The position numbers and the translations under genes are program-made. Shown one piece after another: positions 1 through 32,471 of a stretch of DNA of 32,471 bases; within the stretch, counting starts at the first letter, position 1; every line of letters begins with the position of its first letter. The DNA is taken from assembly GCA_028703445.1 (NCBI GenBank), contig JAQVMW010000013.1, forward strand, positions 1 to 32,471, written 5' to 3'. A model generated the notes under the pieces. The model saw only the letters and a program-made list of their open reading frames with translations, was not told where the DNA came from and did no database searches. Source of the DNA: Candidatus Peribacteraceae bacterium (GTDB taxonomy: Bacteria > Patescibacteriota > Gracilibacteria > Peribacterales > Peribacteraceae).

Positions 1-1
1 C

Positions 2-856
2 TGTACGCTTCCCCAGTGCGGTGACGGGGTGATGCAGCGGGGTGAGGAGTGCGACGACGGCAATCAGGTCAATGACGACACGTGTACGAATGGCTGCCAG
101 AAAGCCCGATGCGGTGACGCGATTGTTCAGGCGGGAGAGGAGTGCGACGACGGAAACCGTATTCCGGATGACCTGTGCAATAATTCCTGCCTGAGAGCCC
201 GCTGTGGGGATGGGGTGATGCAACCGGGAGAGGAGTGCGACGACGGAAACCGCAATTCGTTCGATGAATGTCCCAACAGCTGCAAACTGCCCCAGTGCGG
301 TGACGAGCTGGTGGAAGGCAAAGAGCAGTGTGACGACGGCAATCAGGTCAATGACGATAATTGCCCGAATACGTGCAGGCTCCCGACGTGCGGCAACAAC
401 GTCGTGGAAGCCGGTGAGCAGTGCGATGATGGAAATACCGCGGACGCTGATGAGTGCAGCTCTGGCTGCCGACTGGAAAAATGCGGAGATGGCGTTCTGC
501 AGCCCGGAGAGGAGTGTGATGACGGACTCTCAAATTCCGACACACTTCCCAATGCCTGCAGGCTCTCCTGCCGAAAGCCCATCTGCGGCGATCGCGTCGT
601 TGATTCTTCCGAGCAGTGTGACGGCGGAGATGATTGTACCAATGTCTGTTCGTCCGTTGCCTTCTTCGAGCAGTATTCCACTGCGCTTTCCGCAGTCGGA
701 GCAGTGCTGTTTCTGATCATCATCTCGGCGGGGATTCTGTTCCGCCGCCACCTCAGCACCCTCTTCACGTTCTCAAAAAAAGTATCCGTTCCCGGTGTCT
801 CTTTGGATGATATTCCCCTCGATGAACTGGAGATGCCGTGGCATAAGTGGAAATAA
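2..856 (+). CDS. Cysteine-rich DUF4215-repeat membrane protein, 3' part
   Basis: The reading frame is open from the left edge, so the start lies outside the window. Visible are seven tandem cysteine-rich units of the form [16 protein letters not shown]...C...C, the DUF4215 / Myxococcus cysteine-rich repeat. A single transmembrane helix follows (about residues 215-240 of the visible part), then a basic stretch and a roughly 40-residue acidic tail ending in WHKWK. The repeats should therefore lie outside the cell and the tail inside. Unlike the two related proteins at 14712-24055, it lacks the TGPAA-type terminal anchor and keeps a real cytoplasmic tail. Function is unknown; adhesion or surface-layer roles are only inferred. 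The next feature on this strand is a two-hairpin repeat starting three bases after the stop. Confidence 0.85.
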   Translation, partial: CTLPQCGDGVMQRGEECDDGNQVNDDTCTNGCQKARCGDAIVQAGEECDDGNRIPDDLCNNSCLRARCGDGVMQPGEECDDGNRNSFDECPNSCKLPQCGDELVEGKEQCDDGNQVNDDNCPNTCRLPTCGNNVVEAGEQCDDGNTADADECSSGCRLEKCGDGVLQPGEECDDGLSNSDTLPNACRLSCRKPICGDRVVDSSEQCDGGDDCTNVCSSVAFFEQYSTALSAVGAVLFLIIISAGILFRRHLSTLFTFSKKVSVPGVSLDDIPLDELEMPWHKWK

Positions 857-858
857 TT

Positions 859-955
859 CGCGGACGGAAACCTGCGGTTTCCTCCCGCGGACCCTCTTTC
901 CCTTTGAGCGGTTGTGCCTCCAGCGCGGGAACCCGCGAGACCCGCGCTTCGGCAC
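859..955 (+). repeat. Two-hairpin dispersed element, copy A
   Basis: Hairpin 1 has arms 859-872 and 876-889 (GGAAACC-tgc-GGTTTCC core plus CGCGG/CCGCG, with two mismatches). A pyrimidine-rich linker follows. Hairpin 2 has outer stem GTGCC (914-918)/GGCAC (951-955) and inner stem GCGCGGG (923-929)/CCCGCGC (941-947). It sits between convergent genes (cysteine-rich gene stop at 856, pyk stop at 1010). It has the same architecture as 5875-5964, 6090-6187 and 26701-26789. Confidence 0.8.
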
Positions 956-1009
956 GTTATTTGTGTCGCTTCGCGACGGCTTATTGAATGGTTGGCATAG
1001 GTTTGTCTC

Positions 1010-2440
1010 TCACGAAATTGTTCTCATCTGGACGGTGCTGACGTTGCGATCCTTGGCCGGCGCATCCGAGAGTAGGACGACCCGCATACCGGGCTTCAGC
1101 AGGCCAGCCTTCTTTGCGGCGGCAATGCCCGTGGCGATGGTGGTTTCCGGATCGGTGAAAGCCGCCAGAACGGGGAAGATGCCGAAGTTGAGGCAGAGTT
1201 TCTGACGCACGGATGGAGTGAGAGCGAAGGCGATCACGGGAACCAACGGACGGAATTTTGCAATCTCGCGCGCGGTTTGGCCGGAGCGGGTGATAGCGAT
1301 GATGGCACCGGCTTCCGTGGAATGGGCGAGCGTAACCGCCGCTTCCGCGCGGGCCTCTCTCTCGTTGTGTACGACGCCTTCGGGGTGTTCCTGCAGCCGC
1401 GCTTCGTGCTCCTCCGTAGCACGAAGAATACGATCCATCATTTCCACGCACTTCACGGGGTGCTTGCCGGTTGCCGTTTCGCCCGAGAGCATCGTTGCAT
1501 CGGTGCGCGTTACGGCGGCGTGGGCGACATCGGTCACTTCGGCGCGGGTGGGGAGGGGATACGCACTCATGCTCTCGAGCATGTGGGTGGCGACGATCAC
1601 CGGTTTTCCCGCGTCGCGGCAGCGGACAACGATTTCATCCTGAATGGCCGGGAGCTCCTCAATGGGAATGTCTGTCCCCAGATCGCCGCGTGCGACCATG
1701 ATGCCGTCGGAAACGGCGATGATATCCGCCAGATTTTCCTCGGCAGCCCGCTTCGTTTCGATCTTCGTAATGATCTTCATGTCGCTGCCCTTTTTCTGTA
1801 AGAGTGACCGCACTTCCGTGATTTCCTCTGCGTTGCGGATGAAGGAGAGCGCCACGTAGTCCACGCCCAGCGTTGCACCGAACGCGATGTCGTCCCAGTC
1901 TTTCTTAGTGAGCGAAGGCAGGTCGATATCTGCTCCGGGCAGGTTGATGTGCCGACGAGAACCGAGGAAGCCCGCATCTTTCGCCCTGGCCACGACACTG
2001 CCGTCCGGTTCGATCGACACGATCGAGCAGGAGATAGTGCCGTTGTCGATGATGATCGTGTCGGTTTCGCGCACATCGTTACTGAACCCGTCGTAATTCA
2101 CCTCGATCACCGTGCGTCCTCGGGGATCAACGTGCTGCGGATTCGACGAGAAGACGATTTCTTGGTCGATTTCAATGGGGATGGGCTGGATGACTACGCC
2201 CGTACGGATTTCCGCGCCGCGCGTATCGATGAGGCTGGCTACGCAGAAGCCTCGTTCATTCAACTTTTGAATCTGTCGTATGGCCTCGGCATGCTCCTCC
2301 CGTGTTCCGTGTGAGAGATTGATGCGGGCTACATTCATGCCGGCTTCGGCCAGAGCCTTCATCTGCTCTTCTGTCTTGCTCGAAGGTCCGAGCGTGCAGA
2401 TGATTTTTGTCAGCCTCGAGTTGCGTGTTCCTTTCGTCAT
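1010..2440 (-). CDS. pyk: Pyruvate kinase
   Basis: Catalyses phosphoenolpyruvate + ADP to pyruvate + ATP, the last ATP-forming step of glycolysis, in the cytoplasm. The 476 aa match the usual family length. Visible motifs, in order: KIICTLGPSS (12-21), NVARINLSHG (36-45, with the substrate-site Arg, Asn and Ser), RGAEIRTG (usually GPEIRTG), ITKIE with the catalytic Lys, ARGDLG, and the signature region PTRAEVTDVAHA...TMLSGETATGKHP. A C-terminal regulatory-type domain follows. ATG start at 2440. A near-consensus sigma70 promoter lies about 50 bp upstream, giving an untranslated leader of about 40 nt, unlike most genes here. It appears to be a single-gene unit. Confidence 0.97.
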   Translation of the reverse strand: MTKGTRNSRLTKIICTLGPSSKTEEQMKALAEAGMNVARINLSHGTREEHAEAIRQIQKLNERGFCVASLIDTRGAEIRTGVVIQPIPIEIDQEIVFSSNPQHVDPRGRTVIEVNYDGFSNDVRETDTIIIDNGTISCSIVSIEPDGSVVARAKDAGFLGSRRHINLPGADIDLPSLTKKDWDDIAFGATLGVDYVALSFIRNAEEITEVRSLLQKKGSDMKIITKIETKRAAEENLADIIAVSDGIMVARGDLGTDIPIEELPAIQDEIVVRCRDAGKPVIVATHMLESMSAYPLPTRAEVTDVAHAAVTRTDATMLSGETATGKHPVKCVEMMDRILRATEEHEARLQEHPEGVVHNEREARAEAAVTLAHSTEAGAIIAITRSGQTAREIAKFRPLVPVIAFALTPSVRQKLCLNFGIFPVLAAFTDPETTIATGIAAAKKAGLLKPGMRVVLLSDAPAKDRNVSTVQMRTIS

Positions 2441-2487
2441 GAGTCACTGCATGGTAGCAATTTTCCGGTGAAGCGGGAGAACATGTA

Positions 2488-2516
2488 ATTATAACATATT
2501 AGTTATAATCAATCAA
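2488..2516 (-). promoter_or_regulatory. Consensus-like promoter of pyk with palindrome
   Basis: Reading the minus strand: TTGATT (2516-2511), 17 bp spacer, TATAAT (2493-2488). Overlapping it is a perfect inverted repeat, ATTATAAC (2488-2495)/GTTATAAT (2502-2509), in an AT-rich island. The palindrome covers the -10 box and most of the spacer and could be an operator; no regulator is identified. Confidence 0.75.
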
Positions 2517-2522
2517 ATACCG

Positions 2523-2556
2523 AAAACCCAGCACCTTTGCTCTGCAAGGGTGCTGG
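2523..2556 (-). terminator. Terminator of the Tyr/Asn-rich protein gene
   Basis: Hairpin arms CCAGCACC (2528-2535) and GGTGCTGG (2549-2556), followed on the minus strand by GTTTTCGG. It lies 27 bp after the stop at 2583 and just upstream of the pyk promoter. The T tract is short. Confidence 0.6.
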
Positions 2557-2582
2557 ATGATCGTTCCTCCTGAAGATCTGCT

Positions 2583-2963
2583 TCAGTAGTAGTACGGGTA
2601 GTTGTAATCGTCGTTGTACGACGGGTAGTTGTAGTAGTTCGAGCGCGAGTTGTAGCGGTTGTAGTACCAGTTGTAGTCGTTGCTGTTGCCGTAGTACTGG
2701 CTTGAAGAATTCCAGTAACGGGACCGATACGTGCTATTGGAGCAATCGTTGTAGTTGTATCGTCTGTTATTGCAGTTACTGTAGCCGTTATTGTAGTAGG
2801 ATCGCCGGTCATTACGGTAGGCGTCACAGGTGTATTCCCTGCAGGTGCCGCGCGGATCGGAGTAGAGGCAGAGACAGTCATAACTGTAGCTCTCTGCATG
2901 CGCTCCCGGGGTGAGGAACAGGAGCGGGAGGAGGCTTAAGCCTGAAAGAAGAAATTTCTTCAT
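2583..2963 (-). CDS. Small secreted Tyr/Asn-rich protein
   Basis: No family recognised. From ATG 2963 the product is 126 aa. It has a clear Sec signal peptide (MKKFLLSGLSLLPLLFLTPG, then AHA cleavage site, about residue 23). A short segment with four cysteines follows (CLCLYSDPRGTC and EYTCD). The rest is a low-complexity tail made almost wholly of Tyr, Asn, Ser, Asp and Arg, ending in YPYYY. The frame also opens at a TTG 57 bp upstream (3020), but that start would put a redundant hydrophobic stretch before the signal peptide, so ATG 2963 is preferred. The Tyr/Asn bias suggests a disordered, possibly self-associating exported protein; that is inference. It has its own terminator. Codon composition (tac/tat, aac/aat) differs sharply from its neighbours. 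Confidence 0.75.
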   Translation of the reverse strand: MKKFLLSGLSLLPLLFLTPGAHAESYSYDCLCLYSDPRGTCREYTCDAYRNDRRSYYNNGYSNCNNRRYNYNDCSNSTYRSRYWNSSSQYYGNSNDYNWYYNRYNSRSNYYNYPSYNDDYNYPYYY

Positions 2964-3069
2964 AATAAGGAGAGGTAAAGGGAGGAAAAATAGGATCCTC
3001 GAGAATGGTTTTTTAGTCAAGGTACGCTGGTGGACTTGAGAAAATGGTGTGTCCTAATCATGCGCTGTC

Positions 3070-3609
3070 TCAGAGCGCCGGCATCTGCCGCCTTCTCATC
3101 TGGAGCTCGTATTCCGTGACTGCATTGTCATAGTCTGTCAATTCCGCTTCTTTCAGCTTCTTTAGGCGGCTCACTTTCTTGCTGTGGACGGAAGAGGTGA
3201 GCGAACGAATTTTCTGCAGGCGGCTGAGGAGATTTTTTTCGATTTGCACCTGCTCTTCGTGATCCTTTGCAATCTGCTCAATGCGGAGTTTACGGTTTGC
3301 TTCTTCAATTTGCATCCTCAGATCCACGTCCTTCCACGAGAATTCTTCCTGATTGATCTGAGCATCGAATCGCGCCTTCACCGATTCTTTCGTACGGTCA
3401 ATGATCGTCTTGTAGGCGGTGAGTTGCTGTTTCAGGAGCGCTTCTTGTTCGTCGTACAGGCACTTCTGGTACGCGGCTCCGCCACCGGCGGTCGCGACCG
3501 CCGTGGCTCCGCCTTTCTTCTGTTGCACATCGTTACAATCCTGCACCGCGAGCGCATTCCCGCTCACACAGAGCCCACAGAGGCCGATGAGGATGAAGAC
3601 TTTTCGCAA
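3070..3609 (-). CDS. Exported coiled-coil protein
   Basis: 179 aa with a Sec signal peptide (hydrophobic residues 4-17, ALA cleavage motif near 21) and a mature part rich in Lys, Glu, Gln and Arg. The mature part (about 55-170) is predicted to be almost entirely helical coiled coil, with the look of OmpH-like or ScpA-type rods but no recognised signature. Two cysteines (QDC and QKC) lie near the mature N-terminus. The start is TTG at 3609: an in-frame TGA lies 21 nt upstream and no ATG or GTG occurs between. No Shine-Dalgarno is visible. A candidate -10 (TACAAA, preceded by TG) sits 10 nt before the start. Function is unknown; a periplasmic or cell-surface structural role is inferred. Confidence 0.75.
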   Translation of the reverse strand: MRKVFILIGLCGLCVSGNALAVQDCNDVQQKKGGATAVATAGGGAAYQKCLYDEQEALLKQQLTAYKTIIDRTKESVKARFDAQINQEEFSWKDVDLRMQIEEANRKLRIEQIAKDHEEQVQIEKNLLSRLQKIRSLTSSVHSKKVSRLKKLKEAELTDYDNAVTEYELQMRRRQMPAL

Positions 3610-3693
3610 AGGAGCGGATTTGTACCATTTTCATTCCCCAAAGGTGAAGCAACGTGCACTGACGGAGGATGATGGTTGTGTTCTGGTGACTCT

Positions 3694-4269
3694 TCAGGGG
3701 GTTTTTCCCTTTCGAAAAGACTCTTCCAAGCGGCTCACATTCACACGTGCCTGCTCACGGAGTCGTGTGAATAACACATATTTTTCTGCAATGTTCGGCG
3801 TGAAGTGGATGCGTATCTGTGTATCCTGCGCCTCGAGGATGATGGATCCGAATCCGAGAAGATTCTGAATGATGCCATGCTGGCGCTTGTCGATGTCCTG
3901 CAGCACCCACAGATCCGTTGATTCATGGTCATCGAGGGTGAGAAGGGTTTTTTTGATGCGGTGCACGCGCTTGTCCGTCACGACGATCACGTAAAGCAGA
4001 TAGTGGTAGAAGCGCACGATGAATTCGAAGTGCGCGAGGAGAAAGAAGATCATGAGGAGGGTTAAGATGGTATGACGCGTGAGGGAATCGGCGAACTGCA
4101 CGGTCGTGAGCATCAGGATGCAGCTTCCGATGATGAGGATATTCCAGAGGAGAAATCGCAGGATCGGCCAGAACATGCGGATCCAGTGTTGGTGGTAGTA
4201 AAATTGAAATACTTCTTCCCGATCTTTTCCCTGGAAGGTTAAGCCGTCGGTGGAGAGTGCCGCATTCAT
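3694..4269 (-). CDS. PH-domain (bPH2/DUF304-like) membrane protein
   Basis: 191 aa from ATG 4269. Residues about 30-100 hold two closely spaced transmembrane helices. The segment after VIVVTDKRVHRI reads as the beta-rich bacterial PH domain (bPH_2): VTDKRVHRI, LQDIDKRQHGIIQNLLGFGSI and a C-terminal helix. The family is membrane-bound and its ligand is unknown. The frame remains open to 4461, but ATG 4269 overlaps the stop of the upstream gene (ATGA), which points to translational coupling and fixes this start. It has the same layout as the protein at 28961-29581, so the window carries two divergent paralogues. Confidence 0.8.
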   Translation of the reverse strand: MNAALSTDGLTFQGKDREEVFQFYYHQHWIRMFWPILRFLLWNILIIGSCILMLTTVQFADSLTRHTILTLLMIFFLLAHFEFIVRFYHYLLYVIVVTDKRVHRIKKTLLTLDDHESTDLWVLQDIDKRQHGIIQNLLGFGSIILEAQDTQIRIHFTPNIAEKYVLFTRLREQARVNVSRLEESFRKGKTP

Positions 4270-4490
4270 GGCCAGAGGAGGAGGTGACTGACTATCACGG
4301 AGGCGAGCAGGAATACGGTGTGCAGCAGAATAATCACACGCAGCCTCCAGATGGTGAAGATGTGGAAGATCGTGTGATCCCCGGAGGGCAGGCAGATTTG
4401 AGTAAATCTGCGGCTGAAGAGTACCCAGAGGATGCCTTCGAGGCAGAGGATGAGAGCGCACCAGCCGAGGATGGGGAACAGAACATCCAT
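4266..4490 (-). CDS. Small two-TM membrane protein
   Basis: 74 aa, almost entirely two transmembrane helices (about residues 3-26 and 47-73) joined by a short polar loop with RRFTQ and SGDH. No family recognised. Support for it being real: ATG start, an extended -10 promoter ten bases upstream, and a stop codon overlapping the ATG of the PH-domain gene. The pair probably forms one membrane unit. Small size keeps confidence moderate. Confidence 0.65.
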   Translation of the reverse strand: MDVLFPILGWCALILCLEGILWVLFSRRFTQICLPSGDHTIFHIFTIWRLRVIILLHTVFLLASVIVSHLLLWP

Positions 4491-4500
4491 AGGAATGGAT

Positions 4501-4506
4501 ATTCTA
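4501..4506 (-). promoter_or_regulatory. Extended -10 of the two-TM/PH-domain operon
   Basis: Minus-strand TGC-TAGAAT, ending 10 nt before ATG 4490. No -35 is needed for an extended -10. It predicts a leader of only a few nucleotides. Confidence 0.5.
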
Positions 4507-4562
4507 GCACATCTTGAACGTGCAGAAGTTTCTGCTCATGCGGTTTTAGTCTTCCTGCAGGC

Positions 4563-5108
4563 TTAAATCGTCATCACCTCCTGTTCCTTTTTCTTGCGGA
4601 GCTCTTCGATTTGCAGGTTCGTCTTGTCCACGAGCTTCTGGATTTCCTCTTGTTGCGAGAAGCGGGCGTCTTCATCCTTCTCTTCCGTCTTGATCTTGTC
4701 CAAGACGGCCTGCCGGTGCTGCCGGAGCGTGATCTTGGCCTCTTCGGTCATCTTCTGCACCACTTTGGTGAGCTCCTTGCGTCGCTCCTCGGTCATCGGG
4801 GGCAGATTGATGCGCAGCACCTGTCCGTCGTTCACCGGTGAGGTGCCGAGGTTCGCCATCTGCAGCGTCTTCTCCACATTTGTCAGAATGGAGCGGTCCC
4901 AGGGCTGGATGACGAGGGAGCGCGCGTCCTGCACCGTGATGCCGGCGAGGGTTTTGAGTTGCTGGCGGTGTCCGTACGCCTCAACTTCCAGATGGTCCAC
5001 GAGTGCGGCAGAGGCGCGGCCGGTCTGCAGTTTGCTGAACTCCGTCTGCAGAAATTTGAGAACCTTGTCAGATTCGGTACCGAAGGAGGCTACACGCGGT
5101 GAGGTCAT
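4563..5108 (-). CDS. frr: Ribosome recycling factor
   Basis: 181 aa, close to the usual 185. With EF-G it splits post-termination 70S ribosomes. Domain I is formed by the N-terminal helix and two long C-terminal helices. The family core is visible: LQTGRASAALVDHLEVEAYG (near 28-47), ITVQDARSLVIQPWD, INLPPMTEERRKEL and the Lys/Glu-rich C-terminal helices. ATG at 5108. It is the second gene of a pyrH-frr operon, a common bacterial pairing. The 36-bp gap to pyrH is filled by a TTAGGG tandem repeat that runs to the start codon. Confidence 0.97.
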   Translation of the reverse strand: MTSPRVASFGTESDKVLKFLQTEFSKLQTGRASAALVDHLEVEAYGHRQQLKTLAGITVQDARSLVIQPWDRSILTNVEKTLQMANLGTSPVNDGQVLRINLPPMTEERRKELTKVVQKMTEEAKITLRQHRQAVLDKIKTEEKDEDARFSQQEEIQKLVDKTNLQIEELRKKKEQEVMTI

Positions 5109-5135
5109 AGGGTTAGGGTTAGGGTTAGGGTTAGG
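5108..5135. repeat. Telomere-like (TTAGGG)n tract
   Basis: About 4.7 perfect tandem copies of a hexamer, TAGGGT on the plus strand, directly abutting and sharing one base with the frr start codon (ATG at 5108-5106 on the minus strand). On the mRNA strand it reads as CCCTAA repeats. It fills most of the pyrH-frr gap. Confidence 0.95.
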
Positions 5136-5144
5136 AAAAGTGAT

Positions 5145-5852
5145 TCAACTATGCACGAGGGTGCCGATCTTCTCACCCGTCGCTGCTTTGAGCAAGTTGC
5201 CCTCTTTGTTGAAGTCGAAAACACGGATGGGCAAGTTAGAGTCTGCGCAGAGCGAGAAGGCAGCCTGATCCATGACGTTCAAATGTTGTTCGATGGCCTG
5301 CTGATAGGTGAGTTCGTCGTAGAGCTTGGCGTTTCTGCTCTTCTTCGGATCCTTGTCGTAGACTCCGGCGACATCCGTCGCCTTGAGCAGAATATCGCAG
5401 CCGAGTTCCAAAGCACGCAGCGCCGCCGCAGAGTCGGTGGTGAAATAGGGGTTGCCGGTACCTCCCGCGCAGATGACGATGCGGCCTTTCTCGAGGTGGC
5501 GCACGGCGCGGCGACGGATGAAGGGCTCGGCGAGCTGCGGGATATCCACGGCCGAGAGCACGCGGGTGTAGCAGCCCTGTGTCTCGAGAGCGGATTGCAG
5601 GGCCACGGCGTTCATGACGGTCGCCAGCATGCCCATGGCATCGCTCGATGTGCGCTCGATGCCGCTTTCCTTGGTGTCGCGGTAGCGCCAGATGTTGCCG
5701 CCGCCGATGACGACGGCCATCTCGATATCCTTCTTGGCGACCTCGGCAATGCGCTTGGCGATCTTCTGCAGGGTCTTGTGCTCTATACCGAAACCGCGAT
5801 CAGAGGCGAGCGCTTCGCCTGAGATCTTGAGCATGATTCTTTTGTACTTCAT
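5145..5852 (-). CDS. pyrH: UMP kinase
   Basis: 235 aa from ATG 5852. Phosphorylates UMP to UDP with ATP in pyrimidine nucleotide synthesis; amino-acid-kinase fold, hexameric in bacteria. Visible motifs: KISGEAL (9-15), GGGNIWR, SSDAMGMLATVMNA (UMP-binding region), ICAGGTGNPYFTTDSAAALRA and LLKATDVAGVYDKDP. The frame stays open 54 nt upstream, but that part lies inside a palindromic repeat and precedes the family's normal N-terminus. A TATACT box ending 9 nt before ATG 5852 also supports this start. First gene of the pyrH-frr operon. Confidence 0.97.
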   Translation of the reverse strand: MKYKRIMLKISGEALASDRGFGIEHKTLQKIAKRIAEVAKKDIEMAVVIGGGNIWRYRDTKESGIERTSSDAMGMLATVMNAVALQSALETQGCYTRVLSAVDIPQLAEPFIRRRAVRHLEKGRIVICAGGTGNPYFTTDSAAALRALELGCDILLKATDVAGVYDKDPKKSRNAKLYDELTYQQAIEQHLNVMDQAAFSLCADSNLPIRVFDFNKEGNLLKAATGEKIGTLVHS

Positions 5853-5861
5853 CAGGTCGAA

Positions 5862-5867
5862 AGTATA
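5862..5867 (-). promoter_or_regulatory. -10 box of pyrH-frr
   Basis: Minus-strand TATACT ending 9 nt before the pyrH ATG, so transcription would begin 2-3 nt before the start codon or at it. Confidence 0.6.
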
Positions 5868-5874
5868 GCGATTG

Positions 5875-5964
5875 CATGGGAAGGAAACCAGCGGTTTCCT
5901 TCCCATGTGCCCATCCTTCCCTTAAGCGGTGTGCCTCCAGGCGGGCGAAGCCCGCCTTCGGCAC
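5875..5964 (+). repeat. Two-hairpin dispersed element, copy B
   Basis: Hairpin 1 is a perfect 15-bp palindrome (5875-5889/5893-5907; CATGGGAAGGAAACC with loop AGC). Hairpin 2 has outer stem GTGCC (5931-5935)/GGCAC (5960-5964) and inner stem GGCGGGC (5940-5946)/GCCCGCC (5950-5956) with loop GAA. It lies between divergent pyrH and tRNA-Arg, eight bases upstream of the pyrH -10 box. Confidence 0.85.
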
Positions 5965-5980
5965 GGATTATTCAATTCTC

Positions 5981-5989
5981 TGGTATAAT
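5981..5989 (+). promoter_or_regulatory. Extended -10 promoter of tRNA-Arg
   Basis: TGG-TATAAT (hexamer 5984-5989), a perfect extended -10, 22 nt before the mature tRNA 5' end. The start site would be near 5996. Confidence 0.75.
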
Positions 5990-6011
5990 TTCCAGCAAGA
6001 GTCCGTCACGT

Positions 6012-6087
6012 GCCCCCGTAGCTCAGTGGATAGAGCAGCAGGTTTCTAACCTGTTGGCCGCAGGTTCGAGTCCTGCCGGGGGTACCA
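6012..6087 (+). tRNA. tRNA-Arg (anticodon UCU)
   Basis: 76 nt cloverleaf. Acceptor GCCCCCG/CGGGGGT, D arm GCTC...GAGC, anticodon arm GCAGG-TTTCTAA-CCTGT with anticodon TCT (6045-6047), T arm GCAGG-TTCGAGT-CCTGC, discriminator A, encoded CCA (6085-6087). The first pair is G1-U72, a wobble. Reads AGA (and possibly AGG) codons. Two-hairpin elements lie on both sides. Confidence 0.95.
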
Positions 6088-6089
6088 AT

Positions 6090-6187
6090 TCATGAGAGAC
6101 AAACCTACGGTTTTTCTCTCATGAGCTCTCTTTTCCCTAAAAGGTGTGCCTCCAGCGCGGGAACCCGCGAGACCCGCGCTTCGGCAC
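6090..6187 (+). repeat. Two-hairpin dispersed element, copy C
   Basis: Begins two bases after the tRNA-Arg CCA. Hairpin 1: arms 6090-6105/6109-6124, TCATGAGAGA/TCTCTCATGA with AAACC/GGTTT and one C-T mismatch. Hairpin 2: GTGCC (6146-6150)/GGCAC (6183-6187) with inner GCGCGGG/CCCGCGC. Hairpin 1 could end the tRNA transcript, though no T run follows. Confidence 0.85.
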
Positions 6188-6215
6188 AAATTAAAATAAA
6201 GCAGATTACTTTGAT

Positions 6216-6509
6216 TCAATTTTCTGGATCGAGCTTTCGATCAGCCTCTTTCCACTGTGCTTGGCAGGCATCGCATGCCTCTTGTTCCCCAAGTTTGCCG
6301 TCTGGTTTCTTCACGTATTGCATGTGTCCGTGATGAGCGAGCAGCAGGAGCAATTGTTCACCCTGCCTTCGCACTGTTGCCCGGTGGCACTCAATCTTAG
6401 TATTGAATCTGCAGTGTGAGTTGTAGCCTTCGACCACGAAGTCCTGAAAGTCATGCCCATGGGGATCGAAGGAATCGGTCAGTTGCCGTTGGGATTCAGC
6501 ACTCTTCAT
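6216..6509 (-). CDS. Hypothetical small Cys/His-rich protein
   Basis: 97 aa, no family recognised. No signal peptide or membrane helix. It has four Cys (HC, ECH, and ACDAC near the C-terminus) and several His (DPHGHD, AHHGHM), spaced as if for metal binding. ATG at 6509. It stands alone between the tRNA-Arg/repeat block and divergent purQ. Its upstream bases (ACTTTCCATTTC) resemble those before the small gene at 9288 (ACTTTCCATCTC), a weak hint of a shared upstream motif. A real gene is probable, not certain. Confidence 0.55.
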   Translation of the reverse strand: MKSAESQRQLTDSFDPHGHDFQDFVVEGYNSHCRFNTKIECHRATVRRQGEQLLLLLAHHGHMQYVKKPDGKLGEQEACDACQAQWKEADRKLDPEN

Positions 6510-6580
6510 AGAAGTAGGGGAAATGGAAAGTTAGCCTAACAATTCTGTTGCAACTGTCAATGCGCCAGTGGACTATCTGT

Positions 6581-6586
6581 TATTAT
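6581..6586 (+). promoter_or_regulatory. -10 box of purQ-like gene
   Basis: TATTAT ending exactly 6 nt before GTG 6593, so the predicted transcript starts at or next to the start codon. This box also argues against the upstream TTG (6548) as start. Confidence 0.6.
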
Positions 6587-6592
6587 CTCCCT

Positions 6593-7831
6593 GTGCCGCA
6601 TCTTTCCCGCATCGCCGTCCTGTCCTTTCCCGGCAACAACTGTGAAGTGGAATCATTGCGTGCGGTGAAGCAGGCGGGCATGGAGGCGGTGTTCTTCAAG
6701 TGGAACGATTCCAAAGAGAAGCTCAAAGACATCGACGGGTACTTCGTCCCCGGCGGTTTCAGCTACGAGGATCGCGGACGGTCGGGCATGGTGGCGGCGC
6801 GCGATCCGCTGCTCGCGTTCCTGCACGAGGAGAACGAACGCGGAAAGGCGATTATCGGCAACTGCAACGGCGCGCAGATCCTGGTCGAGAGCGGGCTTAT
6901 TCCTCTGGATCGCGGGCTCAAGATGAGTCTGGCGCGCAATGCGCTCAACAACGAGGCAGTCGGCTTCATCAACGAGTGGGTCTGGATCACGCCGACCTGC
7001 AAGCGTGATCGTTGCGCCACTGCGGACTGGGAGGGTGTGATGCATTTGCCCATTGCCCACGGTGAAGGCCGCTTCACCACGAAAGACAAAGATGTCTGGC
7101 AAGAGCTTAAGAAGAATGATCAGATGGCGTTCTCGTACTGCGATGCTTCCGGCCATGTTTCGGATGATCCTGTCGTGACGCCCAATGGATCGGAGTTCGC
7201 CATTGCGGGTCTGTGCAATCCAAACGGGAATGTCGTGGCCCTGATGCCGCACCCGGAGCGCACAGAGAATGGAAAGCCGTATTTTGACTCGATGAAGCGG
7301 TGGATCGAACGTCGCGCCCCTCACCCTGCCCCTCTCCCGAGGGGAGAGGGAAGTGCAGTTTGGGATGTCCCGCTGCGCTCGCCGCAATTAACGGAAATTT
7401 TCGTCGGTACCATCATCACGAATAACGAGGAGCGGACGGTGGAGCAGGCGGCGCACCGCATCGTTCCCGGCCTCAAGCTCATACAGCTCAAGTACATAGC
7501 GCCGGGCAAGACGAAGCCGGAGGGTCTTCTTTCACGTTTGTCGTTCTTCAATCCCAACAAAGAGACGGCGCTCGTGCGGCAGGGCGGTGCATTCTACCGG
7601 TGGGAGGCTGACACAAAGAAGCTTGTGCCGGCAGCCAAGTCCCCGCTGGCCGATGCCGTCACGCTCCTGCGGCGCGACGAGCCGGATACGGGAGCGGGGG
7701 CGATCGGGCAGGGGAGTCAGACGGGGATCTGCTACATCTGCCATGGGGTCCGTGAGCAGGACCTTCTGAAGCGCGAAGTGCTGGAGGTTTTTGCGAACCC
7801 GCATGCGAGTTCTTTGGAGAGAATGGCATAG
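6593..7831 (+). CDS. purQ: PurQ-type FGAM synthase glutaminase with C-terminal extension
   Basis: 412 aa from GTG 6593. Residues 1-245 are a class I glutamine amidotransferase of the PurQ type, which supplies ammonia for FGAR to FGAM in purine synthesis. Visible: VLSFPGNNCEVES, VPGGFSYEDRGRSG, the nucleophile loop GNCNGAQIL (Cys), and ALMPHPER (His) followed by a family-like end at about 240. PurQ is normally about 225-260 aa. Here the chain continues in frame through a palindromic repeat coding APHPAPLPRGEG (bases about 7316-7352), then about 155 residues I do not recognise (TEIFVGTIITNNEER..., later a CYICHG motif). The extension might be a PurS-like or other partner domain; I cannot confirm that. 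No other pur genes are nearby. Start: GTG preferred over TTG 6548 because of the -10 box and the family N-terminus. Confidence 0.85.
   Translation: MPHLSRIAVLSFPGNNCEVESLRAVKQAGMEAVFFKWNDSKEKLKDIDGYFVPGGFSYEDRGRSGMVAARDPLLAFLHEENERGKAIIGNCNGAQILVESGLIPLDRGLKMSLARNALNNEAVGFINEWVWITPTCKRDRCATADWEGVMHLPIAHGEGRFTTKDKDVWQELKKNDQMAFSYCDASGHVSDDPVVTPNGSEFAIAGLCNPNGNVVALMPHPERTENGKPYFDSMKRWIERRAPHPAPLPRGEGSAVWDVPLRSPQLTEIFVGTIITNNEERTVEQAAHRIVPGLKLIQLKYIAPGKTKPEGLLSRLSFFNPNKETALVRQGGAFYRWEADTKKLVPAAKSPLADAVTLLRRDEPDTGAGAIGQGSQTGICYICHGVREQDLLKREVLEVFANPHASSLERMA
7316..7353. repeat. CCCTCTCCC palindrome inserted inside purQ
   Basis: CCCTCTCCC (7330-7338)/GGGAGAGGG (7342-7350), a 9-bp hairpin. It lies inside the coding frame at the junction between the PurQ domain and its extension. 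Related palindromes lie at 7846-7866, 7929-7949 and 30580-30604. Confidence 0.8.
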
Positions 7832-7834
7832 TGC

Positions 7835-7962
7835 CCCTCTCCCTGCCCTCCCCCGCCGGGGGAGGGGTACTCTCTGTTGCTCCATGCTTCATACGTTCAA
7901 CGAGCTATCTCAATAATGATCTGGCCTTCCCTCTCCCATGGGGAGAGGGTCAGGGAGAGGGG
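7835..7962. repeat. Two further CCCTCTCCC-family palindromes
   Basis: The purQ/GNAT convergent gap holds CCCTCCCCC/GGGGGAGGG (7846-7854/7858-7866) and CCCTCTCCC/GGGAGAGGG (7929-7937/7941-7949), each flanked by more C- or G-runs and separated by about 60 bp of ordinary sequence. They may also act as bidirectional transcription stops, but T runs are absent. Confidence 0.75.
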
Positions 7963-7974
7963 GATTCTTCGCCT

Positions 7975-8463
7975 TCACAACTCCATCTCGTACTCGATCT
8001 GGCCGGATTTCCAGATGTCGTCAACAAATCTCCGCGTTTCTTTGAATCCGGCAGATTTATAGTTGGCCTGCGCGGAGAGGAAGAACGGTTGGTCGCCCGT
8101 ACTCACGCGCACGTGGTACACCCCTTTTGCCTTGAGCTGCCGCAGAATCTCCTTCAATGGGAGCTTGCCGTATCCCTTGCCGCGCGCGGAAGGCAGGATG
8201 ACATTGTCTCCGATGATGCCCATTTCGGATTTGCGCGGATCGTAGGATCCGACTCCGATGGGGATGCCGTCCTCGACGGAGATGAACGTGCAGCGTGCGA
8301 TTTCCGGATGCAGTGCCACTTCCTGTTCAAAATCACGGAATTGATCGGTGAGCTTCTTCCATTCCTTCTGCGAAAGCTTCGGTCGGATCGCTTCATAACT
8401 TTCTCGCAAAAGGCGTTCGATGGTGCCGGGCGCAAAATCCGATGGAGGCGCAAAGATGAGCAT
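7975..8463 (-). CDS. GNAT-family N-acetyltransferase
   Basis: 162 aa. The acetyl-CoA-binding core is clear: a beta strand ending in NVILPSARGKGYGKLPLKEI (motif A, R/Q-x-x-G-x-G/A type), preceded by ISVEDGIPIGVGSYD and followed by VRVSTGDQPFFLSAQANYKSAGFKE (motif B, with the NxxSAGF that is typical of GNATs). The substrate is unknown and cannot be read from sequence. ATG at 8463, preceded at 6 nt by a TAGAAT -10 that overlaps the -10 of the divergent methylase gene. Confidence 0.85.
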   Translation of the reverse strand: MLIFAPPSDFAPGTIERLLRESYEAIRPKLSQKEWKKLTDQFRDFEQEVALHPEIARCTFISVEDGIPIGVGSYDPRKSEMGIIGDNVILPSARGKGYGKLPLKEILRQLKAKGVYHVRVSTGDQPFFLSAQANYKSAGFKETRRFVDDIWKSGQIEYEMEL

Positions 8464-8468
8464 GCGTG

Positions 8469-8475
8469 TATTCTA
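8469..8475. promoter_or_regulatory. Overlapping bidirectional -10 (GNAT / SpoU methylase)
   Basis: Plus strand TATTCT at 8469-8474 (8 nt before ATG 8483). Minus strand TAGAAT at 8475-8470 (6 nt before ATG 8463). The two start codons are only 19 bp apart, so both genes must share this seven-base core. Confidence 0.65.
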
Positions 8476-8482
8476 CGCCGAG

Positions 8483-8950
8483 ATGAGCCGTCAAATCGTC
8501 CTTTTGGCCTTCAATATCCGTTCCCTCTGGAACGTCGGATCGCTCTTTCGGACGTCCGATTCGTTTGCGATTGAGAAGATTTTTCTCACCGGTTACACGG
8601 CCACCCCTCCGCGACGCGAAATCAGCAAGACCGCTCTTGGAGCCGAAGAAACCGTTTCGTGGGAGAAAGCGGAAGATCCGGTGAAGGTGATTGCGAAGCT
8701 GAAAAAGCAGGGTTTCACGATCGTCGCGCTGGAGCAGGCGAGGGGAGCCGTTGATCTCGACAAGTACGAGCCGCCTTCAAAGGTCTGCCTGATCGTCGGA
8801 CACGAGGTGCTCGGTGTTCCGAAAGAACTTCTGAAGTTGTGTGATGCCGTCGTGCACATCCCGATGCACGGAAAGAAGGAATCACTCAACGTCGCGGTGG
8901 CGGCGGGGATCGCGCTGCATCAGCTGCGCTCATTTAAAGGTCGTCTCTGA
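8483..8950 (+). CDS. SpoU/TrmH-family RNA 2'-O-methyltransferase
   Basis: 155 aa, SPOUT (trefoil-knot) fold, using SAM to methylate ribose of tRNA or rRNA. All three family motifs are present: motif 1 NIRSLWNVGSLFRTSD, motif 2 CLIVGHEVLGVPKELLKLCD, motif 3 IPMHGKKESLNVAVAAGIAL. The protein is only the catalytic domain, like TrmL or the minimal TrmH proteins, with no L30e-like substrate-binding domain. The target nucleotide cannot be assigned. The frame opens at 8420, but that region is the coding start of the divergent GNAT gene; ATG 8483 starts directly at the family N-terminus (MSRQIVLLAFNIRS) and follows a TATTCT box. Confidence 0.9.
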   Translation: MSRQIVLLAFNIRSLWNVGSLFRTSDSFAIEKIFLTGYTATPPRREISKTALGAEETVSWEKAEDPVKVIAKLKKQGFTIVALEQARGAVDLDKYEPPSKVCLIVGHEVLGVPKELLKLCDAVVHIPMHGKKESLNVAVAAGIALHQLRSFKGRL

Positions 8951-9006
8951 CATTATAATTTCCGAATTCTTGTTGAAGTTCAGCGAAGTTCAGCTCTGAC
9001 CTTTGG

Positions 9007-9288
9007 TCATTTTTTTTGCAGGACATCAGTATTCGGTTTTTTGGATTCTTGTGCTCTATCATGAACAATCCTTGTAAGGATGCATTGTGTCATGGGATCG
9101 TTTTCTATGACTTTCTGTTGAATCGCGCGAAGACGCTCGCGCACAGAAATCTGGCTGGATTTCGCAACGTCAGGAATGCCGTGATGATCCCGAATGAATG
9201 ATGGAACATCAAATCCATCGAATACAGCAAAATCCATGTCCCGCTCCGGCCCGGGAATACACATTTCTTCTTGATCCGATGTGCTCAT
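9007..9288 (-). CDS. Hypothetical protein, 93 aa
   Basis: No recognised family. Soluble, acidic N-terminal half (MSTSDQEEMC...DFAVFDGFDVPSFIRD), then a helical segment and a Lys-rich end (QKK from an A-run). ATG 9288. It is 30 bp after, and on the same strand as, the next small gene (9319-9612), so the two probably form an operon. The C-terminus is encoded by a run of eight A residues, a slippage-prone site. Confidence 0.5.
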   Translation of the reverse strand: MSTSDQEEMCIPGPERDMDFAVFDGFDVPSFIRDHHGIPDVAKSSQISVRERLRAIQQKVIENDPMTQCILTRIVHDRAQESKKPNTDVLQKK

Positions 9289-9318
9289 AGAGATGGAAAG
9301 TAAAATGCTTACAGTATT

Positions 9319-9612
9319 TCAACGACGATACACTTCACCCGGGTCCGTTTCATTCCCTACTCCCGCAGCCAGATAGTGTGACCTGAGCGTCGATTCCGTG
9401 GGAAGAGCATTGAGCATTGCCACATAACATGGATCGGCTGCAATGACTCGATAAATTTGATCTCGGTTCAGCCGCGCATCTGTGTTACCGCGAAAGAGCG
9501 GCGGTTTCTCAGCACAACGATGCATGACCTCTGCTGCGCCGCGAATGAGTGCCTCCGTCACATCTGTTTGTTCTTGCCGAGCCGTGTCCGTTGATTGTTC
9601 CGGTGAGGACAT
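9319..9612 (-). CDS. Hypothetical protein, 97 aa
   Basis: No recognised family. Soluble and mostly helical (TEALIRGAAEVMHRCAE, RDQIYRVIAADPCYVAMLN), ending GEVYRR. ATG 9612, with a TAATAT -10 exactly 6 nt upstream. First gene of a probable two-gene operon with 9007-9288. Function unknown. Confidence 0.55.
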   Translation of the reverse strand: MSSPEQSTDTARQEQTDVTEALIRGAAEVMHRCAEKPPLFRGNTDARLNRDQIYRVIAADPCYVAMLNALPTESTLRSHYLAAGVGNETDPGEVYRR

Positions 9613-9618
9613 ACAGCG

Positions 9619-9624
9619 ATATTA
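9619..9624 (-). promoter_or_regulatory. -10 box of the 9612/9288 operon
   Basis: Minus-strand TAATAT, 6-nt spacer to ATG 9612, matching the leaderless spacing seen at other genes here. Confidence 0.55.
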
Positions 9625-9660
9625 CTGCTTTTCTCCGTCGCGTCAATATGCGGATCTCTT

Positions 9661-9694
9661 CAAAAAAATAGCCGAGGTTCGTGAACCTCGGCTA
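9661..9694 (-). terminator. Intrinsic terminator of the polymer-forming protein gene
   Basis: Perfect 12-bp hairpin TAGCCGAGGTTC/GAACCTCGGCTA (9669-9694) followed on the minus strand by seven T residues. It lies 26 bp after the stop at 9720 and is the best rho-independent terminator in the window. Confidence 0.92.
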
Positions 9695-9719
9695 CCCAAT
9701 TGCAAAGTCCGTAAGGCCT

Positions 9720-10937
9720 TTACCGCACCTTCGTCCACTTCGACCACTTCGTTTCCATCACCGCGCCGTAGGCGAAGAGGACGGTCACGAAGCAGACCAT
9801 CCAGCCCACGATCGGGATCAGGTGGACGATTTTCAGCGCGAGGTAGAAGAGCACGCTCACGAGGATCAGCATCGGTTTGCCCCACTTGTAGCCGCGCCGA
9901 AGCTCCAGCGTGCGTGCCAGGACGATGGCCGTGATGGGATTGGCGAACACGATGGCGAAGGCATACAGGAGTCCGATGAAGAGGGCGATGGGGATGCCGA
10001 TGATGGAGATCAGGAAGAGCAAGGCCGCCACGGGCGTCACTGCGAAGAAGAGGAATCCGTAGAGGAAACTCGTCCACGTTTTCTTTGAGAGGAATTTAGC
10101 TGCGTCAGCGAAGAAGGTCTTCGTCAGCAGCACCAGGAGCAGGATGATCAGGGCAGCAGAGAAGAGCAGATAGCCGCCCACGCCGATGATTGCGGCAATG
10201 ATGCCCGCAGCCGTGAGCTTACCTGCCTTTTCAAATTGCTTTCCCTGCATCGGGAGCAGGGCGGGATCAAACGTCGCCGTACCGCGAACCTGCGTCTTGG
10301 TCGCTATGAACTGTTTCTCTCCGAGCGCGCTCCAGTAGCGTACATCGCGCATCAACTTGGCCTTGGGATCGAGCGTGATGGTCTTCGCCGCCAGAATCGC
10401 GGAGCCATCCACCGTGCCTGAAATACTGATGTCTTCCGCCCGGATATCGACATCACCCTTCACGATGCTTCCCATGCGGATGACGCCTCCGCGCACCAAG
10501 ACATCGCCCCCCACCGTTCCGCCGAGATTGAGGTCGCCTCCGCCCATCCAAACGTCGCCTTTGACCGACGAACCGTCCAGGAGCGTGACCGAGCCGCCCG
10601 CGGCGACCAGATCGCCGTCGATGGTGCCGCCAATCACCAGATTGCCGCCCGCGATGCGCACGTCACCACCGATGTTGCCCTGCACGAACACCGTGCCTCC
10701 GGCCGCCAGGATGTCCTCCTTCACGTTCGTCTTCACAAGGACGTTTCCACCGGCGACCACCAGATCCTTCGCGACCGGCTGATCCACCGTGACTTGCCCG
10801 CCGACAACGTAGGCATTGTCACTGATCGGCGTCGTCACTTTGACGGTCTCACCGGCCTTGAGCGTCGCCGCGAGGGCGGGCAGCGTGAGCGTGGAAAGAA
10901 GTGCCGTGAGGAAGAAGGAGGAGAGCAGTCGTTTCAT
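9720..10937 (-). CDS. Polymer-forming (bactofilin/DUF583-like) membrane protein
   Basis: 405 aa. Signal peptide (1-23, ALA cleavage), then about 180 residues of short beta-helix repeats (patterns such as GNIGGDVRIAGGNLVIGG and GTIDGDLVAAGGSV, about 18 residues each) like bactofilin / polymer-forming cytoskeletal domains. The C-terminal part (about 250-395) has several strongly hydrophobic transmembrane helices. Unlike cytosolic bactofilins the beta-helix follows a signal sequence and should lie outside the membrane; it may carry envelope scaffold functions (inferred). ATG 10937. It is a single-gene unit ending in a strong terminator. Candidate promoter TACAAT about 30 nt upstream. Confidence 0.85.
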   Translation of the reverse strand: MKRLLSSFFLTALLSTLTLPALAATLKAGETVKVTTPISDNAYVVGGQVTVDQPVAKDLVVAGGNVLVKTNVKEDILAAGGTVFVQGNIGGDVRIAGGNLVIGGTIDGDLVAAGGSVTLLDGSSVKGDVWMGGGDLNLGGTVGGDVLVRGGVIRMGSIVKGDVDIRAEDISISGTVDGSAILAAKTITLDPKAKLMRDVRYWSALGEKQFIATKTQVRGTATFDPALLPMQGKQFEKAGKLTAAGIIAAIIGVGGYLLFSAALIILLLVLLTKTFFADAAKFLSKKTWTSFLYGFLFFAVTPVAALLFLISIIGIPIALFIGLLYAFAIVFANPITAIVLARTLELRRGYKWGKPMLILVSVLFYLALKIVHLIPIVGWMVCFVTVLFAYGAVMETKWSKWTKVR

Positions 10938-11095
10938 GAGAGATGGGGGAACGTATTAATCAGGGATTGTACAGTCCTGCGGCAGAATGTCACTTGTTCT
11001 ACGCCTTGAAACAGAGCGGAGTACTGGACATTGGCTTCAGGGTGCCAATCATCCCTATCGTGCTGCGAAGCTTGTTTCACACGAGTGCTTTGCCA

Positions 11096-11101
11096 TACTA
11101 T
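11096..11101 (+). promoter_or_regulatory. -10 box of the 120-aa protein gene
   Basis: TACTAT, 9 nt before ATG 11111. It chooses this ATG over the upstream open frame (from 10943). Confidence 0.5.
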
Positions 11102-11110
11102 TCCGGCATC

Positions 11111-11473
11111 ATGCCCATCGAACTTTCAAGCGCAGAGTTGAGCCTGGCCGAGAAGCTCTCGGAGCACGCCAAAGATGCCTGCGCGCTTGTGGGGCTGAAG
11201 TGTGAGAAGTGCGAGCCGAAGCATTTTTACCTGACGGTGCACCGCTATTACGGTCGCGTGCAGGGCATGACCGCCGAGGTGGATCGTTGCATTGACTGGT
11301 GCCTGAGCAAGGGCAAGACCACCTTTTCCGCGCTTCGGTTCGGCAACTGGTGTGCGAAGAAGGCGCAGTGGGATAAGGAGGAACAGATTCAGAAAGCGGA
11401 GAAGGAGAAACTCAGGACCGGCACGGCGTACCAGAAGGCGGATTATGAGCGGCGGTTTACGATGCAGCGGTGA
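11111..11473 (+). CDS. Hypothetical protein, 120 aa
   Basis: No confident family. Soluble, Lys/Glu-rich, with six Cys including CEKCEPKHFY. The segment EVDRCIDWCLSKGKTTFSAL followed by RFGNWCAKK resembles the C-terminal end of phage replication-initiation or helicase-loader-like proteins (aspect: short helix, IDW, K-G-K, NW), but the match is weak. ATG 11111; the open frame to 10943 is not used. Its 3' end overlaps the 3' end of the convergent hydrolase gene by 17 bp (11457-11473). Confidence 0.65.
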   Translation: MPIELSSAELSLAEKLSEHAKDACALVGLKCEKCEPKHFYLTVHRYYGRVQGMTAEVDRCIDWCLSKGKTTFSALRFGNWCAKKAQWDKEEQIQKAEKEKLRTGTAYQKADYERRFTMQR

Positions 11474-12017
11474 TGCGTTCGAGTAAGAACGGGAATTCCC
11501 GATAGCCGGCAGCGGCGTTGAGATGCCCGCCACCGCTGACGAGCGTCACAGCAATGCCGAGATTCTTTGCGAGCTCTTTAGCCTGCGACAGTGTGATGTA
11601 CGGATCGTTGTCAGAATGAATCACTGAGAAGTGTTTCACATTCTGCCGGATCGTCTTCCAGTCGTATGGGTGCTCGGTGAATGAACGCATCACCGGATCG
11701 AACTGATTGCCCATGACGCCCCAGACGGATGCGACGAGAAAGCAGGCGTGAATGGGTTTGCTCATCCGTTCGAGAAGCCGCAGGGCAAATGCGCCCCCGA
11801 GGCTGTGCCCGACGAACACCGTGTGTTCATCGATCAGCGTGTCGTATTGGTGGAAGAAATCGGTCCATTCCGAAAGCATGGGATGATCCGGGTTTGGAAA
11901 ATCCGGGACGATGACCTCGTAGTTTTTCCGTTCCAGTGCACTCTTGAGCCATGGGAGCCAGTTTTCCTGCGAGTGACCTCCGACGCCGTGGAAGAGAAAT
12001 ACTGTTGGCATACTCAT
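11457..12017 (-). CDS. Alpha/beta hydrolase, RBBP9/YdeN-like
   Basis: 186 aa from ATG 12017. Serine hydrolase with the elements of the RBBP9/YdeN family: FLFHGVGGHSQENWLPWL near the N-terminus, nucleophile elbow VFVGHSLGG (Ser), acidic residue in HSDNDPYI, and catalytic His in GGGHLNAAAGY. The family's natural substrates are uncertain. An open frame extends to GTG 12038, where a TACACT box lies 10 nt upstream, so the start may be GTG 12038 (193 aa) instead. Converges on, and overlaps by 17 bp, the 120-aa gene. Confidence 0.85.
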   Translation of the reverse strand: MSMPTVFLFHGVGGHSQENWLPWLKSALERKNYEVIVPDFPNPDHPMLSEWTDFFHQYDTLIDEHTVFVGHSLGGAFALRLLERMSKPIHACFLVASVWGVMGNQFDPVMRSFTEHPYDWKTIRQNVKHFSVIHSDNDPYITLSQAKELAKNLGIAVTLVSGGGHLNAAAGYREFPFLLERITAAS

Positions 12018-12069
12018 GACATGAGGACAATGCAGCACATTCCCGTCTAGTGTATCCTCACTGTGCCTT

Positions 12070-12146
12070 CGGGGTGTAGCTCAGTTGGCTAGAGCGCCTG
12101 CTTTGGGAGCAGGAGGCCGTGCGTTCAAGTCGCACCACCCCGACCA
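12070..12146 (+). tRNA. tRNA-Pro (anticodon UGG)
   Basis: 77 nt cloverleaf: acceptor CGGGGTG/CACCCCG, D arm GCTC...GAGC, anticodon arm CCTGC-TTTGGGA-GCAGG with anticodon TGG (12104-12106), T arm GTGCG-TTCAAGT-CGCAC, discriminator A, encoded CCA (12144-12146). A weak -10 (TATCCT, 12053-12058, preceded by TG) lies just upstream. Confidence 0.96.
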
Positions 12147-12216
12147 CACTCCGCTCGCTTCAGGCGAGCTTCGCGTGGCAAGCCATCTGTCGACGCTGAA
12201 CAACGCGGAGTGTGGC
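12144..12216. repeat. Inverted repeat overlapping the tRNA-Pro CCA
   Basis: CCACACTCCGC (12144-12154) and GCGGAGTGTGG (12206-12216) are perfect 11-bp inverse copies. The left arm contains the tRNA CCA end. The 51-nt interior holds a smaller GGCGAGCTTCGC-like hairpin. No T run follows. Possible roles: tRNA 3' processing structure or terminator; no attachment site or integrase is seen. Confidence 0.6.
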
Positions 12217-12288
12217 CCCGCGAAGCCCGAAGGGCGAAGTGTGGCCATTCACGTTCGAGTAAGCCACCCGATTTTTGTCTTGAGTGCG

Positions 12289-12870
12289 ATGAGCACCAAT
12301 GCAGATAACGTCTACAATCTGGATGTGGCGCGCATCCTCTCTCCCGCATTCTTCAACCGCCCGGCACTCACGGTCGCCCGGTCCCTCCTTGGCAAATATC
12401 TCGTGCGCAGGATCGGGCGCAAGACGGTTGCAGCCATGATCACCGAAGTGGAGGCCTATGACGGCCATCTCGACAAGGCCTGCCACGCGCATCGGGGGAA
12501 AACGCCGCGCAATGCCGTGATGTTCGGACCTGCGGGGCACTGGTACGTGTACTTCGTGTACGGCATGCACTGGATGCTCAACATCGTCACGGGACCCAAG
12601 GATTATCCCGCAGCGCTTCTGATTCGTGGAGTGGGGAAATGGAACGGACCCGCCAAGCTCACGAAGGCACTCAAGATCAACGGATCGCTCAACGGGAAAA
12701 TGACAGGGAGGAAGAGCGGGCTCTGGATCGAAGACAGGAGAGTGGAGGTTCCTGAAAAGTCGATCCGTCGAACTCCGAGGATTGGCGTTGCCTATGCCAA
12801 GGAGTGGGCGCGCAAGCCCTACCGGTTTGTCCTTGCACGCAATCTTGATTTCGCTACTGCGGCGGACTAG
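12289..12870 (+). CDS. mpg: DNA-3-methyladenine glycosylase (AAG/MPG family)
   Basis: 193 aa from ATG 12289. Removes alkylated purines (3-methyladenine, hypoxanthine and others) to begin base-excision repair. Family hallmarks: LSPAFFNRPALTVARSLLGK near the N-terminus, the catalytic Glu in ITEVEAYDG, HAHRGKTPRNAVMFGPAG, and the signature YVYFVYGMHWMLNIV, then the product-cavity segment AALLIRG. Monofunctional, no helix-hairpin-helix. Alternative start GTG 12325, which gives the family's usual N-terminus and lies 6 nt after a TACAAT -10. The downstream small gene (12883) starts 12 bp after the stop. Confidence 0.92.
   Translation: MSTNADNVYNLDVARILSPAFFNRPALTVARSLLGKYLVRRIGRKTVAAMITEVEAYDGHLDKACHAHRGKTPRNAVMFGPAGHWYVYFVYGMHWMLNIVTGPKDYPAALLIRGVGKWNGPAKLTKALKINGSLNGKMTGRKSGLWIEDRRVEVPEKSIRRTPRIGVAYAKEWARKPYRFVLARNLDFATAAD
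12313..12318 (+). promoter_or_regulatory. Candidate -10 inside the mpg 5' region
   Basis: TACAAT ending 6 nt before GTG 12325, matching the leaderless pattern. If used, mpg translation starts at 12325, not 12289. Not decisive. Confidence 0.35.
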
Positions 12871-12882
12871 CATCGCCTTCCC

Positions 12883-13107
12883 ATGACAGATGACATCACG
12901 AACGGGGTTCTGCTGGAGCACATACAGGGCATGCGCAATGACCTGCAGCAGCAGATCAGTGCTCTGCAGCAGCAGATCTCCGCTCTGGCGGCAGAGGTTC
13001 ACCAAGGATTCAAAGAGGCACAAGAGCATCGCCAGGCCCTGCAGGAGGATTTGGAGGAGACGATGCGCGTCCAGAGCAAGCATGCCGCGAAACTGGTTCG
13101 CGTCTGA
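12883..13107 (+). CDS. Small coiled-coil protein
   Basis: 74 aa, no family recognised. From about residue 13 onward it is one continuous heptad coiled coil rich in Gln (DLQQQISALQQQISALAAEV). No signal or membrane helix. ATG 12883, 12 bp after the mpg stop, so probably co-transcribed with it. A strong hairpin follows 17 bp after the stop. Confidence 0.6.
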   Translation: MTDDITNGVLLEHIQGMRNDLQQQISALQQQISALAAEVHQGFKEAQEHRQALQEDLEETMRVQSKHAAKLVRV

Positions 13108-13124
13108 TTCCTCCCGTCTTCCTT

Positions 13125-13150
13125 CTGCCGCGGAATGCTTTCCGCGGCAG
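13125..13150 (+). terminator. Hairpin after the mpg operon
   Basis: Perfect 11-bp stem CTGCCGCGGAA/TTCCGCGGCAG with loop TGCT. It lies between the coiled-coil gene stop (13107) and the LemA promoter. No T run, so terminator activity is uncertain. Confidence 0.5.
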
Positions 13151-13162
13151 CTCGTTCCACGG

Positions 13163-13168
13163 TATACT
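13163..13168 (+). promoter_or_regulatory. -10 box of lemA
   Basis: TATACT 25 nt before ATG 13194; predicted leader about 18-20 nt, so this operon is not leaderless. Confidence 0.5.
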
Positions 13169-13193
13169 CCCTCCGTCTTTCCCCTTCCTCATC

Positions 13194-13760
13194 ATGATCA
13201 AGAAACCTTGGGTCATTGTCCTGATTGTCGTCCTCGTCGTCCTGGGCGGATGGCTGTGGAGCGGCTACAACGGTTTTATCGCGCAACAGGAGAATGTGAA
13301 GAACGCATGGGCACAGGTGGAGACCAATTACCAGCGTCGCATTGATCTGGTGCCGAATCTCGTGAATACCGTCAAAGGTGCGGCGAATTTCGAGCAATCC
13401 ACGCTTATCGCAGTCACTTCCGCTCGGACGCAGTGGATGGGTGCCACATCGCGTCAGGATAAGCTTGCAGCCGCCCAGAACATGGAAGGCGCCCTGGGGC
13501 GTCTGCTCGTCACCGTCGAGGCCTATCCCGAGCTCAAGGCAACGGAGGCGTTTCGTGACCTCATGACGCAGCTGGAGGGCACCGAGAACCGCATCTCCGT
13601 AGCCCGCAAGGACTACAACGATGCCGTGAAGGTCTACAACGTCGCGATCCGCCGTTTCCCGTCCAATCTGCTCGCGGGCATGTTCGGATTTGCGCAGGAG
13701 AATCCGTTTGAAGCGGCCGAAGGCGCCGAAGTGGCTCCCGTTGTGGATTTCGTCCAGTAA
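13194..13760 (+). CDS. lemA: LemA-family membrane protein
   Basis: 188 aa. N-terminal transmembrane anchor (about 5-25) followed by the helical-bundle LemA domain. The signature is present: ENVKNAWAQVETNYQRRIDL then PNLVNTVKG, later AYPELKATEAFRDLMTQLEG and ENRISVARKDYNDAV. The function is unknown across bacteria; LemA genes commonly sit next to TPM-domain genes, as here. The stop TAA overlaps the next ATG (TAATG), so the two genes are translationally coupled. Confidence 0.95.
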   Translation: MIKKPWVIVLIVVLVVLGGWLWSGYNGFIAQQENVKNAWAQVETNYQRRIDLVPNLVNTVKGAANFEQSTLIAVTSARTQWMGATSRQDKLAAAQNMEGALGRLLVTVEAYPELKATEAFRDLMTQLEGTENRISVARKDYNDAVKVYNVAIRRFPSNLLAGMFGFAQENPFEAAEGAEVAPVVDFVQ

Positions 13761-14656
13761 TGCGTTTACGCCCTCTCATCACCGGCCTTGCCGTCTTCAT
13801 CACGGTCCTTGGGTTTGCGACCCGGGCGGAGGCGTTCGATGTCCCTCCGAATGACGGGTACGTGACGGACACGACCGCGACCAACGTGCTTTCCGATGAG
13901 GATCAGGAACAGATTGTGGAGACGCTCAGCGCCTACCAGAAGGAAACGAGCAACCAGATCGTCGTGCTGATTGTGGATTCCCTTGGCGGCGAGTCCATCG
14001 CGGATGTTGCTGTCCAGGTGGGGCGCAAGTGGGGGATTGGAACCAAAGAGAACAATAACGGCATTCTTATTCTTGTTTCGTACGCGGATCGCGAAATTTT
14101 CCTCGCAACGGGCTACGGGCTCGAGGGGGCCGTGCCGGATATCGTGGCCAAGGGCATCATCGAGCAGGAAATCCTCCCCAAGTTTCGCGACAGGGACTAT
14201 GCGGGCGGGATCCGTGCGGGCATTGCGACGCTGCAGAAACACATTGGCGGGGAATACACCGCCGATCGCTATGCGCAATCCGGAAATGATTCTCAGGGTG
14301 GCTTTGCCGCCTTCCTCTTCTTCTTCGCCATCATCTTCCTTCAGTGGATGGTGGTATTCCTCGGCCGCTCGAAGTCGTGGTGGCTGGGCGGCGTGCTCGG
14401 AGGGGTGTGCGGTATCGGGCTCGCGGTCGTCTTTGGGTGGTGGCTGACCATTCCGTTGCTGTTCGTTAGTGGCTTGCTCATCGATTTCATCGCATCCAAA
14501 ACGTATCGTCCTGGCCATCCGGGGCGGCGTGGCAAGCGGGGAGGATGGGGAGGAATGGGCGGGGGATTCGGTTCAGGCGGAGGATCATCGGGAGGTGGGT
14601 TTGGAGGGTTTGGTGGAGGTTCATTTGGAGGGGGCGGGGCAGGGGGAAAGTGGTAG
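13760..14656 (+). CDS. TPM-domain membrane protein (YgcG family)
   Basis: 298 aa. Signal peptide (1-25, AEA), TPM domain (DUF477, about 27-165: YVTDTTATNVLSDEDQEQIV, TSNQIVVLIVDSLGGESI, KENNNGILILVSYADREIFL), two transmembrane helices (about 185-240) and a Gly/Ser-rich tail ([20 protein letters not shown]). Partner of LemA; gene pair conserved in many bacteria. TPM domains have been linked to thylakoid phosphatase activity in plants, but here the role is unknown. The start overlaps the lemA stop. Confidence 0.93.
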   Translation: MRLRPLITGLAVFITVLGFATRAEAFDVPPNDGYVTDTTATNVLSDEDQEQIVETLSAYQKETSNQIVVLIVDSLGGESIADVAVQVGRKWGIGTKENNNGILILVSYADREIFLATGYGLEGAVPDIVAKGIIEQEILPKFRDRDYAGGIRAGIATLQKHIGGEYTADRYAQSGNDSQGGFAAFLFFFAIIFLQWMVVFLGRSKSWWLGGVLGGVCGIGLAVVFGWWLTIPLLFVSGLLIDFIASKTYRPGHPGRRGKRGGWGGMGGGFGSGGGSSGGGFGGFGGGSFGGGGAGGKW

Positions 14657-14719
14657 GTAGGGATTGGGGATTAGTGTAGTAGGGAACCTTGAAGAGTTTT
14701 TTCGTTGATCCCTAATCCC
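14657..14719. repeat. TAGGG/CCCTA inverted repeat, copy 1
   Basis: Gap between convergent TPM and cysteine-rich genes. GGGATTAG (14667-14674)/CTAATCCC (14712-14719) flank an interior with TAGGGAAC...TGAAGA and a T6 run (14697-14702). The right arm includes the stop codon of the 706-aa gene. It resembles 28120-28210. Confidence 0.6.
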
Positions 14720-16832
14720 TCCGTCTTCGTCTCGCCCAGGCGAAGCCCGCGGCTGCCCCCATAGCAACGATGCTCAGGGCGGCGGGGCCGGTGTCATTCA
14801 GGGACGAAGTCGTGAAGACCGACTGCTGCTGCATGTACTCGTAGGGAGAAACGGGAGTAGGCGTCAGTGGAGAACCCGGAGTAGTCGTCAGTGAGGAACC
14901 GGCTGCGGGGAAGGGGATCATCTGTGCAGTCGGACCGAAGACGAAGGAGTAAGAGGAGGGGAAATTCACGTCGGGGAGCAGTGCATTGACGGAATGCGTC
15001 GAGGACTGCTGGCGCGCCGGCGGGAGGAGCGGATCAACGGAGGATCGGCTGGAGGCGGCACCGCGCAGAGCCAGAGAGCCGCTCTGGATGATGAGTGCGG
15101 AGACCGGTGATCCCGTATCTTTCTGGCAGAGTCTGCTGCATCCGTCGCCGCTGATCAGGTTTCCATCGTCACACGCTTCGCCCATTTCTATGAAACCGTC
15201 GCCGCAGAATTCGCTGAAGCAATCTTTCGTGCAGCCGTCGCCTTCCTGGTGGTTCCGGTCATCGCACTGTTCGTGCGTATCCCTGATGCCATCACCGCAG
15301 ATCGGGAAACGGCAATCGAAGCGGCAGTGGTCGGGGATGTTGGTATTCCCATCGCCGGCATCACACTCCTCTCCGGGATCGATGATCTGGTTTCCGCAGA
15401 CGTTCGTCAGTGAGAGAACGAGTTCCCGCACGCATTGACCGGTGCAGCCGTCCCCGTTTGCGGTATTGCCGTCATCACACTCTTCTCCGGCATCCTGAAT
15501 ACGATCACCGCAGCGCGGAAGAACGCAATTCTGCCGGCAGCTGTCGGGAATATTCGCGTTAGTGGAACCGGAGTCGCACTCCTCTCCGGACTCCATGATT
15601 CCATTGCCGCAACGCACCGTTGGGAGGGAGGAGAGGGGGATTGTTTTCTCCAATTGGCAGTAGAAGGAACAGCCGTCGCCGTCCGTGCGATTCCCGTCGT
15701 CGCACTCCTCGTTCGTATCTTTCACATTGTCCCCGCAACGGGGGGACTGACAATTGTTCCTGCAGCTGTTGGCTTCGGTATCTGAATTGTCCTTTCCCGC
15801 ATCGCAGGTTTCCCCGCTGAGGGAATCGATGATGCCGTCTCCGCATAAGGGAAGGAGACAATCGGTTCGGCAGTGGTTGGGCTGATTCCCGTTGAACTTT
15901 CCATCATCGCACTCCTCGCCCTTCTGGAGGTCGATCACGTTGTCCCCGCAGTCGGGGAGCGTACAGTCCACGCGGCAGGTATCCGGCACTTCGTCGGAAT
16001 TGAGCGGGCCGTCGTCGCACTTCTCGGTGGCCTCAATCACTCCGTTGCCGCAGATATGATCCTGGGAGCAGACGTCGCAAGGAATCTGTTTCCCGCAGAG
16101 AGAAGTCCAGCCGTACTTCTTGTGGACGCTGCCGTCATAAGGAGCTTCGAAAATGGGTTTCGCATCTTTGGCAGACAGGCTTTCGAGATGTTTGAGAAGA
16201 GCCACGAACTGTTCGTATTCTTCCTGGTTGGCCTCTCGCTGGTAGATGAACCCCTCATCAAGACAGCAGTACACGAGCTTCTGGCCGGTTTCGGGATCCG
16301 GCTTGACCTGCGCGCAGAGTCCGGCCTCGAGGCCGATCACAGCCCCGTTTGGCGTTGTGCCCCCCGTGGTGGAGGAGGACTGTTGCGCAACAGAAGAAAA
16401 TTGGGAGCCGGCGGAGGAGGCGGAGGCAACCTGGCTTGTTGCAGACGAGCTCTGCGGCACAGAGGAAGATGGAAGAGAGCTGCTCTGGTTTGTCGAGGAA
16501 GCTCCGCAGGTACAGACGGAATAACCTGCCGTAGGGGCGGCGATGCATTCGTAGCCTCCCCCGGCCGAAAGGGGAATGGCACAGAGGGGATGATCCGCCC
16601 AGATGCTACAGGCCTGACAACCGCCATTCGTACACGGAGAGCAGTTCACAGAGACTGAGGCGACGGAGGAGAAAGAGCTCGAAGCCACAACGGCGGATGA
16701 GCTGGAACTCGTGAGAACCTGCGCCTGCCATCGGGAAGATTCACTCGAAGGTTCCCAGGAAAGGACTGCGACGACTGCTCCCAGCAGGATTGTCGGAAGA
16801 AGAATGCGCCGGAGAAAGGATGAGGTCGTCAT
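14712..16832 (-). CDS. Cysteine-rich DUF4215-repeat surface protein, 706 aa
   Basis: Signal-anchor N-terminus (RRILLPTILLGAVVAVLSW), a Ser-rich linker, a short Cys-rich stretch, then a domain with YCCLDEGFIYQRE and CGKQIPCDVCSQ. This resembles the N-terminal domain of the 2395-aa neighbour. Nine DUF4215 cysteine repeats (CGNG...GEECDDGN type) follow at about residues 260-590. The tail ends with a Ser/Pro-rich stretch and the anchor NDTGPAALSIVAMGAAAGF + WARRRRRD. DUF4215 is found in secreted and surface proteins; the exact role is unknown. ATG 16832 lies 35 bp after the stop of the giant gene on the same strand, so the two are probably one operon. No Shine-Dalgarno. Confidence 0.9.
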   Translation of the reverse strand: MTTSSFLRRILLPTILLGAVVAVLSWEPSSESSRWQAQVLTSSSSSAVVASSSFSSVASVSVNCSPCTNGGCQACSIWADHPLCAIPLSAGGGYECIAAPTAGYSVCTCGASSTNQSSSLPSSSVPQSSSATSQVASASSAGSQFSSVAQQSSSTTGGTTPNGAVIGLEAGLCAQVKPDPETGQKLVYCCLDEGFIYQREANQEEYEQFVALLKHLESLSAKDAKPIFEAPYDGSVHKKYGWTSLCGKQIPCDVCSQDHICGNGVIEATEKCDDGPLNSDEVPDTCRVDCTLPDCGDNVIDLQKGEECDDGKFNGNQPNHCRTDCLLPLCGDGIIDSLSGETCDAGKDNSDTEANSCRNNCQSPRCGDNVKDTNEECDDGNRTDGDGCSFYCQLEKTIPLSSLPTVRCGNGIMESGEECDSGSTNANIPDSCRQNCVLPRCGDRIQDAGEECDDGNTANGDGCTGQCVRELVLSLTNVCGNQIIDPGEECDAGDGNTNIPDHCRFDCRFPICGDGIRDTHEQCDDRNHQEGDGCTKDCFSEFCGDGFIEMGEACDDGNLISGDGCSRLCQKDTGSPVSALIIQSGSLALRGAASSRSSVDPLLPPARQQSSTHSVNALLPDVNFPSSYSFVFGPTAQMIPFPAAGSSLTTTPGSPLTPTPVSPYEYMQQQSVFTTSSLNDTGPAALSIVAMGAAAGFAWARRRRRD

Positions 16833-16867
16833 GCCAGGAGCAGAAGAGAGAGGAAACCCGCGTCTCG

Positions 16868-19800
16868 TTATCTTCGCTTTCGGCGCATCCAGGAGAATCC
16901 TGCCGCGGCGCCGGCAGCCATCACGGCGATTGCGGCCGGGCCGGTTTTTCCCGGAATTGTTTGGGAGCGCGACGTGGCGAGGGTGAAGGCGCGAAGAGTG
17001 GCGAACTGTGGGGTTTTCTTTCCTCCGGTTCCCTGTTGCGCACTGCTGCTAACGGCAATGAGTGAGCCTGTGGGGATTTCCAGATGGCAATCCGATGAGC
17101 AACCATCACTGCTCACTCTGTTGCCGTCGTCGCAGGCCTCCTGACAGCCTCTGATGCCGTCGCCGCAGATGTTGTTGGACGGCTCGCAGGCGAACTGTTC
17201 CAAAGGAGCCCCTCCTTCACGCAGGCAGAACCGATCACAGCCGTCGCCGCTCTTGGCGTTGCCGTCGTCGCACTGTTCACCGCTGTCCATGACCCTGTCA
17301 CCGCAGCGTGGCAGAGAGCAATCCAGACGGCAGAGGGCATCCGGCTGGTTAGAATTGAGTCGACTGCCGGCGTCACACTGTTCTCCGGGATCGAGAAGGC
17401 CGTTACCGCAGAAACTCAGGGTGTATTTGCAGTTCATCCCACAGCCGTATGGCACGGAGATGTCGGGATCACGTGCAAGAGAGGGCTCGCACTGCTCGCC
17501 GAGGGCATGCTGAATGACGCCGTCGCCACAGGAACCCTTCTCGAGGAAACAGGTGGCGGAACAGCCGTCGAAGTCGCGGCGATTACCGTCGTCACACTCC
17601 TCTCCAGAATTGAGGAAGCTGTTTCCGCAGTCCTGCGTTCCGGTGATGACAGTGGATTCGAGCCGGCAGCTTGCATCGCAGTTATCTCCTGCCTGCCGAT
17701 TGCCGTCGTCACATTGCTCGTAGATTTCCTTCACGCCGTTTCCGCAGACCGGCTGCCCGTGGGTTGCCTCTTTGCGGCAGGAGGCATTGCAGCCGTCGCC
17801 GATCATCTGGTTCCCGTCGTCGCACTCCTCGCCGGCCTCAAGAAGGCCGTTGCCGCAGACGAATGTCCCCGGAATATACGTGCTGGAGCTGGAAGCCCAG
17901 GAACGCTCGAGGTTGCAGGATCCGTTGCACCCGTCGCCATCCGTGGTGTTGCGATCGTCACACTCTTCGGGAGATTCGATGATGCCGTTTCCGCAAGAGG
18001 CATAGGTCTGTTCTCGCGTGCAGGAGGGGGAACAGCCGTCCAATGCCTGCCGGTTCCCGTCGTCGCACTCTTCGGGGGATTCCACTCGGCCATTGCCGCA
18101 GAGGTAGGATGTTTCGATGGTGCAGTAACGGTCGCACCCGTCGTCATCCCACAGATTTCCGTCATCACACTCTTCGCCGGAATTGAGGACGCCATTGCCG
18201 CAGAAGGGCGGGGGGGCAGAGCTGTACGAAGCATACGCAGAATACGAAGAAGACTTGGAGCTCGAAGATGATCGGGAGGAACTGGTCGTCCACTTGCACT
18301 GCAGAGAGCAGGTGGGATCTGAAATGGAATCGAAGACGCAGGCATACTCCTCATAGCAATCCACGTCTCCGCCGCAGAGCACGGAGGATTTGGCGGAGCA
18401 GATTCCGCTGGTGCACGGGCCGCGGAAAACAGAGCAGGTAAAGTTGGCGGCACAGCGAATGCCGGCCTTTTCACCGGACCCGCAGATGCTGCCATTATCA
18501 CAATTCTCTCCGATTTCGATGAGTCCGTTGCCGCAAGTGCGGGAGTGGCTGGCGGAAGAGGAGCGGGTGCTGCTATAGCAGGCGGCGCAGTCGCGGCACC
18601 GGCCATCGGATTGCATTACTCCCCTCTGACAGAAGTTTTGCCCCGTCTCGCTGTTGTAGACGACGCTCTCGTACTTGCAGCACTCCGGAACGCTGCTGCT
18701 GCGGCTGCTGCTGTAGCAGGCGGCGCAGTCGCGGCACCGGCCGTCCGGCTGCAGCACTCCATTCGAACAGAACACCAGACCCGTCTCTCCATTCACGATG
18801 GAATTGGCGTACTTGCAGCAATCTTGCATGCTGCTGCTTGCGTAGCAGGCGTTGCAGTCGCGGCAGCGGCCATCTGTCTGCATGAGGCCTTTCTGGCAAT
18901 AGAATTGCCCCGTCTCGCTGTTGTAGACGGAGTTTTCATACTTGCAGCACTCCGGAACGCTGCTGCTGCCGAAACAGGCATTGCAGTCGCGGCAGCGGCC
19001 ATCGGATTGCAGATCCCCCTTCGTACAGAGCCACTCTGCCGTCAGAGCGTTGTAGACGGCGCTCTCGTACTTGCAGCACTCCGGAACGCTACTACTGCGG
19101 CTGCTGCTCCTGCTGCTACTGTAGCAGGCATTGCAGTCGCGGCAGCGGCCATCTGTCTGCATGAGGCCTTTCTGGCAATAGAATTGCCCCGTCTCGCTGT
19201 TGTAGACGGCGCTCTCGTACTTGCAGCACTCCGGAACGCTACTACTGCGGCTGCTGCTCCTGCTGCTACTGTAGCAGGCATTGCAGTCGCGGCACCTGTC
19301 ATCCGACTGCAGCTCCCCGTTTCTGCAGTACACTCCGCCCGTCTCGGCGTTGTAGATGGGGGTCGCGTATTTGCAGCACTCCGGCATGCTGCTGCTGGAT
19401 TGAGCAGAACGGCTGGAACTCTTGCTGCTTACGTAACAGGCGTTGCAGTTGCGGCACCGTCCGTCCGGCTGCAGCTCCCCGTCTCTGCAGAACAGTTCGC
19501 CGGTCTCTCCATTGATGACGGGGTAGGTATACTTGCAGCAGTCTTGCAGGCTGCTGCTTCTGCTGCTCGCATAGCAGGCGGCGCAGTCGCGGCACCGGCC
19601 ATCCGGCTGCAGCACTCCATTCGAACAGAACACCAGACCCGTCTCTCCATTCACGATGGGATTGGCGTACTTGCAGCAATCTTGCATGCTGCTCCTGCTG
19701 CTCGCATAGCAGGCGTTGCAGTCGCGACACCGGCCATCGGATTGCAGATCGCCCTTCGTACAGGACCACACGCCCGTCTCGGCGTTGTAGATGGGACTTG

Positions 19801-22800
19801 CATACTTGCAGCACTCCGGAACGCTGCTGCTGCCGGAAGATACGCTCTGCCCGCCACTGCTCCCGCCTCCACTCGTTGCACTACCATTGCTCCTGCTGCT
19901 CGCATAGCAGGCGTTGCAGTCGCGGCACCGGCCATCGGATTGCAGATCGCCCTTCGTACAGGACCACACGCCCGTCTCGGCGTTGTAGATGGGACTTGCA
20001 TACTTGCAGCACTCCGGAATGCTGCTGCCGCCGAAGCAGGCGTTGCAATCGCGGCAGCGGCCATCGGATTGCAGATCCCCCTTCGTACAGAGCCACTCTG
20101 CCGTCAGAGCGTTGTAGGTGGGGCTGACATACGTGCAGCACTCTTTGATGCTGCTCCTGCTGCTTGCGTAACAGGCCTTGCAGTCGCGGCACCTGCCATC
20201 CGGCTGCAGTTCTCCGACCGCGCAGAAGATATCTCCCGTCTCTCCATTCACGATGGAATTGGCGTACTTGCAGCAATCCTGCAGACTGCCACCGGAAGAT
20301 CCGCCGCTCCCTGCGCTGGCGGATGACCGCGAGCTCGTCCACTTGCATTGGGAGGCACAGGTAGGATCGGCCAGCGTGTTGTAGACGCACTGAAACAGAT
20401 CCACGCAGTCCCAGTCGCCGAAGCAGGGGAGTCCGTCATCGCACCAGCCGTTGGCGCACTGACCCTGCGCTTCAAAGCAATCTGCATTCGAGAAGCACTC
20501 CTCAAACTGCAGCGGGCCGGATTTGCACATTCCTCCGTTGTCGCAGTCCTCTCCCAGGTCGATGCGCCCATTGCCGCACTGCGCGGACCTCGACGAAGAG
20601 GAACTGCTGCTGTAACAGGCGGCGCAGTCGCGGCACCGGCCATCGGATTGCAGATTGCCCTTCGTACAGGACGACACGCCCGTCTCGGCGTTGTAGGTGG
20701 GGTTTACGTACGAGCAGCACTCTTTGATGCTGCTGCCGCTCTTACCGGAGCTCTTGCTCCCTCCGCTCTTTCGTGAACCGCCGCTGCTACTATCGCCTCC
20801 ACTCGTTGCACTACCGCCGCTACTATCGCCTCCACTCGTTGCACTACCGCCGCTCCTGCTGCTTGCGTAACAGGCGGCGCAGTCGCGGCAGCGCCCATCG
20901 GATTGTAGCTCGCCCTTGGTACAGGACCACTCTTCCGTCTCGGCGTTATAGGTGGGACTTGCATACTTGCAGCACTCCGGAATGCTGCTGTTGCTGTTGC
21001 TGCTGCTTATGCTTGCGTAACAGGCGGCGCAGTCGCGGCAGACTGTCGGCTTGCCTTGTTCCGAGAACATATCTCCCTGTTCACAGAACGATTTTTTCGT
21101 CTCGGCATTGTAGGTGGGATCAGAGTACGTGCAGCACTCTTTTCTGCTGCTCTTACCGGAGCTCTTGCTCCCTCCGCTCTTTCCTGCATCGCCGCTGCTA
21201 CTCCCTCCAGACATTGGGCCAAGGGGACCGGAATTACCATTGCTCGAGCTGCTGCTGCTGGCGGAAGATTCGCTGCTCCCTCCTGAACTTTTCCCTGTAC
21301 TGCCATCGGAGCTGCCACTCCCTCCTGGATCTTCTGGACCCCCACTGGATTTTTTGCTGCTCCCGCAGGAGCTGCAGTCGCGGCAGCTGCCAGCTGCGGA
21401 CATCCCCTTCCCTTCCATGTGCTCTCCCTTCTCGCAGAACCACCTTTGCGTCTCGGCGTTGTAGGTGGGATCAGAGTACGTGCAGCACTCTTTTCTGCTG
21501 CTACTACTGGAACTCTTACTCTCATTCTCACTCTTACTGCTGCCCACGGAACTGCTTCTGGGAGGAAGCGGAGGGTTGGAGGCTTGAAAGGAGTGGGCTG
21601 ATGACCTCCTGCTGCCACCGGAACCGACACTGCCCTTTCCGCTTCCATCATCTCCTCCATCATCTCCTCCATCATCTCCTCCATCATCTCCTCCATCATC
21701 TCCTCCGTCGTCACCCGGATTCACTCCTCCGCCTCCTCCTCCGCCTTTCCCGCCACGGCTTCCCTGGCTTGTGGAACTGTTATTTATAATAATGATGATG
21801 GTATTATCTCCCCGTTCGCGAGGCTTGATGTCGTAGCGCTTACAGGTCGGATTTCCGCTGCCTTTTTGCGCGTGGCAGAACAGCGGGCCTTCGCCCGGAT
21901 GCTTCACCGCATCATCGTCACCTTGTGCGCAGGGCAGTGTGTTGTGCCAGACTCGCTTCGTGGCGCATGCGCCAGTGCAGGCGGTATCCTTAGCACCATC
22001 AACCTTCTCGTTCTCGCAGAATGTGCCCCCAGATTCAGATGCGCAGTAGCCACTTTTACAATCACCTCCGCTATTGCAGGCTTTCTTAGCATCTTCTGCG
22101 TACTTTACGCACACATTGCCGCCGCATTCTGCTCCTTCTGGTTGAGGTTTCATGAGGGTAGCTTTTTGCTCTTCCCATTTTTCCGGTGTCAGGCACGGAT
22201 CTTTCGCCTCATCATCCGCAGCTAGCTCTTGTACAAGCAAGGAAGCACGGAGGTTCCCATTCTGATCCACGGTTCCGGAAGGAGGCTCCTCCCCGTCGAA
22301 GCGGGCGAGCAGGTTGCCGTTCTCATCCAAAATCTCCGTGACGATGGAATTCCCGTTCTCATCAAACAGGAACTCCTCGCCCTCCTTGCCGGGAACGTAG
22401 AGCGCGCCGTCGGTACGCAAGTTCATTACGGTGTAGTTCCGTCCCGGAAAAGGGGGGCAGGTGCCGATCTGCGTCTTCGTTCCGCTGGGATTGGAGTTGT
22501 CGGCCTGGCCGACGCGCGGATCGGCGGATGCCAGCACAAACGGTTCGCAGAGGGGCTTTCCGGCGGGATTGCGATGGACGGCAAAACAACTCCCGATGCC
22601 CACCTTCTCAAGCTCGGAACCCGCTGTTTTGAGAGCGGTATCGCACTTGGAGATTTTGCAGTCCACGCAGTTGCTTTTGCGCATCTCTTCTTCCCATTCC
22701 CACTTAAACGGCAGCTCATGAACATCATCCGCGATGTTCCTCGGTAACGTTTCGCGGGCGTTGGCTACGCCTTTGGGAATATTCACGGTGGTGCCAACGC

Positions 22801-24055
22801 CGCAGTTCTCCCCCGTTGTGCACTTTGTAGGATCCTCCCCTCCGGGATCCTGATCACGGGAGGTATTAGTGGGAGCGCCCAGATCGCACGCTTCCCCGTC
22901 CTCCTTTATCACGTCTCCATCTCCGCAGCTTTCCGCGCACATCGTGGGCTGGCCGTCCGTTCCAGCGGGTCCGCCGGTTTCCTTGCAGGTCTTCTGCACG
23001 TCAACCATTTTCATTCCGCCCGCGACCAGGGCGAGGTACCATTTGCCCTTTTTGTTATCGCTCTTCGCCGGGTCGTTGCCGGTGGACTCGCACGTGTCCG
23101 GAGGGACGAAGGCTCCGCACTTGTAATCGTTATTGGTCGTCGGGGTCGCGCAGCAGTAGCCGACGGGAGTCACCGGGTCGCCGATGACGTAGTAGGCATT
23201 TTTGGATGACGAAGAGTCGCTGCTTGAACTCTCTTCCGAGCTGGAGCTTTCTTCGGAAGACGATTCTTCACTGGAACTCTCTTCGGAACTGGAGCTTTCT
23301 TCGGAGGATGACCCCTCGCTGGAGCTCTCTTCGGAAGAGGATTCCCCGCTCGAGCCGGAGTCTTCGGAAGAACTCTGGACAGCGCTCGACCCGCCATCAC
23401 CTGCGCTGCTGGATTGTTCTTCTGAGCTGGAGCTTCCTTCTTCACTGGAACTGCCGCCATCGCTGGAACTTCCCCCGCCGGCACTGGAACTTCCGCCATC
23501 GGAAGGGGGCTCGCTTGCGTTGCCTCCGGAAGAGTTCCCACCCGAGGATCCTCCGCCCGAAGAGCCGTCGCCTTCAGAGGAGTTATCTTCGGAGGACTTG
23601 CTCGCGCCGCCGCCGGTGACGAGATCGATGTACCCGTTGCATTCGCTACACGAGGTTTCGGGACAATTACTCGCCAGCCAGTCTTCGAGGACATCGTCGT
23701 CCCCCAAGGATGCCAATTCGTAGCCCTGCAGAAAGTCTATCAATCCCTGATAAGCGTAGTTCGCCACCTCGGGATCCGTTGATTTCATCCGTTCGAGGAA
23801 ACCCGCTTCCATTTCGGCACAGCAGTACACCGGATCTTTAGCAGGGTCGCCTCCATTCGCCGTTATTACGCTGGGATCACACTTGCAAAGGAATTCATGC
23901 ACCCCCGGATCGCAATCGCCCACAGACACCAGTGCCGCATAGAGATCGCTGCGGCCGTCCTTCGCTTGCTTACGGGAAACATTCTGCTGGAGGACGAGAA
24001 CCAGCACGATGCCGAGTGCGATCCCCACGGTGATGCGACTGAGCAGTTTTCGCAT
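16868..24055 (-). CDS. Giant cysteine-rich repeat surface protein, 2395 aa
   Basis: Layout: signal-anchor (residues 1-27); a Cys-rich N-terminal domain shared with the 706-aa protein; Ser/Glu linker (about 155-285); a mixed region with DENGN-type repeats and a CGDGD...EACDLG unit; Gly/Asp tract; then 16 copies of an unrecognised unit, ECC-x(17)-C-x(10)-RCRDCNACY (about 854-1827), separated by Ser-rich spacers. One CGNG...CKW module lies between units 4 and 5 and another after unit 16. Ten DUF4215 repeats follow (about 1952-2326), then tail [20 protein letters not shown] + MRRKRR. Each unit has six Cys. Start ATG 24055; ATG 24085 is also possible. No Shine-Dalgarno. The function is unknown; an extended disulfide-stabilised cell-surface fibre is inferred. 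Confidence 0.88.
17078..18202 (-). repeat. Ten DUF4215 repeats of the giant protein
   Basis: Coding tandem array of [20 protein letters not shown] units, 30-45 residues each. The seventh ([16 protein letters not shown]) and the tenth ([16 protein letters not shown]) deviate most. Confidence 0.85.
18575..21494 (-). repeat. Array of 16 six-cysteine units in the giant gene
   Basis: Each unit is about 38 residues plus a variable Ser-rich spacer, with two adjacent Cys, one middle Cys and a C-x-x-C-x-x-C end. Neighbouring units 7 and 8 (about 19700-20020) are nearly identical in DNA. Unit 13 looks like a hybrid of units 12 and 6. A nested module lies between units 4 and 5. Confidence 0.9.
21645..21704 (-). 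repeat. Five perfect 12-bp tandem units
   Basis: ccatcatctcct x5 on the plus strand, coding the Gly/Asp tetrapeptide repeat GDDG in the giant protein; a sixth degenerate unit follows. Length is a multiple of 3, so copy-number change keeps the frame. Confidence 0.9.
23200..23590 (-). repeat. Ser/Glu low-complexity tract of the giant protein
   Basis: Degenerate coding repeat of [11 protein letters not shown] type (about residues 155-285), including a Gly/Ser part. Likely a flexible extracellular linker. Confidence 0.75.
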
Positions 24056-24229
24056 AATTATTCGCAAGAGTAGCAGTGCTCTCATTCATGATGCACATGA
24101 CTTTCCTTGCATTGGAATCATTCGATTGCGTATTCATTCTCTTGTGTCCTCGTTCGATCAAAATAGTATTCGTGAATAGGAACATTCCCAGTCAAGTCGT
24201 GGAGGCTAGGCGGAATCATTTTCTTCTCG

Positions 24230-24235
24230 TACTCT
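24230..24235 (+). promoter_or_regulatory. -10 box of the DsbA-fold gene
   Basis: TACTCT, 7 nt before ATG 24243: leaderless spacing. Confidence 0.5.
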
Positions 24236-24242
24236 TCGCTTC

Positions 24243-25034
24243 ATGATGGAATCACAGGATCGCACAAAGGTCTGGTTCGTCGTAGCGCTCTGCCTGCTCG
24301 TGCTCGTTGGCGGCTACTTCTTCACCGAGTGGCTGATCGGCGGTAGAGAGGTTTTTCGCGGCGCCGCCCCTGAGCAACCTGCCGTGCCCTTGATCGCGCC
24401 TGTGGCTCAACCGGATATCGAGGATTTTGAAGACGTGGCGCAGTACACCGGCGGCAAGCCTCTTCCCGTCGATCCCGGCTATGAGATCTTTCTCACCGAT
24501 GTTGAAACGGATGAACACATCAGGGGCGACCGCGCGACGAAGGTCACTGTCGTGCAGTACGCGGCTCTTTCGAGTCTGTACACGCAACTCGTGTACCCGC
24601 AGATGGCACAGTTCTTCGAGAAGAACAAAGACCGCGTGCACTGGGTGTTCCGTCACTATCCGGGCTCCGAAAACGAGAACGACTACCGCGCCGCGCAGGC
24701 GACGGAGTGCATCACCGAACAGCTTGGGAACGACGGCTTCTGGGCCTATATGGATCTGCTCATGCCAAACAGAGGAAGCCCTCTGCCGATAGATCTCCTG
24801 CTCTCTTCGGCAACGAAAATCGGTGCGGATTCCGCGCGATTGCGCGCGTGCGTTGAAGGGGAGGAACTGTACGATTATGTGTTACAAGACAAGCAGAATG
24901 CCCTGAGCGACGCAAAGATCTACGTCACCCCGACATTCGTTTTCCTGAACAATGAAACGCGATCGATGCGCATCGTCGAAGGCCTGAACACGCTCGAGTA
25001 CATGCAGGCGGTCCTGGACGACGTGGCGAAGTAG
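24243..25034 (+). CDS. DsbA-fold thioredoxin-like protein lacking CxxC
   Basis: 263 aa. N-terminal transmembrane anchor (about 11-31), linker, then a DsbA-type thioredoxin domain (about 98-263). Typical landmarks are present: VTVVQYAALSSLYTQLV at the active-site position, an inserted helical region, EQLGNDGFWAYMDLLM, and the cis-Pro loop VTPTFVFLNN (Pro230). In DsbA proteins the first stretch reads FSDFQCPYC; here it is YAALSSLYT (106-114), so both catalytic Cys are replaced by Ser111 and Thr114. Only C17 (in the anchor), C156 and C203 remain. It cannot carry out normal dithiol exchange. It may be a chaperone or redox-dead homologue (inference). It is divergent from the giant cysteine-rich gene. 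Confidence 0.88.
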   Translation: MMESQDRTKVWFVVALCLLVLVGGYFFTEWLIGGREVFRGAAPEQPAVPLIAPVAQPDIEDFEDVAQYTGGKPLPVDPGYEIFLTDVETDEHIRGDRATKVTVVQYAALSSLYTQLVYPQMAQFFEKNKDRVHWVFRHYPGSENENDYRAAQATECITEQLGNDGFWAYMDLLMPNRGSPLPIDLLLSSATKIGADSARLRACVEGEELYDYVLQDKQNALSDAKIYVTPTFVFLNNETRSMRIVEGLNTLEYMQAVLDDVAK

Positions 25035-25046
25035 TACTGTTAAAAA

Positions 25047-25303
25047 CCCCGGAGAATGGATTTCGCAGAGTCATCACTTCTGCGTCAGGTTCACATCGCG
25101 TATTCGATTGAACCGACCATTTTCCGGGGGCTGGTTGGAGGAGAGAAGAGGAGGTGAGGGAGCGTCACGACTGCTTCCCGTCAGACTCCGCGAGTGTGCG
25201 GAGCGCACCGATGGGAGAGTGAACCCCCTCCCGGACCCTTTGCGTCACCAAAGGCTCTCCTCCGTATATGTACGAGGGCAGACGAAAGATAGGTGTCTGC
25301 CTC
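25047..25303 (-). ncRNA. Candidate structured RNA in a 348-bp gene-free region
   Basis: No convincing gene lies in 25035-25382. Domain 1: a 13-bp stem 25047-25059/25117-25129 (one G-U) encloses CGCAGA/TCTGCG (25064-25069/25079-25084) and GGTTCA..ATCG/CGAT..TGAACC (25088-25114). Domain 2: GGAGGAGA/TCTCCTCC (25137-25144/25256-25263) encloses four hairpins at 25158-25179, 25186-25203 (CTCCGC/GCGGAG), 25213-25232 and 25237-25254 (CCTTTG/CAAAGG). A last hairpin is GGCAGAC/GTCTGCC (25277-25301). Strand is uncertain: on the minus strand the first domain stem is followed by five T residues (25046-25042), like a terminator. No match to RNase P, tmRNA, SRP or 6S motifs. Confidence 0.55.
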
Positions 25304-25370
25304 GGCACCATCATCCGATGCCCCTCGCGGGCAGTCAATGAAACAGGCTGCTTTTTGCGCTCGTCCTTGC

Positions 25371-25376
25371 TATTCT
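25371..25376 (+). promoter_or_regulatory. -10 box of murJ
   Basis: TATTCT ending 6 nt before ATG 25383; with this box the upstream frame (from 25293) is not translated. Confidence 0.6.
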
Positions 25377-25382
25377 TGCTCT

Positions 25383-26699
25383 ATGCGATTCAGCGCCCTC
25401 CGTTCACAGCACCGTATTCTCGGCGGTGCCGCGGTACTCGCGCTCACGCAATTCGCCGCCTCGTTTGCCGGTCTCATCCGCGACAACCTGCTCAACCGCA
25501 CCTTCCCCGGGCTCTCGGTGGTGGACGTGTACGTGGCGGCTTTCCGTCCCAGTGATCTCCTCTTTCAGGTGACGATCATGGCGGGGTTTTCGGTCGCCTT
25601 GGTGCCGCTCCTCGCCCGGTACGAAGCAAACGGGGATCGCAGATCCATGTCTTCGCTCTTGAACGGGGTCGTGACGGTGGCGGCGCTGATCTTCGGTCTG
25701 CTTGCGCTTGTGCTCGCGATCATCTTTCCGCTCGTCGCCCATTTCTTCACGCAGTTTCAGGGTGAGACGCTCGTCCTCTACATCCGCTTCGCGCGCATCG
25801 CGCTCCTCACGAATTTTCTCTTCGTCTTCGGCAATGCGTTCGGCCAGTACCTGAATACGATTCAGCGTTTCTGGGTCTACGGACTGACGCCGGTGCTCTT
25901 CACGCTCGGCACGATTGCCGGAACACTCTGGCTCACGCCGTTCATCGGACCGTACGGCCCGATCGCCGGCACCCTGCTCGGCGCGCTGGTCTACACGTCG
26001 GTACGTTTCATTGCGATTGTGCGGGCGGGGTATCGATTCGCGCTCTCGTGGTGGCATCCCGACTTGACCGAGATGGGGCTCCTCATGCTCCCGCGCATGC
26101 TCGCGCTCGGAGCGTTGCAACTGGAACTCCTTGTCTTTGATCGTATTGCCTCGGGGATGACGGTGGGTTCCATTGCGGTGAATGCCTATGCGCGTAACTT
26201 CCAGGCCGTGGTGGTGGGCGTGACCGGCATGGCATTGGCGCTCTCACTCTTCTCGCCGTTGAGCCAGGCTGCGGCGCGCGCGGAGTGGGGCCGCTATCGC
26301 CAGTATCTCAAGAGGGGAGTTGCGTGGATGCTTCTGCTCACCGTGCCCGGTGCCATTGCGCTCGTGTTCGCAACACCGTTCGCCGCGTGGCTCATCCATC
26401 TGCAGGCGACCTTCCTGCCGGTCTTCTTCACCTGTCTTGCGCTCTACGCGCTGAGTATTCCCTTCGAGAGCCTGAACCATCTCTTCACGCGGGCGTTCTT
26501 CGCCACCAAACATACGACAATTCCTGCTATTCTCACCGTCTTCAACGGCGTGATTGCCATCGTGCTCTCGTGGACGCTTGCGCCGAGGCTCGGCGTCTTC
26601 AGTCTGGCGCTCGGCTACTGCATCGGGCACATTGTTGAGATGGCGGGGCTCCTCCTGCTCATCCCGCGCGAAGTGCAGAGCGTAAAAGGGGAATTTTAA
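25383..26699 (+). CDS. murJ: Lipid II flippase MurJ/MviN
   Basis: 438 aa from ATG 25383. Multidrug/oligosaccharidyl-lipid/polysaccharide (MOP) exporter fold, with about 12 transmembrane helices along its length and short polar loops (RPSDLLFQ, RYEANGDRRSM). Flips the lipid-linked peptidoglycan precursor. The length is shorter than the common 510, from a compact C-terminal end, but the MviN-type N-terminus (VLALTQFAASFAGLIRDNLL) and the middle SWWHPDL...LMLPRML...FDRIASGM region are recognisable. It implies a peptidoglycan wall. The frame is open upstream to 25293; ATG 25383 is chosen for its -10 box and N-terminus. A two-hairpin element follows two bases after the stop. Confidence 0.92.
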   Translation: MRFSALRSQHRILGGAAVLALTQFAASFAGLIRDNLLNRTFPGLSVVDVYVAAFRPSDLLFQVTIMAGFSVALVPLLARYEANGDRRSMSSLLNGVVTVAALIFGLLALVLAIIFPLVAHFFTQFQGETLVLYIRFARIALLTNFLFVFGNAFGQYLNTIQRFWVYGLTPVLFTLGTIAGTLWLTPFIGPYGPIAGTLLGALVYTSVRFIAIVRAGYRFALSWWHPDLTEMGLLMLPRMLALGALQLELLVFDRIASGMTVGSIAVNAYARNFQAVVVGVTGMALALSLFSPLSQAAARAEWGRYRQYLKRGVAWMLLLTVPGAIALVFATPFAAWLIHLQATFLPVFFTCLALYALSIPFESLNHLFTRAFFATKHTTIPAILTVFNGVIAIVLSWTLAPRLGVFSLALGYCIGHIVEMAGLLLLIPREVQSVKGEF

Positions 26700-26700
26700 T

Positions 26701-26789
26701 CATGGGAGAGAAACCTGCGGTTTCTCTCCCATGAACCCACCCTTCCCTTAAGCGGTTGCGCTCCAGACGGGCGAAGCCCGTCTTCGCGC
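26701..26789 (+). repeat. Two-hairpin dispersed element, copy D
   Basis: Hairpin 1: perfect 15-bp palindrome 26701-26715/26719-26733 (loop TGC). Hairpin 2: outer stem GCGC (26758-26761)/GCGC (26786-26789) replaces GTGCC/GGCAC; inner stem GACGGGC (26766-26772)/GCCCGTC (26776-26782) replaces GGCGGGC/GCCCGCC. These are compensating changes. Located after murJ. Confidence 0.88.
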
Positions 26790-26873
26790 GTTTGTTTCAT
26801 GTTTGGCTACGCAGGAGTCGTTAAAATCATTGGCGTTTCGCGCATTTCTGTCCTCTTAGAACACCAGTGGCTG

Positions 26874-27146
26874 TCACATCTGGATTTCAAACGAAGATCC
26901 ATACTCCTGCGCGACGTTCTTGACCTTCACCTCCTCCACGCGTGCTCCCTCTGGACCGCGTGCACACCACTGTTCGAATTGCTGCAGAGCCGGAAGACTG
27001 CCCTCGATATGCATTTCGAGTGATCCGTCATGATCGTTGTTGCGCACCCAACCGGTGAGTCTGAGGGCGTCGGCCTTCGCTTTTGCCTCCGTGCGAAAAT
27101 TAACGCCTTGGACGCGGCCGGTAATGAGGAGGGCATGGGCGGGCAT
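26874..27146 (-). CDS. acyP: Acylphosphatase
   Basis: 90 aa from ATG 27146, the usual size. Hydrolyses acyl phosphates such as carbamoyl and acetyl phosphate. Motifs: GRVQGVNFR (10-18; substrate-binding Arg18) and GWVRNNDHDGSLEMHIEG with the catalytic Asn. The usual GxVQGVGFR has Gly where this protein has Asn16; Asn or other residues occur in some members, so activity is not excluded. The frame runs further upstream to 27203, but this ATG gives the family N-terminus. The leader to nusG holds a long hairpin. Confidence 0.92.
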   Translation of the reverse strand: MPAHALLITGRVQGVNFRTEAKAKADALRLTGWVRNNDHDGSLEMHIEGSLPALQQFEQWCARGPEGARVEEVKVKNVAQEYGSSFEIQM

Positions 27147-27157
27147 TGGAAGAGAGG

Positions 27158-27221
27158 GAAGACGAAAGATAGAAGACGTAAGCGCGAAACTTCTGTCTTT
27201 CATCTTACATCTTTCGTCTTC
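27158..27221 (-). repeat. Inverted repeat between nusG and acyP
   Basis: GAAGACGAAAGAT (27158-27170)/ATCTTTCGTCTTC (27209-27221), a perfect 13-bp stem, plus GTAAG/CTTAC inside (27178-27182/27204-27208). It begins seven bases after the nusG stop. Its 13-mer AGACGAAAGATAG also occurs at 25280-25292. Confidence 0.75.
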
Positions 27222-27227
27222 TAAAAA

Positions 27228-27773
27228 TCACTTCTTCTTTACTTGGGTGAAGTCCAGCTCGACGGGGGTCTCGCGGTCGAAAATCAGCACCATCACCGTG
27301 AGCTTGCCCTTGTTCACATCCACCGCACTCACCGAAGCTTCGTAGTTCTTGAACGGACCGTCGATGATCACCACAAGATCGCCGATCTGGAAGTCTGATT
27401 TGTACTTGGCCTCCTGCTCGCCGACCCGCCGCTCGATCACGCCGAATTCCTCGGGGGTGACGGGTACCGGAATGTTGCCCGAACCCACGAAGCCCGTGAC
27501 GTTCGGAGTGTTGCGCACGAGATACCAGCTGTCGTCGGTGACGATCATATCCACGAGTACATAGCCGGGGAAGAGCTTGCGCTCCTCTTCCACAGGCTCG
27601 CCTTTCTTGAAGGTGAGCTGCTTCTCCTTGGGCACGCGCACATCTAAGACGTAATCCTGCATGCCAAAGGATTCCACGCGCTGCAGAATGGCCTGACGCA
27701 CGGCGTCTTCATAGCCCGCGTAGGTGTGTACGACGTACCAGTTGCGACCGGCATTCGGATCCTGTTTACCCAT
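27228..27773 (-). CDS. nusG: Transcription elongation/antitermination factor NusG
   Basis: 181 aa. NGN domain (about 10-115: NWYVVHTYAGYEDAVRQAIL, FPGYVLVDMIV, NTPNVTGFVGSG) joined to a KOW domain at the C-terminus (DFQIGDLVVIIDGPFKNYEA). Binds RNA polymerase and couples it to ribosomes. ATG 27773. It follows secE, the usual order, but rplK is absent downstream: acyP follows. The 71-bp secE-nusG gap holds a hairpin. Confidence 0.97.
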   Translation of the reverse strand: MGKQDPNAGRNWYVVHTYAGYEDAVRQAILQRVESFGMQDYVLDVRVPKEKQLTFKKGEPVEEERKLFPGYVLVDMIVTDDSWYLVRNTPNVTGFVGSGNIPVPVTPEEFGVIERRVGEQEAKYKSDFQIGDLVVIIDGPFKNYEASVSAVDVNKGKLTVMVLIFDRETPVELDFTQVKKK

Positions 27774-27800
27774 AAGATGGGGATGAGGGATTAGGGATTG

Positions 27801-27832
27801 CCCGCCCGTACCGAACGGTACGTTCGGGCGGG
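27801..27832. repeat. Hairpin in the secE-nusG gap
   Basis: CCCGCCCG (27801-27808)/CGGGCGGG (27825-27832) with an inner TACCG/CGGTA stem (27809-27813/27816-27820) and bulge CGTT. It is flanked by GGGATTAGGGATT-type tracts. No T run; not a standard terminator. Confidence 0.6.
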
Positions 27833-27844
27833 GAGAATTAGGGA

Positions 27845-28036
27845 TTAAGTGAAGGAGAGGAGGAGCGTAACGAGACGCGCGAGGACAAAGTCGACCAAGC
27901 CAAAGGCAATGGCTGTGCAGAAGACGAAGGCGACCACGATCAGCGATAATCGCACGGCCTGCTGGCGGGTGGGCCAGCGGACGTGGTGCAGTTCTTCGAT
28001 GGCGCCACGGAGATAATCGGCGGTTTTCTTGAACAT
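27845..28036 (-). CDS. secE: Preprotein translocase subunit SecE
   Basis: 63 aa, one membrane helix (about 30-57). The cytoplasmic amphipathic helix has the family LRGAIEELHHVRWPTRQQAV (WPT motif). Together with SecY and SecG it forms the Sec channel. ATG 28036. Followed by nusG. A short GC-hairpin with T6 (28051-28068, minus strand) lies 15 bp upstream of the start. Confidence 0.96.
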   Translation of the reverse strand: MFKKTADYLRGAIEELHHVRWPTRQQAVRLSLIVVAFVFCTAIAFGLVDFVLARLVTLLLSFT

Positions 28037-28050
28037 TGCTTTCTTAGAAG

Positions 28051-28068
28051 AAAAAACCCCGGAGGGGG
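28051..28068 (-). terminator. Terminator-like hairpin upstream of secE
   Basis: Minus-strand CCCC-CTCC-GGGG followed by T6. The bases AAAAACCCCGGAG (plus strand) also occur at 25042-25054, where a longer stem is followed by T5. It may terminate the lepB transcript or attenuate secE; the stem is short. Confidence 0.4.
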
Positions 28069-28119
28069 AATAGCCAGCATTTTACAGTGGTTTTGGGCTG
28101 ATGCAAGAAAAAAGACGAC

Positions 28120-28210
28120 CTAGGACGTAGGGCGTAGAGGGTAGGCGGTAGGGAACAGTGAAGAAACTCGTTAAAAAGTCCGACGCCCTACACCCTAATC
28201 CTGACCCTAG
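28120..28210. repeat. TAGGG/CCCTA inverted repeat, copy 2
   Basis: GTAGGGCGT (28127-28135)/ACGCCCTAC (28183-28191) and further TAGGG/CCCTA arms flank TAGGGAAC..TGAAGA, the same interior motif as at 14679-14696. Lies directly after the lepB stop, which its right end includes. Confidence 0.6.
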
Positions 28211-28827
28211 AATCCGTACTCCGGCGCTTCCATGGCGTGTGCTTTGCCGAGAGGGAGTGCCACGAACCAAACGCGACCTTTGATGTCCTCCTGGGGGACA
28301 AATGGAGTTGACTCGTTCTGCGCATTGCGAAACGAGCGGGAATCCAGACTACCCAGCCGGTTATCGCCGAGCAGAAAATAGTGATCCTCTGGAACAGCAA
28401 AGCGTTTCTCTTCCCCGCTTCCCGCCGCGCCGACGTACGTGTGATCCTGATTGCGCTCGTTCAAGTACGGCTCATTCAGCTTGCGTTCCTTTCCAGCATC
28501 GCCGCTCCGCACGAAGACGTCGCCATCCCGGATGATGATTTCGTCGCCGGACAGGCCGATGACGCGCTTCACGTAGAATTTGCTGTGATCCGTGTTCGGC
28601 GGCCGGAAGACGACGATGTCGCCGCGCTCGGGCGCGCGGAGAAAGTACACCAGCTTATTGATGATGATGTACTGGCGGTTCTCGAGCGTATCGATCATGG
28701 AATTCCCTTCCACCTGAAATGGGGAAACGAGGAACGTCCGGATGCCTGCCACCACCGCAACGATGATGACGATGTTGAGCAGGACATCGAAGAAATGGAA
28801 CCAGAGCGTGACGGGCTTCTTGATCAT
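28207..28827 (-). CDS. lepB: Signal peptidase I
   Basis: 206 aa. Removes signal peptides of Sec-exported proteins. N-terminal transmembrane helix (about 14-36), then the catalytic domain: nucleophile Ser43 in QVEGNSM, general base Lys87 in YVKRVIGLSGD, and the GDN...SxDSR region (LLGDNRLGSLDSRSF). ATG 28827. TATACT box 7 nt upstream. Separate from secE by 170 bp of repeat sequence, so it is probably its own unit. Confidence 0.96.
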   Translation of the reverse strand: MIKKPVTLWFHFFDVLLNIVIIVAVVAGIRTFLVSPFQVEGNSMIDTLENRQYIIINKLVYFLRAPERGDIVVFRPPNTDHSKFYVKRVIGLSGDEIIIRDGDVFVRSGDAGKERKLNEPYLNERNQDHTYVGAAGSGEEKRFAVPEDHYFLLGDNRLGSLDSRSFRNAQNESTPFVPQEDIKGRVWFVALPLGKAHAMEAPEYGF

Positions 28828-28834
28828 CTGATCC

Positions 28835-28840
28835 AGTATA
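28835..28840 (-). promoter_or_regulatory. -10 box of lepB
   Basis: Minus-strand TATACT, 7-nt spacer to ATG 28827; leaderless spacing. Confidence 0.6.
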
Positions 28841-28877
28841 GGGGATGGAGAGGAGGTTGGATAGGTTCTTGGTAAAA

Positions 28878-28937
28878 GGAAGACGAAGAAAACAAGGAGT
28901 ACAAGGATCGTCGTCTTCTTTGTACTCCTCGTCTTCC
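28878..28937. repeat. Inverted repeat upstream of the PH-domain operon
   Basis: GGAAGACGA (28878-28886)/TCGTCTTCC (28929-28937) and, inside, AGGAGTACAA (28895-28904)/TTGTACTCCT (28920-28929). Long imperfect hairpin between divergent lepB and the PH-domain gene. It ends 11 bp before the TATACT box. Confidence 0.65.
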
Positions 28938-28948
28938 TTGTCTTCCTC

Positions 28949-28954
28949 TATACT
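28949..28954 (+). promoter_or_regulatory. -10 box of the PH-domain gene
   Basis: TATACT ending 6 nt before GTG 28961, the spacing seen at the purQ-like gene too. Confidence 0.6.
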
Positions 28955-28960
28955 TCTCCT

Positions 28961-29581
28961 GTGCATTCGCTTATCGCCTCTCTCAACCGCTGGTTCTTTC
29001 AGAAGCATCTGGAGGATGACGAGGAAGTGCGGCTCTACGTGCACACGCACTGGCGGCTGGGGGTTTCGCGCTTGTTCTGGCCGACGGCCGCATTCGTCGC
29101 ATCGTGGGTGTTCCTCGTCATTGCGCCTTTTCTCATCATTTTCTACTGCGTTGCGCTCGCGAGCGCGCTCTCCCTTGTCTGGTGGGCACGCAATTTCTTC
29201 GATTACTTTCTCGATGCCTGGCTCGTGACGGATCAGGCGATCATTGACGTCAAATGGCACGGGTGGTTCCACCGCACCGCCACGAAGATCCTCTTCAGTG
29301 ACATTCAGGGCGTCACGTACGAGACCAAGGGTATCTCGGGGACCATCTTCCGCTACGGCACCATCACGGTGGAGAAAGTCTCAACGGGAGGGATGATCTC
29401 GCTCGACAATGTCTCGCGCCCGCGCCTCGTGGCCGCTGCCATCCTGCAGAACATGGAGCAGTACCTCCACGGCAAGAACCTCAAGGACGCCAAGCGCATT
29501 CAGGAGCTTCTCTCGGGCGTTTTGAGCCGCGAGCTCTCCCTCGGGGAGCTGAAAGCGAAGAAAATTTCCGTGCGTTCGTGA
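28961..29581 (+). CDS. PH-domain (bPH2-like) membrane protein
   Basis: 206 aa from GTG 28961. A charged N-terminus (FQKHLEDDEEVRLYVHTHWR), two membrane helices (about 45-90), then the bPH_2 domain: AWLVTDQAIIDVKWHGWFHR, ILFSDIQGVTYETKGISGTI, RYGTITVEKVSTGG, and a C-terminal helix. Lipid or membrane-peptide binding is inferred from the fold. It shares architecture with the shorter protein at 3694-4269. Followed after 3 bp by the small HEPN-motif-like gene, so the two are probably one operon. Confidence 0.82.
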   Translation: MHSLIASLNRWFFQKHLEDDEEVRLYVHTHWRLGVSRLFWPTAAFVASWVFLVIAPFLIIFYCVALASALSLVWWARNFFDYFLDAWLVTDQAIIDVKWHGWFHRTATKILFSDIQGVTYETKGISGTIFRYGTITVEKVSTGGMISLDNVSRPRLVAAAILQNMEQYLHGKNLKDAKRIQELLSGVLSRELSLGELKAKKISVRS

Positions 29582-29584
29582 CGT

Positions 29585-29977
29585 ATGTATAAATTTTTCT
29601 TTCTCCTCGGGTTCGCCCTGTTGGTTCTGGCCATTGTGATTTTTCTAGTATTTCGGCATCGCGTGAAGATTGCGCTGCCACAGAAGATCCGCCTGCGCGA
29701 GGCGTGGAATGATGCCATTGAAATCAAAGACCCTGCTCGGCGTGTGCTGGAAGCGGAAAAGGTAGGTGATGCCGTGCTCAAGGAATTGGGCTACACCGGC
29801 ACGTTTGCGGAAAAGCTGCAGCAGGCGGGCCCGCGCCTGACAAACATCGATGCTATCTGGAACGCACACCGTCTCCGTAACCGTATCGCACACGAGGTGA
29901 ATGTCCGCGTCTCCGCCGCGCAGGGCGACAGGGCTCTGCAAGCATTTGCGGTGATCGTCCACCGGTTTCTTTCTTGA
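29585..29977 (+). CDS. Small membrane protein with RNRIAH motif
   Basis: 130 aa. Transmembrane helix at the N-terminus (about 4-24), then a helical cytosolic part. It ends with IWNAHRLRNRIAHEVNVRVS (about 92-111), which contains R-x4-H (RNRIAH). This is the ribonuclease-like motif of HEPN domains, and the local pattern (HRLRNRIAHE) resembles those families. HEPN assignment is unproven; the domain is small. ATG 29585, three bases after the upstream stop. pth follows 16 bp after the stop, with its own -10. Confidence 0.68.
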   Translation: MYKFFFLLGFALLVLAIVIFLVFRHRVKIALPQKIRLREAWNDAIEIKDPARRVLEAEKVGDAVLKELGYTGTFAEKLQQAGPRLTNIDAIWNAHRLRNRIAHEVNVRVSAAQGDRALQAFAVIVHRFLS

Positions 29978-29980
29978 TGC

Positions 29981-29986
29981 TACACT
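29981..29986 (+). promoter_or_regulatory. Extended -10 of pth
   Basis: TGC-TACACT with a 7-nt spacer to ATG 29994; overlaps the end of the previous gene. Confidence 0.55.
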
Positions 29987-29993
29987 CCCCCGC

Positions 29994-30557
29994 ATGAAAC
30001 CGACCCTGATCATCGTGGGCTTAGGAAATCCCGGCTCCTCGTACGAGCACACGCGCCACAATGCGGGGTTTCGCGCGCTGGATGCTCTCTCTACCGCGTT
30101 CGGCGGGGCAGGGGAGTGGAAAGAGCGGGCGAAGGTGCTGTCGGTCGTTTCGGAAATCACGATTGGTGATGTTCCCGTGCTGCTCGCGAAGCCTTTGACC
30201 TTCATGAACCGTTCAGGCGAAGCCGTGCAGAAGCTTCTGAACTTCTACAAGGCCGATCCCTCGTTCCAGCTGCTCGTACTGAGTGATGATTGCGATCTTC
30301 CGCTCGGCGAGATCCGCTTTCGCAATCAGGGAGGGCCGGGGACGCACAATGGACTTAAATCCATCGTGGAACATGTGGGGGAAGGTTTCCCGCGCATCCG
30401 CATCGGGCTTGGGTCGGCTCCCGCAGGAACGGATCTGGCCCAGTGGGTGCTGAGTGTTGCGCAGACGGAGGAGCGGGTGCAATTGGAGAAGGCCTTGCGG
30501 GAGGAACTTCCGCGCGTTGTGAAAGAGTTCGTGCTGGGCTCATCCACTACTGATTAG
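29994..30557 (+). CDS. pth: Peptidyl-tRNA hydrolase
   Basis: 187 aa. Releases tRNA from peptidyl-tRNA that dropped off the ribosome. Motifs: GLGNPGSSYEHTRHNAGF (catalytic His22, Asn12), PLTFMNRSGEAV, LSDDCDLPLGEIR, and the loop GGPGTHNGLKSI with the substrate-binding Asn. ATG 29994. Ends in SSTTD. A CCCTCTCC-type palindrome follows. Confidence 0.97.
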   Translation: MKPTLIIVGLGNPGSSYEHTRHNAGFRALDALSTAFGGAGEWKERAKVLSVVSEITIGDVPVLLAKPLTFMNRSGEAVQKLLNFYKADPSFQLLVLSDDCDLPLGEIRFRNQGGPGTHNGLKSIVEHVGEGFPRIRIGLGSAPAGTDLAQWVLSVAQTEERVQLEKALREELPRVVKEFVLGSSTTD

Positions 30558-30579
30558 TGTTTTTTCCTCTCCTCCCCAT

Positions 30580-30604
30580 CCCCCCTCTCCAGTGGAGAGG
30601 GGGG
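30580..30604. repeat. CCCTCTCC palindrome after pth
   Basis: Perfect 11-bp hairpin CCCCCCTCTCC/GGAGAGGGGGG with loop AGT. It is of the same family as the copies at 7330, 7846 and 7929. A T6 run precedes it, none follows. It sits between convergent pth and the DUF11 protein. Confidence 0.75.
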
Positions 30605-30633
30605 AGCGAGGGGGGAGAGATGAATGAAATGTT

Positions 30634-32471
30634 TTAGAAGCCTAAGAGGAATTTCTTGCCGAGGAGTCCGCCTCCCGTAAGTCCTGTCGAGAGGAGGATC
30701 ATCCACGTGAGGGCTGGAATGCTCGCATCCGATGTTTCACGCTTCTTGGGGCTCACTGGCTGCAGAAAGGCTGCTTTGTCAGTTCCGAGTTTCGTGAAGC
30801 GTGTGAGCAGACCCGTCTGCGGGAAGTAGCGGATGATCTGCACCTGCGCGGTGTCGCTGGCGTTGCCGTCCAGCACCTGTACGGAATTGCTGACGGTCTG
30901 TCCGTGCTGCAGGTTCTGACTCAGGCGGACGCGGTAGTGGATCAGGTGCGTTGCGTTGGCCCCGAGCGTGCCCAAGTCCCACCGGATCGATCCGCCGTTC
31001 ACGTAGCCACCGTCTGCGTACTCCACAGTCATGTCACTGGCGGAGAACGTGTCTTCGATGACCACGGGTCCGATGGCGACAGCACTCTGGTTCCGCACGG
31101 CGATGGTGTAGGCGATGATGCTGCCGGCTTGTGCCTCGCTGCGGTCCGCCTGCTTATCCAGCGTCAGGTACCCTCCGGAGGGAGGAGGCGGAGGAGGGAT
31201 GTCTTCGCCAGAAACTTGGGTATTTTCACTATCCTGTGTTCCGCAGACGAAGGCGTTGGAACGGATGGTTGCGCCATCCCGATCGCTGCGCACGCGCACG
31301 TCTGTCGTGAACGTGTAGGTGGAGTATCCGCCAAGCGTAAGGTCGGTCCAGCGGATCGTGTTGCCAGTATCATCTTCGCCGTCATCCGACGCGGAGAGGA
31401 ACTCCACGTCGCTGTCGAGCGTCTGCGTGAGCGTGACATCATCGATGGCCATTGAGTTATTGTTGCGGACTTCGATGGTGTACGTGAATTCTTCATCCGG
31501 ATCGACGGGATCCTGAGAATCCGTAAGAGTCACCGTCAGATCACACTCGCTGCTGCTGGAACTGGAACTTGAACTTGAACTACCGGTGTTCACCGTGGTC
31601 GTATCCTGCGCGGTAGCTGTACCGGCAATCGCGATATTCGTGAGGACGGTGCCGTTCGACGTCGATGAAGGAACGGTCACGATCACGAGGAGCGTCTTGC
31701 TCGCACCGGCTGCGAGGCTAGCGATCGTCCACTTCACGGTCGAGCCGTAGAGCGTTCCGCTATCCGAGGCAGTGACGAAGGTGACTCCCGACGGCAGAGC
31801 ATCCGTGACCTGGAAATTCATAGCCGCATAGGCCGATGTATTCGTGACGGTGATCTGGTAGGTCAGTGATTCGCCCGGCAGGACGGTCGTGCGGCCGTCG
31901 GTCTTGCTGATGGTAAACGTGGGTTCGGGACACTGGATCGTCGTGCTCACGATCTGGCTCGTGTTGTTGGCGCCGTTCTGATCATTGCTGCTCGAGACGG
32001 TTGCCGTATTCTGGATGGCAGACCCGCAAACAGCCGAGGTGAGCACAGTGAAGGCTACAGTGAAGCTGCGACTCTGACCGGCCGCGAGCGAGAAGTTGTT
32101 GCAGAGCACGGATGTTCCGGCTCCGTTCAGGACACATCCCGAAGAGGTTTGTGCCTGATTGAACGAGAAGCCAGCGGGGATCACATCTGAAATCACTGCG
32201 TTCTGAGTCGTCTGCGGACCGGCGTTGGAAGCCGTGAGGGTGTAGAGCACTACGTTGCCCTGCTGCACGGTACTCGGGCCAGTTTTTGTGATCGAGAGAT
32301 CAGCACCGGTCGTGCCTGTCTGCACGGTCGTCGTATCCTGGGCTGTCTGACCGGAGACTGTGGCAGTATTGGTAAGGACAGTGCCGTTCGTGGCCGCGGA
32401 GCTCACTTGCACCTGCACCGTGAGGGTCTTCGTCGCACCGGCGGCAATGGAGAGATTCGACCAGGTGACGA
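30634..32471 (-). CDS. DUF11-repeat surface protein, 3' part
   Basis: The frame stays open through the right edge, so the N-terminus lies outside; at least 612 residues are visible. Four full and one partial conserved DUF11-type (Ig-like, about 100-120 aa) repeats are visible (patterns such as LSITKTGPSTVQQGNVVLYT and LTLDKQADRSEAQAGSIIAY, each ending in NTATV-like strands). Between them is a Ser-only linker of ten or more Ser. The C-terminus has YFPQTG (a possible LPxTG-like sorting site), a polar stretch and a final hydrophobic helix. It is a cell-surface protein; the role is unknown. Confidence 0.85.
   Translation of the reverse strand, partial: VTWSNLSIAAGATKTLTVQVQVSSAATNGTVLTNTATVSGQTAQDTTTVQTGTTGADLSITKTGPSTVQQGNVVLYTLTASNAGPQTTQNAVISDVIPAGFSFNQAQTSSGCVLNGAGTSVLCNNFSLAAGQSRSFTVAFTVLTSAVCGSAIQNTATVSSSNDQNGANNTSQIVSTTIQCPEPTFTISKTDGRTTVLPGESLTYQITVTNTSAYAAMNFQVTDALPSGVTFVTASDSGTLYGSTVKWTIASLAAGASKTLLVIVTVPSSTSNGTVLTNIAIAGTATAQDTTTVNTGSSSSSSSSSSSECDLTVTLTDSQDPVDPDEEFTYTIEVRNNNSMAIDDVTLTQTLDSDVEFLSASDDGEDDTGNTIRWTDLTLGGYSTYTFTTDVRVRSDRDGATIRSNAFVCGTQDSENTQVSGEDIPPPPPPSGGYLTLDKQADRSEAQAGSIIAYTIAVRNQSAVAIGPVVIEDTFSASDMTVEYADGGYVNGGSIRWDLGTLGANATHLIHYRVRLSQNLQHGQTVSNSVQVLDGNASDTAQVQIIRYFPQTGLLTRFTKLGTDKAAFLQPVSPKKRETSDASIPALTWMILLSTGLTGGGLLGKKFLLGF

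Follow-up and report, generated by a model that had tools for sequence, protein, structure and literature searches.

The gap of 348 bp that separates a dsbA-like gene from murJ in the window (the whole stretch of 32,471 nucleotides that we analysed, from an uncultured Peribacteraceae genome of the Patescibacteria) is empty of protein-coding genes and very probably houses an independent gene for a structured RNA. Taken as a whole, the observations are probably best explained by an independently transcribed, single-copy non-coding RNA of about 260 nt that serves as a free-standing, trans-acting regulator; for the trans-acting regulatory role by itself, the balance is only a little better than even. 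The sequence comparisons support a single transcription unit that is present in six genomes from one lineage, together with its proposed strand and fold. The RNA is a previously undescribed family of a known kind. Its parts and the flanking genes are as follows.

end at 25034, plus strand: dsbA-like gene (thioredoxin fold, PF13462)
ATG at 25383, plus strand: murJ (PF03023)
25042-25338, minus strand: whole RNA gene, from the -35 element through the T5 run, as delimited by sequence-level signals
25333-25338, minus strand: -35 element TTGACT; TTGAC invariant in all six homologues
25310-25315, minus strand: -10 element GATGAT; spacer of 17 nt, exactly 17 in all six
25042-25303, minus strand: predicted transcript of about 260 nt, from promoter and terminator
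25274-25303, minus strand: P0, the 5' hairpin (GAGGCAGAC / GTCTGCC-CTC); a hairpin in all six, with changed sequences
25255-25263, minus strand: P1, 5' strand, GGAGGAGAG, from comparative alignments
25137-25145, minus strand: P1, 3' strand, CTCTCCTCC; two pairs with two-sided changes
25237-25254, minus strand: P2 hairpin, CCTTTG-loop-CAAAGG; two-sided changes in four of six pairs
25222-25236 and 25146-25157, within 25146-25236, minus strand: J2/3 and J5/1, predicted to pair and so enclose P3, P4 and P5
25206-25221, minus strand: P3 hairpin, from comparative alignments
25185-25204, minus strand: P4 hairpin; two-sided changes in six of seven pairs (hand alignment)
25158-25179, minus strand: P5, GGGA/TCCC, after the conserved CTGAC (25180-25184)
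25042-25129, minus strand: P6 domain with T5, a branched intrinsic terminator; five P6 pairs with two-sided changes
25117-25129 with 25047-25059, minus strand: P6 outer stem, 13 positions
25088-25114, minus strand: P6a, enclosed by P6
25065-25083, minus strand: P6b, enclosed by P6
25042-25046, minus strand: T5 run, directly 3' of the last stem

Transcription signals and strand

A promoter-like site of the sigma-70 type (TTGACT-17-GATGAT) occupies 25338-25310 on the minus strand, from which RNA polymerase would start about 7 nt downstream of the -10 element. The same arrangement, TTGAC-N17 with a -10-like hexamer, recurs in all six homologues at a similar distance from P1 and is followed by P0; the chance rate of a loose version of this promoter is about 0.26% per sequence. 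At the other end, a T-run follows P6 in all six homologues, and the plus strand has no T-run past either outer stem. The T5 run that the earlier note had placed after the outer stem on the minus strand is real, and its proposal of a minus-strand RNA with its own terminator is supported by both the T-run and the -35/-10 pair with its 17-nt spacing, each conserved in six of six. Across the six homologues, G-U cells number 10 on the minus strand versus 1 on the plus strand, which favours transcription from the minus strand.

The description of 25047-25303 as gene-free, and of the 348-bp gap as devoid of a convincing gene, was borne out as well. No reading frame is conserved across the homologues, the frames being broken by indels and stops. 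A 48-codon frame that starts within the -10 element in the window's own genome was considered as a small ORF and rejected, since changes in P2 length and stops break it between homologues. At the level of sequence, the locus combines its own promoter and its own terminator with the lack of a conserved frame, as would a free-standing non-coding RNA gene.

Fold of the RNA

The minus strand of 25047-25303 folds with an energy of -116.1 kcal/mol, compared with -86.3 +/- 5.0 kcal/mol for dinucleotide shuffles (z -5.97), and none of 200 shuffles reached this value; the plus strand gave a z of -4.42. The region is therefore as highly structured as had been noted from the single sequence, with some corrections to the details. 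The 13-bp outer stem stands as to its 13 positions, all of which pair on the plus strand, while on the minus strand there are 12 pairs and one A-C. The supposed 8-bp outer stem actually has nine pairs (25137-25145 with 25255-25263). The six inner hairpins are present and conserved, and the 5' hairpin at 25274-25303 stands besides them.

The overall architecture consists of P0; P1, which closes P2 and the J2/3-J5/1 helix with P3, P4 and P5 inside; P6, which closes P6a and P6b; and the T-run. P0 varies in sequence among the homologues (e.g. GGCAG/CTGCC, GACAG/CTGTC), the P6 domain has an extra hairpin in genera g7 and g13, and the most invariant bases are located in the terminator domain. The J2/3-J5/1 helix is moderately supported: constrained folds give 6.7-9.2 expected pairs in each of the six sequences, with per-sequence shuffle p values of 0.005-0.26. 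The pyrimidine-rich J5/1 had also been considered as an anti-Shine-Dalgarno-like seed, an idea that we gave up since every one of the six folds pairs it with J2/3.

The least biased test of the fold is a plain, unguided MAFFT alignment of three natural sequences, applied to a structure that was named after looking at the folds. In this alignment 95.8% of the cells are paired and 9 of 56 pairs show two-sided changes, versus 0-2 when the partners are slid. The six-sequence alignment gave 99.3% paired cells and two-sided changes in 15 of 45 pairs (0-2 when slid); its loops and insertions were trimmed and one N was added to bring the stems into register. As the structure guided how the six-sequence alignments were trimmed or laid out, part of their 99% pairing is built in. 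With untrimmed stems, a hand alignment of the six sequences paired 309 of 310 cells and contained compensatory changes in 22 of 52 pairs. Stem conservation among relatives, on which the earlier note had made its reading depend, holds, with compensatory changes in five other genomes.

Distribution among relatives

Searching 58 relatives at the DNA level yielded one good match and one short match. Homologues were found by inspecting murJ loci and then by a covariance model, R1, followed later by a broader model, R2; the E-values of these models are rough. The six carriers span three genera: the window's own genome (G000), G001 and G003 in genus g1, which thus supplies three of the six; G016 and G096 in g13; and G010 in g7. 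Over 353 genomes of the class, R2 returned the same six carriers and nothing in the other 347 (one genome per species). The RNA is single-copy in its own genome and in each of the other carriers. RNA-less murJ loci scanned without filters scored at most 14 bits, and searched viral contigs gave no match. At the level of the phylum, two weak matches, of 21.2 and 17.6 bits, had broken P1 or P3 pairs and were taken as chance, and a pattern match in a Roseburia contig fails to fit the model.

Two of five congeners (G002 and G004) and G020 have no copy, which indicates that the RNA is dispensable; in G004, a single-contig genome, it is absent both at the locus and genome-wide. The G002 sequence matches the window as far as the -35 element, and the end of dsbA follows almost immediately, so that the whole stretch from promoter to terminator is missing and the RNA behaves as one unit. 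The absence in the two congeners is likely, and most simply, a loss. The carriers do not form one clade in the MurJ tree, where at least four changes are needed; the tree is compatible with a single gain, in a clade of ten rows (support 100/99), and several later losses, and exchange of the RNA between lineages may be an alternative.

Known RNA families

Running the region against Rfam 15, as the earlier note had proposed, returned no family at gathering score and nothing meaningful at E up to 10, the best match scoring 10.9 bits, against a cut-off of 40, for an animal lncRNA. The lack of an RNase P, tmRNA, SRP or 6S identity was also confirmed. In the same genome RNase P (RF00010, 138.5 bits, C2:122413-122872) and tmRNA (RF00023, 89.9 bits, C11:95733-96146) score above cut-off at other loci, and the only 6S RNA candidate (RF00013) is a sub-threshold match at C12:62447-62597 (40.5 bits, cut-off 46.4, E 4.9e-7). 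No SRP RNA was matched in this genome by RF00169 or RF01854, and RF00169 found nothing convincing in 19 genomes, with one weak match of 16.7 bits only. The Ffh M domain (PF02978) was not found in seven genomes, with controls positive in 14 of 14, so that no SRP RNA is expected. As an observation in its own right, this genome and its relatives may be a group without SRP or with a very divergent one.

Like 6S RNA, the RNA described here is free-standing, structured and of roughly similar size. The structure of 6S RNA is a rod with a central bubble, whereas this RNA has two multi-branch domains and no Rfam match. A narrow search, limited to open-licence papers, found nothing on an RNA of this locus or on non-coding RNAs of Peribacteria. 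Other orphan structured RNA candidates that came out of comparative genomics (e.g. PMC2864571, PMC8632094, PMC11109978) are likewise intergenic, covarying and multi-stem, with their function undescribed; compared with these, the present RNA has no Rfam match, has its own promoter and terminator, and occurs in a few Peribacteraceae only.

Neighbouring genes and possible roles

In all six carriers, murJ adjoins the RNA in divergent orientation. On the other side, the neighbour in genus g1 (G000, G001, G003) is the convergent dsbA-like gene, and no co-directional gene lies directly 3' of the RNA; in G016, G096 and G010 the gene after the terminator is a co-directional purL. Because the RNA is single-copy, absent in two congeners and found nowhere else among the 353 genomes, it is not a housekeeping RNA, and in g1 it does not serve an adjacent gene as its leader. 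Action in trans is most likely because the RNA is single-copy, dispensable and lineage-restricted, folds into two structured domains and carries signals of its own. From its predicted start, transcription would run through the 5' hairpin, the P1-closed multi-branch domain and then the three-way-junction domain, where the P6 outer stem and T5 would double as the terminator. The conserved P6a/P6b junction, together with the CUGAC/P5 part, may be where the finished RNA holds its partner, whether a protein, a ligand or a second RNA.

An origin as the 5' leader of purL is possible but rather unlikely. The RNA would then be an attenuator or riboswitch whose P6 terminator embeds a sensing junction, and the copies in g1 would be leftovers after purL moved. 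This fits the position of purL in half of the carriers, the arrangement of murJ beside purL in several relatives without the RNA, and the concentration of invariant bases in the terminator domain. There is also a precedent in the HMP-PP (thiS-motif) riboswitch, a terminator-embedded aptamer (PMC6478431): the likeness lies in a conserved junction within a terminator hairpin, through which a ligand could in principle affect termination. Unlike that riboswitch, the RNA here has no sequence or Rfam match to it, carries a second large domain 5' of the terminator, and in g1 has no same-strand gene directly after it. A purely cis-acting element would be expected to have a co-directional downstream gene in all homologues, and purL fills this place in three of six. 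In g1, P6, P6a and the T-run are nevertheless kept with compensatory changes, which makes a purely cis role there unlikely. Moreover, a separate promoter for purL seems to lie past the terminator, judging by eye from GCTGCATAAT, which in G016 lies shortly 5' of the purL start and also occurs in G011 and G015, which lack the RNA.

We think it quite doubtful that the RNA is a free-standing sensor, in which the conserved junction within the terminator stem would bind a metabolite or protein and so set how much of the RNA is completed, while the P1 domain would carry out the action. If true, this would be a regulatory design with no gene attached to it, seen so far in one lineage of Patescibacteria only.

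It is very improbable that the plus strand acts as a divergent 5' leader or attenuator of murJ, even though murJ adjoins the RNA in every carrier and the plus strand folds well too. Read by eye, an extended -10 element (TGCTATTCT) lies about 7-12 nt 5' of the ATG in the window, with similar elements in many relatives; as the likely murJ promoter sits just before the ATG, murJ would be nearly leaderless and the RNA would not be its leader. The excess of minus-strand G-U cells and the lack of plus-strand T-runs also argue against a plus-strand product. Nor do we give much credence to a structured DNA element, such as a mobile repeat or a cruciform, in place of an RNA: patchy presence and the clean absence in G002 could mean insertion or excision, but each carrier genome has a single copy at a conserved locus, no target-site duplication was noticed, the promoter and T-run are conserved, and the G-U pairs favour an RNA from one strand. 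A divergent copy of a housekeeping RNA (SRP, 6S, RNase P or tmRNA), for which the missing SRP RNA might speak, can be dismissed as extremely improbable, given the RNase P, tmRNA and candidate 6S loci elsewhere, the missing Ffh M domain and the survival of the single-contig congener without the RNA.

Described regulators are few in the Patescibacteria, whose genomes are small. The RNA gene proposed here is lineage-specific, shows strong covariation and is repeatedly absent in close relatives, so that its presence can be compared with traits, and as a defined RNA it could be used to fish for its partner. Since it adds one orphan family to hundreds of others, we regard it as a solid, moderate find and no surprise.

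Other features of the window and related loci

Two related loci contain further gene-poor stretches. In G011, murJ and purL are over 1 kb apart with no obvious gene between them (L016, minus strand, 1520-150); this interval contains TTGACG-N17-TATAAT along with several stretches of hairpin plus T, which may be other RNA genes located at the same junction. In G007, a hairpin-rich, gene-poor stretch upstream of murJ (L013, minus strand, about 930-500) carries CTCTCTCCTCC and has no convincing match to R1 or R2.

Within the window, a palindromic element of 86 nt (CATGGGAGAGAAACC...GGTTTCTCTCCCATG plus a second hairpin) occurs in two copies that are 84% identical, at 5875-5960 and 26701-26786. One copy directly follows the murJ stop and the other overlaps the start of a pyrH-like ORF; the element is possibly an interspersed repeat. 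The minus strand also has a Ser- and Cys-rich ORF of 2405 aa (16868-24085) that likely encodes a giant surface protein; it has at least 14 degenerate repeats of about 130-160 nt and numerous CDDGN-type motifs. Similar shorter ORFs lie at 29-856 and 14712-16832.
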